Of a stretch of 64,000 nt of DNA, positions 1-64,000 are shown in pieces. Numbering within the stretch: position 1 is the first letter of the stretch; every line of letters begins with the position of its first letter. A model generated the notes under the pieces. It was not told the origin of the DNA, searched no databases, and was given only the letters and a program-made list of their open reading frames with translations. The stretch comes from a virus: positions 1 to 64,000 of the IMG/VR virus record IMGVR_UViG_3300021963_000002. One strand, 5' to 3'. The position numbers were made by a program, and so were the translations under genes.

Positions 1-442
1 TGTGACCTGCAGCGAACTTGTTAAAGCCACGCACAACTTGCTCGTCAAGAATGCTGGGGTCGCCATACGCACCCCAGCGAATCTTGCGACCATTGAGCAG
101 CATGCCGTAGTTAATATCTGCGGCAACGGCAGGATCTGTCAGGTCGACATAGCCGCCGGCTTTGTAGGTTCGCCACACTGACAGCGGTGCTTGGCCGACA
201 TTGACATAGCAAGACCGCTTGCCGTTAGCTTGCTTGCGGTGGATGCAGTTACCGCAGATCGAATAGTCTGCGCCGATAGCTAAAGCTTCGGCGGGGTTAA
301 TATCCTCGCGGAGAATCCAGACCTGGCACATGTTGCCGGTCTTGCGATTGCCTGATTCGAGAGTCATAACGGCAACAAAAGGCTTGCCGTCGATAGGGGA
401 ATTGCCACGTTGAATGACAAAACCGAGAGGCTTTTTGGCCAT
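1..442 (-). CDS. Partial phage protein with a GNCIHR cysteine motif, unknown function
   Basis: An open frame reads leftward from ATG at 442 and runs off the left edge, leaving about 147 residues without a stop. It begins MAKKPLGFVIQRGNSPIDGK and later shows CGNCIHR, RSCYVNVG and PLSVWRTYKAGGY, a pattern I associate with a conserved small phage protein of unknown role. The paired cysteines and histidine could bind a metal, but that is inference. It is the last visible gene of the leftward early direction and is separated from the HNH gene by more than 900 non-coding bases, so it probably has its own promoter. The real C-terminus lies outside the window. Confidence 0.8.
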   Translation of the reverse strand, partial: MAKKPLGFVIQRGNSPIDGKPFVAVMTLESGNRKTGNMCQVWILREDINPAEALAIGADYSICGNCIHRKQANGKRSCYVNVGQAPLSVWRTYKAGGYVDLTDPAVAADINYGMLLNGRKIRWGAYGDPSILDEQVVRGFNKFAAGH

Positions 443-513
443 GGTGAGAGATGCTGAATGCACAGCTTGAGAGAGAGAGAAAAGAGGGTGAGAGAGTCCC
501 TCATAAAAGCAAC

Positions 514-542
514 TCCTAAGCGTAAAGAATACGCCTAGGAGA
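514..542 (-). promoter_or_regulatory. Strong hairpin in the leader of the leftmost gene
   Basis: CTCCTAAGCGTA (514-525) and TACGCCTAGGAG (531-542) form a 12-bp stem with a 5-base loop. On the plus strand there is one A-C mismatch; on the minus strand the same position is a G-U pair, so the stem is complete only in leftward RNA. It lies about 70 bases upstream of the start codon at 442 in leftward transcription. No T-run follows, so a leader structure is more likely than a terminator. Confidence 0.5.
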
Positions 543-938
543 ATGCTTACAGGAGAGAATCGTGGCCTATATTCAGCGCCTAGGACTCGGGCGCAAAGCG
601 TAAGTATTGAACAGTTAGAAATAACAACCGCGAGAGAATACTCACACCAGGGAAGTAGAACACTTTTGCCGGTTGCTGTTGCTAACTATTCTGTTTTCAA
701 GGTTCTTTAACCTCTCAACCTATCGATCCCGCCGCTCACGTTCAGACACACCACACCTGCCATCGCCTACTTTTCAGGTTCTCCCTGGTGGGAGCTCCCT
801 ACCATCGGCGGCGGGTGCGGGGCCTGTTCGGCCGTCGCGGGTTCGGTTCGGTTTTCGAGGTTCCCTGTAGGCCGTGGCTTGCGCCCCGGTTCTTCAGTGA
901 CCCCATATTGGGGCACCGTCCAAGCCAGGACGAGAGTC

Positions 939-974
939 AGTGTGCCAGAGCCATGATCGGCACACTATCTGGCA
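939..974. promoter_or_regulatory. Overlapping, mutually exclusive inverted repeats
   Basis: AGTGTGCC (939-946) pairs with GGCACACT (959-966), and TGCCAGA (943-949) pairs with TCTGGCA (968-974). The two stems share TGCC, so only one can form at a time. Such alternatives are found in attenuators and in overlapping operators. The function here is not known. Confidence 0.4.
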
Positions 975-996
975 GGGGATGCGGATCAGTAAAAGG

Positions 997-1036
997 AACT
1001 GCGCGTGCGTGATACCGCAGTTCTCTGGAATGTCAA
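997..1036 (-). promoter_or_regulatory. Possible leftward promoter overlapped by an operator-like repeat
   Basis: On the minus strand TTGACA (1036-1031) is a consensus -35 box, followed after 16 bases by TATCAC (1014-1009), a weak -10. The inverted repeat AACTGCG (997-1003) / CGCAGTT (1016-1022) straddles the -10. This arrangement would suit a repressed promoter reading toward the leftmost gene with a leader of about 560 bases. The -10 match is poor, so the call is tentative. Confidence 0.35.
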
Positions 1037-1367
1037 GGAAATCTTAATACTCTGTAACCTAGTCAAGACTCCTTGTCCTGACTTGAGTCTTAGGGGTCGT
1101 TATTACTAATCAAACTCACTGTCTAATACTTAATAAACAGAAAAATGTTATCTATACACAAACTACTGTTTTGGATAAATAAATATACATACATAGAACA
1201 TAGATTGCCCGCATCCTAGCTGTGGAGCAGGTTCTCGGCAACCGAGCTACATTGATTGAGTTCCCGCTCTACTTTCCGTATCGGGCACTGGTGCGCGTTG
1301 GGCAGATAGCCCAGAAGGCGGCCCGGTTCTGGAGGCGTCCGATAACGTCTCCCCGAATTCCGTCAGG

Positions 1368-1859
1368 CTAGACGTCATACAAGCGGCATTCCAGGGCTTC
1401 GGGGTTCCTGCTGCAGAAGTCGTCCCAGAAGCGGTCGTGGGCAGTTCGCTCAGTGAGGTCACGCAGGGCGTCCTTGTCCAGGCGGCCTTCAGCTAGGCCA
1501 TCGGTCAGGGCTTGCATGCTGTCGAGGCGGGCGTTTTCGCTCATCCAATCGAAGACGGTCTGTTCCCGGTCGTGTGCCCAGAAGCGCTGGGGGCGGTACC
1601 AGGGCAGGAGATCGTGGTTGGACTTATTGCCGTTGCAGGCGACGCAGGCGCGACTGAGGTTCCAGCGCCGGGTCGGCCCCCCTTTGGACTTGGGGATGAT
1701 GTGGTCGAGGGTGAATTTCTTGGAAGCGCGTCCGCAGTAGGCACACGTTCCGTGCCCCGGATAGTCTTCGATGATCGAGCGGCGGAAGCTTCTTATTGCA
1801 TCGGCGGGTCGTAGTTCGTGAAGGTTGTAGAGCAGTTCGTCATAGGACTGCGCCTTCAT
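1368..1859 (-). CDS. HNH endonuclease
   Basis: The 163-residue protein carries a classical HNH core in its middle: CAYCGRA, then TLDHIIPKSKGG, then RACVACNGNKSN. The two CxxC pairs bind a structural zinc and the DHI and N residues form the metal-dependent nuclease centre. Free-standing HNH enzymes in phages act as homing endonucleases, as packaging-associated nickases, or in recombination. Here the gene is the last member of the early leftward operon, far from the terminase, so a packaging role is less likely. The start at 1859 is the natural ATG. Confidence 0.85.
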   Translation of the reverse strand: MKAQSYDELLYNLHELRPADAIRSFRRSIIEDYPGHGTCAYCGRASKKFTLDHIIPKSKGGPTRRWNLSRACVACNGNKSNHDLLPWYRPQRFWAHDREQTVFDWMSENARLDSMQALTDGLAEGRLDKDALRDLTERTAHDRFWDDFCSRNPEALECRLYDV

Positions 1860-1890
1860 CGGCTATTCGATTGCCACGAACCTACGTTAC

Positions 1891-2292
1891 CTAGACCTGG
1901 ATTGTGATGCAGATCCAGGGATCAGAAAGCATTGTTCTGATGAAGTGTGTCTCGATTGAATCGATCACCGAAAGGTTGTCATTCTTTAATACGCCTGCAT
2001 AGACAAGGCCATCAAGAGTGGCTTTCAAATAGTTATCTAAGTCACCTCTCTTTGTCTGCCCGTTGAAGACAACGGAGATGTGCGAGACGTGAGTCAGGGG
2101 CTCTTCTAGCCAGATCCGGCGGACGATGCCTGAGAACTCATCCAGCCAGGCTTTGTAGCTGGGGTCGTTGTACACGCACCCGTTGCTGCGGAAGCGAGGC
2201 CGGCACGCTGGTCTGGGGGCGATGTCGACCCTCAGAACGTAGGGATCGCTCAGGTTCTGGAGCGGGTCAAGCTTTTGAGTCACAGGTCCCAT
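1891..2292 (-). CDS. rusA: RusA-like Holliday junction resolvase
   Basis: At 133 residues it has the usual size of RusA enzymes, which cut four-way DNA junctions as dimers. The diagnostic segment is GDLDNYLKATLDGLVYAG, giving the clustered catalytic aspartates, followed by NDNLSVIDSIET with a third acidic group. The N-terminal RPACRPRFRSNGCVY region matches the basic start of the family. It overlaps the end of thyX by 13 bases, so the two are translated together. With the RecB-type nuclease and SSB of the same operon it forms a small recombination set. Confidence 0.85.
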   Translation of the reverse strand: MGPVTQKLDPLQNLSDPYVLRVDIAPRPACRPRFRSNGCVYNDPSYKAWLDEFSGIVRRIWLEEPLTHVSHISVVFNGQTKRGDLDNYLKATLDGLVYAGVLKNDNLSVIDSIETHFIRTMLSDPWICITIQV

Positions 2293-2966
2293 CCCAGTGC
2301 CTCCGCCAGGATTGGGAACTTGGCGCAGAAGATCTTTTTGATCTCCTCGGCGACTTCGCGGTGCTCAGCCTGCGTGTCGGGCTGGGCTCGGACCTGGATG
2401 TAGTGGATGAAGGAGCGGACCGAACCGGCCATGTACACCGTGGTGGGGGTGCAGACCGGAAGGATCCGGCGGGCTGTCTCCTTGGCGACGCCGGCTTCGA
2501 GGAGCTGTTCGTAGGTGTCGTAGGCCAGGTCGATGCACTTGTTGGCGACGGCCTGGGCGCACTCCTGCTCCTCGACAGTGAGGTCGTCAAAGCTGTTTTG
2601 CCTGTTCTTCTTGTCCTGGCGGCGGAAGTGAGGGGCCTCAGCCTTTGCGGTTTTGGCGTACCGGCAAGAGAACTGCTGGAAGGCGAAGGAACGGTGACGG
2701 CAGATCTGCGCCGCCACATCGAGGGTGGTTTCGATCCGGACGCACATAAACGCGAGCTCGAAGGGGCTCCAGTGCTTGTGCTGGATCAAGTAGCGGAGGA
2801 GCTTGGGGCCTGTCTCCCAGTTGTCCTCGTTGGATTGGTTGGAGACGCGGGCGCATTTGACGATCAGGCGCTCGGCTTCGGCGGTGCAGTGCACCAGGGT
2901 GACGGGGCGGTCTAGAGCCACACCCCCGTCCTCGGGGCAGACCTTCAGGCCAGGGAGAGTGCTCAT
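2280..2966 (-). CDS. thyX: Flavin-dependent thymidylate synthase ThyX
   Basis: The enzyme converts dUMP to dTMP using FAD, methylene-tetrahydrofolate and NADPH. The family signature RHR-x7-S is visible as RHRSFAFQQFS at residues 90-100, followed by RY. Length (228 residues) is normal. It lies between a KOW-like gene, overlapping its stop by 4 bases, and rusA. Together with dCTP deaminase and the class II ribonucleotide reductase it makes the phage able to remodel host dNTP pools. ThyX is the usual thymidylate synthase of marine Synechococcus and many of their phages. Confidence 0.95.
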   Translation of the reverse strand: MSTLPGLKVCPEDGGVALDRPVTLVHCTAEAERLIVKCARVSNQSNEDNWETGPKLLRYLIQHKHWSPFELAFMCVRIETTLDVAAQICRHRSFAFQQFSCRYAKTAKAEAPHFRRQDKKNRQNSFDDLTVEEQECAQAVANKCIDLAYDTYEQLLEAGVAKETARRILPVCTPTTVYMAGSVRSFIHYIQVRAQPDTQAEHREVAEEIKKIFCAKFPILAEALGWDL

Positions 2967-3187
2967 TTGTCCAGGAGGTTGAGGCGCATCTGCAGCACGG
3001 ATTGGTCAATAACGCTGCTGTTGTCGAATTTCACGGCGTAACTCGGATAGAAACCGTTTTTCTGTTTCTTCCAGGTCAGGCCGACGATGGTGCCCGTCCT
3101 CGGTGCACCGAAGTTGACCAATGCCGAGCCGTTTTGGCGGCGGTAGACTCGTTGTCCTACCTGATACAGGTGGCCGACGATGTCCAT
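2963..3187 (-). CDS. Small KOW/SH3-like protein, unknown function
   Basis: The start chosen is ATG 3187, preceded by AGGAAAGAC, rather than an in-frame codon 60 bases further upstream. The 74-residue product (MDIVGHLYQVGQRVYRRQNG...) has the alternating hydrophobic and glycine pattern of a small beta-barrel: GQRVYRR, GTIVGL, YPSYAVKFD. Such folds often bind nucleic acid or protein, but no specific function can be assigned. It overlaps thyX by 4 bases (ATGA), implying coupled translation. Confidence 0.65.
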   Translation of the reverse strand: MDIVGHLYQVGQRVYRRQNGSALVNFGAPRTGTIVGLTWKKQKNGFYPSYAVKFDNSSVIDQSVLQMRLNLLDK

Positions 3188-3255
3188 GTCTTTCCTGGAA
3201 TGAGCCCGTTGTGGGGCGTTCTGGCTAAACCGGTCTTTGGGGGGCACGTTTCCTG

Positions 3256-3450
3256 ATGCAGACGGAACAGGGGAGTTACGACTACGTCGACGCTGAGGGG
3301 CAGCGAGTGCGCTTAAGCGTCGGGTTTCTCGATGCCGGGGGCGGCTTGACGGTGGAGGTCAAGGAGAGCCGCACCCAGCAGCCACTGCCTCGCACCCTTC
3401 AGCCCGATCTTCCCCTGGAGGACCTGGAACATCCCCAGATGGTCGCGTAG
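3256..3450 (+). CDS. Small plus-strand hypothetical protein inside the leftward operon
   Basis: Sixty-four residues beginning MQTEQGSYDYVDAEGQRVRL. Third codon positions are almost all G or C and the predicted beta-rich sequence is regular, so it looks coding, although every neighbour reads the other way. Its last 92 bases overlap the end of the minus-strand gene at 3359-3664, and upstream only a distant GGGGGG could serve as a ribosome site. No family recognised. The alternative is that the minus strand is the coding one throughout. Confidence 0.5.
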   Translation: MQTEQGSYDYVDAEGQRVRLSVGFLDAGGGLTVEVKESRTQQPLPRTLQPDLPLEDLEHPQMVA

Positions 3451-3664
3451 GTATTTGATGTGCGGAATGTCCGCTGACGTCGCTGTCTGCGTCGCAGTAA
3501 CAAGTTGAGAGAGGGTTATCGGCATAGCGTTCATTTGCCCGGGCCAGCGCGCTAACAACTTCGTCAACGCTGGTCTCGTAGAAAAAAGCCATCTGCTCGA
3601 CCGAGAACTTGTGCTGTTCTTCGATCATGTCGATCAGAAAGAAGTCGGCGATGCGTCGGCTCAT
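3359..3664 (-). CDS. Small helical hypothetical protein
   Basis: The first fifty-odd residues (MSRRIADFFLIDMIEEQHKF..., ...VDEVVSALARANERYADNPL) have good codon usage and a helix-turn-helix-like flow: FSVEQMAFFYETSVDEVVSAL. The last ~45 residues are of poor quality and overlap the plus-strand gene 3256-3450. Either the tail is a real convergent overlap or the frame was altered; another minus frame (3313-3567) is more protein-like there. A small DNA-binding regulator is possible but unproven. Confidence 0.5.
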   Translation of the reverse strand: MSRRIADFFLIDMIEEQHKFSVEQMAFFYETSVDEVVSALARANERYADNPLSTCYCDADSDVSGHSAHQIPTRPSGDVPGPPGEDRAEGCEAVAAGCGSP

Positions 3665-3670
3665 TGCTAA

Positions 3671-4375
3671 CTATGCCACATGTGAATTGGTTGGAATAGA
3701 GATATTCGAGGGCAGTTTGTGCTTGTCATGCCAGTCCTCCAGCTTCTCTAGGAAGTGGCAGTAGAGCTGGTTGATGTCGTTTCGGCCTAGCTCGTGCACT
3801 TGGCAGACGCGGTTGGGCATCGCCACGGCGATCAGCCCGCGCTTGATGCAAAGGCCCTCTTTCCTGTAGGTGAAATTGGCTGCCTTGATGTAGGCAGCGA
3901 CTTGCATTTCGTAGCCGTACAGCTTGCTGCCTGTGACGGGCTTGTTTGCCGTCTTGAAGTCGATCAGCGTTGGCTGGTCGCCGTCGTCAGGCATATAGCC
4001 AATGCAGTCACAGGCACCGGCATAGTTGTCGCTGTTCCAGATCGCGCCTTCGAGTAGTAGGGCACGGTCGATCCCTTCCAGGAAGGGGCGGAGGGAGTTG
4101 TAGAACGGCTGGTAGCTGAAGTGGAACTCTGGATCTTCGCCAGTGATGAGAAACTTCTCGGCGGAGTCGTGAGTCCAAGTTCCGCGTGCAGAGGCACGGT
4201 TGAGGATCTCGTTTGCTTTCACCTCACCCTTCCACTGACGCCAGCCGGCGAACTTGCTGTCGTCTTTAAGGACGGTGGTGACGCTCGGTTTGTAGCCGAG
4301 GGGCGTGGCGTACACCCGATGACCATCCACCACGGTGCGAATGGCTTCGTACTTGGGGATGGCTGTGAGTCGCAT
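3671..4375 (-). CDS. RecB/Cas4-like PD-(D/E)XK exonuclease
   Basis: The 234-residue protein has the full active-site set of the RecB-type nuclease superfamily: RGTWTHDSAEKF (upstream His), NYAGACDCIGY (catalytic Asp), TLIDFKTANKP (D-x-K) and GYEMQVAAYIKA (Q-x3-Y). Such phage enzymes are DNA exonucleases acting in recombination or host DNA degradation. It follows the SSB gene in the leftward operon but is separated from it by a hairpin terminator at 4397-4412, so the two may be expressed at different levels. Confidence 0.85.
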   Translation of the reverse strand: MRLTAIPKYEAIRTVVDGHRVYATPLGYKPSVTTVLKDDSKFAGWRQWKGEVKANEILNRASARGTWTHDSAEKFLITGEDPEFHFSYQPFYNSLRPFLEGIDRALLLEGAIWNSDNYAGACDCIGYMPDDGDQPTLIDFKTANKPVTGSKLYGYEMQVAAYIKAANFTYRKEGLCIKRGLIAVAMPNRVCQVHELGRNDINQLYCHFLEKLEDWHDKHKLPSNISIPTNSHVA

Positions 4376-4396
4376 TCGCTGTTCCCGAATAGAGAA

Positions 4397-4412
4397 GGGG
4401 GCCGAAGCCCCC
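4397..4412 (-). terminator. Hairpin terminator with UUCG loop
   Basis: GGGGGC and GCCCCC form a 6-bp all-GC stem closing a TTCG tetraloop on the minus strand, followed by TTCTCTATTC. It sits between the SSB gene (stop at 4430) and the exonuclease (start at 4375), so it may attenuate read-through within the early operon. Confidence 0.65.
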
Positions 4413-4429
4413 TCATCTAGCTTTGGATG

Positions 4430-5101
4430 TCAGTTGGCAGCCTTGCCGAAGACTTCCTCGCTGGGAGCGCTCATGCAATAAGCACGGAGGTCGCAGGTGA
4501 AGTCGTCGTAGGCGTCCAGGACTTCCTGGGCGGTTTCTTCGGGAGGCAGAGCGATCAGGGTATGCACCGTGTCGTTGAGACCGGTGCCCTTGCGGGACCA
4601 CTCGATGTCGTAACCGCGAGGATCGCCGTAGCGGGGGTTCTCGCAGAACTTCTCGAACTGCTCACGGATCGAGACCTGGGTGAAGTTCCAGATCTGGAAG
4701 CGGTTCTCCGAGTAGTTGTAGACCACCATGGCCACGAAGGTCTTGAGGATCGGGGTGCCGTCCTTGCGTACCTGGGCGGTTTCGGGGATCTCTTCGGCGG
4801 GAGGCTCGTCAAAGCCGGCTTCGTTGAGCGCCTCGGCATCCCAACGCATGACGGCACGCTTCTCCTGGCCATCGACAGTTTCGGTGTACCAGCATTCCCA
4901 GCCCCAGCGGCAGGGAGACATGACCCGGAATTCGACCTTCTCACCGTCTTTAGGGGTGGGCAGGTAGTTGCCGGAGGCGGCTGCGCGCTCAAGTGCGGCT
5001 TGCTTCTCCTTCTCCAGGCGGGTACGGAGAGCAGTCGGCAGGAAGCTGGTGGTGTTCGTCTTGGCTGCGGTGGTGGTGCGGGGGCGGGTGGTGACGGTCA
5101 T
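4430..5101 (-). CDS. Phage single-stranded DNA-binding protein (OB-fold type)
   Basis: The 223-residue sequence has a threonine-rich basic N-terminus, then KVEFRVMSP, FVAMVVYNYSENRFQIWNFT, GDPRGYDIEWSRKGTGLNDT and an acidic C-terminal half. The order of a beta-rich core with a 'GDP..YDI...RKGTGL' block resembles phage gp32- or gp2.5-like SSBs, which coat ssDNA and recruit replication proteins. Placement beside a RecB-type nuclease and opposite the primase-helicase agrees. The assignment is by pattern, not by an established signature, so it remains probable rather than certain. Confidence 0.65.
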   Translation of the reverse strand: MTVTTRPRTTTAAKTNTTSFLPTALRTRLEKEKQAALERAAASGNYLPTPKDGEKVEFRVMSPCRWGWECWYTETVDGQEKRAVMRWDAEALNEAGFDEPPAEEIPETAQVRKDGTPILKTFVAMVVYNYSENRFQIWNFTQVSIREQFEKFCENPRYGDPRGYDIEWSRKGTGLNDTVHTLIALPPEETAQEVLDAYDDFTCDLRAYCMSAPSEEVFGKAAN

Positions 5102-5276
5102 GGTTTGTTGGGGCGATGACGTTGGTGAGAGCTTCCAGCTGGCGGAGCAGCCGCTCTAGCCCTTCCGAAGGGGAGAGGCCATTGCGTTCTGCTAGTCCAG
5201 ACAGGAACGAGAAGGCGTGCTCTGTAAGCCAGATGGTCCTTCGTCGCTTCGCCTCGCCGTACTGCCTGGAGGGCAT
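4989..5276 (-). CDS. Small ribbon-helix-helix-like DNA-binding protein
   Basis: Residues 10-45 (RRRTIWLTEHAFSFLSGL, then GLSPSEGLERLLRQLE) fit the beta-strand/helix/helix plan of ribbon-helix-helix regulators. The remainder, about 40 residues rich in His and Pro, overlaps the start of the SSB gene by 113 bases in another frame, which is long; the C-terminus may be dispensable. RHH proteins bind operators as dimers, so this is a candidate regulator of the early operon. Confidence 0.55.
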   Translation of the reverse strand: MPSRQYGEAKRRRTIWLTEHAFSFLSGLAERNGLSPSEGLERLLRQLEALTNVIAPTNHDRHHPPPHHHRSQDEHHQLPADCSPYPPGEGEASRT

Positions 5277-5341
5277 GGGGCGGGTGCGAATGCCGCCATC
5301 CTAAGGGGGACAGAGCGGTGTGGCAACCCCATTTGGATGGT

Positions 5342-6079
5342 TCAGTATTTCTTCAGGAGCTCGTCTGTCAGTTCGGGCACGGTGCGCTGCCATTGGAAGA
5401 CGCGGCCGAGCAGCTTGCTGAGCAGATTCAGGCGGTCGTTCAGCACATTGGGCTCCCAGCCGCCTTCGCCTTTGATGATCAAGCGGAGTTCTTCCTGCTC
5501 AGCTGGATCACGGGAGAACTTGCTGGTAACTCGGTGGATGTCGTCAACGAGGTCCCAGCTCTCCTGAACCATCATGCGGCGGATGATTCGGCCGGCGTTG
5601 TCGCTGATGATTCGGGCTTGGTTCTCGTTGAACTCGACAACGCTTAGATCGATGGGTACCGGTTGCAACCCGGTGAATACCTCGACCATGTAGCCGAGAG
5701 ACGCGGGGCGGCCGTCGGGGTCGCGCATGATCTCGGCGCGCTCGACCAGCGGGGCCAGGTTTCCGAATGTGATTCCAGTGCTTCGGCTGTTCTGGTAGTC
5801 GTCAATGGCTTGCCATAGGTATTCCAGGGCTACGAAGCTTCTGGGGCCTGGGCTTTTGAGGCGGGCGGCGCGGAGTCCTGCGATCTGACTGCTGTGCAGG
5901 AATGCCTTGTCGCCGGTGACGTACTTACAGAGTCCGACGAGGGTGGGGTGGGACCAGCCGTTGCTGTCCATCACCCTGCAGAACCAGCGGGAGAAGCTGA
6001 TGGCCCCCTGATCCATAGCCTCTTCCAGCTCCATCCTGTCCGGTCTTGCTGACGTGCTGGGGGCGGTCATGGTGATCAT
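5342..6079 (-). CDS. Putative HTH regulator, candidate lysogeny repressor
   Basis: The 245-residue protein starts at ATG 6079 and is transcribed divergently from the primase-helicase. The segment SFSRWFCRVMDSNGWSHP, then LHSSQIAGLRAARLKSPGPR, is reminiscent of a helix-turn-helix in cyanobacterial proteins of unknown function. The rest (AEIMRDPDGRPASLGYMVEV...) is globular with no recognised domain. Position is the main argument: first gene of the leftward early operon, facing the replication operon across 118 bases that carry inverted repeats also present upstream of the integrase. A repressor role is inference. Confidence 0.55.
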   Translation of the reverse strand: MITMTAPSTSARPDRMELEEAMDQGAISFSRWFCRVMDSNGWSHPTLVGLCKYVTGDKAFLHSSQIAGLRAARLKSPGPRSFVALEYLWQAIDDYQNSRSTGITFGNLAPLVERAEIMRDPDGRPASLGYMVEVFTGLQPVPIDLSVVEFNENQARIISDNAGRIIRRMMVQESWDLVDDIHRVTSKFSRDPAEQEELRLIIKGEGGWEPNVLNDRLNLLSKLLGRVFQWQRTVPELTDELLKKY

Positions 6080-6197
6080 GGAGATAACGCAAGCCTGTCC
6101 TGGTCACGACGCTAGACAAAAACGGTCGGTTTGGCCAGTCACGCGGCGAATTTGAGACACGATCCTGGACTGGACAGGCTCCGTACGATGACCTGGT
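6080..6197. promoter_or_regulatory. Divergent control region between regulator and primase-helicase
   Basis: AGCCTGTCC (6092-6100) and its exact inverted copy GGACAGGCT (6172-6180) flank the region symmetrically. Inside it, TTGAGACACG (6152-6161) and TCCTGGACTGG (6163-6173) recur upstream of the integrase, reading toward the gene in both cases. TTGAGA could be a -35 box for the rightward primase transcript, but no good -10 is obvious. CCTGGACTGGACAGG (6164-6178) is itself nearly palindromic. These features suit promoter and operator sites for a phage regulator. Confidence 0.55.
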
Positions 6198-8846
6198 GTG
6201 GATACAGGTCTTATGTTCGGTCCGAATCTGGCGGCCATTGAGCAGCTTCGGCGGGAGATGCTCCCTGCCGACTGGAAGTGGGTTCTCGTCAGAGGAAAGG
6301 CGGCGTTTGGCGCCGGCACCTCCAAGGATCCGCTGACGCCGGAGGAGGCGTTGAGCAAGTGGGATGCCCTGTCGCACCGTACTGGGATCGGTGTTGTGAC
6401 AGGTGATGCAAGCAACGGCTTGGTCGCAGTGGATATTGACGGCCCCTTGGCTGAGGAAGCGTTTAAGGAGCTGCTCGGTCAGCACTGGCCTGAAGTCGAA
6501 ACCCCAGGGACCATGTCCTGGCGAGGGCGGCCTGGGCGACGGCAACTGGTTTACAAGGTCCCAGACAGCCTGCGGCCACTGCTTTCAGCCTTCACCAAGG
6601 CCCAGATGGTGGAGGAGTTAAAGGGCACGGATGAGGAGGTGTGCATTCGATACAACGGCTGCTACTCCGTGATTCCCGGCTCCGAGCACCCGGATACCAA
6701 GCAGCCCTACGAATGGATTTCATACAACGACGGGAAGGTGGCACCGGCTCCTGGGTGGCTGGTCAACTTCCTGATGAAGGAGGCCAAGCCCAAGGAGGTT
6801 CACAGCTTCCTTCCCGCGTCATACCTGGAGAAGAGTGACGCCTCGACCGAGTTCACCAACCGGCAGATGCGCCGCCACTTCTTTATGGAAGGCGGTCTGC
6901 TGGAGAAGCTGATCGCACATGAGAGCGCCTTCGAAGCTCTCTATTACTCAGAGGTGTGGGAGGAAGGCTTCCAGCCGCTGAAGCCTGAGGGCGGAAATAG
7001 CGACGTGCTGGTGGGTGGCTGCCCTTTTCACGACAGCAACAGCGGCACCAGCTTTGCGCTCTGGCCGAACCTCAACTGGTACTGCCATAAGGAAGAGACG
7101 GGTGGTGATGCGCTGCAGTTGCTGCACTGCCTGAGGACTCGCGACATTCACGCCGGTGATCCGGCTGGCGCGACCTTGGAGAGCTATCTGGTCGAGATCG
7201 CTGAGGCTGTTGGGGTCAAGTACCCCGAAGACTTCCGGGAGGTGCAGAAGGTCCAGGAGGTCAAGAAGTACGACCCCATCGGTGGACCGTCGTTCTTGGT
7301 GGCGGCGAACAACATCATCGATCTGTTCCGCAACCCGGCGGAGCAGCGGCTGGAGCTGATGCAGCTCGCCCATGACTACGGCGTGCGGATGAGCCCGGAC
7401 GAGATCCTGCTGGCCCTGCAGGAGGACGTCGACTTCAAGACCAGTGGAACGCCCGTTGGACCTGACGATCGGCGGAAGCTGATCAAAGGGTCGGACTATT
7501 TGATCCCTGACCTGCTGAAGCGGCCCAACACGGTGCTGTTCCACGGCGACGGTGGATGCGGCAAGTCGTTGGCCTGCCAGGTGATCGCCAAACATGTGGG
7601 CCGGGGGCTGCCCTTCAAGATCCGGGGCGAGATGGTCCCGGTTTCAGCGGGAACGGTGCTCTGGTGCAACGCCGATCAGAGCCCAGAGATCCTGGAGGAG
7701 CAGTTCGAGGACCAGGGCATCCACAAGGACTCCTGGCTTCGGGTGTGGAACGGATTCCGCCTCAGCTACCGGAAGCGGTTGGTTGATGAGCTGAACCGCT
7801 ACCAACCCTCGCTGGTGGTGATCGACTCCCTCAGTGCGAGTCAGCCGACCATCGATGGCAACAAGCAGATCTCATCGGCAGGGCTGTACTGGCTGGAGAA
7901 CAACAACGGGCTGCTCTGGCCGGCGACCTGCTTCCTGATCATTCACCACAACAACAAGCAGGGTGGGTTCCGGGGGCATAGCTCCATCCGTGACGCCGTT
8001 TCGGAGACGTGGTCGATCCGCAAGCTCGACGACAGCGAGGTCCAGAGCGAGGAGTACGGCTCAGAGTCCTTCCGCAAGCGGGTGATCACCATCGGCAAGA
8101 GCCGGAACGGGCGCGAGGGGGACAAGCTCGTGACCTCCCTGAACGAGGACTTCACGATGGACCTGGAGGACTACACCCCGGTCCGCAGGGTCCGCCAGGG
8201 CGGCTCTGTGCCGGTGATCGACAAGGTGCTCGATCAGCTCCGGGAAGACACCGCTCAGGGTGTGCTGAGGACCCGCAAGGAGCTGGAGGCGCTGCTGATG
8301 CGGGGAACTGGTGACCGCGCTGTTGCCAAGAGCCTGGAGAGGCTCCGGAAGCGTGGGCTCATCCAGTCCTTTGATGCCGAGCACCAGCACCGCAGCGATG
8401 GGAAGCCTGAGAAGGTCTACGCGGCAATCACAGCGCTGAATACGGGATTAACGGGGGCCTCGCGGGGAGATATCAATGAAAGTGTGTCGCATTCGACAGA
8501 TCCCGCTTCAGCACTGGCTTCTGCGAATGCGACAACCAATGCGACAACCTCACCTGTCGCATTCGAAAGTGTTCATCCCGCTACCGAGTCTCATCTTTCT
8601 ACGGATGAGGTTGAAGAGGTGCACCCATCACCAATGCGACACCCTGATGCTGTCGCATTCGAAGAACCCAGTCAGGGCAATGCTTCTGCCGAATGCGACA
8701 GTTTGGTGGAGAGAGTAGGGGAGCCCACTTTTGAGGGGCACCTAGACCCCGAATCCGAGGCAGAAGGTGAACCTCCGACCTGGGAGGAGCTCATGGCCGA
8801 GTTCGATCCCACCGAAGAGCCACCGAGCTGGGAGGAGCTGATCTGA
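6198..8846 (+). CDS. Primase-helicase (prim-pol / zinc finger / RepA-type ATPase)
   Basis: The 882-residue protein appears to combine priming and unwinding. The N-terminal bifunctional primase-polymerase domain includes GIGVVTGD and VAVDIDG (D79, D81). A CHC-type zinc site is seen at C275-x2-H278 and C296-H297. A RepA/AAA-type helicase follows, with Walker A GDGGCGKS (450-457), Walker B LVVIDS (D543) and the sensor-like IIHHNNKQGGFRGHS. Beyond about residue 740 the protein becomes low-complexity, and there the DNA carries repeated GAATGCGACA elements. The start is GTG 6198; ATG 6213, preceded by AGGT, is an alternative. Confidence 0.85.
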   Translation: MDTGLMFGPNLAAIEQLRREMLPADWKWVLVRGKAAFGAGTSKDPLTPEEALSKWDALSHRTGIGVVTGDASNGLVAVDIDGPLAEEAFKELLGQHWPEVETPGTMSWRGRPGRRQLVYKVPDSLRPLLSAFTKAQMVEELKGTDEEVCIRYNGCYSVIPGSEHPDTKQPYEWISYNDGKVAPAPGWLVNFLMKEAKPKEVHSFLPASYLEKSDASTEFTNRQMRRHFFMEGGLLEKLIAHESAFEALYYSEVWEEGFQPLKPEGGNSDVLVGGCPFHDSNSGTSFALWPNLNWYCHKEETGGDALQLLHCLRTRDIHAGDPAGATLESYLVEIAEAVGVKYPEDFREVQKVQEVKKYDPIGGPSFLVAANNIIDLFRNPAEQRLELMQLAHDYGVRMSPDEILLALQEDVDFKTSGTPVGPDDRRKLIKGSDYLIPDLLKRPNTVLFHGDGGCGKSLACQVIAKHVGRGLPFKIRGEMVPVSAGTVLWCNADQSPEILEEQFEDQGIHKDSWLRVWNGFRLSYRKRLVDELNRYQPSLVVIDSLSASQPTIDGNKQISSAGLYWLENNNGLLWPATCFLIIHHNNKQGGFRGHSSIRDAVSETWSIRKLDDSEVQSEEYGSESFRKRVITIGKSRNGREGDKLVTSLNEDFTMDLEDYTPVRRVRQGGSVPVIDKVLDQLREDTAQGVLRTRKELEALLMRGTGDRAVAKSLERLRKRGLIQSFDAEHQHRSDGKPEKVYAAITALNTGLTGASRGDINESVSHSTDPASALASANATTNATTSPVAFESVHPATESHLSTDEVEEVHPSPMRHPDAVAFEEPSQGNASAECDSLVERVGEPTFEGHLDPESEAEGEPPTWEELMAEFDPTEEPPSWEELI
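8485..8700. repeat. Cluster of seven GAATGCGACA elements, possible origin iterons
   Basis: TGTCGCATTCG occurs at 8485-8495, 8555-8565 and 8651-8661. The inverse occurs at 8524-8534 and 8690-8700 (CGAATGCGACA), and with one change (AATGCGACA preceded by CC) at 8538-8546 and 8633-8641. They lie in the primase-helicase coding region but fall in all three codon phases, giving unrelated peptides (SHST, NATT, VAFE, MRHP, ECDS). The constraint is therefore on the DNA. Clustered repeats within a replication gene resemble phage origins such as lambda O. Confidence 0.8.
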
Positions 8847-9004
8847 CGCTTTATGCAAATAGTGCATGCTCCGGCCAATCCACAGCAGCGCTAGTACGCT
8901 TGTATTCCTTCTGGCGGCGCCCCCTATGGGCCAGTACTGGTTAAGACACGACGGGTTGCCATCCCAGAACGGACCGGATACATTGCTGTGGCTTGGTTAG
9001 TGGG

Positions 9005-9325
9005 ATGCCTATTACTTCAGAACCCGGGAGCTTTTTCGCTGAAACAGGCAGCGAGGGCTTGATCGTTGGCCTTTGGGGTGACGAGACCGGTGCAGTCACC
9101 TTGGCTCTGCTGGACGAGGCGCGTCCGGCGGGCGCTTTCTTCCTCATCAGCCCCTCCACCCTCCATGAGCTCGCAACCAACTTTCAAGCTTGTGACCACT
9201 GGCTCCGGGGTGAGGGCTGTGTTTCGGGAGCTGGCTGCCGCTCGTCTGTTGGCTGTGGATGTGGAGACAACCGGGCTAAATCCGATTGTCGACAAGTTGC
9301 TGCTGCTTCAGATCGGGCTGCCTGA
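9005..9325 (+). CDS. Possible small protein overlapping the polymerase start
   Basis: From ATG 9005 the frame encodes MPITSEPGSFFAETGSEGLI... and the first ~65 residues look like an ordinary globular protein (VGLWGDETGAVTLALLDEA). The last 54 codons lie inside the polymerase gene in another frame and become Cys/Arg/Ser-rich. It may be a real small gene with a long overlap or a decayed one. No family recognised. The remaining stretch 8847-9004 shows nothing else I can name. Confidence 0.35.
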   Translation: MPITSEPGSFFAETGSEGLIVGLWGDETGAVTLALLDEARPAGAFFLISPSTLHELATNFQACDHWLRGEGCVSGAGCRSSVGCGCGDNRAKSDCRQVAAASDRAA

Positions 9326-10991
9326 CATCGTCTATGTCTTTGACTGCCGGACACTGGGTGACGAGATTCGTTATCTAGCACCGGTTCTCAGCAAGAAGTC
9401 CATCTCCAAGCTTGGTCAGAACCTTGCTTTTGACTGGGGTTTCCTAGAAGCCAATGGACTTCCCTTGAGGGGACCCCTGCTCGACACGATGTTGGGCGCA
9501 AGGTTGATCAACCTCGGTTTGAGGCACAAAAATGACCTCGGCTCTCTGGTGCAGCGCTACTTGGCCCTTCGTCTGGAGGACAAGAAAGAGTTGCAAAAGA
9601 GCTTTATCGGGCATGAGGGGCCTTTCACTCAGGAACAGCTCGAATACGCAGCCCGCGATGTTGCCCTGCTGTTTCCGTTGTATGAAAAGCTCCGCTGGAA
9701 ACTGAAACAGGAGGAGCTGCACCACATCTTCAAGCTGGAGTGCCGGTGCCTTCCCGCTTTTGCGAGCATGACCTACAACGGTTTTCTGCTTGATGTTGAG
9801 CACTATGAGCAACTTTTGGTAGATAGGCGGACTGCGTGCGATGAGGTTGAGAAGGAGGTCGTGGCGCACTTCGAGGAGCTCGGCGTCCTCGACCAGTACA
9901 AAAACCCAGAAACAGGGGAGGTGATGATCCACCCCGCCTCTCACGGCAGGGGGAAGAACAAGATCAAGGGGTTCAACCTCCGATCCCCTTCCCAGCTCGC
10001 CCCAGTCCTGAAAGCGGGAGGGGTCCCAGTAACGGGAAGCCTTGATCAGAACGTCCTGGCATTCCTGGCTCCGGATTACCCGATTGTTCGCCAGTACCTC
10101 CGCTACAAGCACGCGGCGACTGAGTGCTCTCAGATCGAGAAGCTGATCGGGCATGCCATGGACTATCCCGACCACCGTATTCGTGCTTCCTACCGACAAC
10201 TGGGTACAGACACCGGGCGCGCATCGTGCTCAGGTCCCAACCTTCAGCAGGTAAACCGCAGCAAGGAGCATCGGCAGGGTTTCCGCGCCGCGCCTGGTCA
10301 CAAGCTGGTGATCGCTGACTACTCCCAACTAGAGCTGCGGATTGCTGCAGAGTGCAGCGGTGAGGAGCGCATGGCTCAGGCGTATCGCGAGGACGCCGAC
10401 CTTCACCTCCGCACGGCGTCTCTCATGCTGAACAAGCCTGAGGAAGACATTGACAAGGCTGCCAGAACCTCAGCGAAGATCATTAACTTCGGTGCCCTCT
10501 ATGGCGCGGGTGCCAAAACAATTCAGAAGCAAGCCGTCGCCCAGTACGGCGTTGATATGCCGTTGAGGGAGGCGGAGGAGAAGCTTTCACAGTGGCGGAA
10601 GGCATATCCCCAGCTCATTGGCTGGCAGAAGACTCAGGGCAACCGGGCGGAGTTGAACGTCAAAACGCTGATGGGCCGGCGCCGGTTGCTCGTTCCTGGT
10701 GAGACAGACCGCTTCACCGTCAGGCTCAACACCCAGGTGCAGGGCACCGGTGGTGATTGCATGAAGGCTGCGCTAGCCATGCTCTGGGAGACCTATTTAG
10801 AGCCCAATCCCGAGATCAAACTCGTCGCTTGTGTGCACGACGAGACGGTCCTCGAAGTACCTGATGATCGCGTTGAGGAGGCGATGGAAACCCTTAAGCA
10901 CTGCATGGAGGCAGCGGCTTATGAGGTGTGCATCACCAACGTCCCCATCGTGGCGGAGCCCGGATATGGAGACGATTGGTCGGCTAAGTAG
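9165..10991 (+). CDS. Family A DNA polymerase (PolA-like) with 3'-5' exonuclease
   Basis: The 608-residue replicative polymerase lacks the 5'-3' exonuclease of bacterial Pol I, as usual in phages. Proofreading residues are LAVDVETTG (D32, E34), LGQNLAFDW and EYAARDV. Polymerase motif A is DYSQLELR (385-392), motif B is RTSAKIINFGALYG, and motif C is VHDE (557-560). The residue equivalent to E. coli F762 is Phe (in NFG). ATG 9165 is chosen because it leaves a normal ~28-residue lead before the exonuclease core; codons further upstream would add a low-complexity Arg/Ser segment. Confidence 0.93.
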   Translation: MSSQPTFKLVTTGSGVRAVFRELAAARLLAVDVETTGLNPIVDKLLLLQIGLPDIVYVFDCRTLGDEIRYLAPVLSKKSISKLGQNLAFDWGFLEANGLPLRGPLLDTMLGARLINLGLRHKNDLGSLVQRYLALRLEDKKELQKSFIGHEGPFTQEQLEYAARDVALLFPLYEKLRWKLKQEELHHIFKLECRCLPAFASMTYNGFLLDVEHYEQLLVDRRTACDEVEKEVVAHFEELGVLDQYKNPETGEVMIHPASHGRGKNKIKGFNLRSPSQLAPVLKAGGVPVTGSLDQNVLAFLAPDYPIVRQYLRYKHAATECSQIEKLIGHAMDYPDHRIRASYRQLGTDTGRASCSGPNLQQVNRSKEHRQGFRAAPGHKLVIADYSQLELRIAAECSGEERMAQAYREDADLHLRTASLMLNKPEEDIDKAARTSAKIINFGALYGAGAKTIQKQAVAQYGVDMPLREAEEKLSQWRKAYPQLIGWQKTQGNRAELNVKTLMGRRRLLVPGETDRFTVRLNTQVQGTGGDCMKAALAMLWETYLEPNPEIKLVACVHDETVLEVPDDRVEEAMETLKHCMEAAAYEVCITNVPIVAEPGYGDDWSAK

Positions 10992-11021
10992 AGCTATCCT
11001 TGTCCCGACAGGGATGTCTCT

Positions 11022-11198
11022 GTGAGTCGTGAGGAGCTCAAGCAAAGGCTGGACGCCGTTGTGGAGCAGCTCCCGCTCGGCTTGCTGCACCGGCTGATTG
11101 AGGACGCGCACTACTTCCTCGATTGGTATCACTCCAAACGACAGCTCCGGAGGCAATACCGGGGCAAGAAAATCCATCGCTACCGCCGCTTTGATTGA
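11022..11198 (+). CDS. 58-residue basic protein between polymerase and dcd
   Basis: GTG 11022 is preceded by CAGGGATG at a suitable distance. The product starts SREELKQRLDAVVEQLP and ends in a strongly basic tail with KRQLRRQYRGKKIHRYRR. It overlaps the inferred start of the dCTP deaminase gene by 8 bases, which would couple their translation and explain why dcd has no ribosome site of its own. The mixed helical and basic character suggests nucleic acid or polymerase contact, but this is inference. Confidence 0.65.
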   Translation: MSREELKQRLDAVVEQLPLGLLHRLIEDAHYFLDWYHSKRQLRRQYRGKKIHRYRRFD

Positions 11199-11697
11199 CC
11201 GTCGTATTGCTGAACTTGGGGCTGCTGGCATGGTCCGGCCCTTCATCCAGGAGTGTGTTCAGCCCTGCAGCTATGACGTGCACCTCGGCACCAATGCTGT
11301 GCTCGAAACGGAGGAAGGTTTTCGGCCCGTGTCGCTGGCTGACTACTCACCAGAAAAGCCCTACTTCATTGGGCCAGGTGACTTCATGCTGGGAGAGACC
11401 GTCGAATACCTGGCGATCCCCCACAACGTGGAGGCTCATCTGCATCTCGTTAGCAGCAGAGCGCGGGAAGGACTGAACCACTCGCTGGCCGGGTTGATCG
11501 ACTGCGGGTTTGAGGGGCGGATTACTTTGGAGATTAAGAATATATTGAAATTTGGCTATATCCCTCTCTATCCAGGTCTTCGTATCGCTCAGTTGACCTT
11601 CTTCGAGTACAAGGACGACGCTAAAAAGCCTTACAAGGGGCGATATTTTGGGGATACAGGCGTATCTCTCGCCAAGGATGGGAAGGATGTTTTATGA
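11191..11697 (+). CDS. dcd: dCTP deaminase
   Basis: The enzyme turns dCTP into dUTP, the precursor of dUMP for ThyX. Family blocks are visible: IQECVQPCSYDVHLG near the start, HLVSSRAREGL (the S-R...R active-site segment), SLAGLIDCGFEGRITLEIKN and GLRIAQLTFFEY. The frame stays open upstream, but TTG 11191 gives the typical short lead (LIDRRIAELG) and overlaps the upstream 58-residue gene; an earlier start would only add that gene's shadow. Length of 168 residues is slightly short of bacterial Dcd (about 190). Confidence 0.9.
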   Translation: MIDRRIAELGAAGMVRPFIQECVQPCSYDVHLGTNAVLETEEGFRPVSLADYSPEKPYFIGPGDFMLGETVEYLAIPHNVEAHLHLVSSRAREGLNHSLAGLIDCGFEGRITLEIKNILKFGYIPLYPGLRIAQLTFFEYKDDAKKPYKGRYFGDTGVSLAKDGKDVL

Positions 11698-11851
11698 CTT
11701 CCGTGGTGTAAGGATTTACGAGGTCGGCTTCCCTGTGGGGGACGATGCCGCCTGGTTTTGCGTCATCGATGACAGCCGCCACTATTTCAGGACTCTGACT
11801 GCTGCGAAGGCGTATTTGGCTCAGCAGTACCCTGAGGACCCTCGTCGCTAG
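11687..11851 (+). CDS. Small hypothetical protein downstream of dcd
   Basis: ATG 11687 overlaps the dcd stop by 11 bases and is preceded by a GGAAGG ribosome site. The 54 residues (MFYDFRGVRIYEVGFPVGDD..., ending LTAAKAYLAQQYPED) suggest a beta-sheet followed by a helix. No family recognised. It converges with and overlaps the AbrB-like gene on the other strand (11787-11996) by 65 bases. Confidence 0.6.
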   Translation: MFYDFRGVRIYEVGFPVGDDAAWFCVIDDSRHYFRTLTAAKAYLAQQYPEDPRR

Positions 11852-11996
11852 CAGCGGTGAGGCTGATGCTGCCGTCCTCCCTGACATCCCACTGCAGGAC
11901 GGTCCCTTCCGACCAGCCCATCTTCTCAATCAAGTCTTCTGGAAAGGTAATGACTCCGTCTTCATCGACGGGTAGTACCCAACTCTGTTCAGCCAT
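11787..11996 (-). CDS. AbrB/MazE-like swapped-hairpin protein
   Basis: Sixty-nine residues, with the core SWVLPVDEDGVITFPEDLIEKMGWSEGTVLQWDVREDG read across two lines as the beta-strand/helix plan of AbrB- or MazE-type DNA-binding proteins: 'V..DG.I.FPEDL....GW.EG..L.W'. Similar short proteins are common in cyanophages. These normally act as dimeric regulators or antitoxins; no toxin gene is seen beside it. Its start overlaps the preceding leftward gene by 8 bases. Confidence 0.65.
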   Translation of the reverse strand: MAEQSWVLPVDEDGVITFPEDLIEKMGWSEGTVLQWDVREDGSISLTAASDEGPQGTAEPNTPSQQSES

Positions 11997-12195
11997 CTTG
12001 TTCCTGATTGTCTAGGTAGCTTTCTAGCAGTCGTGTGAATAGGCTGTTGTCCTGCTCAATTGCTCGACAGAGATCTGCGTAAGGAGAGTCTTCATCCCAG
12101 TCAAGGGTCACGAGCCCGCTCTCTTCGTCGAAGCTAATGGACAATCCATCTACCTTCTCTTCACCGGATCCGCACGGTGAATTGCTGTTTCTCAT
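11989..12195 (-). CDS. Small acidic hypothetical protein upstream of the AbrB-like gene
   Basis: Sixty-eight residues, strongly acidic: LSISFDEESGLVTLDWDEDS, then a C-terminal helix LFTRLLESYLDNQEQDG. It is co-oriented with and overlaps the AbrB-like gene by 8 bases, so the two form a pair. The acidic surface could mimic DNA or hold a partner protein, but nothing in the sequence proves it. No family recognised. Confidence 0.6.
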   Translation of the reverse strand: MRNSNSPCGSGEEKVDGLSISFDEESGLVTLDWDEDSPYADLCRAIEQDNSLFTRLLESYLDNQEQDG

Positions 12196-12281
12196 CAGAC
12201 TTTTACAGCGGCCTAATTTAAGCCAAGGGGCTAAATCTTTAATTACGCTTCAGATTATGAAAATCGAAGAGCAGCTTCGGG

Positions 12282-12452
12282 CTAGTCAGCCTTGAGGTTG
12301 GCGCCGCGATAGTTCACGGCGTACTTCTCTTCGTTCCAACGCTGCAAGAACAGGTCGGCCATCCAGCAGGCACCGCAGTAAGCGCGTTCACCATCGGGGA
12401 ATGTGACCCGGTAATAGACGGTGCCGAGGTGGTCGAAGAGCTGCTCGATCAC
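12282..12452 (-). CDS. 56-residue hypothetical protein with C-x2-C
   Basis: The frame reads leftward from GTG 12452, the only start codon after an upstream TAG, to TAG at 12282. The product IEQLFDHLGTVYYRVTFPDG..., then AYCGACWMADLFLQRW, has good codon structure. The single CGAC pair may bind metal or be redox active. It belongs to the small leftward island 11787-12452. No family recognised. Confidence 0.6.
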   Translation of the reverse strand: MIEQLFDHLGTVYYRVTFPDGERAYCGACWMADLFLQRWNEEKYAVNYRGANLKAD

Positions 12453-12540
12453 AGCGCTGAAGCTTGTCTTGTCATCCTAACGGGAATGCCTAGCGTCCCC
12501 ATCCAGATGAGGCTATGCTGCGAAAACCCGGTCTCCGGAC
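12453..12540. promoter_or_regulatory. Divergent spacer upstream of the RNR operon
   Basis: These 88 bases separate the leftward gene 12282-12452 from the rightward operon starting at 12541. Promoters for both directions are expected here, but I cannot point to convincing -35/-10 pairs or to a strong ribosome site before ATG 12541. Confidence 0.35.
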
Positions 12541-12831
12541 ATGGCTCTCATCCAGGATCAAGGCAACGAGACGCTTTGGCATGACGCCTTTGCGCGCAAT
12601 CTGGATCGGTACTCGGACCTGTGGATGTTTGTCGACAGGCACTTCAAGGAAGAGGTCCGCGTCACGCTTCCCCTCGACGTTCTGCGCCGCGTTGTTGATG
12701 ACTTGATCTGGGAGACCAACGACGAGATCAGGGAGCTGAGCAAGACCGGAGTCGATGACTCTGGCTCTGATATCGCCAAGGCTCTGATGGAAGCCGTTGA
12801 GCTCTTCGATGGGGTGGGTGTCGGCGAATGA
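12541..12831 (+). CDS. Hypothetical helical protein, first gene of the RNR operon
   Basis: Ninety-six residues, mostly helical and acidic (DRYSDLWMFVDRHFKEEVRV, then DDLIWETNDEIRELSK). Its stop overlaps the start of the membrane protein gene by 4 bases (ATGA), and that gene in turn overlaps nrdJ the same way, so the three are one translational unit. No family recognised; co-expression with ribonucleotide reductase is the only clue. Confidence 0.7.
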   Translation: MALIQDQGNETLWHDAFARNLDRYSDLWMFVDRHFKEEVRVTLPLDVLRRVVDDLIWETNDEIRELSKTGVDDSGSDIAKALMEAVELFDGVGVGE

Positions 12832-13052
12832 CCCAGTCCGTCTTTAGGGACGTGCTCGCCACCAAGCAAGAACTCAAGGACCTGCATTCGGTCTGCTGTG
12901 TATTTGCAGCGCTTGTCTTTCTTGTCTTCGGTATTCGGGCTGGTCTCGCAGCGCTGTTCGCTTGGGGTATCTGCTCAATCTGGAGCTCCCTGCCTTTTTG
13001 GCCAGTCGCTGGCTTGTTTTTTGTTGTCTCTTTTCTAATTCCGCAACGATGA
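12828..13052 (+). CDS. Small two-span membrane protein
   Basis: Seventy-four residues with a charged N-terminus (MTQSVFRDVLATKQELKDLH) followed by two hydrophobic stretches at about residues 22-43 and 53-71, and a basic end (PQR). It is locked between two genes by ATGA overlaps, the second with nrdJ. No function can be assigned; small membrane proteins of this kind are frequent in phage early operons. Confidence 0.7.
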   Translation: MTQSVFRDVLATKQELKDLHSVCCVFAALVFLVFGIRAGLAALFAWGICSIWSSLPFWPVAGLFFVVSFLIPQR

Positions 13053-15328
13053 AGTCTGATTTCTCTCCTTTGGCGCCTGCCGCGAACCCGGTGTTCTACA
13101 GGACCTACAGCCGAAAGACCGCTGATGGTCGGGAGAGCTGGCAGGCCGTTGTGGAGCGGACTGTGCGTGGCATCGCTGAGTTGGGTCAGCTCACGGAATC
13201 TGAGACGGAGCTGATTCGTCGGATGCAACTGGATCAAAAGGTGCTTCCCTCCGGTCGTTGGCTGTGGGTCGGTGGCACCGATTGGATCGACGATCCTTCT
13301 AACTTCTCCGGCGCCTACAACTGCACCTCGACCAACCTCGTCGACTGGGAGGCGTTCGGGTTGATGATGGATCTGGCGATGATGGGCTCCGGCACTGGGG
13401 CGATCATCGAGGAGCGCTGCATCCGCAAGCTTCCTGAGATCCGCAACTGTTTCCGCATCGTCGAGGTCAAGGAACCTGGCTCTGTCCCTGAGGGCGAGCG
13501 CAAGGAATTCACAAAGGTCACCAGCAAGGGCAATGCCCTGAACATCCAAGTTGGCGATAGCCGCCAGGGTTGGGTGGAGAGCTACCAGGCGCTGCTGGAG
13601 TGCTCCAGTGATGACAGCTTTGATCCTGCCAAGGCGATTGAGGTCACTGTTGATCTCTCCAATGTCCGGCCGTCTGGCGAGAAGCTCAAGGGTTTTGGTG
13701 GGACCTCCAACCCCATCAAGTTGAAGGATCTGTACGGCCGGATGGTCGCCATCCTGAACAAGGCGCAAGGTCGCAAGTTGACCTCAGTTGAGTGCTGCCT
13801 CCTGATCGACGAGGCTGCCTCGGTCGTGGTGGCCGGCAACATCCGCCGCTCTGCCGGTATGCGCCAGTTCGGCTCCGATGACTTTTCTGCGGCTGTCGCG
13901 AAGGACAATCTTTGGCAGCAGGACAGCGAGGGCAACTGGCGCATCGATCCCGAGCGCGATGCCTTGCGGATGGCGAACCACACCCGGGTGTTCCACTCCA
14001 AGCCCAGTCGCGAGACGGTGCTGGAAGCCGTGACCAAGCAGTTCTATTCCGGTGAGGGCGCGATCCAGTTCGCTCCGGAGGCGATTGCTCGCTCGAACGC
14101 TGACATCCTTAAGACCAAGGATCAGCGCAAGATGTTCGTCGATCTCTACTGCGACGACGGTATTGATGCGGCTGCTTCGTACCTCTGGATGCAGCAACCT
14201 GACTGCTCTTATGAGGAGATGCAGCACCGGATGGGCCGCTATGGGTTAAATCCTTGTGGGGAGATCCTGGGCTCTGATTTCCACTGCAATCTGTCGGAAG
14301 TCCACCTCAACCGCCTCGATCCGACTGATACCCATGCCCAGAGTGAAGCCTTCCGCGCCGGTGCTCTGGCAGTGGCCGCTCTCCTCAACCACCGCTTCGT
14401 TGTCGAGCGGTACCGGAAGAGTCGTGAGCTGGACCCCATCGTGGGAGTGTCCTTTACCGGACTCTTCGACTTCTTCGTCCACGCTTTTGGCAGCTCCTGG
14501 CTCAAGTGGTGGGAAGCCGGTCGTCCTAATACAGACGAGGGCAAAGCATTCCGCGCAACGGAACAGGCATACCTGATGCGCTGGCGGAACATCGTGGACA
14601 GCACCGTCCGCGAGTACTGCGAAAGACTCGGGCTCCGTGTTCCTAACCGCTGCACCACCGTTCAGCCCGCCGGTACCAAGAGCCTCTTAACCGGAGCGTC
14701 TTCGGGTTGGCATCCGCCCAAGGCAACTCGCTTTATCCGCCGGATCACCTTCCGCAAGGACGATCCTGTGGCTCTGGCTTGCCTGGACTACGGCTACACC
14801 GTTGTTCCCTCCCAATCTGACAAGGATGAAGAGGGTCGGCTGCTGGACGATCCGTTCGATCCGCGCTGCACCGAGTGGCTCGTGGAAATTCCCACGGCTG
14901 TGAGCTGGGCAGGCGTCGAAGGTGCTGACCAGGTCGACATCAGCCAGTTTTCAGCCCTGGCGCAATATGACTTCTACATGCAAGTGCAGAAGTACTACAC
15001 CGCGCACAACACTTCGGCGACCATCGAGTACCGCGAGAACGAGATCGAGCCCCTGGCCAATGCCATCTACCAGTCCATGGAGAACGGCGACGGCTACATC
15101 TCTGCAGCATTGCTGGCTCGTTTCGATGCAAATGAGACGTTCCCTCGTCTGCCCTTTGAGCCGATTACTGAAGAGCGCTTCGATGAGCTTCAGGCGCAGG
15201 TGATCCAACGCCGCAAGACAGAAGACTTCTTCGCTGCCCTTCAGCAATACGACACCGCTGAACTTGTCGAGGCTGGCCCTGCTGGCTGCGATTCGGACAA
15301 GTGTCTCCTGCCGCTCGCTAAAGGCTGA
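13049..15328 (+). CDS. nrdJ: Class II (adenosylcobalamin-dependent) ribonucleotide reductase
   Basis: This monomeric enzyme reduces ribonucleotides to deoxyribonucleotides using vitamin B12 coenzyme, and so works without oxygen or a second subunit. NPCGEI at residues 401-406 holds the radical cysteine C403 and E405, GAYNCTSTN carries the N-terminal redox cysteine, and the C-terminal CDSDKC gives the re-reducing pair. PAGTKSLLTGASSG is the phosphate-binding block. ATG 13049 (759 residues) overlaps the membrane gene as ATGA; the frame extends upstream, but that part is a shadow of it. The host must provide cobalamin. Confidence 0.95.
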   Translation: MKSDFSPLAPAANPVFYRTYSRKTADGRESWQAVVERTVRGIAELGQLTESETELIRRMQLDQKVLPSGRWLWVGGTDWIDDPSNFSGAYNCTSTNLVDWEAFGLMMDLAMMGSGTGAIIEERCIRKLPEIRNCFRIVEVKEPGSVPEGERKEFTKVTSKGNALNIQVGDSRQGWVESYQALLECSSDDSFDPAKAIEVTVDLSNVRPSGEKLKGFGGTSNPIKLKDLYGRMVAILNKAQGRKLTSVECCLLIDEAASVVVAGNIRRSAGMRQFGSDDFSAAVAKDNLWQQDSEGNWRIDPERDALRMANHTRVFHSKPSRETVLEAVTKQFYSGEGAIQFAPEAIARSNADILKTKDQRKMFVDLYCDDGIDAAASYLWMQQPDCSYEEMQHRMGRYGLNPCGEILGSDFHCNLSEVHLNRLDPTDTHAQSEAFRAGALAVAALLNHRFVVERYRKSRELDPIVGVSFTGLFDFFVHAFGSSWLKWWEAGRPNTDEGKAFRATEQAYLMRWRNIVDSTVREYCERLGLRVPNRCTTVQPAGTKSLLTGASSGWHPPKATRFIRRITFRKDDPVALACLDYGYTVVPSQSDKDEEGRLLDDPFDPRCTEWLVEIPTAVSWAGVEGADQVDISQFSALAQYDFYMQVQKYYTAHNTSATIEYRENEIEPLANAIYQSMENGDGYISAALLARFDANETFPRLPFEPITEERFDELQAQVIQRRKTEDFFAALQQYDTAELVEAGPAGCDSDKCLLPLAKG

Positions 15329-15654
15329 TGAACGAGTACTACACCCGTCTGAAGGTAGAGATAGAGGAGTCGGGCGGTTACGAGCTCGACTCCTTGTCTC
15401 CTCACACCGTCCGATTTGAATCGGACATGAGCGACTGTAGCGTTCATGCTTGGTTTGCTGCCTTCGAGAAGATTCTGGCTCTACAGGGTTTCTCGGAGCA
15501 CAACATTGCCGCCGGTGCGTGTCAGCTCGCCTTCAATGAAATGCGGCCCAAAGAGCTCATGCAGAAAGTGGCCCATGAGTATGACATCAAGCTGCTGGAG
15601 GACATCGATGACTATGAGTCTCCTGCCCCAGTCGTCGTCACTGCGGATGTCTGA
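15328..15654 (+). CDS. Hypothetical protein downstream of nrdJ
   Basis: Its ATG overlaps the nrdJ stop as TGATG. The 108 residues begin MNEYYTRLKVEIEESGGYEL, with a beta-rich N-terminal half, a helical middle (HAWFAAFEKILALQGF) and an acidic end (LLEDIDDYE). No family recognised. The coupling to nrdJ suggests a shared expression programme, not necessarily a shared reaction. Confidence 0.7.
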   Translation: MNEYYTRLKVEIEESGGYELDSLSPHTVRFESDMSDCSVHAWFAAFEKILALQGFSEHNIAAGACQLAFNEMRPKELMQKVAHEYDIKLLEDIDDYESPAPVVVTADV

Positions 15655-16036
15655 GATGGATCAGCAATCTCTGCGAGCTCGTGTTATCGCAGCCATGCAG
15701 ACGGCATCGTTTGCTGATCCGGCTACGGATTGGTGGGATCTGGCGGCTGATGGGGCGATCAGCGAAATTGCCCAGGCATTCCGCGAGGACGACCTTGGTT
15801 TGTCAGCGGATTGGCTAGAGCAGAAGCGGGTGGTTCCACCGCCCCCGCTGTGGCAAGAGATGGAAGCGGCGTTCGACTCGACTGTCGACGATTGCTTCTA
15901 CGAATTCAACGAGGCTGCCGGCGCCATGCTGAATGCTGTGGCTGACAGCCTGGAGACCAATGTGTTCCTAGAGGCGGCTAAATACATCCGGCAGCAAGCG
16001 GAAATAGCAATCAAGTACGTCAAGCCACCGTTTTAA
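15647..16036 (+). CDS. Hypothetical helical protein
   Basis: Two in-frame ATGs, 15647 and 15656, are possible; the first overlaps the upstream gene by 8 bases. The ~129-residue product is acidic and helical (ADGAISEIAQAFRED, AAFDSTVDDCFYEFNEAAGAML) with a short basic C-terminus. The open frame upstream of 15647 is the shadow of the preceding gene. No family recognised. Confidence 0.65.
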   Translation: MSEMDQQSLRARVIAAMQTASFADPATDWWDLAADGAISEIAQAFREDDLGLSADWLEQKRVVPPPPLWQEMEAAFDSTVDDCFYEFNEAAGAMLNAVADSLETNVFLEAAKYIRQQAEIAIKYVKPPF

Positions 16037-16042
16037 TGAGCC

Positions 16043-16243
16043 ATGTGGCATTTATGGGCCAAGGCGCTCGGCGAGAAGGCGTCGGACTGCTCTCGGGAAT
16101 CGGATCGTGTTGCTTTGATCAGAACGGTGATTTTTGCGTCTTACCTACTGACCAACTGCTTCATCGTCGCTGGTGTCATCCGGCACTGGGACAACTCCAA
16201 ATCAACTTCTAATTTCAGTCAAATTAGGAGTTGCGAGTCCTGA
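16043..16243 (+). CDS. Small single-span membrane protein
   Basis: Sixty-six residues: a charged N-terminal third, one membrane span at about 26-48 (IRTVIFASYLLTNCFIVAGVI), then a short polar tail. Its stop overlaps the next ATG as TGATG. Function unknown. Confidence 0.55.
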   Translation: MWHLWAKALGEKASDCSRESDRVALIRTVIFASYLLTNCFIVAGVIRHWDNSKSTSNFSQIRSCES

Positions 16244-16434
16244 TGCCCCAGATGGAACTGGAGGAGGCTCTGCAGATCCTGTACCGGGGGCAGAGCAATG
16301 TCGCAGTCATGGCCCCCCGGGTCGGGCTGAGCACGGAGCAGCTCAAGCGCTTGTTCCGCGAATACGTCGGGCGCAACCCCCTGGATGACGAGGCGTGGAA
16401 GAGCGATGTTGAAATTTCCTGGCCTTACGTCTGA
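16243..16434 (+). CDS. Small HTH-like protein of cyanophage/cyanobacterial type
   Basis: From ATG 16243 the 63-residue product reads MELEEALQILYRGQSN, APRVGLSTEQLKRLFREYV, ending DVEISWPYV. The middle resembles a helix-turn-helix (GLSTEQLKRLF), and the WPY end is of a kind I associate with conserved small proteins of Synechococcus and their phages. It is the last gene of the RNR operon and converges with the integrase gene, overlapping its end by 10 bases. Confidence 0.6.
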   Translation: MPQMELEEALQILYRGQSNVAVMAPRVGLSTEQLKRLFREYVGRNPLDDEAWKSDVEISWPYV

Positions 16435-17513
16435 GTAAGGCGGCTTTGGATCGAGCGCTTTAGGTCCTCCTTCTTGCACCATTTCAGGTAGGTCTTGCGG
16501 TGCACGTCCACCCCGTGGCCCATGAGCTGAGCGGCGTCCTCGGTCCGGACATGGCTGTAGCGCTCGTGGGTGTGGAGGCGAGCGGCGTAAGCGTGGCGGA
16601 GGTCGTAGCTCGACGGTTCATGCCAACCCGCCAGATGCTTCCACCGGGTGAAAAAGGTGGAGACCTTGGCCCCCAGCTCTCGGTGGGTCGATTCCGAAAT
16701 GAATTCGGGTAAGGGGCCGTTGATCAGGTCCCACCGCTCTACCCATTCCTGGTGAGCCGGCATGACCGGGCGGTAGCCGGTCTTGGAGTTGGAGGAGATC
16801 TCGATCCAGCCCCTGGCGTCGGGTCGGGATTCCAGGCGGAAGACTTCGTGGTTGCGTAGGCCGTAGGTGGCGATCAGGCCCATGGCGGTTTTCCAGGGAC
16901 CGTCGCTCAAGCTGTCGACGAACTGAATGACCTGCTCATCTCGGGGGAGGTCCCGGGGGTCGAGGATCTTCTGCGCGCTGAAGGTGCTCTCAGCTCTGGT
17001 GCGGGCTAGCCAGTCACGGTCGATATCGAGCCCGATCTCGAACAGGCGACGGGTGGTGGTGACGCGGCGGAGGCGCTCGCGGCTGTCATGCGGTGCCGCC
17101 AAAACCCACCTCTTAATAGTGAGCACGTTCACCGAACCGGGTAGGGCACGGAGCTCCCTGATGTGCCGGGCGTAATCCGTGTGGATCGTCGTGCCTTTAC
17201 GGGTTAGGTGCTCCTTCAGACGCATGGTCAGGGCCGTCCACCCGGTCAGCTCCTCCGCTACCGGTGGTGTCTTGGCGAGCGCACCTGGGTCCTCCTGAAG
17301 CTGGAGGCAGAGGGTGAAGACCCGGTTCAAGCCGTCAGACTCGCGGGAATCTATACCCGTGGACTTGACCTTCATGCCGTCCTGAAAAAGTTCCGTGGAG
17401 CGGATGTAGAAGATCGGTGATTGAGAGGTCAGTCGTATGCGGTACTTACAGCCCATCTCAGCGAGGACGGCGTTGCGCTCCTGCCAAGCGGGTTGGCTTT
17501 GATATCTACCCAT
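16425..17513 (-). CDS. int: Tyrosine recombinase / phage integrase
   Basis: The 362-residue protein has all catalytic residues of the lambda-integrase family: R220 in TYGLRNHE, K244 in NSKTG, R306 in YDLRHAY (with Tyr in place of the usual His two residues earlier), H333 in LMGHGVD and Y342 in RKTYLKW. Residues 85-170 match a core-binding, SAM-like domain. It is oriented as in tRNA-integrating prophages, downstream of the 3' end of tRNA-Arg (17748-17821), which suggests that tRNA as attachment site. Its upstream region carries a perfect 15-bp palindrome and elements shared with the primase promoter region. Confidence 0.93.
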   Translation of the reverse strand: MGRYQSQPAWQERNAVLAEMGCKYRIRLTSQSPIFYIRSTELFQDGMKVKSTGIDSRESDGLNRVFTLCLQLQEDPGALAKTPPVAEELTGWTALTMRLKEHLTRKGTTIHTDYARHIRELRALPGSVNVLTIKRWVLAAPHDSRERLRRVTTTRRLFEIGLDIDRDWLARTRAESTFSAQKILDPRDLPRDEQVIQFVDSLSDGPWKTAMGLIATYGLRNHEVFRLESRPDARGWIEISSNSKTGYRPVMPAHQEWVERWDLINGPLPEFISESTHRELGAKVSTFFTRWKHLAGWHEPSSYDLRHAYAARLHTHERYSHVRTEDAAQLMGHGVDVHRKTYLKWCKKEDLKRSIQSRLTQT

Positions 17514-17572
17514 ATCTTTACTCCGGGAGGTCCGTCCAAACTAGGATGAGACTGCCTGCGGTGCAAGGGATC

Positions 17573-17613
17573 CCAGTCCAGGACTGGTGTCCTGTTTTGT
17601 ATTCGTGTCTCAA
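17573..17613 (-). promoter_or_regulatory. Operator-like region upstream of integrase
   Basis: CCAGTCCAGGACTGG (17573-17587) is a perfect 15-bp palindrome around a central A. Further upstream on the minus strand lies TTGAGACACG (17613-17604). Both TTGAGACACG and TCCTGGACTGG recur in the same order and orientation before the primase-helicase gene (6152-6173), but here 20 bases separate them instead of 1. TTGAGA could act as the -35 of the integrase promoter; the -10 is not clear. Confidence 0.55.
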
Positions 17614-17747
17614 GTCAGTGCCCAAGCGGCTTTTCTGCGGCTTAGAAGGCAGAATACACTCGTTGCGCGGGAAGGGATCTCATCCAGTCTCTACTTGCGC
17701 TTTACACGGAAACGCAGATCTGGATTGGATGTGCGGGGGTGGTGAAG

Positions 17748-17821
17748 CGGGCCGTGCTGGACTCGAACCAGCGACCGAGTACTTAGAAGGTACTTGCTCT
17801 ATCCAACTGAGCTAACGGCCC
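17748..17821 (-). tRNA. tRNA-Arg (anticodon UCU)
   Basis: Read on the minus strand the acceptor stem is GGGCCGT...ACGGCCC (7 bp), the D arm GCTC-AGTTGGATA-GAGC, the anticodon arm AGTAC-CTTCTAA-GTACT with TCT at its centre, and the T arm GCTGG-TTCGAGT-CCAGC. All stems are intact; the discriminator base is G and CCA is not encoded. It decodes AGA, a rare codon in a GC-rich host. Beside the integrase it may also be the attachment site, yet phage DNA continues on both sides, so here it is a phage-borne gene. Confidence 0.95.
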
Positions 17822-17878
17822 AAAACCCTTGCAGTAACAAGGTTGAGGCAATCTAGCTCGGGCGGGGAATTGTTCGCT

Positions 17879-17939
17879 TTGTAACAACCGCTACACCGTT
17901 TCTAAGATTGGGACACGTTGGGTGCAGGAGCACCTGCAC
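17879..17939 (+). promoter_or_regulatory. Probable promoter followed by a leader hairpin
   Basis: TTGTAA (17879-17884) and TAAGAT (17903-17908) are separated by 18 bases, a reasonable sigma-70 promoter reading right toward the DUF4278 gene. Just after the expected transcription start lies GTGCAGG-AGCA-CCTGCAC (17922-17939), a perfect 7-bp stem with a 4-base loop. A hairpin at the very 5' end could stabilise the transcript. No T-run follows, so it is not an obvious terminator. Confidence 0.5.
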
Positions 17940-17992
17940 TGCAGTTGGTGTCTGGCCAGGCAACGGGGGCTGGACCGCTGACGGAGCGACCC

Positions 17993-18175
17993 ATGAACGT
18001 CCTCAACCACCTGTCCTTGATCAAGGACAACATCGTGCGCGAACAGGCCCTTAACGCCGCCCAGATGGTTTCCCTGAAGGCGTACCGAGGAGTGCCCTAC
18101 ACCGAGGCACCGCACCAGGAGCACGTCTCCGCTGACCTCATGTACCGGGGACACGGGTATCACCTCGATAGGTGA
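17993..18175 (+). CDS. DUF4278 small cyanobacterial-type protein
   Basis: From ATG 17993 the 60-residue product ends with two YRG units: LKAYRGVPYTEAP and LMYRGHGYHLDR. This 'YRG..Y...YRG..Y' pattern is what I recognise as DUF4278, found almost only in cyanobacteria and their phages and of unknown function. It stands alone between tRNA-Arg and a hairpin at 18198, with its own promoter and 5' hairpin, so it looks like an independent cargo gene expressed separately from the operons, perhaps in the lysogen. Confidence 0.7.
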   Translation: MNVLNHLSLIKDNIVREQALNAAQMVSLKAYRGVPYTEAPHQEHVSADLMYRGHGYHLDR

Positions 18176-18197
18176 CAGGCGCCGAATCGACCACTAG

Positions 18198-18227
18198 CTG
18201 ATCAGCTCTGCTTATAGAGTTGATCAG
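18198..18227 (+). terminator. Hairpin after the DUF4278 gene, probable terminator
   Basis: CTGATCAGCTCT (18198-18209) and AGAGTTGATCAG (18216-18227) pair over 12 positions, including one G-T, around a 6-base loop, 22 bases past the stop codon. The following CCTCCTTTATG is only weakly T-rich, so it may need help from other factors. Confidence 0.5.
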
Positions 18228-18251
18228 CCTCCTTTATGTATTGCCCTGAGA

Positions 18252-18407
18252 ATCTAACGCGACTACCGGCTCGGAATGCCTGGTTTATCCGCAGTTTTCA
18301 CAGTCTCACGATTCTCGAAAACCCGCTTCAGGACTGGGTTGACGCATCCGGGATAATTTCCAGCCTTTTAACACCCTGGTTTTTCCGCAGGATCTAACGC
18401 GACTACC
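18252..18407. repeat. Two direct repeats in a non-coding stretch (18176-18495)
   Basis: ATCTAACGCGACTACC occurs exactly at 18252-18267 and 18392-18407. CTGGTTTATCCGCAG (18280-18294) and CTGGTTTTTCCGCAG (18376-18390) differ by one base. The units occur in opposite order in the two copies, so this is not a simple duplication. The surrounding 320 bases show no good gene. Candidate roles are protein-binding sites for replication, integrase arm sites, or regulation. Confidence 0.6.
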
Positions 18408-18495
18408 CGTGTGATCAATCCGCCACCAGTGGTGGTGACAGCTGCTTGCAGGTCGAAAAGGCCCCATACATTGAGGGGGTCAATCAGTTCGACCG

Positions 18496-18648
18496 ATGCG
18501 TCGCTCCGTTTTCGCCCTGTGCTGCTGGCTGTCTCAAGTCGGCCAGACTTTCTCCGAGATAGCTGCTGTGGCTAGCGACCGATTTGCACCTCAGGAGGCA
18601 GCGTCGAAGGACTGGAGCGCTAGTGCGTCCCGTAGGCGCTCGGTGTAG
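18496..18648 (+). CDS. Possible 50-residue secreted peptide
   Basis: ATG 18496 opens a frame MRRSVFALCCWLSQVGQTFS... with a short basic start and a hydrophobic stretch, ending in an Arg/Ser-rich tail. There is no ribosome site, and the last third overlaps the minus-strand gene 18591-18806. It could equally be chance. Confidence 0.25.
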   Translation: MRRSVFALCCWLSQVGQTFSEIAAVASDRFAPQEAASKDWSASASRRRSV

Positions 18649-18806
18649 GGGACCATCACCACACCGTTGGGAGCTGCGGGGCTCTTGATCAGAACATCGT
18701 CGAACGGCAGCTCAGATTCGATGATGTGCGCGATTAGTTCCCCGGCGCCTTTCTCATCGGTGCGGATTGTCAGCTCCCAATCCACGCTTGGTACATTCGG
18801 CTGCAT
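18591..18806 (-). CDS. Small hypothetical protein
   Basis: From ATG 18806 the product is 71 residues: MQPNVPSVDWELTIRTDEKG, then AGELIAHIIESELPFDDVLIKS, ending LRDALALQSFDAAS. The alternation of strand and helix and the codon use support a real gene. The frame continues upstream, but that part is antisense to the DUF3310 gene and is ignored. The start lies only a few bases from the divergent DUF3310 start, leaving almost no room for separate promoters. No family recognised. Confidence 0.55.
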   Translation of the reverse strand: MQPNVPSVDWELTIRTDEKGAGELIAHIIESELPFDDVLIKSPAAPNGVVMVPYTERLRDALALQSFDAAS

Positions 18807-18809
18807 CAA

Positions 18810-19112
18810 ATGTATCGGCAAATGTTTACCCCGGTTTCCGAGGCGCTCTCTGAGGCTGCTGTCGCCAATCCAGGGCATTACAACGCTGGCAAGGTCTCTC
18901 CTTATGACGTGGGAGAGACCATGTACGGCAAAGAGGGGCTTTTGACTTACGTCCTGATCAATTCGATAAAGTATATTCAGCGTTACCCCCATAAATATCG
19001 GGGTCAGGCTGATAAGCAACTGGAAGACTTGATTAAAGCTCGTCAGAGCCTAGATACAGCAATCGAGTTGCACAAAGAATTGAATTGCGACGCAGCCCTC
19101 CGTCATGGGTGA
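18810..19112 (+). CDS. DUF3310 protein
   Basis: NPGHYNAGKVSPYDVGETMY, then VLINSIKYIQRYPHKY and QLEDLIKARQSLDTAIEL, reproduce the DUF3310 pattern ('NP.HY', 'NAIKYI.R', 'EDL.KA..YL'). The domain is widespread in phages near nucleotide metabolism genes, but its activity is not established. ATG 18810 or 18822 may be the start; neither has a clear ribosome site. It overlaps the next gene by 8 bases. Confidence 0.75.
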   Translation: MYRQMFTPVSEALSEAAVANPGHYNAGKVSPYDVGETMYGKEGLLTYVLINSIKYIQRYPHKYRGQADKQLEDLIKARQSLDTAIELHKELNCDAALRHG

Positions 19113-19296
19113 AAAAGTTAGGTACGTGCGGTTTCGCTTCACCGGTACCTTGGAAGATTTGAATGAGATCAAAGACCAAGTCGAAGAGGTGATGCGCGAT
19201 CACGGCTGGAAGCGTGGCTTCTCTGAAATGGCGCCTTTGGATGCCAATCCGGAGATCTACGCCTTGGCTACTGGCTGGAAGCGCTTCCAGGAGTGA
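19105..19296 (+). CDS. Small hypothetical protein
   Basis: Sixty-three residues: MGEKVRYVRFRFTGTLEDLN, EIKDQVEEVMRDHGWKRGF, then ALATGWKRFQE. A beta-alpha-beta arrangement is plausible. It overlaps the DUF3310 gene by 8 bases and precedes the membrane peptide gene by 4 bases. No family recognised. Confidence 0.65.
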   Translation: MGEKVRYVRFRFTGTLEDLNEIKDQVEEVMRDHGWKRGFSEMAPLDANPEIYALATGWKRFQE

Positions 19297-19300
19297 GGAC

Positions 19301-19444
19301 GTGGAGATCACTCGGGAGGAAGTCCAGGAGATGATCGACGCGGCTATCCGCAGGCACAACAGAAACGCCGGCATCATCTCAACCATCGTCGGTTGGACGG
19401 TGCTGGCGTTCTATGCCGATGGGTTGTTCAGGTTGGTCGGTTAG
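19301..19444 (+). CDS. 47-residue single-span membrane peptide
   Basis: GTG 19301 follows GAGTGAGGAC, a fair ribosome site. The product begins EITREEVQEMIDAAIRRH, an amphipathic helix, then a membrane span GIISTIVGWTVLAFYADGLF. It ends the rightward run and overlaps the leftward basic protein gene by 4 bases. Lying next to the lysis cassette it could be a small holin-like or accessory membrane protein, but it reads in the opposite direction, so the link is weak. Confidence 0.6.
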   Translation: MEITREEVQEMIDAAIRRHNRNAGIISTIVGWTVLAFYADGLFRLVG

Positions 19445-19605
19445 CCCTTGCCTTGACCCCTGTACTTCTTGCGAGCGCTGGAGCGTTTGGTGCGGCCAGA
19501 AAATACGCGGCTGCGGACGCGCCAGCCGTCACCAATGCGAGTGCGCTTGGGTTTACCCGCAATGTGGATGGTTCCACTTAGTCCCTTGCGTGCCTTAACT
19601 GCCAT
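19441..19605 (-). CDS. Small strongly basic protein after the endolysin
   Basis: From ATG 19605, which overlaps the endolysin stop as TAATG, the 54-residue product reads MAVKARKGLSGTIHIAGKPK, RIGDGWRVRSRVFSGRTKRS and ends KKYRGQGKG. The very high Arg/Lys content suggests nucleic acid or envelope contact. No family recognised. Confidence 0.6.
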   Translation of the reverse strand: MAVKARKGLSGTIHIAGKPKRTRIGDGWRVRSRVFSGRTKRSSARKKYRGQGKG

Positions 19606-20786
19606 TACTTGTTGAGGAGAATGCCCCACCCAGTCCCAGGACCTTCAACGGTCCAGCGGGGGCGCAGGTTTTTGATCGAGTACTTGAGGTGATCGCCGTT
19701 GGTGTTTTTCAGGTAGCCACCGGCAACCACGTTCATCTCCCCGTACGGATCGTTCACGATGAAGTGGCTGTCCGTGAGACCCACCACCAGGAGCCAGTGC
19801 CCCGTACCAGTGGGGGCCGAGCTGGGGCCTTTGTGCAGGACGCCAATCGGAACGGGAATTCCCTTTTCCAGCTGGGCCTTCAGGTCTGAGATGTCCAGGT
19901 TTTGGCGGTAGGAGCCATTGACGCCAAAGGATTCCATGGCCTTGAGCTGGGCCTGGTAATCGGTGGTGTCGCCGAACTGCTGAACGCGGCGCAGATAGAA
20001 GTCGTCTTTCTGGGCGGATTGCAGCTTGCCCGGGCGGAGGAAGTCCACCGCCATCGCGCAGGTGCTCGAGAAACACATCCGCAAGCCCTGGTCCGTGTTG
20101 GAGTCGAGCTGGGAGAAGAAAGGAACCGGAAGGCTCAGGAGCTTCGGCTGAGGAGGCTTGGCGCCAGTCTTTGGCGCGTACTGATCCATCAGCCGGATGA
20201 TTTTCGAGCTGTACTCGGGATCCGTTGCGTACCGCTCTTTGACAAGGAGCTGGGCGGCCTCCTCTCTGGTGGCGGCGCGGTTGACCCCTTTGTACTGCTC
20301 CCAGTCCTTGTACCAGCGATCAACGATGTAATCGACGCCTTCTTGGATCGAGGCGAAGTTTCGGAAGTTGGCCTCGATGGTGACCCACTTACCGTCGATG
20401 AATTCCTGCGTGGTCTTGATCGTGCCTTTGGCCCGACCAGTTGACTTGACGCCCCAGTAGTTAAACCGACCTGACGGGGCACGGCCGAACGACGATTCGA
20501 GTGCCCACTGCGCCGCCAGCAGCTCAGGGAATTTTGCGCCAGCTTGTGCGGCAGCGGTGCAGATCCCTGACCAGGTGTTTTCTACATCTGGACTGGGAGG
20601 CGGATTGATGGGGGCTCGGAAGAGACTAACCCATTCGGCTTGCTCCGTCATCAGAGATGGATCAGCCTTGGTGACGTGCTCTTGGAGCATGTCCGCTGCT
20701 GCCAGATGCTTCGGGTTATCAGGGTTGAAGTACCTGAAAAAATCCCGTAGTTTTCCTGTTTCAAAAGCCAGGTCAGACATCGTCAT
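19605..20786 (-). CDS. Two-domain endolysin: glucosaminidase plus C39-type peptidase
   Basis: The 393-residue enzyme has an N-terminal half with AAQWALESSFGRAPSGRFNYWGVK read in pieces: E97 in ALESSFG and FNYWG mark the glucosaminidase (FlgJ/LytG-like) fold that cuts glycan strands. The C-terminal half has a C39-like papain fold: C238 in GLRMCFSS, H330 in GTGHWLLVVG and D346 in IVNDPYGE. It would therefore cut both glycan and peptide. The start at 20786 overlaps the upstream frameshift-derived frame. No signal peptide is visible, so release depends on a holin. Confidence 0.8.
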   Translation of the reverse strand: MTMSDLAFETGKLRDFFRYFNPDNPKHLAAADMLQEHVTKADPSLMTEQAEWVSLFRAPINPPPSPDVENTWSGICTAAAQAGAKFPELLAAQWALESSFGRAPSGRFNYWGVKSTGRAKGTIKTTQEFIDGKWVTIEANFRNFASIQEGVDYIVDRWYKDWEQYKGVNRAATREEAAQLLVKERYATDPEYSSKIIRLMDQYAPKTGAKPPQPKLLSLPVPFFSQLDSNTDQGLRMCFSSTCAMAVDFLRPGKLQSAQKDDFYLRRVQQFGDTTDYQAQLKAMESFGVNGSYRQNLDISDLKAQLEKGIPVPIGVLHKGPSSAPTGTGHWLLVVGLTDSHFIVNDPYGEMNVVAGGYLKNTNGDHLKYSIKNLRPRWTVEGPGTGWGILLNK

Positions 20787-21015
20787 CTTTTAACCAAGGT
20801 GCTTTGATCTGCATCTCTCCGCCAAGCAAACTCTGTGCTCGGGAGCCATCGGGGGGATGCTCAATGATTTGCGGGGGAGGTGTAGTCGGCTGGCTACGGT
20901 GCCACTCCTCTTCAGCTCGGTCGAGCTTTGCTGGGAGGGTGGCGTAGAACTTCTTAGCCTGAGCCCAGCGCCTGAAATCTTCTTTCCAGGAGCGGCTAGA
21001 TAACCGAAGCTCTAC
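20773..21015 (-). CDS. Open frame without start codon; likely -1 frameshift extension of the holin-like gene
   Basis: Eighty codons in good codon usage (VELRLSSRSWKEDFRRWAQA..., then ATLPAKLDRAEEEWHR, QPTTPPPQIIEHPPDG, ending KAPWLKDDDV) end with TGA inside the endolysin start. The frame is open back to a TAG but contains no ATG, GTG or TTG before residue 63, so it cannot be translated alone. It is entered exactly by a -1 slip at A-AAA-AAG at the end of the upstream gene. The result would be a membrane protein with a soluble, Pro-rich tail. Confidence 0.65.
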   Translation of the reverse strand, partial: VELRLSSRSWKEDFRRWAQAKKFYATLPAKLDRAEEEWHRSQPTTPPPQIIEHPPDGSRAQSLLGGEMQIKAPWLKDDDV

Positions 21016-21170
21016 TTTTTTTTGCCTTTCGAACGCAGCAGCAGTTCGAGAGCCGAGGCTACGAGTTGAAGAATCGAGTTGGAGCGGACTTTGTCGCTAG
21101 GGATCAGAGCCAGAATCTCTGATACGGCGGTAAGTACTACCCAAAAAATGGGAGATTCAATAAGGCCCAT
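21012..21170 (-). CDS. Small holin-like membrane protein
   Basis: From ATG 21170 the 52 residues are MGLIESPIFWVVLTAVSEIL, a span at about 8-24, an amphipathic helix SILQLVASALELLLRS and a lysine tail GKKK ending at TAG. It sits directly before the endolysin, the usual holin position. An in-frame codon 36 bases upstream is less likely because it lies inside the previous gene. The last codons AAA AAA AAG TAG form a slippery stop context, giving a short and possibly a long product. Confidence 0.6.
   Translation of the reverse strand: MGLIESPIFWVVLTAVSEILALIPSDKVRSNSILQLVASALELLLRSKGKKK
21015..21021 (-). promoter_or_regulatory. Candidate -1 ribosomal frameshift site A-AAA-AAG
   Basis: Eight A residues followed by G on the minus strand place A-AAA-AAG in the correct zero frame, immediately before TAG (21014-21012). 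This heptamer is one of the most efficient -1 sites in bacteria. An AAAGG a few bases upstream could act as an internal Shine-Dalgarno stimulator. I see no strong downstream hairpin. Confidence 0.6.
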
Positions 21171-21462
21171 TGGTATGACCTGTCGGGGCTGACTTATTGT
21201 AACCAATTAAAATTTGATCAAGCTTGTAGTCCATTCTGTCGATGCGGCTATCAAGCTTTTCCAGGATATGAGCTAGGTCCTCTTTATCCACATATTCTTT
21301 GGCAAGGCGGATTTCTATGCCATCGATACGGCGATCTACGGCTTCAATACGGTCGCTGGCAACTTTGTCCAACTGCTCAAACCGCTTGCCGAGTGTGAGC
21401 AGTGCTGATGCGGCGCCTCCGAGGAGACTGAGCACAATGCTCAGTGGTAGCACAGGTTCCAC
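21157..21462 (-). CDS. Membrane-anchored coiled-coil protein of the lysis cassette
   Basis: The 101 residues begin with a membrane span (LPLSIVLSLLGGAASALLTL, about 4-24), followed by a long heptad-patterned segment FEQLDKVASDRIEAVDRRID, IRLAKEYVDKEDLAHILEKL, to about residue 90. This plan fits a small holin or an i-spanin-like protein. It overlaps the next gene by 14 bases. The first gene of the leftward lysis cassette, it faces the divergent fibre cassette. Confidence 0.6.
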   Translation of the reverse strand: MEPVLPLSIVLSLLGGAASALLTLGKRFEQLDKVASDRIEAVDRRIDGIEIRLAKEYVDKEDLAHILEKLDSRIDRMDYKLDQILIGYNKSAPTGHTNGPY

Positions 21463-21534
21463 GAGGTAGGCGCTTTTCTTTCAATATACCGATTCAGGTA
21501 TTCTAAACTGTATTTATATACTGGCTTTTGAGCT
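21463..21534. promoter_or_regulatory. AT-rich divergent promoter region
   Basis: These 72 bases separate the leftward lysis cassette from the rightward fibre cassette and include TATTTATATA (21511-21520) and further A/T runs in a GC-rich neighbourhood. Promoters for both directions are likely; TTCAGG with TATATA 16 bases later is a possible rightward pair. No operator repeat was recognised. Confidence 0.45.
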
Positions 21535-21876
21535 GTGATTGAGCCGGGTACGTACGACATCACAATACATCAAGGGGCAACCTTCTCGCTGGATCTCCAG
21601 TACAAAGACTCCACTGGAGCTGGTGTTGATATGACAGGCTATCAAGTCGCGGCAAAGCTGGTTGATAGGCTGAATACCTCTCTTGTCGCGAACTTTGTGG
21701 TGTCCTGGGTGGATCGGTCTAGCGGTAAGTTTAGGCTTAAGATCCCTGCTTCTGTTACTGCAAGCGTAGGCGCTGAGTGTCAGTATGACGTGCTGATTAC
21801 TGAGCCTGGGCTGGACAAGTTTTATATTCTACAGGGAAGGGCGTTTCTTGACCCAGGAATTACTGGTGTGATTTGA
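21535..21876 (+). CDS. Putative tail-fibre/baseplate accessory protein
   Basis: Starts at GTG 21535. The 113 residues (DITIHQGATFSLDLQYKDST, MTGYQVAAKLVDRLN, GKFRLKIPASVTASVG, ending in a beta-rich tail) have the immunoglobulin-like pattern of N-terminal domains in phage baseplate upper proteins. The minus-strand gene 32993-33709 begins in a similar way (ITVREGDSFDELYLNIE). First gene of the rightward fibre cassette. Confidence 0.55.
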   Translation: MIEPGTYDITIHQGATFSLDLQYKDSTGAGVDMTGYQVAAKLVDRLNTSLVANFVVSWVDRSSGKFRLKIPASVTASVGAECQYDVLITEPGLDKFYILQGRAFLDPGITGVI

Positions 21877-21881
21877 TTTCC

Positions 21882-22274
21882 ATGGCAGATCTACAAGCCT
21901 TTCCCACCATATCAAGTCTTATTCGGGTAAAAGAGATAGGTGTGAGTGTCGCAGTGTCACCTGTGCTAGGTGCTGCGATTAGCGTTGTTCGTGAGCCGAG
22001 TCATGTTGAACTAACTAGACCTATTACCGGTTTGGTCGCGCTTGGGGTTTCTGAACCTCAGATTGAGGTATCTAATACCTTGACCTCTGTAGTTACTTTG
22101 ACTGCTCCTGGGCCTCAAGGACCTCCTTTTGTGGGTAGTGTATTTTTCAATACCCCGGCAATTGAGGCTCTCACTCCTTTCGATATCGGAAAAGTGCTGG
22201 AGTGGGATGGGGTTAAGTTTAGTCCTACTAATGAACTTGAAAACAATCTGACTCTTAATGGAGGCTCTTTCTAA
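21882..22274 (+). CDS. Putative tail-fibre protein with collagen-like segment
   Basis: ATG 21882 is chosen over an upstream TTG. The 130 residues show repeated V-rich strands (VSVAVSPVLGAAISVV, GLVALGVSEPQIEV), then a short collagen-like APGPQGPP and a C-terminal GKVLEWDGVKFSPTNELENN typical of modular fibre proteins. Its stop overlaps the next start as TAATG. Confidence 0.55.
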   Translation: MADLQAFPTISSLIRVKEIGVSVAVSPVLGAAISVVREPSHVELTRPITGLVALGVSEPQIEVSNTLTSVVTLTAPGPQGPPFVGSVFFNTPAIEALTPFDIGKVLEWDGVKFSPTNELENNLTLNGGSF

Positions 22275-23188
22275 TGGCTGTAACTTTCAAGATTAAGCGC
22301 CGGGCTAGTTCTGGTAGCGCAGGCGCACCCGCTTCTCTTAAGTCGGGGGAGCTGGCCTACAACGAAGTTGTCTCGGATAACACGTTGTACTACGGCTACG
22401 GCGATGATGGTACTGGTACGGCGACCAGTGTCGTGGCTGTTGCCGGCACTGGCGCCTACGCCACACTCAGTACGGCCCAGACCATTTCCGGTAACAAGAC
22501 GTTTACCGGTACGGTGAACCTTGCCTCGGCCACGGTCAGCGGCCTAAGTAGTTCTTCGGTCACTGAGGGAACGAATCTCTATTACACCGATGCCAGGGCT
22601 CGCACAGCACTGAGTGCGACGTCGGCTACGGGTGTTGCTTACAACAACCTCACTGGCGCTATCTCGCTGGCTGGGATTCCCAATAGCTCGCTGACCAACA
22701 GCAGTTTTTCTGTCAACGGATCGCTGGTATCTCTAGGCGGCACCCTGACGATTCAGGGCACCACTAATGAGGTAGAGGTGGGTACCAGCGGAACTACCAT
22801 TATAGTGGGGCTCCCCAACGACGTCACCATTGGCAACAACCTCACCGTTACTGGCGATCTAACCGTCAATGGGGCTCTGACCACTCTGTCGACCACCGAG
22901 GTGGTGGTGGAGGACAAGAATGTCGTTCTGGGTAGCACCGCTACACCAACTGACACCACAGCGAATGGTGGTGGTCTGACGCTCAAAGGTGCCACCGATA
23001 AGACGATCTCCTGGTCGAGCTCCACACTGGCGTGGACCTTTAATCAGGCGATTGATATCGTCAACGGCGGTACGCTCATGGTGGCAGGCAGACAGGTGCT
23101 GAATGCCTCCTGCGTGATGTCTAACGTGGCGATCACAGGCTCTGGCAACACCATTGACAATGTGACACTCGACGGTGGCACGTTCTGA
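22274..23188 (+). CDS. Tail fibre protein with tropism-determinant-like N-terminus
   Basis: The first ~45 residues (FKIKRRASSGSAGAP, LKSGELAYNEVVSDNTLYYG) match the mounting domain of major tropism determinant and related fibres ('RR.......L..GELA.N...D..LY.GDG'). The rest is a Thr/Ser/Gly/Val-rich beta repeat region with NKTFTGTVNLAS, IGNNLTVTGDLTVNGALTTL, as in trimeric fibre shafts. It likely contacts the host surface. 304 residues. Confidence 0.7.
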   Translation: MAVTFKIKRRASSGSAGAPASLKSGELAYNEVVSDNTLYYGYGDDGTGTATSVVAVAGTGAYATLSTAQTISGNKTFTGTVNLASATVSGLSSSSVTEGTNLYYTDARARTALSATSATGVAYNNLTGAISLAGIPNSSLTNSSFSVNGSLVSLGGTLTIQGTTNEVEVGTSGTTIIVGLPNDVTIGNNLTVTGDLTVNGALTTLSTTEVVVEDKNVVLGSTATPTDTTANGGGLTLKGATDKTISWSSSTLAWTFNQAIDIVNGGTLMVAGRQVLNASCVMSNVAITGSGNTIDNVTLDGGTF

Positions 23189-23196
23189 TCCTGGCT

Positions 23197-23526
23197 ATGG
23201 CAAATATCATCCGCCTCAAGAGAACGTCTGTAGGGGGTCGAATACCCACTCTGTCGGACCTCAGCCTGGGTGAACTCGGACTGAACACCGCAGACGGGAA
23301 GTTGTTCACACGGAAAGAGGTCTCTGGTGTTGCCTCGATTATTGAACTGGGTGGCGACGGGGCAGGAGCTCCCTCGGGGCCTGTGCTGCAAGCGAAAAAG
23401 GTTATAGAGTCGAATTTTGCTTTGAGTGCTGGATACAATGGTTTATCCATTGGGACCGTGGAGATTGCTATGGGATCGGTAGTAGAGGTGCCATCAAACT
23501 CCACTTGGACACTGGCTGAATTCTGA
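23197..23526 (+). CDS. Small fibre protein with the same N-terminal domain
   Basis: MANIIRLKRTSVGGRIPTLS and LSLGELGLNTADGKLFTRKE correspond to the mounting domain of the preceding fibre protein, followed by a short linker and a C-terminal strand-rich end (VEIAMGSVVEVPSNSTWTLAEF). At 109 residues it is nearly only that domain, perhaps an adaptor or a shortened paralogue. TGATG couples it to the next gene. Confidence 0.6.
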   Translation: MANIIRLKRTSVGGRIPTLSDLSLGELGLNTADGKLFTRKEVSGVASIIELGGDGAGAPSGPVLQAKKVIESNFALSAGYNGLSIGTVEIAMGSVVEVPSNSTWTLAEF

Positions 23527-23879
23527 TGGCGTACGGAACAGTAAAAGTCGATCAGATTACGACCAGCACCCAGACGCTTGCCGTCGACAGCTTGGTGACG
23601 ACGTCCGGGCTGTCTCCGTATGCACCGCTGTCCTCACCAGATTTCACAACGGATGTCACCTTGCTGGCACAGGCCCCATTGAGATTTGCAGACGCTGACA
23701 GCTCCCACTGGGTTGCTGTTCGAGCTCCTAGCTCAGTAAATGCCAATGTGACATGGACCCTGCCGGCAGCAGATGGTACAGACGGTCAGGTCCTGTCAAC
23801 TAATGGGGCTGGCACGTTGACCTGGGCTAGTCCTGCCACCGGTGGTGCTTCTATTGGAGTCGCTATTGCACTCGCTTAG
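23526..23879 (+). CDS. Small virion/fibre protein
   Basis: The 117 residues contain TVKVDQITTSTQTLAVDSLV, WTLPAADGTDGQVLSTNGAG and TLTWAS, a module common in phage fibres, and end GASIGVAIALA. A similar hydrophobic ending (ISLGLALALG) closes the fibre at 26534-28402 on the other strand. Last gene of the rightward fibre cassette, followed by the terminator at 23941. Confidence 0.6.
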   Translation: MAYGTVKVDQITTSTQTLAVDSLVTTSGLSPYAPLSSPDFTTDVTLLAQAPLRFADADSSHWVAVRAPSSVNANVTWTLPAADGTDGQVLSTNGAGTLTWASPATGGASIGVAIALA

Positions 23880-23940
23880 CAAGCAAGTAAGCATGTATTC
23901 AGCGCTGTTCCTTTCTAGAGTGTACTGTTAGACGGAAACC

Positions 23941-23968
23941 CAAGCGCTAATAATGCGCTTGAACTTTT
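23941..23968 (+). terminator. Rho-independent terminator of the fibre cassette
   Basis: CAAGCGC (23941-23947) and GCGCTTG (23955-23961) form a perfect 7-bp stem around TAATAAT, followed by AACTTTT. It lies 62 bases past the last rightward stop and before the convergent end of the leftward operon. Read leftward the stem is followed by GGGTTTCC, so it may work weakly in both directions. Confidence 0.75.
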
Positions 23969-23974
23969 GCGTAG

Positions 23975-24184
23975 AGAGGGCGTGGATACGTTGCCTGCCG
24001 GTGTTTACAGCATATTGCGACTGTTTCACGCCATGTCAATGATGGTGTGTCATTTGCTTGGAAGCTCACTGAACCTTTCGGCTCCTGGACTTCGCGTGCT
24101 CAAGCCAGAATTACTCTCTTGGTACCCACGCCAGCTGCTCCTCGTCCCACTGATTTGACTTTCCGTCATTGGGATAGGGGCTAG
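23975..24184 (+). pseudogene. Possible remnant of a fibre gene C-terminus
   Basis: Between a TAG at 23972 and a TAG at 24182 the plus strand is open with a protein-like sequence: HIATVSRHVNDGVSFAWKLT, EPFGSWTSRAQARITLLVPT. There is no start codon, and the terminator lies just upstream. It may be a leftover of a replaced fibre gene or chance. Its end overlaps the minus-strand gene 24111-24479. Confidence 0.25.
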
Positions 24185-24479
24185 GCGGATCCCATTCGCA
24201 GGTTTCCTCGTTCAAAGTCCAACTAGTAAAGGGCTGGGGAGGAATAAAGGCGTCACGCACTTGGTCGTATGTAAAACCGATGCCTGCGTAGTTTTTGCGA
24301 AAAGGTGCCTCCCCGTTTAGGTGCACACCGCACCTAGTGTTGTAGCTAGTGCGCTTGCAGACCTGGCCACGAAAATTGCCATAGTGCTGCTCCCAGTTGA
24401 CACCTTCATCGTCCTCGTCCTTGCCTACAATGACTTCAGTGACGACGTTGCTGGTGTCTAGAAAAGCGTAATGAGCCAT
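24111..24479 (-). CDS. Conserved cyanophage-type virion protein
   Basis: The 122 residues start MAHYAFLDTSNVVTEVIVGK and continue NWEQHYGNF, then RKNYAGIGFTYDQVRDAFIP, ending with W-rich WTLNEETCEWDPPSPYPND. The same plan ('MAHFA.LD..N.V..V', 'RKN.A..G..YD...DAFI', 'P.P....W.') recurs in many cyanophages, where it is listed as a structural or hypothetical protein. It is the last gene of the late leftward operon. Confidence 0.65.
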   Translation of the reverse strand: MAHYAFLDTSNVVTEVIVGKDEDDEGVNWEQHYGNFRGQVCKRTSYNTRCGVHLNGEAPFRKNYAGIGFTYDQVRDAFIPPQPFTSWTLNEETCEWDPPSPYPNDGKSNQWDEEQLAWVPRE

Positions 24480-24481
24480 AA

Positions 24482-25381
24482 TCAGTTCAGTTGAATGTTG
24501 CCGGTTCCTGCGGTAAACGTAGTTACTTTGTAGTCTCCGACCGTTGCCGTTGTAAACGTAAGACCGCCGCCGGGGTTTGAAACAGAAAGGCTAGTTGAAT
24601 ATCGGAGGATAACGACTCCAGATCCACCTGCTGCTGAACTTTGTGTCGGCGAGTAGTTTGCACCACCCCCACCACCTCCGGTGTTGGCAGTCCCAGGTTC
24701 GGCGGGTACTGTTCCCGATGCAGCCTTCCCGCCCCCTCCTAAGCCGCCTGCATAACCGCCTGCTTGGAGATAACTGCCTCCTCCACCGCCACCGGCTCGG
24801 TAAGTAGCTGTCCCTGTAATTGAAGAGGAGACACCATTGCCTCCTCGCCCTTGACCATTTGTATTTCCTGGCTGACCTGCACCGCCACCTCCGCCTGAAT
24901 ACGTGGTGGAGCTGCTAGCGCCACCGTCGTAACCCTGGTTCGCAGTGCCAGCACCACCAGAAGAGGTTGAACCACCAGATCCAGAGCCCCCCGATACACC
25001 AGCTCCACTAGAAACACCTCCTGCTCCGCCTACTGAATTGACAGTACCGAATATGGAATTGCTGCCGTTACCACCAGATGCTGTACCGCCAGCGCCCACC
25101 GTGACGATGTAGTTGGTCCCTGGCGCAATGTTAAGCAAAGCTTCTGCTGTAGCTCCGGCGCCAGAGCTTTCTCCCACTACGGACGCCCTGTACCCACCAG
25201 CACCTCCGCCGCTACCTCCGTAGTAGGCACCACCACCACCACCACCGCCAGCAATGACAAGGTATTCAATAAATGCCGGAGGCAGTGGCCATTCGCCAGT
25301 CTGTCTGCGCCTCCGCTGTGATTCAATATTCCACACGCCAGTGGTGTAGCTACTGTCTGGAGATTTCCCGATGTAAGTCAT
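24482..25381 (-). CDS. Glycine-rich tail adhesin
   Basis: The 299 residues include about ten clusters of glycine (for example GGGGGGGAYYGGSGGGAGGY) between residues 45 and 255, the mark of polyglycine-sandwich receptor-binding domains such as the T-even gp38 adhesin. The N-terminus (TYIGKSPDSSYTTGVWNIES, then RRRRQTGEWP) probably mounts it. The C-terminus GSGVVILRYSTSLSV is typical for this protein type. It would decide host recognition. Confidence 0.7.
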   Translation of the reverse strand: MTYIGKSPDSSYTTGVWNIESQRRRRQTGEWPLPPAFIEYLVIAGGGGGGGAYYGGSGGGAGGYRASVVGESSGAGATAEALLNIAPGTNYIVTVGAGGTASGGNGSNSIFGTVNSVGGAGGVSSGAGVSGGSGSGGSTSSGGAGTANQGYDGGASSSTTYSGGGGGAGQPGNTNGQGRGGNGVSSSITGTATYRAGGGGGGSYLQAGGYAGGLGGGGKAASGTVPAEPGTANTGGGGGGANYSPTQSSAAGGSGVVILRYSTSLSVSNPGGGLTFTTATVGDYKVTTFTAGTGNIQLN

Positions 25382-26037
25382 TGCACGCCAAGAATAGGGT
25401 TTCCATTTATATCAAGACCCGCAAAGAATGACCACGGACAATAAATATATGTAGATGCGTTCTTAATGCGGATTCCACGAGCAACAACAGCTGAGTTGAA
25501 ATTAACTGTAAGGCCAGGAGAGCTGTCGGTTGCTCCCGAGCCACTGTTGACATAAACACTTCGTGCAGTCCAGACCACTCCGTCCCATGTTTCTACGGTT
25601 AGGTTGCCCTGCTGCGAAAGTGGGGCACTTGCATATGTCCCATAGCACCGATATCCGTTGATTGCGACAGGTAAATCAAACTTGTAGCCGACATAACTGC
25701 CTGAGTAGCTTGTAAGGCAGGTGTTGCTCCCGTCACCGCTGCCGTCATTGTTAGCGATATGACGCACATCGGTGTAGCTTGCAGAGCCGCTGCCAAGTGA
25801 AATATGTGAGGTGTTGCTATACATCTCGTCATAGAACAGAGTCATCCTCCGCGACACGAAGTAATACTCACGGTCGCCTTGCGATGTAGGTGCGGGGAAC
25901 CCTAGCGCCGTTGTGATCGGCGTTGCTACTTGCGCTAAGACCAGCCCGCGCGGGCCAATTTTCCAAACTCCACTGGTATCAGTCGCCGCTCGGGTTGGCC
26001 CTATCACTCCGCCATTGTCGAAGTGCAGAAACTTCAT
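25378..26037 (-). CDS. Tail protein with discoidin-like C-terminal domain
   Basis: Of 219 residues the C-terminal 130 show YVGYKFDLPVAINGYRCYGT, NLTVETWDGVVWTARSVYV and GIRIKNASTYIYC, the plan of F5/8 type C (discoidin-like) carbohydrate-binding domains. The N-terminal part (VWKIGPRGLVLAQVATPIT) resembles other fibre genes here. It overlaps both neighbours by a few bases. Likely a carbohydrate-binding tail component. Confidence 0.55.
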   Translation of the reverse strand: MKFLHFDNGGVIGPTRAATDTSGVWKIGPRGLVLAQVATPITTALGFPAPTSQGDREYYFVSRRMTLFYDEMYSNTSHISLGSGSASYTDVRHIANNDGSGDGSNTCLTSYSGSYVGYKFDLPVAINGYRCYGTYASAPLSQQGNLTVETWDGVVWTARSVYVNSGSGATDSSPGLTVNFNSAVVARGIRIKNASTYIYCPWSFFAGLDINGNPILGVQ

Positions 26038-26375
26038 CAGGTGATCTCCAGTGCGCTGACAGTCGCTTCTAGAGCGTTTGCAGTACCGGATGTTACCCGG
26101 AGTTTCTCGCCACGCTTAAGGATGACCTTGTTAGCGACAAGCTCGATGCTTGCGTTGGATGGCACGCTAATCGTAGAGCAAATCTTTGCAAGTTCAGTGT
26201 TCGATGAGTCAGTAATCGCAACAGTCACGTTTGCTGAAGATGAGCCACTGACGTTCGCCACAAGGCAGCTCAGAATGACTGCCCGGTCAGTGTTGGCGAC
26301 ATTTGGTGCCTGATAAAGGTCGGTCACCGATGTGGAGCTGAGCTTTACGCTCGTTCTATTAAATGTTTCAGCCAT
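26037..26375 (-). CDS. Small beta-rich tail protein
   Basis: The 112 residues (MAETFNRTSVKLSSTSVTDL, then YQAPNVANTDRAVILSCLVA, SIELVANKVILKRGEKLRVT) form an even beta-strand pattern typical of small phage tail proteins near fibres. The beginning resembles the 31-residue gene immediately upstream (26388-26483). Function not known beyond a structural role. Confidence 0.6.
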   Translation of the reverse strand: MAETFNRTSVKLSSTSVTDLYQAPNVANTDRAVILSCLVANVSGSSSANVTVAITDSSNTELAKICSTISVPSNASIELVANKVILKRGEKLRVTSGTANALEATVSALEIT

Positions 26376-26387
26376 TAGTCAGGAGCC

Positions 26388-26483
26388 TCATGCAAGGGCG
26401 ATCCGCTCCTGGCTGGCTTGGTAGACGTCTTGGATGGCCGCTTCTGGGATAACAACCTGGGCGTTGTTAAATAATTCAGCCAT
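26388..26483 (-). CDS. 31-residue mini-gene, truncated paralogue of its neighbour
   Basis: ATG 26483 to TGA 26388 encodes MAELFNNAQVVIPEAAIQDV followed by YQASQERIALA. It shares MAE-x-FN, a V and a D-x-YQA spacing with the N-terminus of the next gene (MAETFN...TDLYQAP), and so looks like the beginning of a duplicated gene that stops early. It may be a relic or a small product. Confidence 0.5.
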   Translation of the reverse strand: MAELFNNAQVVIPEAAIQDVYQASQERIALA

Positions 26484-26533
26484 GGTCTAAAACCTAAGCT
26501 TTGAGGAGCGTTTCTGGGTTAATTCTACCGATT

Positions 26534-28402
26534 TCAGCCCAGCGCTAATGCCAGGCCGAGGCTTATGCCACTATTGCTAGCTGTTGATGTAATCGTCACT
26601 TCTACCTCTTCGTTGACAAAATCGTCATTCACGGTGAGGGTGATGTTGCTGCCTTCGATGAAGCGAACACTGCGGCGGGTGCCAGTCGCACTTGTGTCAG
26701 TGTTCTTGTAGATGGCTACCCGGGCATTGGTTTCTGCCGTGACTGGCTGTGCAACCCGAACTGCATTGATCGTGCTACTAGTTGCTGCATTTATCACACC
26801 GATCAGCTGATCCGCACTCAGGTCGGAGATGTTGCCTGCACCAGCTCCGGCTGCTCGACCTTTGACGGTCGCCTGACTTACTTGCTGGAGCTTGTCATTA
26901 GCCAGTGAGTTAACGCCGATGGCCGTTTCACCAAAAACGCTGAAGACCAGGCTGCTGGAGTCCAGTGTGACGTTGCGACTGGTTTGAACGAACGATTTGC
27001 CTTGGTTTGCGGTACCTGCTTCGACGTAAGTGAACGCACCGGCACCAGCTTCGGCTGAAGTGTTGAAGTCATCCGAGCGGGTCAGCACATAGGGCGTGCT
27101 CCCGGTGCCGATGGCCGAAACGCGGTAGATGCCGTTTTCGGTCTGCACCGTTTGGTCCTTCACCAGGACCCGATCGTTCAGCGCGAGGTTCTCACCATCG
27201 ATGGTGACCCCCCCGTTGGAGTTGGCGGTCAGTGTTTGCCCGATGCTGGAGTAGCTGGCTGCCAGGTTTGCAGTGGTTGCAGCCCGCACCGATGCTTTGA
27301 CGTCCAGACCAGTTGTTTGGGCGTCGACGTACGACTTGGTCGCAAGGTCGTTTGAGTTGACTGGCGATGCGGCATTGGTGATCCGAGCGCCGTTAGCGTT
27401 TCTTGTACCGCTGATGCCGTCAAAGATGTTGTTGGGGTTGGCACCCAGTGCAATATCAGAACCGTCGCTGGCGACGGTAATGTAGTTCGTACTGGTAGGT
27501 TTGATGCCCTTGAACTCGGCGCGATAGGAGCCGGAAACCAGGACAGAGCTTTGGTACACAAGTTGCTCACCGATGGCACCGACGCCCACGGCGGAGTTGA
27601 TGCCTTGTAGGTTCCGAAGCGCGCCGTCAGCAGTATTAGCGCCTGAACCACCTTGTGAAATCGACAGCGGGGTGGTCAGACCCGAGAGGCTGCTTATATC
27701 GGAGTTGGAGCCGGACTTGGCAGCGCCAAGATTGTTGCGCGCTGTAGCTGCGTTGTTAGCCCCCGTACCTCCCACAGACACCGCTAAAGGTGTCGAGGTG
27801 TTCAAGGTGTTGATGTCAATATTCCCCGGTACCAAATCCAGGGTTAGCGCCTGATTGGAGTCGCTGTAGGCCGCGCTCAGCCGGTTAGAGCCCAGCTTCA
27901 GCGGGCGCAGCTCCAGGGTTTTCGACCCGTCCGCTTCGACTGTGACGCTGGACAGGAATTCGTAGACGGTGCCATTAACGACGTTGTTTTCCGCGTTGAC
28001 GACACCAGTGTTTTTAACTGTGACGTCAGCTCTGTTGCTCCCAGAGTTGTCGGCTATGTCGACATTGATACCGACGCCATTGACGAAGTTGGCTTCCTGG
28101 CGGACCGACTTCAGGGCACCAGCTTCTGAGTAGCGGGAGCGCTGGGTGGATGTGTCATTGACAACGTGTGCCGTCAGGGCGCCATTGGCGTCGTCGTAGG
28201 TGATGGCGACTGTGCTGGGACTTGCTGGGTCGTTTTGAATCAGGCTGCCAACAATGTCCTGAATTGCTTCTTGGACATTGGCCCAGGTAATCTTTTTAGC
28301 CTCGGTGCTGGTCGCACTCAGACGTTCAACGATCAACAGCAGGTCGTCCGCCTGAGGCGTGACTAATGCGTTCAGATCGGTAATGTTTTTAGTCGCGACC
28401 AT
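26534..28402 (-). CDS. Long tail fibre protein
   Basis: The 622 residues include repeated fibre modules such as PLAVSVGGTGANNAATARNN and PLSISQGGSGANTADGALRN (about residues 205-270), NGARITNAASPVNSNDLATK and the 'GLDVKASVRAAT' block common in phage fibres. The end SNSGISLGLALALG is hydrophobic and resembles the end of the rightward gene 23526-23879. A trimeric fibre or side fibre is the likely role. The start MVATKNITDLNALVTPQADD is standard for such proteins. Confidence 0.75.
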   Translation of the reverse strand: MVATKNITDLNALVTPQADDLLLIVERLSATSTEAKKITWANVQEAIQDIVGSLIQNDPASPSTVAITYDDANGALTAHVVNDTSTQRSRYSEAGALKSVRQEANFVNGVGINVDIADNSGSNRADVTVKNTGVVNAENNVVNGTVYEFLSSVTVEADGSKTLELRPLKLGSNRLSAAYSDSNQALTLDLVPGNIDINTLNTSTPLAVSVGGTGANNAATARNNLGAAKSGSNSDISSLSGLTTPLSISQGGSGANTADGALRNLQGINSAVGVGAIGEQLVYQSSVLVSGSYRAEFKGIKPTSTNYITVASDGSDIALGANPNNIFDGISGTRNANGARITNAASPVNSNDLATKSYVDAQTTGLDVKASVRAATTANLAASYSSIGQTLTANSNGGVTIDGENLALNDRVLVKDQTVQTENGIYRVSAIGTGSTPYVLTRSDDFNTSAEAGAGAFTYVEAGTANQGKSFVQTSRNVTLDSSSLVFSVFGETAIGVNSLANDKLQQVSQATVKGRAAGAGAGNISDLSADQLIGVINAATSSTINAVRVAQPVTAETNARVAIYKNTDTSATGTRRSVRFIEGSNITLTVNDDFVNEEVEVTITSTASNSGISLGLALALG

Positions 28403-29214
28403 TAGATGGCACCTCGCACCTTGATTTCCTTCAGTACTGGGAGCGTGCTAGACGCTGATTGTTCGCGGTTCCAGTAGAACAGCCTGAGCGGACTAGCACC
28501 GTTGGTTTGGGTGAAAGTTGCTACCGTGACGTCCCCTCTCTTCAGGGTTACGCTGCCAGTACTACCGGCACGGGTGAGAGTAAAGATCTCATCCGAAGCT
28601 ACAGTAATTGTACCCGAGCCTGCAGTTTGAATATCGATTTCGCTGCCGGCAACTGCACCTGCTCGACTTGTCGAAAGCTTGATTGAGTTGGTGGAGGTGT
28701 TGATTACGAAGTAGCTCACCGCCGAGCTCAATCCGCCCGGGACAGTTCCAGTGGAGGTCACAAGTACACGATCCCCCGTGTTGAACGGGTGGGCATTGAT
28801 CGTCAGGGTGTTGCTGGCATCACTTACGCCGCTCACGGCTTGGGGGCGGGCGATGGTCAGCACGGATGTTCCCTGCACGTTCACGCTGACTTTGTTGGGT
28901 GCAGTGGTTAGCCTCCCAAAGCCGACAGCAAAGCGGTTGGCGCTGACAGTCGAGATCTGGCTTTCATCCCAGTTGGAGAGGGTGTTGAGCTCTGCGTCAA
29001 TCGCAAAGCCAATAGCCAGGTTGGACGTCCCGCTGGTGAGCGTGCCGTTGATCAGCGAGGCGTCTGGTTTGAAGCTGACGACGGCGTCGGTCGGATCATC
29101 AGAGGGATTGATGAAGACCTGCGTCCCAATGGCGAAACTAAACGGCCTGTTCTCCAGATCCGTTGGCTGTCCATTGGTTGATGTGTTGATTAGCGAGGAT
29201 CCGAGAACAGGCAT
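28402..29214 (-). CDS. Tail structural protein
   Basis: Of 270 residues, the middle contains a recognisable module HPFNTGDRVLVTSTGTVPGG and SYFVINTSTNSIKLSTSRAG, found in many phage tail proteins ('F.tGd.v.v..tG..p.gl...t.Yyv'). The N-terminal part is beta-rich with a concanavalin-like flavour (ENRPFSFAIGTQVFINPSDD). A related module appears in 32993-33709. Exact role unknown. Confidence 0.6.
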   Translation of the reverse strand: MPVLGSSLINTSTNGQPTDLENRPFSFAIGTQVFINPSDDPTDAVVSFKPDASLINGTLTSGTSNLAIGFAIDAELNTLSNWDESQISTVSANRFAVGFGRLTTAPNKVSVNVQGTSVLTIARPQAVSGVSDASNTLTINAHPFNTGDRVLVTSTGTVPGGLSSAVSYFVINTSTNSIKLSTSRAGAVAGSEIDIQTAGSGTITVASDEIFTLTRAGSTGSVTLKRGDVTVATFTQTNGASPLRLFYWNREQSASSTLPVLKEIKVRGAI

Positions 29215-31361
29215 TAGCTCACCCCGTTCGTGAGGTACATGTTTACGGTCGGGGCGGTCTGCACGCTGTAGGCATCAGAGCTGGTGGTGTTAACCAAGTT
29301 CATCCACTCTGCGTTGTATTCCACCGCCTTATCTAGTTTCGTGTAGCTGGCACCGAATGGGCGGGCGACAAACACAATCTCTGTGTTGTAAACAGGCTTC
29401 AGTCGGCTGGCTACGTTCCGCTCTAGATCAAGTTCGTAGTGTGCAACAAGCGTGTCGCCTGCTGCAATACCTGTTGTGACAGGCGTTGTATTTACTTTAG
29501 CTGCTTTGATTGTGAAAGATCTAGAGCTATTCAGCGTGTGCACGTAATAGTTCGTGTTCCCCTTGCTGATCCGTTGCCCCAGGGTGAGGCGTAGCGGGAA
29601 GGCTGATGCCACGATGATCAATCCGGTGCTGGGGTTGAACGACTGGACCGTAATTGAGTCCGACTTGACCGGGAACTCGGGCGGGCTGTCGAACTCAGAG
29701 CTGATCTGCTCCCGCTGGCCACCAAAGATGGGCCGCAGGTCGATGGTGGAGCCTTCAGGACCAACAATAAAGCTGCCGATCCGTTTGCCGCTTTGAACCA
29801 CGCGGTAATCGTTGAAGCTGACGTCGAGGGTCAGGAGATCGCCGCTTTCGTACTGGGTGTCGACTGTCAGAAACTCGCCAGTGGGGTCCTCTTGGGTGAC
29901 GGCGAATTCCGCGCCTGTGTCGTCGAAGCTGGTGATCAGCTGCGGGACCAGGTTGAACGGAGAGACGTAGTCACCATTTCGGTAGGGGATCCGGCCGTTG
30001 ACGTGCCCTGCCTCCGTGGGCGGCACCATCACTGGATCCTTCCATATCTCCAGCTCAACCATGTCGGACGCGCCGACGTTCAGCATCAATGGGTTCGTGA
30101 CCAGGAGGTTCTCAACCGTTTCGCCCGCGTTGTTGGGGAAGCGCGCCTTGCTGCGGATCGTCATCACAGACTGACCTGCACCGCTGTATAGGCCGCCTAC
30201 GACGGGTTCGACCGCCTTGCCGAAGGAGCCATCGACAGTCGTGATTTTGGCCTTGTCCTCACCCCCGCCATCAACCAGAACGGAGGCGCCGTAACGCTCG
30301 ATGTACTCCGAGCGAGCCAGGTTTCCGCTATTGGTGATCTCCACCCAGATCGGGAGGCTCGGGCTACTCAGCGACGGGATGTCGTACGAGCGCAAGGCAC
30401 CTGAGCCGTCCTCCTCTTGCAGATCGTTCCGCTTCTGGGTGTCGGCGAGGATGAGCTCGTGCGCCAGGATCCAGCGGGCTCGGGGGATCTGGGTGATGGA
30501 GGTTGGTAGTTCCTCGTCCTTGTCGACCAGGAAGAAATAGAAACGGACATCGCTGGCCCCGTACCACCCCCACTCGATGAGGGTCATAAAGGTCTTGCTC
30601 AGATCCAGCGATTGCTTGGATTTGCCAGAACCGTCGACGTGATCGCCGTTCCACTGGGAGCGGGGGATCCGGGTTTCGTAGCGCAGCCCGTTACCGCCAC
30701 TGGTCCGGTAGACGATCTGAAGGCGGTCGCCCACACCGTCGCCACTGCACTCCACGAAGAAACCGTCATTTGGGTCGCCAACACCCCACATCCGCCGCAC
30801 GCTGACGGGTGTGGAGTCCACGGACATGCGGACAGCGAGGCTGGCCCGGACAATGCGCCCGGGCTGATAGCGGTAGCGCTGCTTGGTGGCAATTCGAGCG
30901 CGTTGGAAGCCCCCCTCATTGCTATTGAGGATGAGCTGGGCGGAGCTGGCAGCCTGGTTGTATTTGATCTCCCCGTTGGGAATGGCGGGGTAGAAGGCGC
31001 TGGTTTCGGAAAGCTGGGTCCACCGTGCCGACTCGGTACCGTCGATCTCCGGACGCTCGTTCAGGCCGGTGACGTCGAAGATCCAGTCTTCTTCCGTCAG
31101 CTCGTAGGCGTCGTTGCGAGTGAGGAAGTTGTAGGGCCGGGTTGCCCGGGGGAAGCCGAGCATGTCCCGGTTCACCTCGCTCGCGAACCGGTAGTTATCG
31201 ATGATGGGGAGGACGTAATCCTCCCGGGGCATCACGACGGGAAGGCTGTTGTCCCCTGAGGTTTGGCCGGCAGGGAATTCTGAGGCGGCCTGAACCTCAA
31301 CCCCATTGCGTACAACACGTTTACGCCCGATGTCATCGGGGAGTTGGTAGGCCGTCGTCAT
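29214..31361 (-). CDS. Large tail/baseplate protein, paralogue A
   Basis: The 715-residue protein begins YQLPDDIGRKRVVRNG and has AGQTSGDNSLPVVMPREDYV, then NRDMLGFPRATRPYNF. These correspond position by position to the neighbour at 31361-32980. The middle of both carries GRIVRASLAVRMS..., YEWGWYG-like and ARWI(V/L)AH blocks. It looks like a ring or fibre-support protein duplicated in tandem; the extra ~170 C-terminal residues here are beta-rich. No named family. Confidence 0.6.
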   Translation of the reverse strand: MTTAYQLPDDIGRKRVVRNGVEVQAASEFPAGQTSGDNSLPVVMPREDYVLPIIDNYRFASEVNRDMLGFPRATRPYNFLTRNDAYELTEEDWIFDVTGLNERPEIDGTESARWTQLSETSAFYPAIPNGEIKYNQAASSAQLILNSNEGGFQRARIATKQRYRYQPGRIVRASLAVRMSVDSTPVSVRRMWGVGDPNDGFFVECSGDGVGDRLQIVYRTSGGNGLRYETRIPRSQWNGDHVDGSGKSKQSLDLSKTFMTLIEWGWYGASDVRFYFFLVDKDEELPTSITQIPRARWILAHELILADTQKRNDLQEEDGSGALRSYDIPSLSSPSLPIWVEITNSGNLARSEYIERYGASVLVDGGGEDKAKITTVDGSFGKAVEPVVGGLYSGAGQSVMTIRSKARFPNNAGETVENLLVTNPLMLNVGASDMVELEIWKDPVMVPPTEAGHVNGRIPYRNGDYVSPFNLVPQLITSFDDTGAEFAVTQEDPTGEFLTVDTQYESGDLLTLDVSFNDYRVVQSGKRIGSFIVGPEGSTIDLRPIFGGQREQISSEFDSPPEFPVKSDSITVQSFNPSTGLIIVASAFPLRLTLGQRISKGNTNYYVHTLNSSRSFTIKAAKVNTTPVTTGIAAGDTLVAHYELDLERNVASRLKPVYNTEIVFVARPFGASYTKLDKAVEYNAEWMNLVNTTSSDAYSVQTAPTVNMYLTNGVS

Positions 31362-32980
31362 CAGCGCTGACCCCAGGTGAGGCTGGCTTTACAGGTGTTG
31401 GATCCGTTGTCGATGGAGCGTGCGGCGATCACCAGCACGTCACCGGCGGTACCGGAGGCTGCGGTGGCCTCGCGGGTCAGGTACTGACGGGCAAAAGCAA
31501 AGATCTGGGTCAGATCCACGTTTGCCGAGTCGGCATCACCAGTGAAGAAAGAGGCGATTTGCTCCCCACCGGTGTATGCAGAAATCGCATTAGAGGGGCT
31601 TTCAGGAGAGTTGTACTCAATGGCGGAGAGCGTTCCAGTGCTTGTGTACGCCGTCACCGGGTTTGTGGCCGCGTCAGTCACCGTCGCGGGGTTCTTCACG
31701 AGGATGAACTGGGCGCGGTGCGAGCTCACCATCGAGAGGAGCAGGGGGAAGACGCGCATCAGGTTGCGCTTGGTCTCGCCCTGGTTGTTGGTGATGTTCT
31801 CCTTGATCCGCAGTGCCAGCAGGGGCTTAAAGGCGGAGGTGCCGACGCCAGTGACCTTGGCGCCGTCCTGGCTGTAGATCGCGAGCTTGCTGTAATCGCC
31901 ACCGTCGATGGAGATCTGCGCGCCGAACTTGCGGAGATAGGCGTTGGCAGAGAGGGTGCCGGTCTTCTCCACCCGGAACTGCATTGGCAGCGTCGGGTTA
32001 CCCAGCGAGGGGTAGGGGATGCGATCCGAGCAGTTGAGGTTGTGGGCGATAACCCAGCGGGCCGTTTTGGCGGTCTCTCCGCTGGGGAGGTTCGCGTCTA
32101 CAGGGACGTAGAACAGCAGGCGAGAGCCGGTGCCGCCGTACCAGCCGTACTCAATGCGGCACATCACCAGATTGGTGAGGCTGAGCTGGTGGACGGAGGA
32201 GGTGTCGGCAGAGCCGAGGATTGAGGCGCCTGCCGCGCCCACCATGGTGTCCCCGTTCCAGTAGCGGCGGGGGACGATTTCCTCCATCACGGTGGGAGAG
32301 GAGGAGACCAGCTTGTAAATGGTGCCGAGGTCGGTGCGGCCGGGTTGGGCGGCGAGGACAGCAGCGTCCACCGTGAAGGTGACAGGGTCCGTGCCCTGAG
32401 CGGTGTAGCCCTTCAGGTGATCTTGAGGGCGCTCACCCGAGCTGGTGCGGCGGACGTAGTAGAGCTCGTTGCCGACGACACGCAGGAAGTAGCCGTCGGT
32501 GCCATCGAACATGCCGAATTCGATGGTGGCGTTGGTGTCCCGGCTCATCGCCACACCAAAGGACGCCGAAGTGATGCGACCGGTTTGGTATGGGAACGCC
32601 TGCTTGGTGATCAGGCTGGCGATGTTGCCGTTGGCGGCGGCAGGGGTGATCAGGATTTCTGCTGCAGACTGCTGCAACAGGTGGTTGACCTGGGTGACGC
32701 GAGTGCCGCCGGTGACCTGCTGGTTCTTGGCCCAGATGTTCTGGTCGATATCGATGAGGTTCGTGTCATCGAAAATTGCCAGCGGGGTTTGGACCCGGGG
32801 GATGCCCAGCAAGTCGTCCCGCACTTGGGACGGTGCTGAGAGGTTGTCGAGGATCGGGATCGGGCTTTGATCCGATGCAACAACAACGGGGAGCGAGTTT
32901 GCGCTGGAGGCTTGCCCTGCCGGAATTGGCGTAGTGCGGCCTACTGTAATTACGCTTACGCCTTCTTCAACAGTTGCCAT
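31361..32980 (-). CDS. Large tail/baseplate protein, paralogue B
   Basis: The 539 residues show IPAGQASSANSLPVVVASDQ, QVRDDLLGIPRVQTPLAIFD, RIEYGWYGGTGSRLLFYVPV and TARWVIAHNLNCSD, each with a counterpart in the downstream gene. The product is all-beta by appearance. The tandem pair probably arose by duplication and may form a mixed assembly at the tail tip. ATG 32980 is the start. Confidence 0.6.
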   Translation of the reverse strand: MATVEEGVSVITVGRTTPIPAGQASSANSLPVVVASDQSPIPILDNLSAPSQVRDDLLGIPRVQTPLAIFDDTNLIDIDQNIWAKNQQVTGGTRVTQVNHLLQQSAAEILITPAAANGNIASLITKQAFPYQTGRITSASFGVAMSRDTNATIEFGMFDGTDGYFLRVVGNELYYVRRTSSGERPQDHLKGYTAQGTDPVTFTVDAAVLAAQPGRTDLGTIYKLVSSSPTVMEEIVPRRYWNGDTMVGAAGASILGSADTSSVHQLSLTNLVMCRIEYGWYGGTGSRLLFYVPVDANLPSGETAKTARWVIAHNLNCSDRIPYPSLGNPTLPMQFRVEKTGTLSANAYLRKFGAQISIDGGDYSKLAIYSQDGAKVTGVGTSAFKPLLALRIKENITNNQGETKRNLMRVFPLLLSMVSSHRAQFILVKNPATVTDAATNPVTAYTSTGTLSAIEYNSPESPSNAISAYTGGEQIASFFTGDADSANVDLTQIFAFARQYLTREATAASGTAGDVLVIAARSIDNGSNTCKASLTWGQR

Positions 32981-32992
32981 TAGGGCTTAACC

Positions 32993-33709
32993 TCAGCTAA
33001 CAGAATCTCTAGAGATACGAGGAATCACTTCAAGTGTTCCGATGGCCAGCGTATCTTCCTTATACACCGATATTGTACCTGAGCTCGCACCCACAGAAAA
33101 TACAGGAGAGCCCGCACTTGTTGGCACCAGTTCGAACACCGTGCTGCTGATAATTGCAAGGTTGTTTGAGTAGAAGTTGACGCCGTCGTAAACGGTTTGC
33201 CCTGTTCCTGTGATCAAGATTTGATCCCGCTCCGTCAGTTTGTGAGGAGTGGTGGTGGTGATACGGACTCGGTTGCTGACAACACCAGACGAGCTGGTGA
33301 AACTGCTGCCTGCCGTGATGCCACTGATGGTGGCTTGCGGGACAGTGAAGTACTCGCGGAGATCCCAGAGGAACTTGCCCTGGGGCTCGTCGGTGGGGTC
33401 GGTGCCGAACGCGAGGCCGGACTGGGAGATCCCCCGCTCTTCGTAGCCCAGAGGCACGTTTCGACCGAGAGCTTCGGTTTGGCGGCTGGTTAGGCGGAGT
33501 TGAATAACGCCTCCAGTCGGGTCGATCTCTACAACACCGAACGAGTCGACGGAGGCGTCTGTGGTGTTGTTGAAGTACCGGCGGATGTCAGCAACGAGGA
33601 CTGAATTGCTGTAGTCGTGGGGTGTTCCCCACGGCTTTTCAATGTTTAGGTACAGCTCGTCGAAGCTATCCCCCTCGCGCACCGTAATCGCAATAGGGTC
33701 CAGTGCCAT
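32993..33709 (-). CDS. Tail protein with baseplate-upper-like N-terminus
   Basis: The 238 residues open with ITVREGDSFDELYLNIEKPW and LVADIRRYFNNTTDASVDSF, similar in plan to 21535-21876 on the other strand. The C-terminal half has the module PHKLTERDQILITGTGQTVY, DGVNFY, VFELV, related to the module in 28402-29214. So it combines two domains that occur separately elsewhere in the tail region. Confidence 0.55.
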   Translation of the reverse strand: MALDPIAITVREGDSFDELYLNIEKPWGTPHDYSNSVLVADIRRYFNNTTDASVDSFGVVEIDPTGGVIQLRLTSRQTEALGRNVPLGYEERGISQSGLAFGTDPTDEPQGKFLWDLREYFTVPQATISGITAGSSFTSSSGVVSNRVRITTTTPHKLTERDQILITGTGQTVYDGVNFYSNNLAIISSTVFELVPTSAGSPVFSVGASSGTISVYKEDTLAIGTLEVIPRISRDSVS

Positions 33710-33711
33710 TG

Positions 33712-34455
33712 CTACTTAGCCTTTAACTTCTGGATCAGGCGCTGCCGGGGGTTGTCCGGAATATCTTCAACAGTTTGCGGAAGATGCACTGTTTGCGCTC
33801 TATCCAACTTTAACTGATTCAGCTCTAGTACAGCCTTGTAGTAGGTATCATTCAGGTCGGCTAATCTCTGGTTTTCAACTTCTAGAAAGCTGATCCGCTC
33901 TTTCAGGGGCTCCGGAGGGACCGGCACCCGCTGGTAGACCGTCTTCACAACGGGGGCGTTGGCTGTCCGAAGTTCAGCTAGCTCCTTGTCGCGGACACCC
34001 AAGGCGAATTCGGTGGCGCGCTCCAGTTCGTTGACCTTGTCCTTGAGCTCTTGATTGGTGAGCTGGAGTTCTTCGACTTGGAATTCCAACTCTGTCTTGG
34101 CGGCCAGGGCTTCAGCCAGTTCTGTCGCCAGCCGACGGTTACTGACCTCCGCCAGAGCGTTGCTCGGGTTGGTGACTTCCTCAGGCTTGTCCTGACCGGG
34201 GGTGACGTCGACCTCTCCGGTGGTTGGGACCTTCCACTTCAAGGTGAAGGCCGTATCCCTGATATCGCCTTCTTCCTTAAATCCGACGTTGTAGTAGTAG
34301 CCCCGTGGAGTGGGCTGCAGCTCGATGTCGATCTCCCCGGCGATAACGGGGTAGTGCCGCTCATACTTGTCGACACCGAAGAACGGTTGGGAGGGTTTGA
34401 TGACCAGGACACCATCGCGCTGGTCGGCAAAAATCCTGCCGTAGAGGCGGGTCAT
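33712..34455 (-). CDS. Tail protein with central coiled coil
   Basis: The first ~90 of 247 residues are beta-rich (GRIFADQRDGVLVIKPSQPF, IDIELQPTPRGYYYNVGFKE). From about residue 100 to 175 there is a clear coiled coil (LATELAEALAAKTELEFQVE, LTNQELKDKVNELERATEF), followed by a Pro-containing break and a second helix. It may form a trimeric stalk linking fibre and tail tip. Confidence 0.55.
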   Translation of the reverse strand: MTRLYGRIFADQRDGVLVIKPSQPFFGVDKYERHYPVIAGEIDIELQPTPRGYYYNVGFKEEGDIRDTAFTLKWKVPTTGEVDVTPGQDKPEEVTNPSNALAEVSNRRLATELAEALAAKTELEFQVEELQLTNQELKDKVNELERATEFALGVRDKELAELRTANAPVVKTVYQRVPVPPEPLKERISFLEVENQRLADLNDTYYKAVLELNQLKLDRAQTVHLPQTVEDIPDNPRQRLIQKLKAK

Positions 34456-34859
34456 CAGATCACCTCGCGATAACCGATAGTGATCCCTACGTTCGCTGTG
34501 CCAGTCAGTACGGCGTTCAGCTTGTCTGAGGAGTCAGCTTCGAACAGGCCGAGCGGGTTGCTGATCGAAACGGTGCCATTGGCAGGGATGTAGAGCGTGC
34601 CGCTGACGTCCTGGGTGGCGTCTGTCTGGAATTTCAGGCTGCAGGCTGCGCTGGCACTGATCAATAGGCTCATCACCCGGAGTTTTGCACCTGCCACAGC
34701 GGGGATCACGTCGCCACTTGCTGTCAGGTTGACGGCTTTGAACTTCAGGTCCCGGGTGAAGGCGTCGTGATAGGTGACGAACCCGCTAGTAGTTGTGCCA
34801 TTACCAGAGGCTTCGATGTAGGCATCGTTGCCATTGGCATCTCTTCCGAATAGCGCCAT
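34455..34859 (-). CDS. Small beta-rich tail protein
   Basis: The 134 residues start MALFGRDANGNDAYIEASGN and show AKLRVMSLLISASAACSLKF, GTLYIPANGTVSISNPLGLF and LTGTANVGITIGYREV, the even strand pattern of a small beta-sandwich. Similar proteins occur beside tail tips in many phages. No defined role. Confidence 0.55.
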   Translation of the reverse strand: MALFGRDANGNDAYIEASGNGTTTSGFVTYHDAFTRDLKFKAVNLTASGDVIPAVAGAKLRVMSLLISASAACSLKFQTDATQDVSGTLYIPANGTVSISNPLGLFEADSSDKLNAVLTGTANVGITIGYREVI

Positions 34860-35227
34860 TAGACGAAACCGAGGAACAGGGCGTTACTAAAGTCTGAAAA
34901 TTCTGCTGTCATACCGAACAGGCTGAACCACGAGGAGTAGGCCCACTCTGTTCTGGTACCGTCACGCAAAACAGCTCGTATCCTTACTTTAACGGCTCTC
35001 TCAAACTGAGTTTGGATGCTGCAAAGCGGAGCCATGAAACTTCCGACGGCCTGCCACTCATCCTCGTCTTCGTCATCTGTATACTGCCGCTCGACTTCAA
35101 AGTAATCAAGTCGGTTGTCTGGCTGTTCCTGCCCGAACTGTGTTCCTGGTAACAGGCTGTCGGTAATAGTGTACGGACGGTAAGTCAGACTTTTCCAGCG
35201 GATCTCTATTGTGTTGTTGAAGGCCAT
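34859..35227 (-). CDS. Small tail-tip-adjacent protein
   Basis: The 122 residues (MAFNNTIEIRWKSLTYRPYT, DYFEVERQYTDDEDEDEWQA, VKVRIRAVLRDGTRTEWAYS) resemble a fibronectin type III domain: strand pairs with VRIRAV...G..SEWS-like closing. It is coupled by close spacing to the I-J tail-tip gene. Such a domain may decorate or extend the tail tip. Confidence 0.55.
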   Translation of the reverse strand: MAFNNTIEIRWKSLTYRPYTITDSLLPGTQFGQEQPDNRLDYFEVERQYTDDEDEDEWQAVGSFMAPLCSIQTQFERAVKVRIRAVLRDGTRTEWAYSSWFSLFGMTAEFSDFSNALFLGFV

Positions 35228-37764
35228 CAGGGATTCACCTTTACTCCGAAGCTAATACCGCTAGGTTGCAGGGTTGGAGTGCCAGCTGGCGAGAAAAGGT
35301 TTGTGCCTCGGCTGGAAATACTGCCTGCAGATGAATTGACGAAGTCAAACTTTCGTTGGTCATATTTAATTGCAATCACCTCAAAAGTTCCTGAGGATTG
35401 CTCAGCGACTTTCTGAACACGGTATCGTCTGAACCCGTTGCCGCTGCTTTCGTCCACCAAGATCCAAAGATGAAGGCTGGATGGGGTGGAAGAGAAGCCT
35501 GAACTCAGAGTGATCGTGCGCCCAGAGACATTGCTCACTGTGGCGCTCTGAACAACACCGGAAGCGCCGTACACATACAGCTTTCTTCCGCTGTAACTGC
35601 CGCTTGGTAGCTCGCGGTCGATGGTCACGCTGGTTGTTGAAGCGGAACTGATCCTTCCCCCGTGAGTGCCGGGGGTTTTATTCCCGTCGGCAATGATGAT
35701 TACGTCACCAGGAAGCAGCAGAGCCCCCTCAGTGCCTACCTTAAATGTGACTGTTTCGCTGTTATAGATATCGCTTCCGATGATGTATCGTCCGAGGCGA
35801 GCAGCTTGTTCTTGATTGGTGCATCCAAGAGCACGAACGTCAACGGGGCGGTAACCGTAGCGCTCAATTGCCTCGGGGTGATGAACTGAGACCTTCTTCT
35901 CTTTGTAGTAATCATTGGGGTCGATATAGCTCACATTGGCAATGGTGCGCCTGGCTGCCTTTGCTACGCCCTCGTACATAAAGCACGGGCCGGTGACCTC
36001 ACCATTGTCATCTGTCTCCTGGATTACGTTGGCTTCGGAGAACAGTCTGTACTCTGTCTCATTTACGACTGGTCTGTCGATGCTCAGAGAGATCTTCCCT
36101 CCGGCGTAATAGATCTGAGCCTGGAATGTGGAGGCTACAGACTTCAGCAGGTCGTAAGCATCAGACACGCCGTCTATGTAGGCGTTGAAGGTGATGTTGT
36201 TGTCAGCGCAGTATTGTGCAGCATTCCTGAACGCGGCAAGATCAATATCTTGCATACGGATGCCAGGTTGAACCACAGTCCCCCCACCGGCGGCCGACTT
36301 CGTGTAAGTCCGTCCTCCTACTCCGTAGCGTGCGTTGGTAATTAGGTCTAGTAATACATAAGCGGGGTTGTCGCTGTAGGCGTAACTGACCTTTAATCCG
36401 CTGGAGATAGTGGGCACTTTAATCCCCCGCACCTTTGCGTGAATTGTGGGCATCTGTGTAAATTCAGATACATTGAATTTCATGCCCAGTAGTGCTGTCT
36501 TGGGGTACCTAAGGCGTTCCGCCCAGGTCACATCAGCGGATACGAAGCTTACTTCCCCCTTTACCCATTGGTAATTGTCTACAGTTGTCTTCCCGTCTCT
36601 GTCTGTCTCGGGGTCAGGAATATCGCCCCGGTCAAGACGAGTAACAATAATGGTGATCGGGATTGGCTGATCGGTGATATTGACATCAATTGTTTGTATT
36701 TTCAGTGCTTTAACCAGTGTTCTAGTAAAGGTCTCGTCGTATATGACAGTGTTGGCCCCATTAACGACCCGTACGTTGTATTGAAGCGGGTTGTCTTTTC
36801 CTTTGTTGGTGTACGACTTGTAGCGTGTCCACGCGGATGTTTCCCCGCTGTGGCTCTGGATCATGTAACAGGGGCCGTAGGTCAATCTGATCTGGAGGTT
36901 GTCCGCGTAGCTCTGTGCAAACGAGCGAATAACCTGCTGGTTGGGATCGTTGCCTTCGGTGATCGCTTGGAGTGTTGCTCCGGCGGAGAGGTGGAATCCC
37001 CCTGATTTCACGAACGTGATTGGATTCCCCGTCTGTTCCCCATCGGTAAGTTCTATGTTGTCTACTGTGATATTCCCTAGTTTTGTCCCGTTCAGGAACA
37101 AATTGTCTGAGGCTGGACCGGCGAGTCCTTCAATCTGTCCCTCGGAAATAATGCCAAGGTAGTAGCCCTTATTCTCTTCGATATAAGAGCTGATGATCGG
37201 CATTGACTGCGCGAGGAACGTGCCATACAGCAGCGGGATTGGTGTTCCTTGACTGGCCGTAGTGGATGCGCCATCGAAAACTGCAGCATCAGACTCTGCT
37301 CCTTCGCTTTTCCCTCGTTGAGGAGTCCCTGGGCTGAGGAGTCCTGCTACACCGGTAAAGATCAAGCCAAATCCCAACGCAGCGATAGCGCTCTGGATAC
37401 CTGCGGAGATTGTGCCCGCAGCACCGAATGTCACCAGACCGAAACCGGTAAATGCGAACGCGACTAGCGCGATGCCAATCAGGATGTTGAGAATGCTGCT
37501 CCAAAATCCTTTCGAACCTGTGATTACAGGTACCAGCACCATCTCACGGCACCCAAGACCTAAGTCCTCGTAACTGATCCCTTCGTCAGTGTTGTTGGTC
37601 AGAATCTGCCAGTAGATACCGTGCTCATGCGAGCCTTCAAGGAAGGCCCGGAATCCTGGAAGCCGGTGGCACAGCGCTCTGATCGCATCCTGCGGGCTGT
37701 GCACATGCAGATTGTGAATTCGGCCGAACCGCTTACCAGCGACGCCTTCCAGGACAATCTTCAT
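35227..37764 (-). CDS. Tail tip protein: gpI-like domain fused to gpJ-like protein
   Basis: The 845 residues start with a beta-grasp domain (IVLEGVAGKRFGRIHNLHVH, SPQDAIRALCHRLPGFRAFL) and a hydrophobic Gly/Ala-rich segment (about 85-150), together resembling lambda tail assembly protein I. Then comes the J-like host-specificity part: GTPIPLLYGTFLAQSMPIIS, GIISEGQIEGLAG, KVSYAYSDNPAYVLLDLITN and a fibronectin-like C-terminus. In lambda these are two genes. The protein closes the tail tube and supports receptor-binding proteins. Confidence 0.75.
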   Translation of the reverse strand: MKIVLEGVAGKRFGRIHNLHVHSPQDAIRALCHRLPGFRAFLEGSHEHGIYWQILTNNTDEGISYEDLGLGCREMVLVPVITGSKGFWSSILNILIGIALVAFAFTGFGLVTFGAAGTISAGIQSAIAALGFGLIFTGVAGLLSPGTPQRGKSEGAESDAAVFDGASTTASQGTPIPLLYGTFLAQSMPIISSYIEENKGYYLGIISEGQIEGLAGPASDNLFLNGTKLGNITVDNIELTDGEQTGNPITFVKSGGFHLSAGATLQAITEGNDPNQQVIRSFAQSYADNLQIRLTYGPCYMIQSHSGETSAWTRYKSYTNKGKDNPLQYNVRVVNGANTVIYDETFTRTLVKALKIQTIDVNITDQPIPITIIVTRLDRGDIPDPETDRDGKTTVDNYQWVKGEVSFVSADVTWAERLRYPKTALLGMKFNVSEFTQMPTIHAKVRGIKVPTISSGLKVSYAYSDNPAYVLLDLITNARYGVGGRTYTKSAAGGGTVVQPGIRMQDIDLAAFRNAAQYCADNNITFNAYIDGVSDAYDLLKSVASTFQAQIYYAGGKISLSIDRPVVNETEYRLFSEANVIQETDDNGEVTGPCFMYEGVAKAARRTIANVSYIDPNDYYKEKKVSVHHPEAIERYGYRPVDVRALGCTNQEQAARLGRYIIGSDIYNSETVTFKVGTEGALLLPGDVIIIADGNKTPGTHGGRISSASTTSVTIDRELPSGSYSGRKLYVYGASGVVQSATVSNVSGRTITLSSGFSSTPSSLHLWILVDESSGNGFRRYRVQKVAEQSSGTFEVIAIKYDQRKFDFVNSSAGSISSRGTNLFSPAGTPTLQPSGISFGVKVNP

Positions 37765-38096
37765 TTCTTGAGTACGTCTTCAAACACGGTGAGACCTTCT
37801 TCCACGCTCCATTTCTCAAGCCGGTCGGCCTCGACGACATAGACGTAGGAGGTCAACTCCATGTTCGCAGCTACAGCTAGGTCGTGATCGCTAAAACCCT
37901 CTGTTCCGGTTGGATGTGAGTGAAATATCGTGGATGGTCTGTATATCAGATATTCCTCTGCGGGGAGCACGAACGAGGTTTCAGGCTTATCTGATGTGTT
38001 GCTGCACAGAATTGCTTTGCCATCGACGACGACCCCACAGGCTTCAAGGGGTAAAGCGGTCAGGCACAGCTTTGCGATTGCACTATGTAAGGTCAT
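37761..38096 (-). CDS. JAMM/MPN metallopeptidase, lambda gpK-like
   Basis: The 111 residues contain the whole zinc site of JAMM peptidases: E18 in PLEACG and H59-x-H61-x7-S69-x-x-like FHSHPTGTEGFSDHD with D70. In lambda gpK the same domain is followed by an NlpC/P60 domain, which is missing here. It is needed for tail-tip maturation or for cell wall passage. The gene overlaps both L (4 bases) and I-J (4 bases), matching the lambda order. Confidence 0.8.
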   Translation of the reverse strand: MTLHSAIAKLCLTALPLEACGVVVDGKAILCSNTSDKPETSFVLPAEEYLIYRPSTIFHSHPTGTEGFSDHDLAVAANMELTSYVYVVEADRLEKWSVEEGLTVFEDVLKK

Positions 38097-38725
38097 ACTG
38101 TTGCGGCCGGGAAGCCACCAAAGGGGTAAGGTTCAGCGTTTCTGTTTTTACAAGCTTCAAGGGTCTTGTTACAGGTAACGGCGCCGGAGGTGGAGCCGCA
38201 CTCAGGACTTCCGTAGGCAAAGGGGCAGTAGTTGGGGTAGATGCGCCTTTGAGGAACGGATAGTCCTTCTAGATCCATAGCGGAAGCCAACTCGTAAATG
38301 ACCCCGAGCTTTGATTCCTCTGTTTTTCTATTGAAGTACCAGAGATCTGGGGTGAAGTGAGCGTTGGCGTCATATGTTGACTGCGATGTGCCCCCGACGC
38401 TGTGCAGGTATTTCCCGTATGTGCGGATGCGCCACAGCCGAAATCCGATCAGATCTTCGAAGTCGTAGGAAAGGTTGGTGAACTGCCCATCGACATTCGC
38501 GACAGCAAGCTTCGGTGTTGGCAATCTGTTGCTACCAGTTATCTCAAAATCTGATGCCTGTATTGGTACGGGCTGGTAGTTGACCAGGGTGCCTCCCTCG
38601 TCGATGTACCGCACGACTTTTCCGCCGGTTTGCTCAGGCGAAACGAGAAATATCTTTCCGCCCCAGCTCGTGCTGAGGTGGCTTCCATCGATGATGAATA
38701 AATGGATAAGCGCGTCTTCTTTCAC
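38093..38725 (-). CDS. Minor tail protein L-like (cysteine cluster)
   Basis: GTG 38725, with AGAGGA nine bases upstream, is preferred to an ATG 90 bases earlier whose product would be the shadow of the previous gene. The 210 residues end in CPFAYGSPECGSTSGAVTC and LEACKNRN, the four-cysteine cluster that in lambda gpL binds an iron-sulfur centre at the tail tip. The middle (FEITGSNRLPTPKLAVANVD) also fits gpL. The stop of the preceding gene overlaps the start as TAGTG. Confidence 0.75.
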   Translation of the reverse strand: MKEDALIHLFIIDGSHLSTSWGGKIFLVSPEQTGGKVVRYIDEGGTLVNYQPVPIQASDFEITGSNRLPTPKLAVANVDGQFTNLSYDFEDLIGFRLWRIRTYGKYLHSVGGTSQSTYDANAHFTPDLWYFNRKTEESKLGVIYELASAMDLEGLSVPQRRIYPNYCPFAYGSPECGSTSGAVTCNKTLEACKNRNAEPYPFGGFPAATV

Positions 38726-39522
38726 TATGCAGTTCCTCTTGTTTCTCTTACGAGACCTGCGGATAGCTCGTTCGGCCTGTTGTAACCTCTGGATGAGCCG
38801 GTATAGCCCTCCCATGCATTGGTCGCTGAATTGCCACTAAAGGTGGCTTGTGTAGGCGTGCCGTTCCCGTTGCGGTAAGTATTCAGCCTATTGTTGTAGG
38901 TGTTTAGTGTGGGACGTACTGTATCTTCGTAATCGTCTCCCACTAGCTTCAGCATGTGAGCTTCGAATCCTGATAGTCCACCCCGGCCGTTGTAGGCAAT
39001 CGGCTCTACCCCAAATCCTTCGTTAATTGTGTAGTAAGTGGTGCTGGCTCCATCTCCTGCGCCGGATGTGACGCTTCCGCTACTTGTGCTTCCTCTCCGG
39101 TTAAAGCCGTTGTTGTAGCCAAACTTGCCTATCAGATCAACCCAGGATGCGCCCCTTTCAGGGTCGAACAGGAAGGCGCTGTATCTGGTTACCGGGTATG
39201 TCCCTCCTGTGGGTGGGTCTCCCCAGTTTTCAACCCAGTATGCAGTTTCTGCATCGGTTCCTGTCTTTAATGTGCTGCCCGAAGCGTCAAACCGCGCTCG
39301 ATAACGCCAGGGCTCGCTCCCGAGGTATTGGTCGTATAGCGCCTCGATCTGACTTGTCGTTATATCACTGGTTTTCATGGGGTAGGAATTGACCAAATTC
39401 CTCCGCCCGTTGTAAAAGTTGTTTTCGGCTTGTTGCAACTCCTGAATTGCAGTCAACAGCGGTCCAGTTCCTGGGTTAGTCAGGATTAGTGTTGCTGGCG
39501 ATACCACTGGATACCTAGCCAT
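38725..39522 (-). CDS. Tail protein of unknown function between M and L
   Basis: The 265 residues have a helical start (GPLLTAIQELQQAENNFYNG), a central W/Y/G-rich section (GSEPWRYRARFDASGS, GASWVDLIGKFGYNNGF) and a C-terminus rich in N, T and G. There is no counterpart at this place in lambda. Position between M-like and L-like genes makes a tail-tip role almost certain. Confidence 0.6.
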   Translation of the reverse strand: MARYPVVSPATLILTNPGTGPLLTAIQELQQAENNFYNGRRNLVNSYPMKTSDITTSQIEALYDQYLGSEPWRYRARFDASGSTLKTGTDAETAYWVENWGDPPTGGTYPVTRYSAFLFDPERGASWVDLIGKFGYNNGFNRRGSTSSGSVTSGAGDGASTTYYTINEGFGVEPIAYNGRGGLSGFEAHMLKLVGDDYEDTVRPTLNTYNNRLNTYRNGNGTPTQATFSGNSATNAWEGYTGSSRGYNRPNELSAGLVRETRGTA

Positions 39523-39526
39523 ACCC

Positions 39527-39883
39527 TTAAGGCGCGTAAGCCAAGCTCAGTGTGAATGTGAAGATCCGCCTGTTTGTTGATGGCAGAATCTGCTCGTTGT
39601 AGGTGCCGTTCTTCAGGCGGTACCGCTGTTGAGTGCTTGAAAAAGGTGCCAATGTGGCGAGGAAGTAGTCTCCGCTGGCCACAAGGTCAAGGTTGGTTTT
39701 TAGCGTGTTGGCGTCAGCGGACGTCAGAGGCTTAGTCGTTACGTCGTACTCTGTCCGCTTGGTGTTTATGCCGTCCTTCTGTATCTGCTCGTAACCCTCA
39801 CCGAATCCGTATTTTCTGACGCGGTGGGTTACCTTCTCGACGACGGAAATCGTCAGGTCAAGGGATAGCGTTCTATCGGCCAC
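39527..39883 (-). CDS. Minor tail protein M-like
   Basis: The 118 residues begin RTLSLDLTISVVEKVTHRVR and include GFGEGYEQIQKDGINTKRTE and a beta-rich end IFTFTLSLAYAP. The phrase 'GYEQ...DGIN..+..++V' is typical of lambda gpM and related minor tail proteins. It overlaps the end of the tape measure gene by 11 bases, as expected. Confidence 0.7.
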   Translation of the reverse strand: MADRTLSLDLTISVVEKVTHRVRKYGFGEGYEQIQKDGINTKRTEYDVTTKPLTSADANTLKTNLDLVASGDYFLATLAPFSSTQQRYRLKNGTYNEQILPSTNRRIFTFTLSLAYAP

Positions 39884-42800
39884 TCAACATACCTCCAGGA
39901 CGCCGCTCTTCAAGGATGACGCGCTTAACCGCGTTATCAATTGCTTTTCCGAGTTTACCGGCCTGATCACCAGTCATCTCAGTCTGAGTTCCTCCCTGAC
40001 TGTCGACATTGACTGTGATGTTGGTGTTGACTGTGTTGCCTGCCTGCTGCTTCATGTCAACAGGAATCGCTTTGCCGTTTGGCAAGGGAACGACGGCTTC
40101 GTTGTAGGCGCCTTCTCCTACCAGGCCGAGTGTTGGACGATTAACAACGCCCCCTTTGGCAAAGGCTTGGAAACCACCGACCAGGATGTTGCCGTTCTTG
40201 CTGAAGACAGCACCCGAGCCCATGAACATGTTCGCTCCAGTTGAGCCTGTTCCTGAGGTCAGCAGGCTGTCCATCCCGAAGCCTGCCAAGGGGCTGCCAC
40301 TGGTTGCACCTGCGCCGCCGCCACCGAACAATCCGCCCAGGAAGCCTCCAGGGCCGCCATCGGCGTTGTTCATCCCGAAGATCCCCAGCAGCGATTTGAG
40401 GACCAGCATCTTGATCATGTCCGCGATGATCTTTTGCGCCATGCCGAAGAACGAGTCGGCAATGCTGCTGAACGTGTCGGCAAGCACTTCCTGCACTGAC
40501 CTCGCACCGGTCAGAACGTCCTTAACCCCAGTCGTCATGGCCGTGCCAATGGCCTGACCCACTCCAGAGGCCACGTCGCTCAGCAGCTGGAATTGGTTAC
40601 GCATGGCCTCGAATTCGCCCATGCGCTCAGCGTCAAAAAGCTTCTGCTGCCTGAGTTCCTCGAATTTGGTTCGTAGTTCTTCTGCGGCGTCGCTGGTATC
40701 AGTCCGCCAGTTGGGCATTTGCTGGTCGTACTGCGCGCCGATCTGAGCCATCTCGGTCTCAGCCATGACCCGCTGCTGTTGTCGGGGGTCATAAAACAGC
40801 TGCGACTGGAGCTGCCCTGCCCCTCCGAGGATGGATTGTGTTGTACCCAGCGCGCTCTGCCGCTTCTGGCTCATCAGGTCACTGATCGCCGCTTTCTGAC
40901 GCTCAGCTTCCAGCGCGGCCAGACGGAGCCTCACCTCTTCATCCAGCTGCTCTTTAGTGCCGCCCTTCCCGTAGAAGCGTTTGCGTGCTTCTTCTTCCAG
41001 GGTCTTCAGCTTCTCGGCGGTCATGCCGCGTAGTTCGCCGGCCTTCTTGATCGTCTCGGCCAGCTCTGCCTCGAACTTGTTGATGTCCGCGATCCGCTTG
41101 GCGTAGATGGCGGCCTGCTCGGGGTCGAGGCTCATCTTTGAAGCTTGGGCGAATGCCTTGACCTCAATGACGGCGTCGCGGAATTGCTCGACGGGGATGT
41201 TGGGCGCCAGGGCCTTGAAGAAGTTGTCGAGGTTTTCCTTGTTGGTGATGTCCTGGTTCAGGCGCTCGAACTGCTGCAGCTCCTTGTTCAGCCCGATTAA
41301 GCCGCGCTTGGCACCTTCGAAACCGGCGGTTGACGGGGCCGCCACACCGCCTGCGTTGAGATTGGGGCGTGCAGGCGAGCCAGTACCGGCTGTACTGGTT
41401 GCTTTGCTCCCCTGTTGCAGGTGAAGGAAGCGATTGCCCAGACCAAACAGTGATGGGGCGGTGTAGCCCCCGCCGCTTGGGTCGAAGCCCACACCACCCA
41501 CCGGTACAGGGATCGGCGTGCCCATCGGTACGGCCAGATCAATCGCACCACTGCTCGCTCCTGGTCGGCGCCCTCTCGTCGAGTCGTGGGCCTGCTGCTC
41601 CAGCTTGAGCAAGCGCTGCAGTTCACCTGAATCTGTGACCCGGGTGATGTCCTTGTTGATGTTGGACAGCACGATGTACTTCACGCCCATCTGCTGCCAG
41701 GCTTTGATGATCGCCTCGGCTTCCTGGATCACGCCTGCGGCGTTAGGGCCTCGGATGTCGAGGTGAGGTCCAGAGCTACGGCCTGTGCTGCCCACACGAG
41801 CCGTTGCTCCAGCAGCCCCTGGGAGCATCACGCCACCACCTGGAGCTGCACCGCCGTTGAGCTTGGCTGCTTCCTGCTGCTTTCTGACGTAGTCAGCAGT
41901 ATCCATTTCGAGCTTGGCGCCCTGTTTCTTGAGCTCCAAGATCTTTTGTGCAATGTCGAACTTGTAGTTCTCGATCTCCTTCTCGATTTCAGCGGCTTGG
42001 AGCTGGAACTCCCGTCGCTTGGCTTCGATGTTGACTTCGCCCTTTTCTTTCTCAACCAGGTAGGTGTTCAGTGCATCCAGCGCTGTTGCGGAGGCACCCT
42101 CTTGACCGTCGATGAGCTTACGGTTGTAGATGTCAACCTGGCGGATGCGGAGTTCTTCTCCTGCTTGGAAGACCTCGATCTGCTTGCGAGCCAGCTCCAT
42201 GCGAGCGCCGAACTCGGCATTGGCCACGTCCCGGGCCAGCTGCATTTGCTGCTGGGCGAGCTTTTCGTTCTGATCACCTAATGCCTTGGCTCGGGTGGTG
42301 ACCTCCTCGTTCAGGGCTTCTTTCTTCCTGCCTTTCTCGTAGTTCGTCAGAGTGTCTACATATTGTTTTTCTGCGGCAAAACGCCTGCCAACTGCTTTTT
42401 GAAGCTCGCCTTCAAGACCTTGTAGTTGGGTCTTCATGGCATTGATGCCCTGGATATCCAGGCCAAAGGCAAACGCCTGACGTTCTCCGAGTTCTTTCTT
42501 CAGCTGCTGTATCTTTTCTGTCAGCTCAGAAACCTGTTTATCTGCGTCAGCAAATTCTTCTTTTTGTTGCGAGAGTGTGCTCTGAGCCTGTGATTCCCTC
42601 AGGTCTTTTAGCGCTCTCTCGGCGGCTGATGAATTCTCATCTACATCTTTCAGTTCATTATTGAGCGCTCTAATTGCCTCTTTGCCTCTCTTGTCGCTTG
42701 CGACCTTCTCCTGGGCGCGCTGCCACCTTCCGAACGCATCGACGATGGCAGTGATGCTGAGCTGGATGATAAGCAGAACCGCGTTGAACTTAATCATGTT

Positions 42801-44693
42801 CAGCGCCAGCATCTTCATGCCGTTGCCCAGTGCGTTGGCAGCTCCGTTGGCCGCTGCCATTGATGCTCCGGCCCCTTTCGCGGCGGCTCCTGTAGAGGTC
42901 AGAGCCGCTGCCAGTTGATTCACAGCGGGGATTGCCACGCCCAAGCGGGCCACCAGCGCAGCAATCGATTGACCTAGCGCTGTCAGCAGAGTGCCCAGTG
43001 CGGCCAGGGCCTGCCCCAGGGTTGTGGTGATCGCAGTTGCGGCAGTTCTGACGGCAGCGACCACGCCACCCCACATCTGGGAGAAGGCGATACCACCGGC
43101 AATGAGCTTCACAAAGCCCATCACGCCGACTGCTTCCAACAGCTTGAACTGAGCCGTCAGGGAGCTGATGTACTCAACGACAGGGAGCTGCAGGAATTGG
43201 CCGTAGAGCTGCAGCAGCGAGGAGGTCGCCGAGATCAGCGGCTGAGCTACGGCGAGGAGGTTTTGGAATGCCTGCAGCAGCTGCTGGAAGACCTCGACCT
43301 TGAGGCTGACGAAGCCGGAGGCCAGGGCACCCAGACCCTGCAGCAGTTTCGCGAGGCTCGCGTTGATCAGGTCGAAGACGTTGCGGAGCGGTGCGGCGAG
43401 CTCCCCAGCCAACGCCGCGATCTTGGTGCTGAGTCGGTCAATCGTCTGGGCAGCAGCGTCGGCCATCTGCTGGGCCTGAGCGTTCCCACCACTGACTGAG
43501 CGGGAATTGCCGATGGACTGAGTACCGATGATGGAGGCAGCATTGGCGAGCCCACCACCCAACGCCTTGGCAGCAGCGAAGGCTTGCTCCTTGACTCCGC
43601 TGAGGATGCTGTAAACCCGGTTCAGGCCGGCGACCAGGGGATCCACAAGGGGACCGCCGAACGCTTGGCCCAGCAGTTCGACCAGATCTCTCAGGTTGGA
43701 GGTGACACCGCTGAACGACTTGGCAGCCAGCGCTTGTCCCGCAACAGCTGTTGCCAGCTTCTTGTTCAGGAACGCGACCAGTCCCTCAGTGGAGTTTTTG
43801 GCTTTCTGGACGTCCTCGTTCGTGATGCCCAGCGCTTTTGCCAGGTAGGAGTCAGTGGTGATGTCTCCCCGGAGAATTGAGCCGATCTCCTGGCGTGCCT
43901 GGTACAGGGGGATCCCGAAGGTCCCCAACGCCCCGGAGAAGGCGATGGCCAGATCTTCCGCATCCTTCAGGCTTCCACCGATGGAGCCGATCTGGGAGGA
44001 GACCATCGAGAAGACCTCGACAACCTCCGTGCTGGTGACGCCGGCCAGATCCAGCGACCGCTTCCTGATGCTGTCGATTCGTTTCTCAATCGACCCCGTC
44101 AGCGCGTTGATGGCTTTGAACGGGTCCTCGATCTTCCTGCCGCCGGCAAAGACATCGTTGGTCGATGCCAGCGCCGTCTGAGTCTTCAGGATCTGCTCAC
44201 GGAGAGCGATCTCCTGACCGATGGTGGCCTTGAAGAACCCACCGAAGGCCCCCTGGAGTGCGCCGGTGATCTGCTGCAGGCCGTAAAGAGCGAATCCAAT
44301 CTTGGCGAGGTTGTTGGTGAGCTTGGCTACGGCACCAACAGAGCCTTCAAAGCTGTTTTTGAGGATATTCCCCGCTTTAGCCCCCTCCTTAAGATCTCTT
44401 GAGATCTGCGGCAGTTGCTTGGTAGTACGAATCAGCTTTTCGGCTGACTCGATCTTGTCCTCAAATAGGGGAGTTCTCTTGGCTACTTCGTATGTGGTTT
44501 TGAGCGCGGACCCAATGGTCTCGATATCGCGCTTAAGTGCACGGATATTGTTCCGTGCTTTGTCGATTGAAAAATCAAACTCGCGCTTCTTGTTGACGAC
44601 TTGATCGGCACTGCGCCCCAAGTCGTTAATATCTTGCTTCGCCCGGCCAGTCTCGGCGGAGATAAATAGCGTAAGGTCTCCGAGAGATGCCAC
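39873..44693 (-). CDS. Tape measure protein with embedded M23-like peptidase domain
   Basis: The 1606-residue protein sets tail length; at about 0.15 nm per residue this predicts a tail of about 240 nm. It has long coiled-coil stretches (residues ~20-130, ~650-930), hydrophobic Gly/Ala segments (~530-640) for membrane insertion, and a C-terminal part with LVGEGAYNEAVVPLPNGKAI, a common tape-measure ending. Around residues 1000-1110 SGPHLDIRGP, SGAIDLAVPMGTPIPVPVGG and NRFLHLQQGS recall an M23 endopeptidase, probably for peptidoglycan passage. Start ATG 44693. Confidence 0.9.
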   Translation of the reverse strand: MASLGDLTLFISAETGRAKQDINDLGRSADQVVNKKREFDFSIDKARNNIRALKRDIETIGSALKTTYEVAKRTPLFEDKIESAEKLIRTTKQLPQISRDLKEGAKAGNILKNSFEGSVGAVAKLTNNLAKIGFALYGLQQITGALQGAFGGFFKATIGQEIALREQILKTQTALASTNDVFAGGRKIEDPFKAINALTGSIEKRIDSIRKRSLDLAGVTSTEVVEVFSMVSSQIGSIGGSLKDAEDLAIAFSGALGTFGIPLYQARQEIGSILRGDITTDSYLAKALGITNEDVQKAKNSTEGLVAFLNKKLATAVAGQALAAKSFSGVTSNLRDLVELLGQAFGGPLVDPLVAGLNRVYSILSGVKEQAFAAAKALGGGLANAASIIGTQSIGNSRSVSGGNAQAQQMADAAAQTIDRLSTKIAALAGELAAPLRNVFDLINASLAKLLQGLGALASGFVSLKVEVFQQLLQAFQNLLAVAQPLISATSSLLQLYGQFLQLPVVEYISSLTAQFKLLEAVGVMGFVKLIAGGIAFSQMWGGVVAAVRTAATAITTTLGQALAALGTLLTALGQSIAALVARLGVAIPAVNQLAAALTSTGAAAKGAGASMAAANGAANALGNGMKMLALNMIKFNAVLLIIQLSITAIVDAFGRWQRAQEKVASDKRGKEAIRALNNELKDVDENSSAAERALKDLRESQAQSTLSQQKEEFADADKQVSELTEKIQQLKKELGERQAFAFGLDIQGINAMKTQLQGLEGELQKAVGRRFAAEKQYVDTLTNYEKGRKKEALNEEVTTRAKALGDQNEKLAQQQMQLARDVANAEFGARMELARKQIEVFQAGEELRIRQVDIYNRKLIDGQEGASATALDALNTYLVEKEKGEVNIEAKRREFQLQAAEIEKEIENYKFDIAQKILELKKQGAKLEMDTADYVRKQQEAAKLNGGAAPGGGVMLPGAAGATARVGSTGRSSGPHLDIRGPNAAGVIQEAEAIIKAWQQMGVKYIVLSNINKDITRVTDSGELQRLLKLEQQAHDSTRGRRPGASSGAIDLAVPMGTPIPVPVGGVGFDPSGGGYTAPSLFGLGNRFLHLQQGSKATSTAGTGSPARPNLNAGGVAAPSTAGFEGAKRGLIGLNKELQQFERLNQDITNKENLDNFFKALAPNIPVEQFRDAVIEVKAFAQASKMSLDPEQAAIYAKRIADINKFEAELAETIKKAGELRGMTAEKLKTLEEEARKRFYGKGGTKEQLDEEVRLRLAALEAERQKAAISDLMSQKRQSALGTTQSILGGAGQLQSQLFYDPRQQQRVMAETEMAQIGAQYDQQMPNWRTDTSDAAEELRTKFEELRQQKLFDAERMGEFEAMRNQFQLLSDVASGVGQAIGTAMTTGVKDVLTGARSVQEVLADTFSSIADSFFGMAQKIIADMIKMLVLKSLLGIFGMNNADGGPGGFLGGLFGGGGAGATSGSPLAGFGMDSLLTSGTGSTGANMFMGSGAVFSKNGNILVGGFQAFAKGGVVNRPTLGLVGEGAYNEAVVPLPNGKAIPVDMKQQAGNTVNTNITVNVDSQGGTQTEMTGDQAGKLGKAIDNAVKRVILEERRPGGMLSGR

Positions 44694-44726
44694 GGCACTC
44701 CTATCCGTTTTCTTATTTTAACTGGG

Positions 44727-45667
44727 CTATTTCAGGGATACGACCTTGCTCAGTGCCGCAATAACGTGTACTGGCAGTCTTCCTGAGCGGACTAACTTAT
44801 TGATTATCTCTGATGTCTCTGTCTGCTGCTGCGATGCTGACGCATTGAGGGCAAACGGCAGGATGTCGTCGATACTTAGTTTGTTGGGAGCCTTGTTGCC
44901 CGCCATCCCTTGGGCAACCTGAACGACGATTAAGGCCAGCTTGGCGGTCGAGATGGACTCGATATTGGCCCTCCGCTTCTCCTCCTCAAACGCAAATTCC
45001 AGGACTGTGTAGATCTCCTTCAGCGGGGTGCGAAGGAAGGTCGTCCGGTCGTACTCGGCGGCTAAGACGCCGCTGCGAACCTGGAGGTAGAGCTTCGTGA
45101 CGTCAAGAGGTTTTTGAGCGAGGTATTCCCTGTGCTTCTCGATCAGCTTCTCGGGATCTACCTCGCTCTCTTTCAGTTTCCCTCGTCGCCTTCAGACGGC
45201 CAGCCGTTGCGTTCCCAATTGATGAACTCGAAGATCTCGTTCAGGAGCTTGCTGGGTACTAGCAGGGTGTCTTCCCGGGTCCAGTCTCTGGTCTCGACCC
45301 ACTGATCACCTTCTTGAGCCTCGCCTCGGTAGCGGAGGAAGAGGGTCACCATTTCGATCTGCTGCTCTGCAACGGTGGCTGAGTCCTTCTGGACTTCCGC
45401 CAGCTCCTCTGCATGCTCGTACAGGACCTCGTTGTCGCTGTCGGTATTGCTCAGGAGCTCCAGAGCATCCTTGACGCTGATCTTGCGCTTCTTGGAGACG
45501 GCTTTCGCGATCTTCAGCAGGGAGTACGTGTTCTGCGCCTGCTTGCGAGCGATCTCCTCGACACCTTCGGCCTCTCCAGCTACGAGATCTTTGTAGATCG
45601 GGAAACGGAAGGGGAGAATCTCGTGGTATTCCTTTTCCTTGAAGAAGAGCTTTGAATAACGGCTCAT
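44727..45667 (-). CDS. Tail assembly chaperone, frameshifted long form (GT-like)
   Basis: After the -1 slip at 45176-45182 reading continues KLKESEVDPEKLIEKHREYL, then AAEYDRTTFLRTPLKEIYTV, LAPF-like DDILPFALNASASQQQTETS and ends VHVIAALSKVVSLK at TAG 44727. The segment downstream of the slip is about 149 codons, has no upstream start of its own and lies exactly between the short chaperone and the tape measure. The long product (~312 residues) corresponds to lambda gpGT, which recruits the tube protein to the tape measure. Confidence 0.85.
45173..45667 (-). CDS. Tail assembly chaperone, short form (gpG-like)
   Basis: The 164-residue product starts MSRYSKLFFKEKEYHEILPF and is acidic and helical (KRKISVKDALELLSNTDSDN, VLYEHAEELAEVQKDSATVA). 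It ends ...SEGDEGN at TGA. In tailed phages this protein coats the tape measure during tail assembly and is absent from the virion. Position between the major tail protein and tape measure and the terminal GGGAAAC confirm the role. Confidence 0.88.
   Translation of the reverse strand: MSRYSKLFFKEKEYHEILPFRFPIYKDLVAGEAEGVEEIARKQAQNTYSLLKIAKAVSKKRKISVKDALELLSNTDSDNEVLYEHAEELAEVQKDSATVAEQQIEMVTLFLRYRGEAQEGDQWVETRDWTREDTLLVPSKLLNEIFEFINWERNGWPSEGDEGN
45176..45182 (-). promoter_or_regulatory. Programmed -1 frameshift site G-GGA-AAC
   Basis: On the minus strand GGGAAAC is read as G-GGA-AAC in the zero frame, three bases before TGA (45175-45173). Slipping back one base re-pairs GGG and AAA and enters the long open frame. 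This is a canonical XXXYYYZ heptamer, close to the GGGAAAG of lambda G-T. Confidence 0.9.
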
Positions 45668-45894
45668 CAGTCTATGTAAAACGATGTGTCTGAAGCCACC
45701 AGTTCGGTGTCACTGTTTTCCGCATCAGGTGGAATAACCACGGTCAATTTACCACCATCTTCTGTAAGAAGAGTGGCCGGTGTACGCGAAAAGGGGGCGA
45801 TGTAAACCGCCCCCACTTCGAGTAGATCTCCACTCACTGTGCAGTTGATGAAGTATGACCGCTTGTCCTCAGAGACGAGCAGGTCAAATTTCAT
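45667..45894 (-). CDS. Small beta-rich protein between tube protein and chaperone
   Basis: Seventy-five residues: MKFDLLVSEDKRSYFINCTV, VGAVYIAPFSRTPATLLTED, LTVVIPPDAENSDTELVASD. The strands suggest a small beta-barrel. Overlaps of one base with both neighbours place it in the tail morphogenesis unit. No family recognised. Confidence 0.6.
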   Translation of the reverse strand: MKFDLLVSEDKRSYFINCTVSGDLLEVGAVYIAPFSRTPATLLTEDGGKLTVVIPPDAENSDTELVASDTSFYID

Positions 45895-46463
45895 CAGTAC
45901 ACCGACAGTGCTGCAGTTGCGTTGTCGAAGATGCCCGACCAGATGCGGCCACGGGACTGGAAGGTCCAGGAGTACTCGATCAGGCCGTCGGAGGGGGCAG
46001 CCTCAGACACGCCGGTCACGCAAGCCTGGAACATACGAGCGTGATACTTGTAGTTACCGGTGCTATCGGTGCCGAGATAGGTGAACATCTCAACCCAGAG
46101 TTCCACGTCGGGGTCGGATTCAGCCTCGATGACGAGCCTCAGAGCGTCGTCAATGTCAGCGTTAGGGGTGTTGCTTGCGCCCAGGCTGTTGATGAAGTAG
46201 GCGGAGCAAGCCAGCTCACCGGCTTGGGTCACACCCACAGAGTCACGCCAGCCGCTGTCACCCAGCAGGTAGAACTCCTGAGAGTTCGGGGCGGGGGTGA
46301 ATTCAGCGCGGGTTGCGCCCTTCAGCCACTTGTAGGTCAGCGACGCAGGGGCGGTGATAGCGCCTGCAGTCACAGTTGCTGCTTTACGGGTGCTGCCGGG
46401 GTCGGCGACGCGCACGATACGGTCCCGCCCCTTGGCAAATGCACCACCAGGAAGATTAGCCAT
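45894..46463 (-). CDS. Major tail (tube) protein
   Basis: The 189 residues show the order of long-tailed phage tube proteins: GRDRIVRVADPGSTRKAATV, ITAPASLTYKWLKGATRAEF, ALRLVIEAESDPDVELWVEM, YHARMFQACVTGVSEAAPSD, GLIEYSWTFQSRGRIWSG. The last phrase ('G.ie.swtf.s.G....g.f') is typical of the gpV-like fold. Position immediately upstream of the chaperone and tape measure supports it. It polymerises around the tape measure. Confidence 0.8.
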   Translation of the reverse strand: MANLPGGAFAKGRDRIVRVADPGSTRKAATVTAGAITAPASLTYKWLKGATRAEFTPAPNSQEFYLLGDSGWRDSVGVTQAGELACSAYFINSLGASNTPNADIDDALRLVIEAESDPDVELWVEMFTYLGTDSTGNYKYHARMFQACVTGVSEAAPSDGLIEYSWTFQSRGRIWSGIFDNATAALSVY

Positions 46464-46864
46464 TAGCCTCTCTCAGGTTGAATCGAGTAATCGGGGATAA
46501 ATACTTTCAGGGTTTCGAACGAGATGTCCGTTTGGGGGACATGCACGGGATCCTGAATATCAGGAAACCACTGAAAGAGAAGCTCGCGCACCTCGGCTAG
46601 TGTTTGAGCCGTGTCGTAGCTTGTGAGATAGATCGGCCAACGGACGTCTAGTACAACCTGCTGCGACAAGGTGGGCTTGTTCACCATCTCGGGGACTTCG
46701 TCGATGACACACTCGATGCCAGTGACAGTCCAGTCCTTGGGAACTTGCTGCTGACCCCGTACCCATAGGGCGGGGGACGTAGATCCATCCGGAAGGTTAT
46801 AGTTTCCTAATTTGGACCCGATAGCCGAGTTAATTAGGCTGCGTATTTGATTTACACTAGCCAT
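46463..46864 (-). CDS. Tail terminator-like protein
   Basis: The 133 residues (MASVNQIRSLINSAIGSKLG, WTVTGIECVIDEVPEMVNKP, QVVLDVRWPIYLTSYDTAQT, LAEVRELLFQWFPDIQDPVH) fit small tail-terminator or tail-completion proteins, which end the tail tube and join the head: an alpha/beta fold with 'v.l.q....' strands. It overlaps the upstream gene by 8 bases. The role is assigned by gene order. Confidence 0.6.
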   Translation of the reverse strand: MASVNQIRSLINSAIGSKLGNYNLPDGSTSPALWVRGQQQVPKDWTVTGIECVIDEVPEMVNKPTLSQQVVLDVRWPIYLTSYDTAQTLAEVRELLFQWFPDIQDPVHVPQTDISFETLKVFIPDYSIQPERG

Positions 46865-47228
46865 TTAACTCTCTCCTAAGTATAGTCTCAAAGTACTTTT
46901 TAGGGTCCACGTTCTCAAGTGCCGTGCGCGTCCAGGGGCGGGCTGGCCATTCGCCGCCACCCTTGAGCTTGGTGCCCTCGTGCACTTGAGTTGCGTACTC
47001 AACAGGCCAGCTGAACTGGTATCTGTTCTGTCCCGCTTGCCTTACTGTCTGGCTTGCGCGCAGCCGTCCTGTGTCGACGATGTCCCGCAGGCTACCGTCG
47101 TTCCACTTCCACTTATCAGAAGAGATCTCACTGGTGTATTCCGCTGACAGGCGGTTGACAAGTTGCTGGGTAGCTGCGGCAATCGCCCTGTCTAAAGCTG
47201 TCGTATCAAGCTTTTTGGGCTGCGCCAT
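46857..47228 (-). CDS. HK97 gp10-like head-tail/tail component
   Basis: The 123 residues include SLRDIVDTGRLRASQTVRQA, YQFSWPVEYATQVHEGTKLK and GEWPARPWTRTALENVDPKK. The 'D(I/T)G.LR.S', 'veYA..VHeG' and 'pARPW...AL' blocks are those of the HK97 gp10 / phage neck family. It acts at the junction between head and tail. Confidence 0.75.
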   Translation of the reverse strand: MAQPKKLDTTALDRAIAAATQQLVNRLSAEYTSEISSDKWKWNDGSLRDIVDTGRLRASQTVRQAGQNRYQFSWPVEYATQVHEGTKLKGGGEWPARPWTRTALENVDPKKYFETILRRELNG

Positions 47229-47230
47229 GG

Positions 47231-47608
47231 TTAACCACCCTTGCCTGTCTGTTCGAATTCACCAATGAAGCCCTGATGCAGCGTGCTCCGCGCAAACAAC
47301 AGCTCTTGAGAGCCAATGTTCGTGACGCGCAGAGTGCCGGTGATGCCGTTTACCGTGCAGTTCGCCACCATGCCCACCTTGACCTTGGAACTAAAGGTCG
47401 AGGGCACTAGCAGCCTGCCCTTGCACGGGACCTTGTTCTCGTCGATACCGGGCTTGTAGTCCTGTCTGCTGGCGTCCAGCTGGATATTGGCGACGTAGGT
47501 CTCCGTCGTGTTGACAGGGACCCGATTACCGGTCTGAGGGTCTGTAGCGAAGGAGCTGTAGACCTCGAAGACCAGTGTTGCGTTGTCAAAGGGCGCGTAG
47601 GCTCCCAT
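47231..47608 (-). CDS. Head-tail joining (stopper-like) protein
   Basis: The 125 residues are beta-rich: ATLVFEVYSSFATDPQTGNR, VPVNTTETYVANIQLDASRQ, CKGRLLVPSTFSSKVKVGMV, ANCTVNGITGTLRVTN. Position between the DUF4054 connector and the gp10-like gene is that of the head-closure protein. Identification relies mainly on order. Confidence 0.55.
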   Translation of the reverse strand: MGAYAPFDNATLVFEVYSSFATDPQTGNRVPVNTTETYVANIQLDASRQDYKPGIDENKVPCKGRLLVPSTFSSKVKVGMVANCTVNGITGTLRVTNIGSQELLFARSTLHQGFIGEFEQTGKGG

Positions 47609-47913
47609 CAGAACGCAAAGCCGATATTGACGAGAGAGCGTTGAAGAGCATTAAAGGTCGCGCCATAGGCAGTACCGGCGAAGCCCATGTCGGTCTGACC
47701 GCCAGGAACTGCACCGATCTGTTGCCCAATGGCTTGAGTGCGAGAGGCAAGTAGGTGAGCGGACAGGTAGTTCACCCCGTCGTCATGCTGCGTGCCCCAC
47801 ACTTCGCTGTCGCAGAAGCGCTTCGCCTCGGCGATGGCCCCCTCCACCACGGCGGATTCCAGGTTCGAAAACTCAGGGAAACGGCTCAAAAATGTGGTGG
47901 AGGTGACGGCCAT
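47608..47913 (-). CDS. DUF4054-type head-tail adaptor
   Basis: The 101 residues FLSRFPEFSNLESAVVEGAI, AEAKRFCDSEVWGTQHDDGV, NYLSAHLLASRTQAIGQ reproduce the DUF4054 pattern ('F...FPEF', 'A....d..vWG....., 'YLaAHLLa'). Members bind beneath the portal as the first connector ring. It overlaps both neighbours by a base or so. Confidence 0.75.
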   Translation of the reverse strand: MAVTSTTFLSRFPEFSNLESAVVEGAIAEAKRFCDSEVWGTQHDDGVNYLSAHLLASRTQAIGQQIGAVPGGQTDMGFAGTAYGATFNALQRSLVNIGFAF

Positions 47914-48323
47914 CAGCCTTCTCCTTCAGTAATTGCCTTCACTCGCTTGGCAATGGCGTTCTTGATGCGGATGCGGTTTTCGGCGAAGTCCCACTCCTTG
48001 AGCAGGTCCAGGTCGAAGGTCGCATCGATGGCATCAAGTGCCTCTTTCACAGGCATCGTGGCCAGACCCCCGGTCGGTTTGACCGAGGAGTCCACCACTT
48101 CCACGTCTTCCTGCACTGCCAGCGCACCGATGCTGAGCAGATCCTTGACGACGGGCATTTCCTTGATCTTGTCCCACTGAGAGGGATCAAAATCGCGGTT
48201 AACACCCGATTTCAGTTGGATGTGCTCAGTACCACCGGCTTTCGCACCGATTAGAGAGAAGCCAAGAGTGACTTCCTTATCCCGGGGCGGATTTTCCAGC
48301 TGGGGCTTGTAAGTGATGATCAT
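47913..48323 (-). CDS. Hypothetical head-region protein
   Basis: The 136 residues start MIITYKPQLENPPRDKEVTL and contain SGVNRDFDPSQWDKIKEMPV, VKDLLSIGALAVQEDVEVVD, EALDAIDATFDLDLLKEWDF. It sits between the major capsid and connector genes, where many phages of this capsid type encode an unassigned protein. No family recognised. Confidence 0.6.
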   Translation of the reverse strand: MIITYKPQLENPPRDKEVTLGFSLIGAKAGGTEHIQLKSGVNRDFDPSQWDKIKEMPVVKDLLSIGALAVQEDVEVVDSSVKPTGGLATMPVKEALDAIDATFDLDLLKEWDFAENRIRIKNAIAKRVKAITEGEG

Positions 48324-48344
48324 GTTCTGAGAAGAGAGGTGTTA

Positions 48345-49259
48345 TCAGGCTTTCTCGACGTACAGAGCGCTCTTGGGGTAGTACAGAGCGACACCGCCGA
48401 TACGGGCGTGGGCGGCCACGGTGAACTCCAGGTTCTGCCGGATCGGGGGCAGGAACTCCAGGGTGCGGGGCACATGCAGCTGCAGCTTCTCGGGGCTGCG
48501 GTCGTAGCAGATGATGCGGTCCTTGGACAGCTTGCTACCGGACTTGCTGGCTTCCAGCTCGTTGATCGGCTCGATAGAGCGAATCATCGGGTTGGTGCGG
48601 AGGTAGAACTCCATCACCGTGGTGTCAGAGGTAGCGCTACGCGGGGTGGTGCTGATGATGCGGTACACGTCGTAGGGCACCAGCATCGTGTTGGGAGCCT
48701 CCTTCATGTTGGAGTTCTGCACGATGCGGGTGGGAGCCTCGTTGAGGATCTCCAGCATCTCGTCAGTGGTGATGTTGGCGTCATCGAACCACTTGGAGGG
48801 CACCAGCTTGTCGACGTTGGCGTTGTTGAAGAAGCCATCCATCGACACAGCGCCATCGCCGAAGTAGGCGATTTCCTGCACTTTCTCCTCATAGGCGCGG
48901 CGCACAGCGTTTGCACGGCGCTGCTCCAGGTTCATGCCGGGCACCATGGCGGCGGCACGGGTTTCCTGGATGGTGTAGGAGAAGGAGGCGCCCAGGCTGC
49001 GGACAGCGTGGGTCACTTCCTTACGCAGGACATCAGCACGGGGCAGATCGCCTGCTTTGTCCTGGATCAGCTTCATCTTGCCCTGAGCATCAAAGATGCG
49101 GTAGGTGAAGCTGTCAGCACCAGGACCCACCTCGGTGGAGATGGGGAGGATCTGGGAATACTTGATGTCGGCGTACTGGACCTCGAAGGTCCGGGCCAGG
49201 ATCTGCTCTAGTTCTCTTGCGAGAAACAGACCGGCGTCGTCGTTACGAATATCAGACAT
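48345..49259 (-). CDS. Major capsid protein (DUF2184 type, HK97 fold)
   Basis: ATG 49259 is chosen: AGGAGG lies ten bases upstream. The 304 residues show LARELEQILARTFEVQYADI, KYSQILPISTEVGPGADSFT, YRIFDAQGKMKLIQDKAGDL, FSYTIQETRAAAMVPGMNLE, ANAVRRAYEEKVQEIAYFGD, a series I recognise as DUF2184 capsid proteins. The strong ribosome site fits a very abundant protein. No long delta domain precedes the core, so scaffolding is probably supplied by the C-terminal part of the DUF2213 protein. Confidence 0.85.
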   Translation of the reverse strand: MSDIRNDDAGLFLARELEQILARTFEVQYADIKYSQILPISTEVGPGADSFTYRIFDAQGKMKLIQDKAGDLPRADVLRKEVTHAVRSLGASFSYTIQETRAAAMVPGMNLEQRRANAVRRAYEEKVQEIAYFGDGAVSMDGFFNNANVDKLVPSKWFDDANITTDEMLEILNEAPTRIVQNSNMKEAPNTMLVPYDVYRIISTTPRSATSDTTVMEFYLRTNPMIRSIEPINELEASKSGSKLSKDRIICYDRSPEKLQLHVPRTLEFLPPIRQNLEFTVAAHARIGGVALYYPKSALYVEKA

Positions 49260-49276
49260 TAGTTGGGTGCCTCCTA

Positions 49277-49903
49277 TCAAGCGTCTGCGGAAACGGTGAA
49301 GGTGGGGATGTCGATCTCCAGGAGAGCCAGACCGCCAGCGGCGGCAGCACCCACCCAGCGAGCACCGGCAGTCACGTTGAAGGTCTTACCAGCCACGGCA
49401 GATTTGCCGAAGCGGCCCTTGTAGCCACCGTTGGTGGCAGCGCTGGCGTGATCGGTGTGATACAGGCGCACGGCATCGCCGAGTGCCACAGCATCCACGG
49501 TGTAGACGTAGACAACGCCCTTGCTCAGGACGTTGACGATCTGCTTGTCGGGATAGCCAATACGGCCATCAGCAGTCTTAGAAGTGCCGGGGATAACGCC
49601 GGTGCCCTGGTAGGAGCTGTTGGCGTTGGCTTCGAAGGTGTTGCTGTCAACAGCAAGACCCAGTACGCCAGTAGCGGAAGCACCAGCGGGAAGCTTGGCG
49701 CCCAGGCCGGAAGTGGCGGCACTGTCGATAATCACGGCGTGGCCAAAAGGCAGCACGGCGCCGGATTCATTGGTGTAGGACCGGGAGACAAAAGCCTGCA
49801 GGTCCGCAATCATGCCCTCGTGGCCAGCCACAAGACGCTGAGGGTAAGAACCCTGAGCACCTGCGGGATTGGCGACGGTGGTGGTGGTGTAGGTGATAGC
49901 CAT
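49277..49903 (-). CDS. Capsid decoration-like structural protein
   Basis: The 208 residues are Ala/Gly/Thr/Val-rich and beta-patterned: MIADLQAFVSRSYTNESGAV, LPFGHAVIIDSAATSGLGAK, QIVNVLSKGVVYVYTVDAVA, GDAVRLYHTDHAS. Proteins with 'f..r.y.n.s...ipfG.avv' and 'gvv.V.v..av..Gd.V' in this position are usual for DUF2184-type phages and probably decorate or cement the capsid. Role inferred from order. Confidence 0.6.
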   Translation of the reverse strand: MAITYTTTTVANPAGAQGSYPQRLVAGHEGMIADLQAFVSRSYTNESGAVLPFGHAVIIDSAATSGLGAKLPAGASATGVLGLAVDSNTFEANANSSYQGTGVIPGTSKTADGRIGYPDKQIVNVLSKGVVYVYTVDAVALGDAVRLYHTDHASAATNGGYKGRFGKSAVAGKTFNVTAGARWVGAAAAGGLALLEIDIPTFTVSADA

Positions 49904-49918
49904 TACTTAGCGCTCCTA

Positions 49919-51160
49919 TCAAACGTGAGCAGTGAGGTCTGACTTCCAACCGTTCAGCAGACGCTCACGGTAGGAGGATTGGCTGTCCATCTTTTCTGCT
50001 GCCTTTACTTGCGCCAGGGCAGCACGGACTTCGGCCACGTTGGAGCCGTCTTCCTCAGGCTGGAAGTCGGCGTCCTCTTTGATCTCCTCCTCTTCACCTT
50101 CCATGTCTTCCATGGCGGCGAGAACACCGTCAAGGACGCCGAGGAGGTAATCGTTGGAAGCGTCTTCGCGGGGAGCTTTTTCGAAGACGTTCTCGTAAGC
50201 GAGCGCCATGATCTGGTGCTCGTCCTCACCGTCAAACTTGTAGTCCTCGGGGAGGAGGGGGGAGAACTTATCGAGGCAGGCCAGACGGGTGTTCACAGCC
50301 TGGTTGATCTGTTCAGCGTCGCTGCGCTCTGCGGCGGCAGCTTCTGCGTCAGCGATCTGCTTTTCGAGTTCTTCAATACGCTCAAGAGCCGCGTCGAGGC
50401 GGCCGAGAGCTTCTTCGTTCTCGGAGACAACAGCTTGGATCTGCTCTTCCTGAGAATCGAGCTTTTTCATCAGCTCGGCCTTGGCACGATCACTCTCCTT
50501 CACGAAGGATTGGACCACACCGGCAGTTTCTGCTGGAAGTTCAAGATCCAGGCCGTCGAGGGTGATTCGTGCCATGGAAGATACGGGCGAATTCGACGGG
50601 TTTTCGTCCCATGCCACCGCATCGTTGCGGTCACATGAGTCGAGGATCAGACGGACGTCACGACCGGCACGACCACGGGGGACAATCGCGATGTGATTAA
50701 CGCGAATGTTCCTCTGGATGCCGTCATAACTCTCGCCTGCGGGTGTGACGCCAGGGGTGGGGTCATAGTCGACGCGATAGCCGGCGCTGACCTCTTGGGC
50801 ATCACCCCGCTGGATACGTTCAATCGCCGATTTGTCAGTTACGACAAGAGCGACCTCAACGAAGCCATCGGAGAATCGAACTTGCGAGCCTGCATGTCCG
50901 ATCTGATGAACCTTTGTATTTTCGGCGTCAAGCAGAACCGGGGGATGACCCATGGTTACTGCCTTCATGCCGAAGGAAGCAAGAGACTCTGGCTTCGCTA
51001 CTTCTGCTTCAGGGCGATATTCACGCACTTGCGTGCCATCACCCCTGGTATAAAGCTGAGTCCCTACTCGGGCCGCTTTACACCACACTTTCAGGTAGCC
51101 CTCGTCCGTGATTTCGGACTTCGTTACCTGACCGTAATCGTAGCGACTTACAGTCTCCAT
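49919..51160 (-). CDS. Prohead protease (DUF2213) with scaffold-like C-terminus
   Basis: Residues 1-170 (SLASFGMKAVTMGHPPVLLD, KVHQIGHAGSQVRFSDGFVE, VALVVTDKSAIERIQRGDAQ, EVSAGYRVDYDPTPG, RNIRVNHIAIVPRGRAGRDV) match the DUF2213 capsid maturation protease; GHPP-H, QEVSAGY and NHIAIV hold the expected His/Ser/His set. From ~215 to 290 there is a coiled coil and then an acidic tail, so protease and scaffold seem combined in one 413-residue protein. Confidence 0.8.
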   Translation of the reverse strand: METVSRYDYGQVTKSEITDEGYLKVWCKAARVGTQLYTRGDGTQVREYRPEAEVAKPESLASFGMKAVTMGHPPVLLDAENTKVHQIGHAGSQVRFSDGFVEVALVVTDKSAIERIQRGDAQEVSAGYRVDYDPTPGVTPAGESYDGIQRNIRVNHIAIVPRGRAGRDVRLILDSCDRNDAVAWDENPSNSPVSSMARITLDGLDLELPAETAGVVQSFVKESDRAKAELMKKLDSQEEQIQAVVSENEEALGRLDAALERIEELEKQIADAEAAAAERSDAEQINQAVNTRLACLDKFSPLLPEDYKFDGEDEHQIMALAYENVFEKAPREDASNDYLLGVLDGVLAAMEDMEGEEEEIKEDADFQPEEDGSNVAEVRAALAQVKAAEKMDSQSSYRERLLNGWKSDLTAHV

Positions 51161-51169
51161 ATCCTGATA

Positions 51170-51634
51170 CTAACTAAATTTTGCGGTATAAGTATCAGAA
51201 CCGCTGGTGCACCCTTGTTTTATGAGGTAAGGGGACCAGTCGAAGCTGTCGAATCGTTTCCTGTGATGTTTTTCAGGCGGGTGCCATCGGAGGCATGTCA
51301 GCCCTTTGGTTGAGGCTAACGGAAGCATCCAGATGTTCCCGTACTCCAGGCTGACGACGCCGAGATAGTCGATTTCGTCTGCGGAGTATGCCCTGTGGCC
51401 TTTGGACCCGGCGCTTGTCTTCGTGTCCGCCTGGTAATAGTTCCCAGTTGGCACCCAGTGAAGGGTTTTGACGTTGACGCGCTGCAGGCCACCGTTGTAT
51501 TCGACCACGTAGTCGACACGGTGGAGGTCGTGCTTCGGGGAGGCGATAAAGATGCCACGCTCAAGGAAGTGGCCCTCGAACATGTGCTCTCCTTTCGCGC
51601 CCCGGTGAGCTGAGGGTGCGCTGATACAGGTCAC
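51170..51634 (-). CDS. PD-(D/E)XK endonuclease, I-Ssp6803I-like
   Basis: Starting at GTG 51634, the 154 residues follow the cyanobacterial homing-endonuclease fold: HRGAKGEHMFEGHFLERGIF, SPKHDLHRVDYVVEYNGGLQ, RVNVKTLHW (the D...V-K core), YSADEIDYLGVVSLEYGNIW, MLPL. Such enzymes are dimeric site-specific nucleases. It is inserted between the prohead protease and virion-protein genes, where it is not part of the usual order, and so looks like a free-standing mobile nuclease. No intron boundaries are seen. Confidence 0.7.
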   Translation of the reverse strand: MTCISAPSAHRGAKGEHMFEGHFLERGIFIASPKHDLHRVDYVVEYNGGLQRVNVKTLHWVPTGNYYQADTKTSAGSKGHRAYSADEIDYLGVVSLEYGNIWMLPLASTKGLTCLRWHPPEKHHRKRFDSFDWSPYLIKQGCTSGSDTYTAKFS

Positions 51635-51670
51635 ATACTGTGATCAGTTACGCCTATTTAGCAGACGTTC

Positions 51671-51763
51671 TCAGTGGCTGAACTGTGTCAGCCATACGGT
51701 TACTACGAGCATCCCGGATAGCCAGGTCAGGCCAAATACGACGACCGGTGGTATCCGGAGCAT
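51671..51763 (-). CDS. 30-residue hydrophobic peptide
   Basis: ATG 51763 overlaps the stop of the upstream gene as TGATG. The product is MLRIPPVVVFGLTWLSGMLV followed by VTVWLTQFSH, one membrane span with very short ends. Translational coupling favours a real gene; tiny membrane peptides in phages can be holin-like or regulators. Chance cannot be excluded at this length. Confidence 0.4.
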   Translation of the reverse strand: MLRIPPVVVFGLTWLSGMLVVTVWLTQFSH

Positions 51764-52836
51764 CAATACTTCCGTTTCTTGTAGGAATCCATGATCTTGC
51801 TGAGTCGATCACGGACGTATGTCGTGTTCTGTGTGATGTCCTTCTTGTAGAACGAGCCGAGGTCTCTGCGGCGGCGGTATCCAGGCTCGTACTTGCGGCG
51901 AAGGCGCTCCACACTCAGGTTGTGGGTTCGCATCCCGCTGTTGAGGGAGGCACGGGTTGCCTTGCCCGCTTTGAACATCGCCTCACCAACTGCCATGGCG
52001 CGGTTGACCTCGGCGTTGGCAGCTTTCTTGATTGCCTGCTCAGCGGAGACGTTGGCGCGGCGAGCTGTTTCCGCCAACCGCTGTGTCTTGGAGGGTGGGC
52101 GCATGTTGCTCAGCGCCTCCCCCGAGAAGTTCATCTTCTTTTTGTTGGTGGCAATGGCTTCAGCCACGCTCACCAGCGCCTTGTTCCCTGCGCGCCGAGC
52201 AGCACCCGGGGAGGACAGGATCGCTCTGCGGGATCCCTTGTTCAGAAGTGCTCCGCCGAGGGCTACCCCGCCTGCCACCGCAGCCGCTTTGGCCACGGTG
52301 CTACCTAGAGAGCCCTTGGTGCAACGCCGGTTGTCGGGAATGCCGGATGCGCCGCACTTTTTGTCTGTACGGTCCTCGGCGTCGTAATTCAGGCCGGGGA
52401 CCCGTCCGCCCTTGGCCTGCTTGTGATGCCGCATCTTGAAGTAGCGGTTTTTCCCCAGCTCCAGGGCGAACTGGAGATCCCTGCCATAACCCTTGGCTAC
52501 GTACTGGAGATTTTTGCCAGCTCCCTTACTCGTGGCGATCACGTTTGCCACGTTGTTCATGGCCCCGGCTTTGTTACCCCGAGCCAGGTTTCCTGCTGCA
52601 AAGCCTGCCTGTGCGACTGGCTCAATGACACTGCGAGCAGCACTCCTCATACCCTCTCGCTTGTGCAGGAACGCTGTACCGACCAGACCCAGGCCAGCTG
52701 CTCCGGCCACAGCGGCGGCAGCTTTCACTGGCTTGTTCCAGGAAGCACGGCACTTATGGGATTTCGGGATGCAGGCGTTACCGCACTGCTTCGAGCCTGG
52801 GCCGCAGTTCAGTTTTTTGTCTTCGCGGATGCTCAC
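51763..52836 (-). CDS. Basic virion-region protein with two cysteine modules
   Basis: The 357 residues are very basic and Ala/Gly-rich. At the N-terminus is NCGPGSKQCGNACIPKSHKC, then a hydrophobic AAAAVAGAAGLGLVGTAF stretch. At about residue 160 is DKKCGASGIPDNRRCTKGS, followed by a second hydrophobic AKAAAVAGGVALGGALL. The C-terminus is Arg/Lys-rich. The same cysteine modules occur in the next two proteins of this region. Position beside MuF and the portal suggests an internal virion or ejected protein; this is inference. Confidence 0.65.
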   Translation of the reverse strand: MSIREDKKLNCGPGSKQCGNACIPKSHKCRASWNKPVKAAAAVAGAAGLGLVGTAFLHKREGMRSAARSVIEPVAQAGFAAGNLARGNKAGAMNNVANVIATSKGAGKNLQYVAKGYGRDLQFALELGKNRYFKMRHHKQAKGGRVPGLNYDAEDRTDKKCGASGIPDNRRCTKGSLGSTVAKAAAVAGGVALGGALLNKGSRRAILSSPGAARRAGNKALVSVAEAIATNKKKMNFSGEALSNMRPPSKTQRLAETARRANVSAEQAIKKAANAEVNRAMAVGEAMFKAGKATRASLNSGMRTHNLSVERLRRKYEPGYRRRRDLGSFYKKDITQNTTYVRDRLSKIMDSYKKRKY

Positions 52837-53774
52837 TTGCGGGGCATGCGGCGGACACCCGAGGCACGCTCGCGAGCTTGCCAGTACAGATCTTTCAGCG
52901 GGGGAACACCGTTGCTTCCAGCACGCTTGTATCCCTTCGCAGCTTCACCTCCGAGATAGGAGGCAAGACCTGCGGCATTGCCGAGCGCTTGACGCTTGAA
53001 GCCCCGACCGATGTTGCCAGAGGCAAAAGCGTTCGCTCCGCTCAGGTTGCCTGCAGCTTGAGCTGCTGACCCGAGAGCTTTGCCGTACTGGCCTTTGGCG
53101 AGGGCTTCGCCGGCTTGCACAGCGTTACCTACGCCGGAAACAGCAGCCATCGTGCCCAAGTAGGTGCCGAGCATGCGCCGGCCCGTACCCATCTTTTTCT
53201 GCTTCGCGGTCTGCTTCTTGGCGGCGGCGAGGGCTTGCGACTTCACATCACCGCCTTTGCTCTTCCCTGCACCAGCAGTGCCTTTGGTGCACTTCTTGTT
53301 GTCTGCGATGCCAGAGGCGCCGCACTTCTTGTCATCACGCTCCTCCTCTCCCTCTTCGTCAGGACCAGGGGAGGAGATCTTCTCGACTTCCATCGAGTCG
53401 GCTTTCATGCCGGTCAGGACAGCATCCAGCTCGCGGGCGAAGGCGTCTTCCTTGTAGCCGCAGCCATCGGCATACGGGGACTTCTTCATCCCCATGTCTT
53501 TTTTGCTGCACTTGCAGGAACCTTTGTTGCCGTCCTGGCAATCGCAGCCCTTTTTCATCTTGTCGTATTTGGCGCGCATGCCCATGTCCTTTTTCTCTTC
53601 TGGTTTTGCAGTTTTAGCTGCGGCTTTGAAGTCAGCTGCGCTAGGGGCGCCTTTCTGACCGGGTTTACGCATCTTTTCACCCGACCCAGCCTTGATTCGC
53701 TCGCGCTTCGCCCGAATGTTCTCATAGAGACCAGGCTTATCCTTGTCGGCACGGCCGAGGCGAGTGTCCTTCAT
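52833..53774 (-). CDS. Basic virion-region protein with cysteine module and lysine-rich head
   Basis: The 313 residues begin GLYENIRAKRERIKAGSGEK followed by KPGQKGAPSAADFKAAAKTA, a phrase common to small phage virion proteins. Then come a Cys cluster (CDCQDGNKGSCKC), an acidic patch (PDEEGEEERDDKK) and the module KKCGASGIADNKKCTKGTAG. The second half is Ala/Gly-rich with possible membrane stretches and ends LKDLYWQARERASGVRR. It overlaps its neighbours by 4 bases, so the cluster is co-translated. Confidence 0.65.
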   Translation of the reverse strand: MKDTRLGRADKDKPGLYENIRAKRERIKAGSGEKMRKPGQKGAPSAADFKAAAKTAKPEEKKDMGMRAKYDKMKKGCDCQDGNKGSCKCSKKDMGMKKSPYADGCGYKEDAFARELDAVLTGMKADSMEVEKISSPGPDEEGEEERDDKKCGASGIADNKKCTKGTAGAGKSKGGDVKSQALAAAKKQTAKQKKMGTGRRMLGTYLGTMAAVSGVGNAVQAGEALAKGQYGKALGSAAQAAGNLSGANAFASGNIGRGFKRQALGNAAGLASYLGGEAAKGYKRAGSNGVPPLKDLYWQARERASGVRRMPRK

Positions 53775-54631
53775 GTTTCCCGCGTTGGGAGTGGGGCTAA
53801 GTCTTCAAATGTGGAGGGACCGTAGCTCAAGTCCACACCCTTTCCTCTAGCGTAACGCAGCACTTCTTCCCTGTGTTTACGCCGCATCTTGTCGTATGCA
53901 GGGTCGATATCTGTGGTGTTCTCGCTATACGGAGCCAGGTAGCACCTGCACCTCGGATGTCGAGGTACTCGGATGGCGTTGCGCTTGAAAACATTCCCTG
54001 CATGGGCTGTGCAGTAAGGGCAGGAGCGGTCGTCGCTTGTGGCGTAGTACATCACAAGGTCAATGCCGTTTTGCGTGTAATACGCATTGGCCGCGTCGTT
54101 GTGAGCTCTTAGGGATTCGGTTCTTACAATGACCTCAGCCCGGGACTTGGTGACTTTTAGTCTCCTCTGCAGATCTTTGGTCATCTCTTCTGTCGGCCTT
54201 CCCTCTGCAATGCCCTGCGCTAAAACTTCAGCGGCTGCGGTTGAAAATGTTGTTCCATGTCTTTCTAGGTACCCTCGCGCTGTCCTCGCTGCTGCTATCA
54301 CTGCTTCTGCTGGGACGGTTACACCAACTTGAGAACTTGTTACAGACTTCGATAGCTGTGCAGCTAAATCTAGGCCAAACCCTGTTGACCGAGATAACAG
54401 GCGTTGAAACGCAGATAAGTATTCGTCAGCCTGGTCAGGAACAAGAGGAGGAATTAGCTCCAAAACGCGAGCGTTTCTCTCTGCTGTCTGAAATTGACCG
54501 CTTCGTAACTGACCGTAGGTACGGCGAAGAAGACGATTGAATGCTCGGTCAAGCGAGCGGTTTACGATTTCAATCACCTGCTGCTCCTCTTTTTTGAGGG
54601 CAGTGTTGAAGGACTCAATCAGATCGTCCAC
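53771..54631 (-). CDS. MuF-like head morphogenesis protein
   Basis: The 286 residues carry the phage Mu gpF / SPP1 gp7 domain: KDLQRRLKVTKSRAEVIVRT, ESLRAHNDAANAYYTQNGID, YATSDDRSCPYCTAHAGNVF, RVPRHPRCRCYLAPY. The CPYC...H-P-C-R-C arrangement is the usual metal-binding mark. The protein is a minor capsid component at the portal vertex. It lies downstream of the portal as usual, though separated from it by the 755-residue protein. Confidence 0.85.
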   Translation of the reverse strand: MDDLIESFNTALKKEEQQVIEIVNRSLDRAFNRLLRRTYGQLRSGQFQTAERNARVLELIPPLVPDQADEYLSAFQRLLSRSTGFGLDLAAQLSKSVTSSQVGVTVPAEAVIAAARTARGYLERHGTTFSTAAAEVLAQGIAEGRPTEEMTKDLQRRLKVTKSRAEVIVRTESLRAHNDAANAYYTQNGIDLVMYYATSDDRSCPYCTAHAGNVFKRNAIRVPRHPRCRCYLAPYSENTTDIDPAYDKMRRKHREEVLRYARGKGVDLSYGPSTFEDLAPLPTRET

Positions 54632-54632
54632 T

Positions 54633-56900
54633 TCAGAAGTCTGCTGCGTTCATAGTTAGGCCGCCGTCCCCGTCGTCCTGAAAGCCCCACCGCTTGTAGA
54701 TCCTGTTTCGGGCTTTCTCGGAACCGTCACCCACCGCTCCCTCAGCGAACAGTGTTGAGCCTTTTGGCATGTGGGATGCCTGATCCTTGATCATGGCTCG
54801 CGCTGTGTTGAAGATTCGGCGAGCTTCGGTGGCGGATCTTGGGGTTTCTCTTGTCAGGCTGCTGTTGACCGTGAAGGTAACGGTCCACTCGTTGGCGCGG
54901 CCTTGGCTCTTTTCGGATCGGGCTTCGATCACGTCCCTTCCAACGCTGCCGATGCTGATGAATTCCTCGCCTTTCTTGAAGCGGCCTGTCACGAAGCCCT
55001 GTCTGGCGTTAATGCCCAAGACCTCAATCGGTGATGAGGCGTGATTGGCCATGACACCTAGAACGGTCTTTGTGGTGCCTACTGCTTTGTCCGCTTGAGC
55101 CCTGAGGGATTCGGGGACTTTCATGCGGGCTTCTTCGTACGCCTGTCGGCCCGTCTTCCCGGCCAGAGCTCTCTCAGCGGACAAAACAGCTTTTGTCAGC
55201 GCGGATTGGGCTTCTTTTCGTTTGACGAACAGGGCAACCGCAGCAGCTCCGGTGGCAGCCAGGGCGGCTTTGCCTGCAACACCTGATCCCTTCGAGCACT
55301 TCTTGGCCCTGGGGATGTGGCTCTCACCGCAGGGCTTTCCCAGGCGCTGCTCTCCTGCGGCGTCCCACTTGGCCCGGTTGGCCCAGTAGGCGGCGCTCAT
55401 CTTGCCCTTGGCGATGTTCTTCGCGTGACGTTCCTTCCACGCCAAACGACGGGCGCGATATGCCTCGGATTCCCCTTCCTTCGGCGGGCTGCCCTGAACG
55501 CCCTGTTGACCGAAGCGGATCAGCTTGACCGTCTCCCCTTCCTTTGCGAGTACCGCGTGGGACTTGGTCGGGTGGTTGGGTGTGCGCTTTGGCTGGTTGT
55601 AGTCGGAGAAGGTTTCGCCGTGATGCTCCACCTCATCACCTGTGCGGCGGCGGGGCTGGGCTCCCAACTTGCCCTGACCTTTTTCCCGCATCCGGCGGAG
55701 TGACTCGACTTCGGTTGCTGTCATGCGGCGGCCTTTGGATGCCACCCAAGGACCCTTAGCTCCCTGAGTGGCTTGCGTCTTTCCCAGGCCGGTCTTGCTC
55801 GCTTGCCGTAGGGCAACAGCACCACCTGCGAGCAGGGCAGCCGTTGCCGCTGCCTTGGCTACCTGGCGACCTCGTCCAGTGCCCTTGGTGCATTTTTTGT
55901 TGGCGGCGATGCCGGACTGGCCGCACTTCTTGTCGGTGCGTTCGTCAGCAGAGTCCAGGCCGAACCGCTCTTGCCAACTACGGCGGTCTGGTTTCGGACC
56001 TCTTTTCCCCTGGGGCTTGAGGTTGCTTGTCTGGCGGCGACCGCGACGGAATTCAGCGTTCCGCTCCTCCACCGTCTTCATCACCTTCGCGGCGGTGTTG
56101 TAGTTGCCGGTGAGAAGGCCCTCCATCTTCTGGGTGGCTTTTGTCAGGCTGGCAATCCTGCGAGTCGTCACCGACCTCTCGGCTTCCCGACGTTGGATGT
56201 CTCCGTTGATGCGGCGGATGGTTGTGTCGAGGGACCGGAGGCTGCGGCGCTGGGCTGTCGTACCTCCGTTGCTCATCCTGGTCATCAAGCTGGAGCGCTC
56301 TCGCTCGTAGGTCCCGAGCTTGTCGCGCAGTCCACTGATCCGGCTCTGCATGCGCTGGCTGCGGATCTGCGTTTGGACCATGACGCCCCGCAGTTCTCTT
56401 AGTCGCTGAACACCTTTTCGGTTCTGGGCGAAGCTGGCGCCCATGTTGGCTCCGGCCTGAAACGCGCCCACGCCCAGATTCACGACAGCAGCGGCACGTC
56501 CCGCACCGCCTGGCAGGTTGGAGAGTGCACCAGCCATTGGCGAGACAGTGCCAGCCCGGTTCGCCATCCTTCGAGTGGCCTGCGGATTCCGGGATGCCAG
56601 ATAGGCGGCACCGGCTGCTGCACCTCCTACACCTACTGCTCCAGCGATGGTTCTTAGGGCTGTATTCCGGCGTCGGCGGGCTCGTACCCCTCTGAGCTTT
56701 GTCTTCTGCTCTTCTGTCAGCTGAACTGCATTGCCTCGGGTGGGAGGTGTCTCACCCTCCCCCTTGATCCGGCAGTTCCAGTTTTTAGGGATGCAGCGAC
56801 CGCCGCAGGGCTTCCCCATGGCAGTGCATTTCCGCTGTGCTGCCACGTCACCACGGAGTGCGGCCAGGTACAGATCTTTCGCTTCGGCTCTCTTCGTCAC
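54633..56900 (-). CDS. Large basic virion-region protein with three cysteine modules
   Basis: The 755 residues include modules GKPCGGRCIPKNWNCRIKGE (~30), DKKCGQSGIAANKKCTKGTG (~325) and GKPCGESHIPRAKKCSKGSG (~540), two of them followed directly by Ala-rich hydrophobic stretches (AKAAATAALLAGGAVAL; AALAATGAAAVALFV). There is a coiled coil at about 165-275. Around 440-520 YNQPKRTPNHPTKSHAVLAK and GKMSAAYWANRAKWD form a block seen in other phage virion proteins. The C-terminus (RIYKRWGFQDDGDGG) resembles an acetyltransferase end. An internal, possibly ejected, protein is the best guess. Confidence 0.65.
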   Translation of the reverse strand: MTKRAEAKDLYLAALRGDVAAQRKCTAMGKPCGGRCIPKNWNCRIKGEGETPPTRGNAVQLTEEQKTKLRGVRARRRRNTALRTIAGAVGVGGAAAGAAYLASRNPQATRRMANRAGTVSPMAGALSNLPGGAGRAAAVVNLGVGAFQAGANMGASFAQNRKGVQRLRELRGVMVQTQIRSQRMQSRISGLRDKLGTYERERSSLMTRMSNGGTTAQRRSLRSLDTTIRRINGDIQRREAERSVTTRRIASLTKATQKMEGLLTGNYNTAAKVMKTVEERNAEFRRGRRQTSNLKPQGKRGPKPDRRSWQERFGLDSADERTDKKCGQSGIAANKKCTKGTGRGRQVAKAAATAALLAGGAVALRQASKTGLGKTQATQGAKGPWVASKGRRMTATEVESLRRMREKGQGKLGAQPRRRTGDEVEHHGETFSDYNQPKRTPNHPTKSHAVLAKEGETVKLIRFGQQGVQGSPPKEGESEAYRARRLAWKERHAKNIAKGKMSAAYWANRAKWDAAGEQRLGKPCGESHIPRAKKCSKGSGVAGKAALAATGAAAVALFVKRKEAQSALTKAVLSAERALAGKTGRQAYEEARMKVPESLRAQADKAVGTTKTVLGVMANHASSPIEVLGINARQGFVTGRFKKGEEFISIGSVGRDVIEARSEKSQGRANEWTVTFTVNSSLTRETPRSATEARRIFNTARAMIKDQASHMPKGSTLFAEGAVGDGSEKARNRIYKRWGFQDDGDGGLTMNAADF

Positions 56901-58705
56901 GGGTAGTCAAACATCGATGTTTTCAGGTGCTCGATATCGCTTTCTTCAATTTGAGTTAGACCCGTCTCCGTGCCAGGTGCGTAGGTTTGGAGCGCCTTAT
57001 TCGCAGAGCGCGACGAGTAGAAGCCCAGCAGCAGGGGTCCTGCTTCCATTGTGCCGTCTTCCCGCACAAAGTGACCGCGATAAATCTTCCTGTCGTTGAA
57101 GCGATTGCCCACCAGTACTACGTTTTCAGCATCTGAACGGTGACCCAGCTCATCCGCTAAAACACACATCCGATAGACCCCATTTGACGCATTGGCCAGC
57201 AGTGTTAGGCCGTGCATGTGGATCAGATCAGCAGAGTCAGTGTTGACTTGCTCCGGGGGCTGCTGCTCTTGAGGCGGGGGCTCAGGACTGAGCTGCTGCT
57301 CCAGAGCGGCTTGCTGACCGATATACCCCTGCACCATGGACTCCTGTTCCAGCTCCCGCTTGAGCTGCAGGGCCTGCTCCTCTTCTTCCAGGAGCACGAC
57401 GTCCATGCTGTACTCGGTGCCGGAGAAGCGTGAACGGCGCACCTCATACGGCGTCAGCACACCCATGTCGACATAGATCTTGTCCGTGTCGGCGACCTGC
57501 TTTCTGAGCTCTGCCTTGTCCTTGTCGGACTCAGAGAAGTAGGGAGGGAAGTAGACGCTCCACTCCTCAGGCACCCGGCCCCGGGTGGGGCCTTGGGGCA
57601 TCGAGAGGATGAGCTGGAAGAACTGGTTGAGCGGTTTGCGGAGGCTGTGCGTCTGGTAACGCTCGACTGACTGCGCCCAGCTCTTGTCTTCGTACTTCCC
57701 AGACTCGGAAAGACCGCCTGCAGGTGAAGTGCCGAACAGCAGAGTTTTAGGCATGTCGGCGGCTGCGACAAGGTCGTCGAGAAGCCGGTCGAACAGGTCC
57801 TGGGCACCAGACAAGCTGCGGGAGGCAAAGCTCACTTCTTCCTCCGTGTCCAGCGCCATCCCGCCGTAGAGAGATCTGGCCAGCGCGTTGGCTTCCAGGC
57901 GGGCACGGAGTGCGGACTCCTTACCGGAGGTCACCTTGCTCGCCAGACCAGGGATCTTGTGGACGAATAGGTCCATCTCATTGAGCATGGTCGCCATGCC
58001 GTCGGTGGCGCCTCGGTAGCGCTTCCACACCTCGTAGAAGGGTTGGAGGTACGACATCCCCCAGCCTTCATTGATTAGCCGTTGCCGCCAGGGAAGGAAG
58101 AGTCCGTCGAAGCGCAGGACCCTGGAGCTGTGGACGAGCAGGTATTGGAGGTCGTTCTCCTGGTAGACCGACTTGCTGGTCGAGATTCGGTAGAACTCTG
58201 GGTTGCGGTAGTTGAGGTAGTTGTAGTCGTTGGGCGTAATTTCACGTCTTGAGAGGGGGACGAGATCTGCAATGCCCCGTACAAGCTCAGGCCGAACAGG
58301 CTGATTAGGCTCCAGCCCATCATCGAGCACCATAAAGAGTGCAGAGCCTCCATAGAGTCGCTGCAGCTTGAGGGCTTCTTCGACGTAGTCAAAAAAGTCG
58401 AGGTCTTCTAGATAGTTCTCAAACGACTTTAGGGTTCCTTCGTAGTCGTCTGTCTCTTCGCTGACCTTGATGGTCGGCTGCTCAGTGACAGCAGCTTCGG
58501 CGTAAATATCAATGACGCGGCGGCACAGCGGGTCGTAGTACAGCGCCTCTAGCTCCTGCTCAGCCAGCAGTTTCGGGGTGCGGATGGCGTAGTACTCGCT
58601 CTTATCCTTCGCTGTACCCAGTCCGGTGATGGCGTTGATGAGCACGCCGTCATTCCGGATCTCGGAATCCAGTCTGATTTCAGGAGTTTCAGAAGTTTCC
58701 GACAA
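56897..58705 (-). CDS. Portal protein (DUF1073 type) with extra C-terminal domain
   Basis: The 602 residues contain YYDPLCRRVIDIYAEAAVTE, ALKLQRLYGGSALFMVLDDG, GWGMSYLQPFYEVWKRYRGA, AAADMPKTLLFGTSPAGGLS and ESGKYEDKSWAQSVERYQTH, all usual in DUF1073 portals, which form the dodecameric DNA channel. After a Gln/Pro/Glu-rich linker (~475-495) a ~105-residue domain follows: LIHMHGLTLLANASNGVYRM, VVLVGNRFNDRKIYRGHFVR. Portals usually end before this, so it is an extension. Confidence 0.85.
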   Translation of the reverse strand: MSETSETPEIRLDSEIRNDGVLINAITGLGTAKDKSEYYAIRTPKLLAEQELEALYYDPLCRRVIDIYAEAAVTEQPTIKVSEETDDYEGTLKSFENYLEDLDFFDYVEEALKLQRLYGGSALFMVLDDGLEPNQPVRPELVRGIADLVPLSRREITPNDYNYLNYRNPEFYRISTSKSVYQENDLQYLLVHSSRVLRFDGLFLPWRQRLINEGWGMSYLQPFYEVWKRYRGATDGMATMLNEMDLFVHKIPGLASKVTSGKESALRARLEANALARSLYGGMALDTEEEVSFASRSLSGAQDLFDRLLDDLVAAADMPKTLLFGTSPAGGLSESGKYEDKSWAQSVERYQTHSLRKPLNQFFQLILSMPQGPTRGRVPEEWSVYFPPYFSESDKDKAELRKQVADTDKIYVDMGVLTPYEVRRSRFSGTEYSMDVVLLEEEEQALQLKRELEQESMVQGYIGQQAALEQQLSPEPPPQEQQPPEQVNTDSADLIHMHGLTLLANASNGVYRMCVLADELGHRSDAENVVLVGNRFNDRKIYRGHFVREDGTMEAGPLLLGFYSSRSANKALQTYAPGTETGLTQIEESDIEHLKTSMFDYP

Positions 58706-58744
58706 AGTTTCGGCGCAAACTCTTTAACTCCAGACTAACTAACC

Positions 58745-59104
58745 TCAAACTTTCTCGTCGGGCGGCATTCCGTAGCTGACGCCGGTCTTGAACGCGGTTT
58801 TCAGCCACTCGTGCATCAGTCTTTCCCTTGTTTTGAGGTCAGGTTCCTGCACATCGCCGTAGAAGTACTCGCATAGGAACGTCCAGGGTCCTGAGTTTGA
58901 GGTGAACCAATCCTGAAAGAGTTCTTCTGCCCAGATCTCGTCAAGAAGCTTTGCTGCTCGCTCTTCCTCGGCGGCGCACTGTTGGTATCCCCATGCAGCT
59001 GCCAGAGCTGCGAGCTTATTGGGATCTGGTGGCCGGTTTGGAAGAGGCTTGGCGAGTTCTATCCAGTCCTCTATCAGTTCGGCTGGTGGTTCTGGGTAGT
59101 TCAT
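58745..59104 (-). CDS. Hypothetical protein upstream of the portal
   Basis: The 119 residues are acidic, W-rich and helical (ELIEDWIELAKPLPNRPPDP, AALAAAWGYQQCAAEEERAA, EWLKTAFKTGVSYGMPPDEK). The order 'P.p...l...W' with 'ALAAAWGYQQCA' is of the kind seen in small cyanophage proteins of unknown role. No family recognised. Confidence 0.6.
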   Translation of the reverse strand: MNYPEPPAELIEDWIELAKPLPNRPPDPNKLAALAAAWGYQQCAAEEERAAKLLDEIWAEELFQDWFTSNSGPWTFLCEYFYGDVQEPDLKTRERLMHEWLKTAFKTGVSYGMPPDEKV

Positions 59105-59116
59105 AAGTGGATCCGG

Positions 59117-59458
59117 CTACAGGGCTTCAAGCTCGTCAGCGATCAGCATCAGCTGGCATAAGACGAAGACAGCCCCATCGCTGTCGTCAATAACAAGATC
59201 AGCGCAATACAGGTCTTCTATCTGCTCTGCAGCAGCGCGCAGGCCGGCGGCAAGGTTGTTGATACTCAGATGCGTGGACCGGTACGCCCTCAAGACAGCC
59301 TCAGTTGCCGGTGACAACGGTGGTCCAACGGCGTGCTCGCTCATCAGGATCAGCTGTTCGTGCTCCTCTTCGGTGAGATCGCTCTCGTAAGAGTCGTCAA
59401 GGATGTCAGGCATTTGAGATGTAGAGGAACTGTCTGGAAATTCCGGAATGTTTGACAC
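59117..59458 (-). CDS. Hypothetical acidic protein, paralogue of 59499-59744
   Basis: The 113 residues have an acidic, Ser-rich start and a helical end: AAGLRAAAEQIEDLYCADLV, VLCQLMLIADELEAL. The closing LRAAA...IADE-EAL matches the neighbouring gene, so the pair probably arose by duplication. No function known. Confidence 0.55.
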   Translation of the reverse strand: MSNIPEFPDSSSTSQMPDILDDSYESDLTEEEHEQLILMSEHAVGPPLSPATEAVLRAYRSTHLSINNLAAGLRAAAEQIEDLYCADLVIDDSDGAVFVLCQLMLIADELEAL

Positions 59459-59498
59459 GTCTGGTTAATGTGTAAGCCCGCCTTGCAAGCTGATCGGC

Positions 59499-59744
59499 CT
59501 AAAGAGCTTCGATTTCATCCGCCAAGGCGATCAAATCTTCTACTTCAATCATCAAGGCGTAGGAGTGCCCACCACAGGTTTCAAACTCGTCATTTCTGAG
59601 ATGGGTGGCAGCCGCACGGAGCGCAGCAGCAACGTCCTCTTGGATCTGCTCAAGTGATTGACCGCAGGCTTGATAAGGAACGTCCCAGCGCTTGAGCGTG
59701 ACTGCGTTGAGCACGGCTTCTGCAGCGGATACTTGGTTAGTCAC
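59499..59744 (-). CDS. Hypothetical acidic protein, paralogue of 59117-59458
   Basis: GTG 59744 overlaps the preceding stop (GTGA), with AGGGCTC upstream; an ATG 57 bases earlier would give an Arg/Cys-rich shadow peptide. The 81 residues include QVSAAEAVLNAVTLKRWDVP, AALRAAATHLRNDEFETCGG and end IEVEDLIALADEIEAL, like its neighbour. Confidence 0.55.
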   Translation of the reverse strand: MTNQVSAAEAVLNAVTLKRWDVPYQACGQSLEQIQEDVAAALRAAATHLRNDEFETCGGHSYALMIEVEDLIALADEIEAL

Positions 59745-60016
59745 GAGCCCTGGCCGGCAGCACCCCGCAGGTATCCGGCTTGGAAAGCGAAGTCTGCCCA
59801 CTCGATCATGGCGGACACTCTCGCGGATTCGTCTTCTAGGCAGGCGTCGTTATTCAAGGATTCAGATAGATCCTCAACTCCCTTGTAGAACCACTGCACG
59901 AACTCCTTGGCGACTTTGCGGTCGAGTTCTTGGCTGATGTCGATGGGGAGATCGCCGTTCGCTGCTGCCTTAAGGATCCGGGCTTGCAGGGCTGTGGTCG
60001 ATTTGCTTCTGGTCAT
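59741..60016 (-). CDS. Hypothetical helical protein
   Basis: The 91 residues (ARILKAAANGDLPIDISQEL, DRKVAKEFVQWFYKGVEDLS, VSAMIEWADFAFQAGYLRGA) are helical and acidic. It overlaps both neighbours by 4 bases. No family recognised. Confidence 0.6.
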   Translation of the reverse strand: MTRSKSTTALQARILKAAANGDLPIDISQELDRKVAKEFVQWFYKGVEDLSESLNNDACLEDESARVSAMIEWADFAFQAGYLRGAAGQGS

Positions 60017-60264
60017 TTCTTTTGGAGTTCTTGAACGAGGTATTCCCTCAGAGCCTTGTCCGAGGGCGTTGGGTTGGGCTTGAGATCAATTTCCAGGATG
60101 CGAAGCTTGATCTGTCTGGTGTAGTAGTCCTCAAGCTGAGCCTTGACCTCCTGGGCCTTGGCGTAGCGGTTTTCGATTACTACCGTCCCACCTACTACAG
60201 CGGTGACGATGGTGATAGCGGCAGTGACGCCGGTCATCCAGTGCTCCCAGGAGAACGGCTTCAT
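60013..60264 (-). CDS. Small membrane protein with N-terminal anchor and coiled coil
   Basis: Eighty-three residues: a membrane span at about 12-32 (GVTAAITIVTAVVGGTVVIE), then a charged helix RYAKAQEVKAQLEDYYTRQI and a Lys-rich end. The architecture is that of an i-spanin. It overlaps the next membrane protein gene by 4 bases. It lies far from the endolysin, so a lysis function is only a possibility. Confidence 0.55.
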   Translation of the reverse strand: MKPFSWEHWMTGVTAAITIVTAVVGGTVVIENRYAKAQEVKAQLEDYYTRQIKLRILEIDLKPNPTPSDKALREYLVQELQKK

Positions 60265-60476
60265 TTGTTTCTTCGGCAGTCGAGGAAGTAGTTCGACTCA
60301 TTGCTGGCATCCATATACCGGACGACATCACAGTCCTGGTACTGGTCTACGACTTGGAACTTGGTTTCCGGGGTTGCGGCAGGAGGAAACACCGACAGCA
60401 GCAAAAGTGCCGCTGATCCAACGCCTGCAGCCGCGAGGACAAAGCTCCGATACTTTTCAAGCTCTTCTTCTGTCAT
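60261..60476 (-). CDS. Small membrane protein with exported C-terminal domain
   Basis: Seventy-one residues: short acidic N-terminus, membrane span at about 10-32 (SFVLAAAGVGSAALLLLSVF), then KFQVVDQYQDCDVVRYMDAS and NYFLDCRRNK. The 'D.Y..CDVVRY...........YFLDC' block, with two cysteines that could pair outside the membrane, recurs in small phage and cyanobacterial proteins. Coupled to the preceding membrane gene by a 4-base overlap. Confidence 0.6.
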   Translation of the reverse strand: MTEEELEKYRSFVLAAAGVGSAALLLLSVFPPAATPETKFQVVDQYQDCDVVRYMDASNESNYFLDCRRNK

Positions 60477-60508
60477 GGGAAGATTTGCTGCGTGTTTTTC
60501 ATACCCCT

Positions 60509-60736
60509 TTATGGGGTGTCGTCACTCACGACGGGGGTGGAACCGAAGAGCTTGTCGTGGGCCGTGCGGAACCAGATGGACTGCTGCAGGAAGCGGTCTT
60601 CCTCCTCCACTAAGACTTCCTTGAGGTCCTTGAGGAAGGTCACAATCTCACCCTCATCGAGGTACTCGGTAACGGCACCGCGGAGGAGACGTTTGTGGTG
60701 GGTGTCGTTGTCTGTGCTGAATGCTGGGATGGCCAT
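60509..60736 (-). CDS. Hypothetical protein directly after TerL
   Basis: Seventy-five residues: MAIPAFSTDNDTHHKRLLRG, AVTEYLDEGEIVTFLKDLKE, VLVEEEDRFLQQSIWFRTAH. A helical, acidic protein. Its ATG shares a base with the TerL stop. No family recognised. Confidence 0.6.
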   Translation of the reverse strand: MAIPAFSTDNDTHHKRLLRGAVTEYLDEGEIVTFLKDLKEVLVEEEDRFLQQSIWFRTAHDKLFGSTPVVSDDTP

Positions 60737-62151
60737 CAGATCAGATCGAGCCAGTCGGTTGTGGGCGTTGTAGCAACCGCTGAGAGCGCAAGAGCGAGTG
60801 CCATCACTGAGTCGTCGTGGGCACCATCACCAGCACAGCGATCTCCCGTTTCCAACTGCCGGAACATCAGCATCTCGTGATAAAAGGGCTCTCTGGGAAC
60901 GACGAGCTCTTCGCGCTCTAGGAAGTAGGTGATGCGGTCGGTGTTGGAGATCTTGTTGGGCCGGTTGGTGTTGTAGGGCTCGACCATGTACTTGGCCAGG
61001 GCCTTGGAGAGCACCTCAGAGACCACGGCACCCACCCCGTTCTTCTCACAAATCACCTTGTTGGGCGCGAAGTTCTCCGCCTGCTCAATGATCTGCTGGA
61101 TGCAGTAGTCGCTGGACTTGTAGCGGGTGCGGAAGATGTTGACGACTTGGTACGGGGGCCTGGTGATGTCGAGGACGACGGAGCACCAGTAGTCGTCTCC
61201 TCCTGCTGCAGGGTCGACGGCCATGATGTAGTCGCGGTTCATAAGACCGCACTCGATCAGCTCCCCGTGGCACGCCTTCTCCACCAGGGGCGGAGGGAAG
61301 ATCTGGGCGTCGGAGGCGACGAAGTCCATCTCATACTCCTGCCGCCAGGAGCGGTCAGTGAGTTTGGCCTTCGCCTTGGTCTTGGTTGCCCAGTTGGGGT
61401 CGGCTGCGTAGATGGGGATGTCGGAGTAGTGGATGCGGAAACGGTTCCACCCGTCCTCGTCCTCCCCGTGCCAGAGGTTGGCGAACATGTTGCCCATGCC
61501 GTTGGGCGTGGACAGCAGGATCAGCTTGCCCCGGTCGCCCAGGGTGGCCATCGTCGGCTGCGCTGCTGTGTAGATCTCTTCAGCACCGTCAAGGAAGGCG
61601 GCCTCATCGAGCACCACCACAGAGACTGACGGGATGCCTCGGGCGGCCCGGGGTGTTGCGGGTAGGAAGTAGATGGTGCCCAGCCCCTTGAAGGAGAGCT
61701 CACTGTTGGATTCAGTGGTGAACTCAATTCCTGAGTCCGCGATGCTGGCGGCCTGAGCTCGGATCCGTTTCCCCAGGGCGCCAGAGTCAGCAGCGGTCTT
61801 GGAGAAGACCACAGCAGCAAAACCCGGTTCCGTTAGGGCTCGACACAACAGGTAGGAGCAGACCGTCTCGGAGGCGCCGACCTGACGGCTCTTCAGCACA
61901 ATCGTGTACTGGCTCTTGCAGATCGAGTCGATGAGCCGCTTCTGAACGTCGAAGGGCACAAACGGCTTGACGCTGCCGGAGGTACGGATCCAGGTCAGCG
62001 GGGCGAATTGGTCCCAGCGGTCAGCGGTAGGGAAGCGAGGTTTGAAGCCGACGGCGGTGGAAGTGAGGCGTTTCTGCTCCTCTTCCTTGTCACGCTGCGC
62101 TTGTAATTTCTCTAACCTCTCCAACCGGGTTAAGAGCTTGGCGCTGGGCAT
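60736..62151 (-). CDS. terL: Terminase large subunit
   Basis: The 471-residue packaging motor has an ATPase part with Walker A VLKSRQVGASET, Walker B SVVVLDEAAF and coupling motif LLSTPNGMGNMF. The RNase H-like nuclease has IMAVDPAAGGDDYW, KVICEKNGVGAVVSE and AGDGAHDDSVMALALAL, supplying the metal-binding acids. It cuts concatemers and pumps DNA through the portal. The start overlaps TerS by 62 bases, which is long but common for this pair. Confidence 0.93.
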   Translation of the reverse strand: MPSAKLLTRLERLEKLQAQRDKEEEQKRLTSTAVGFKPRFPTADRWDQFAPLTWIRTSGSVKPFVPFDVQKRLIDSICKSQYTIVLKSRQVGASETVCSYLLCRALTEPGFAAVVFSKTAADSGALGKRIRAQAASIADSGIEFTTESNSELSFKGLGTIYFLPATPRAARGIPSVSVVVLDEAAFLDGAEEIYTAAQPTMATLGDRGKLILLSTPNGMGNMFANLWHGEDEDGWNRFRIHYSDIPIYAADPNWATKTKAKAKLTDRSWRQEYEMDFVASDAQIFPPPLVEKACHGELIECGLMNRDYIMAVDPAAGGDDYWCSVVLDITRPPYQVVNIFRTRYKSSDYCIQQIIEQAENFAPNKVICEKNGVGAVVSEVLSKALAKYMVEPYNTNRPNKISNTDRITYFLEREELVVPREPFYHEMLMFRQLETGDRCAGDGAHDDSVMALALALSAVATTPTTDWLDLI

Positions 62152-62518
62152 TGGCTTCTAGCTGTTCCAGGCGACGCTCAATCGTCCGCGCTTCGTACTG
62201 CTTATGAGCGGAGTCGATGAGGATCTTGATTGCCTGAACTTTAACGCTCACACTAATCTCCGGGTTCTCGTCATCAATGATCTCCCGGAGCTTCTGAATT
62301 GCTTCGGGTAGAGCTTCAGACGTGACGCCGAAGGTGCGATGGAAGATCTCCTGCTGGTATTGCCAGATGGCATCGTTGAATTCTTCCAGCTGCTTCCAGG
62401 CGCGGATGCCTTCTGTGGAACACTTGGCGCGCTTTGCTGCTTCGCGCCAGGTCAAGCCAGCGGCTAGTCCTTGAGCTGCCAGAACCTGGCGCTCATTCAA
62501 TTCCTTGGGTCTTTCCAT
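62090..62518 (-). CDS. terS: Terminase small subunit
   Basis: The 142 residues have an N-terminal helix-turn-helix (NERQVLAAQGLAAGLTWREA, AKRAKCSTEGIRAWKQLEEF), a helical middle for oligomerisation and a C-terminal coil (ERRLEQLEANAQRQAL) that reaches TerL. It recognises the packaging site. Position directly upstream of terL, with a long overlap, is decisive. Confidence 0.82.
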   Translation of the reverse strand: MERPKELNERQVLAAQGLAAGLTWREAAKRAKCSTEGIRAWKQLEEFNDAIWQYQQEIFHRTFGVTSEALPEAIQKLREIIDDENPEISVSVKVQAIKILIDSAHKQYEARTIERRLEQLEANAQRQALNPVGEVREITSAA

Positions 62519-62700
62519 TGGTTTGAAAGATTTTGTGCTGCTTCCATGGCCGCCCAGCGCATGCCAGCGGGTTGAACAACGAAGGCGAGTCGGGCCAGAT
62601 CCGTGGCGATGGCAAGGAGTTGGTCTCGGTCCATTTTTTCCATGCCCTTCACCAAATTGGCGAAGCGGAGCTGGTCATTGACACTCGCTTCAATCGTCAT
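62497..62700 (-). CDS. Small hypothetical protein upstream of terS
   Basis: Sixty-seven helical residues: MTIEASVNDQLRFANLVKGM, KMDRDQLLAIATDLARLAFV, AMEAAQNLSNQWKDPRN. It overlaps terS by 22 bases and the preceding gene by 11. No family recognised. Confidence 0.6.
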   Translation of the reverse strand: MTIEASVNDQLRFANLVKGMEKMDRDQLLAIATDLARLAFVVQPAGMRWAAMEAAQNLSNQWKDPRN

Positions 62701-63118
62701 CGATAAAGTCCTCAGGACTCATTCCCTCATGCTGTTCAGCAAGGGCAGTACCGAGGCGTGAGATCAGGGTGCGGGTGTAGGGAAAGGCGGCTGCCTCGTT
62801 ACCTGCTTTGATGCTCCGCTTGATCATGCGGAACAGTTCTTTGTTCTCGGAGCGGCTGTGTCGGGATTCCTCCAGGCAGGCTCCCATGATCTCCTCCATC
62901 GTGCTGTAGTCAGCGCGGGCCGCCACCTTGCGGGTGTAGGCGTAGGTGAGAACAGAGGCGAGGCCCCACTCGTCATAACTTCGAACTAGATCACCGTCCT
63001 CGTCAATCTCCTCAAACTGTCGAGCTAGAGGGTGGACATACGCTGAAGGGATCAGCGCGAGCGGTACAGCGCAATCTGTGGTGTATTCCACGAGGGTAGG
63101 AGTACCTGCCCTATTCAA
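62690..63118 (-). CDS. Hypothetical protein of the terminase operon
   Basis: The 142 residues include CAVPLALIPSAYVHPLARQF, SYDEWGLASVLTYAYTRKVA, LEESRHSRSENKELFRMIKR, ending GMSPEDFIDDD. Helical, slightly acidic. Its position suggests expression with packaging genes; no function recognised. Confidence 0.6.
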   Translation of the reverse strand: MNRAGTPTLVEYTTDCAVPLALIPSAYVHPLARQFEEIDEDGDLVRSYDEWGLASVLTYAYTRKVAARADYSTMEEIMGACLEESRHSRSENKELFRMIKRSIKAGNEAAAFPYTRTLISRLGTALAEQHEGMSPEDFIDDD

Positions 63119-63124
63119 GCGTGG

Positions 63125-63289
63125 TTATAGCGTGCACGAATCGTCGGTGATACGGCGAATACGGTAGGGGAGGTCTTTGCTGATGAAGTTGTTGTTCGCG
63201 TGCTGCACTTCTGCATCTGTGATGGCCAGGATCTTGTAGAGGCTCCCGGCGGGCTCGGTGAGCTTGATCATCACGGCTGGTGCAGTCAT
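63125..63289 (-). CDS. 54-residue hypothetical protein
   Basis: ATG 63289 to TAA 63125. The product MTAPAVMIKLTEPAGSLYKI, then DAEVQHANNNFISKDLPYRI, RRITDDSCTL reads as a small globular protein with good codon use. It ends just before the next gene begins at 63118. No family recognised. Confidence 0.6.
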   Translation of the reverse strand: MTAPAVMIKLTEPAGSLYKILAITDAEVQHANNNFISKDLPYRIRRITDDSCTL

Positions 63290-63351
63290 TTTGCGATCTT
63301 CGGCGATCCCAAAATTAGCTGCTTTCAGCTCAGAAAGTCTTAAGGGAAAAC

Positions 63352-63522
63352 CTAGTCCTCCCAGTCGTTGTCGTACACCGCGACGTGCTTGTACTGGCTT
63401 GTTTTAGGTGGCTGCTTGGGCGGCTTCGGGATCCGGACTACGCGGAATCCGAATAAACGGCAGATATTAGAAAGGCGAGTAAAAAGCGCTTCCACGTCAC
63501 CTCCGGTTTTATCTAGTTTCAC
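63352..63522 (-). CDS. 56-residue basic hypothetical protein
   Basis: GTG 63522 is preferred because it lies downstream of the terminator hairpin; an ATG 30 bases earlier is possible. The product KLDKTGGDVEALFTRLSNIC, RLFGFRVVRIPKPPKQPPKT ends in YDNDWED. A helical head and a Pro/Lys linker are visible. It would be the first gene of the terminase operon after the terminator. Confidence 0.55.
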   Translation of the reverse strand: MKLDKTGGDVEALFTRLSNICRLFGFRVVRIPKPPKQPPKTSQYKHVAVYDNDWED

Positions 63523-63554
63523 ACAGTCGGTGGACCTGCTGCAGAAACGCAAAA

Positions 63555-63581
63555 GCCGGGGTAGGGGGACCTACACCCGGC
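63555..63581 (-). terminator. Rho-independent terminator before the terminase operon
   Basis: On the minus strand GCCGGG...CCCGGC (63581-63576 with 63560-63555), extended by TAGG/CCTA pairing, forms a GC-rich stem followed by TTTTGCGTTTC. It stops transcripts from the genes to the right, so the terminase operon needs a promoter between about 63525 and 63555 or partial read-through. Read rightward it is followed by TATTTTAC and may also act. Confidence 0.7.
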
Positions 63582-63723
63582 CTATTTTACGTGGAACCTT
63601 CACTATCTCTTTCGGTTTCGGTACATTGTGAGCGCACCGAAGAAGAAGCTCGCCAGGTGCTTCATACCCGAGGGGGATTGGCGTTCGAGCTTGGCCAGTC
63701 CTTGAACGAGGCGGATCCTCTGA

Positions 63724-63870
63724 TCAAGGTGAAGCCTCACCCTCAAGCTTGTATCCCCACTCCTTGGCAACAGCCTCGGCGTCATCCATGCGGGCCTCAT
63801 CGAGGAGCTGAATGACGCGCTCGCTGCACCACATTGTGTTGAGATCTTCGAGAGATACAACCCTGTACAT
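63724..63870 (-). CDS. 48-residue hypothetical protein
   Basis: ATG 63870 to TGA 63724 gives MYRVVSLEDLNTMWCSERVI, QLLDEARMDDAEAVAKEWGY, KLEGEASP, a compact helical and acidic protein. Longer frames on both strands here are Arg/Pro-rich shadows. About 140 bases without other signals separate it from the terminator at 63581. Confidence 0.6.
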   Translation of the reverse strand: MYRVVSLEDLNTMWCSERVIQLLDEARMDDAEAVAKEWGYKLEGEASP

Positions 63871-63884
63871 CTAGCGCTATTTCG

Positions 63885-64000
63885 CTAGCTCCACTGTAGA
63901 GGTTGTGCTGCTGACTTCTTCTTCCTCTTGCGGTTCGGTGCTCTGGACATCCATGCGGGTGGATGCCGAAACAAGGCTGTCTGCGATTGCACAACCAGCG
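63885..64000 (-). CDS. C-terminal part of a possible lipoprotein, cut by the window edge
   Basis: The frame enters from the right edge with AGCAIADSLVSASTRMDVQS and ends EEEEVSSTTSTVELAK at TAG 63885. The AGC-A at the very edge looks like a lipobox, with the signal peptide outside the window, followed by a short acidic Ser/Thr-rich mature part. It would then be a tiny outer-surface or spanin-type (o-spanin) lipoprotein. The upstream sequence is needed to decide. Confidence 0.5.
   Translation of the reverse strand, partial: LVVQSQTALFRHPPAWMSRAPNRKRKKKSAAQPLQWS

Follow-up and report, generated by a model that had tools for sequence, protein, structure and literature searches.

In lambdoid phages, iterons lie within the initiator gene (PMC7466680). 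P4 alpha combines primase, helicase and winged helix in one protein, of which the winged helix binds the origin repeats; ORF904 of pRN1 likewise carries prim-pol, helicase and winged helix in one protein and has its origin just downstream, and in RSF1010 the set of primase, helicase and iteron binder is split among three proteins (PMC4234260). SaPI Rep and SCCmec Cch2 are helicases that bind short iterons by a C-terminal domain, with the origin just downstream (PMC7581432). Moreover, binding domain and iterons covary in the RepA/origin pairs of PLE, for which an origin-directed nuclease is the proposed driver (PMC8263062), and geminivirus Rep and its iterons change together between relatives (PMC12548392).

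The DNA analyzed here (the window) comprises 64,000 nt, positions 1 to 64,000, of the IMG/VR virus record IMGVR_UViG_3300021963_000002 (L141). Both ends of the record carry an exact direct repeat of 127 nt (window 1-127 and record 70559-70685), so that it represents a circularly closed assembly of 70,558 bp. In G001, another circularly closed genome (74 kb), the terminal repeat is likewise 127 nt long, and the two are collinear circular permutations of one genome plan. Much of the genome is taken up by siphovirus-type structural genes and by genes for an exonuclease, thymidylate synthase, ribonucleotide reductase, dCTP deaminase and a family A DNA polymerase; a tRNA-Arg (TCT) gene was noted at window 17747-17821 (- strand).

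The replicase gene (6198..8846, + strand) encodes 882 aa, arranged as Prim-Pol, AAA_25 helicase, predicted winged helix and a tail whose coding sequence holds the iteron array. In Pfam only Prim-Pol (PF09250, E=1.3e-20) and AAA_25 (PF13481, RepA/RecA-type, E=9.6e-13; a family to which RepA-type helicases belong) matched, and the PHROGs matches were primases. The segment between helicase and tail is predicted to be a winged helix (aa 664-745; 8187..8432, +): the corresponding segment of one relative weakly matched GntR (E 0.0019) and PadR (E 0.0055), and a low-confidence model (pLDDT 60) consists of three helices, the third at aa 707-719. A PDB fold search with this model found no match, PDB sequence searches yielded sub-threshold matches only (some of them to Lrp/AsnC-like regulators), NCBIfam gave no name for either protein searched, and the AlphaFold model of the whole replicase was unusable (pLDDT 31). 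The next gene downstream (9066..10991, +) encodes the family A DNA polymerase (PF00476, E=1.1e-68; PF01612, E=6e-24), which likely extends the primers.

This locus resembles each of the described systems in part. As in lambdoid phages, the iterons lie in the coding sequence of the protein that would bind them. However, lambda O lacks primase and helicase domains of its own and works by recruiting the helicase of the host, and the window replicase, with its Prim-Pol and AAA_25 domains and primase matches, showed no homology to lambda O in Pfam or PHROGs. Like P4 alpha, the replicase may unite primase, helicase and winged helix in one protein, with Prim-Pol and AAA_25 clear and the winged helix drawn from weak matches; on the other hand, the alpha primase is of the bacterial (Toprim) type with no homology detected to the window replicase, and the P4 alpha origin lies outside its own gene. 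The DUF927 and Primase_Cterm/D5 domains of the SaPI Rep and SCCmec Cch2 helicases were not found, whereas iterons placed as in SaPIs, around the 3' end of the helicase gene or shortly behind it, also occur in this phage family, here inside the gene as well. The helicase of pRN1 is of the SF3 type and its origin is a stem-loop that lacks iterons, in contrast to AAA_25 and iterons here, and the three proteins of RSF1010 face a single one in the window phage. Profile searches found no homology of the window replicase to these initiators. We conclude that the window system would be a cis-encoded origin that functions in the manner of lambda O or P4 alpha, with no evident homology to either.

Seven exact copies of AATGCGACA were found, all within 8485-8700, and the 70,685-bp record holds no copy outside this array. 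They are iteron 1 (8485..8493, -), iteron 2 (8526..8534, +), iteron 3 (8538..8546, +), iteron 4 (8555..8563, -), iteron 5 (8633..8641, +), iteron 6 (8651..8659, -) and iteron 7 (8692..8700, +), each at a position kept in relatives; the longer form is GAATGCGACA in five of the seven and CAATGCGACA in the other two. The original prediction, made from these letters alone, had described a seven-copy repeat here, three copies one way and four the other, falling in all three codon phases and encoding SHST, NATT, VAFE, MRHP and ECDS. All of this was confirmed, with its coordinates correct to within 1 nt: three copies lie on the - strand and four on the + strand, the + copies alone cover all three phases (gene-start offsets modulo 3 of 0, 0, 2 and 1), and translation gives the peptides as stated. 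Chance did not reproduce the density: in local Markov shuffles (n=60) no 9-mer exceeded three copies per 300 nt, as compared with the seven observed, and synonymous-codon shuffling of the replicase gene gave at most two copies in 3,000 trials. Furthermore, the array is built around a 69-bp centre of constant length (8564..8632, between iterons 4 and 5), inside which lies the point (8592.5) about which iterons 1 and 7, and 2 and 6, are exactly symmetric.

No AT-rich tract was found beside the iterons (the 69-bp centre is 45-57% AT), in contrast to the lambdoid origin, which has one, and the top AT-rich stretches of the window genome all lie away from the array. AT content is highest at window ~1018-1226, where it reaches 80% in 50 nt; this stretch is apparently intergenic and is a possible alternative origin or regulatory region. 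A switch of GC skew at the array, proposed earlier as a check, was inconsistent between genomes: the detrended maximum falls at 8486 in the window genome but elsewhere in G001, and because of this difference GC skew was not used as evidence.

Close relatives in IMG/VR encode replicases 86-88% identical to that of the window over the full length. In the four genomes compared, all seven sites are position-matched without an indel in 216 bp, and the AAT and GACA halves are invariant (49 of 49 bases in each genome pair), with spacers 60-81% identical. The central dinucleotide, on the other hand, changes at all seven sites together: it is GC in the window phage, GG in L008 (seven of seven sites are AATGGGACA), and CA or CC in L009 and L012 (from L009 to L012, five of seven sites are AATCAGACA and two are AATCCGACA). 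The base preceding AAT is G or C in the window as against A or T in the relatives, and in G001 the seven sites are the sole matches in the genome to AATSVGACA. The exact 10-mer of the window is missing in close relatives while the array itself is retained. Absence of the repeats in such relatives had been offered as grounds for refuting the original prediction; that test would misfire, since relatives carry a matched version in place of the exact 10-mer.

The protein changes along with the sites. Within residues 1-740, amino-acid differences are densest at 703-718 in the window-L008, window-L012 and L008-L012 comparisons (tied with residues 90-91 in window-L012), i.e., in the predicted recognition helix and its N-terminal turn (aa 703-720; 8304..8357, +). 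This peak is confined to pairs whose iterons differ: L009 and L012, with the same iterons, are identical at aa 691-720, although their gene bodies differ by 16% in DNA. In addition, a residue of the predicted wing, 733, tracks the base before AAT, with S in the window protein and V in the others. Initiator-iteron covariation as in PLE and geminiviruses also occurs in this family, with few independent events here. The manner differs: PLE swaps whole domains and origins, whereas this family alters two bases of each site and a few residues of the helix in place. The Rep of geminiviruses belongs to the rolling-circle enzymes.

The array is a property of a much wider family. A first scan of genome contigs found no relative; a second found one MAG holding phage contigs, which led to this family. 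The homologue on the MAG contig, 32% identical to the window protein, has its own CCCTGGACA cluster in and just past the 3' end of its gene, and a scan of IMG/VR with its most conserved helicase stretch matched 328 relatives. We fetched 80 IMG/VR loci out of these 328 and, with the close relatives included, obtained 80 loci with a complete gene end. An array was present at the 3' end of the replicase gene in these 80 complete gene ends, including those of marine relatives ~32% identical, and in most loci it runs from about 180 nt before the end of the gene to about 120 nt after it. Of the 80 loci, 68 hold 7 or 8 copies of a single triplet plus GACA (6-8 in most), and the lowest numbers (3-5) are found in loci that mix TGG and TAG and for that reason score low; control windows from the same loci held at most three copies (1,501 windows). 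The gene end was the strict repeat maximum of the locus in 78 of 80 loci.

Across these 80 loci, residues 710 (8325-8327, +) and 714 (8337-8339, +; in the predicted recognition helix) were compared with iteron bases 3-5. R/Q at 710/714 goes with TGG (42 loci) or TAG (6), H/Q or Q/Q with CTG (29), A/E with TGC (1) and E/T with TCA (2), so that the full site cores are TGGGACA or TAGGACA, CTGGACA, TGCGACA and TCaGACA, respectively. Save for the TGG/TAG alternation within R/Q, the agreement is 80 of 80, although loci within one clade are not independent and the independent iteron switches are few. K711 and R715 are invariant, and so is GACA. Residue 710 (column 712 in the predictor scan, where the protein copy starts two residues earlier) was the best iteron predictor among the C-terminal 330 residues once the site-encoding tail columns were left out. 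On a poorly resolved tree of 130 columns, in which L222 sits on a long branch, four pairs on supported branches differ in iteron: two agree with the residue-base match, none oppose it, and the remaining two are TGG/TAG changes without change at 710/714. R-G and E-C contacts are frequent in protein-DNA recognition, as is contact of Q with the adenine of a T:A pair. We tentatively propose a residue-base code in which residue 710 would specify base 4 and residue 714 base 5.

One further position was noted within the R/Q loci: L237, L239, L242 and L245, whose sites are mostly TAGGACA, have V at residue 709, and L232, L236 and L243, with a mix of TAGGACA and TGGGACA, have I. Perhaps these loci catch a switch midway.

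The array is very probably the iteron cluster of the phage's own origin, read by the winged helix of the replicase; the concerted change of seven sites with the predicted recognition helix, together with the arrays of the 80 loci, strongly supports the original prediction that, as with lambda O, the encoded protein itself has the domain that binds the iterons. To the prediction that a replicase domain does the binding, these comparisons add which one it is likely to be, the C-terminal winged helix after the helicase. In the model that we favour, the iteron unit is a 9-10 bp site, (S)AAT-GC-GACA in the window phage. Invariant residues of the helix, K711 and R715 among them, probably read its constant half GACA, and residues 710 and 714 would read its variable half. 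Replicase bound on the sites flanking the 69-bp centre could then place helicase rings for unwinding, loaded in both directions, after which the Prim-Pol domain would prime and hand over to the adjacent family A polymerase. The spot is thus likely a self-contained replication origin.

Binding of the winged helix to the array might instead serve mainly expression of its own or the downstream gene, or copy-number control, which we consider unlikely. Control can also be exerted through binding sites that lie within a gene or behind it, and a ribbon-helix-helix gene follows the array in one clade. But the array lies at the far 3' end of the gene, distant from its promoter, and a helicase-primase is an improbable dedicated regulator. 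Moreover, the downstream gene varies by clade (polymerase, ribbon-helix-helix protein, others) while the array stays at the replicase gene; therefore the array goes with the replicase. A ribbon-helix-helix gene, CopG-like by eye, was observed ~240-300 nt after the replicase stop in several clades (loci such as L168-L219), and other clades are without it.

It is very unlikely that a separate phage or host regulator, such as a ribbon-helix-helix protein, binds the array and that the helix covaries through linkage or recombination. Helix and array lie within 400 bp, so joint exchange is possible, and a ribbon-helix-helix gene adjoins the array in some clades (in the window genome, one lies elsewhere). 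However, the ribbon-helix-helix gene of the window phage has no intact orthologue in G001, where the array is present, and a small winged-helix-like protein (L141:2630-2860, -) is 89% identical in G001 with an identical predicted recognition helix. Neither of these two small DNA-binding candidates covaries with the sites, and both are disfavoured as readers. A genome-wide scan did find group-specific hot spots in other proteins too, mostly those of tail genes, so a hot spot alone proves nothing. Two observations nevertheless speak against this alternative: i) the 25 bp directly before iteron 1 (8460..8484) are 92-100% identical in the four genomes, across iteron types, which argues against one imported block; and ii) the pairing of helix and iteron core recurs in distant phages, L008 having R/Q and TGGGACA in common with phages ~31-32% identical to it.

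A packaging (pac) or partition site, or a by-product of selection on repetitive protein sequence, is extremely improbable: the circularly closed assemblies with their 127-nt overlap are compatible with headful packaging, but the large terminase gene is far off (60.7-62.2 kb), and protein selection is opposed by sites that fall in all codon phases and both orientations, encode residues that change with the DNA, and extend beyond the stop codon in relatives.

With an origin read by the replicase's own winged helix, origin and initiator would be predicted for a large set of phages that are uncultivated and without close named relatives (328 IMG/VR relatives in one scan). It would also be a compact natural experiment in DNA-binding specificity change, in which close relatives differ by two or three bases in each of the seven sites and at a small number of helix residues, and the proposed residue-base rules would bear on what drives phage origin diversity, be it exclusion, satellites or origin-targeting nucleases. 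Although the iteron-initiator principle is known, the version with a Prim-Pol/RepA-type helicase and re-tuning in place appears to be new; the combination of such a helicase and a winged helix, an array in the end of the own gene and in-place re-tuning was not found described in the open-licence PMC papers searched. We suggest, as a possible though doubtful extension, that these phages form an undescribed, widespread replicon group in which a Prim-Pol/RepA-type helicase/winged-helix protein has the origin inside the gene that encodes it. Origin specificity would be re-tuned in place via helix residues 710 and 714, all of the at least seven sites changing along with them, and this would keep co-infecting relatives, satellites or origin-targeting nucleases from using or attacking the origins of one another.

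Outside this family, tblastn of the whole replicase against named phages gave no match, and the loci of distant helicase matches in S-CBS4 and Pam2 hold no repeat cluster. A search by two convergent sites alone returned mostly chance matches. The MAG CAJXNF01 (L162/G006) is labelled as a proteobacterium; among its contigs are those of at least two such phages, probably as a result of binning contamination, and on contig C15 the start of the replicase contains one in-frame TGA. Finally, distant matches of the family comprise cyanobacterial plasmid replication proteins (CyRepA1 family), cyanobacterial AAA ATPases and the cyanophages S-CBS4 and S-EIV1, hinting at a cyanobacterial link.
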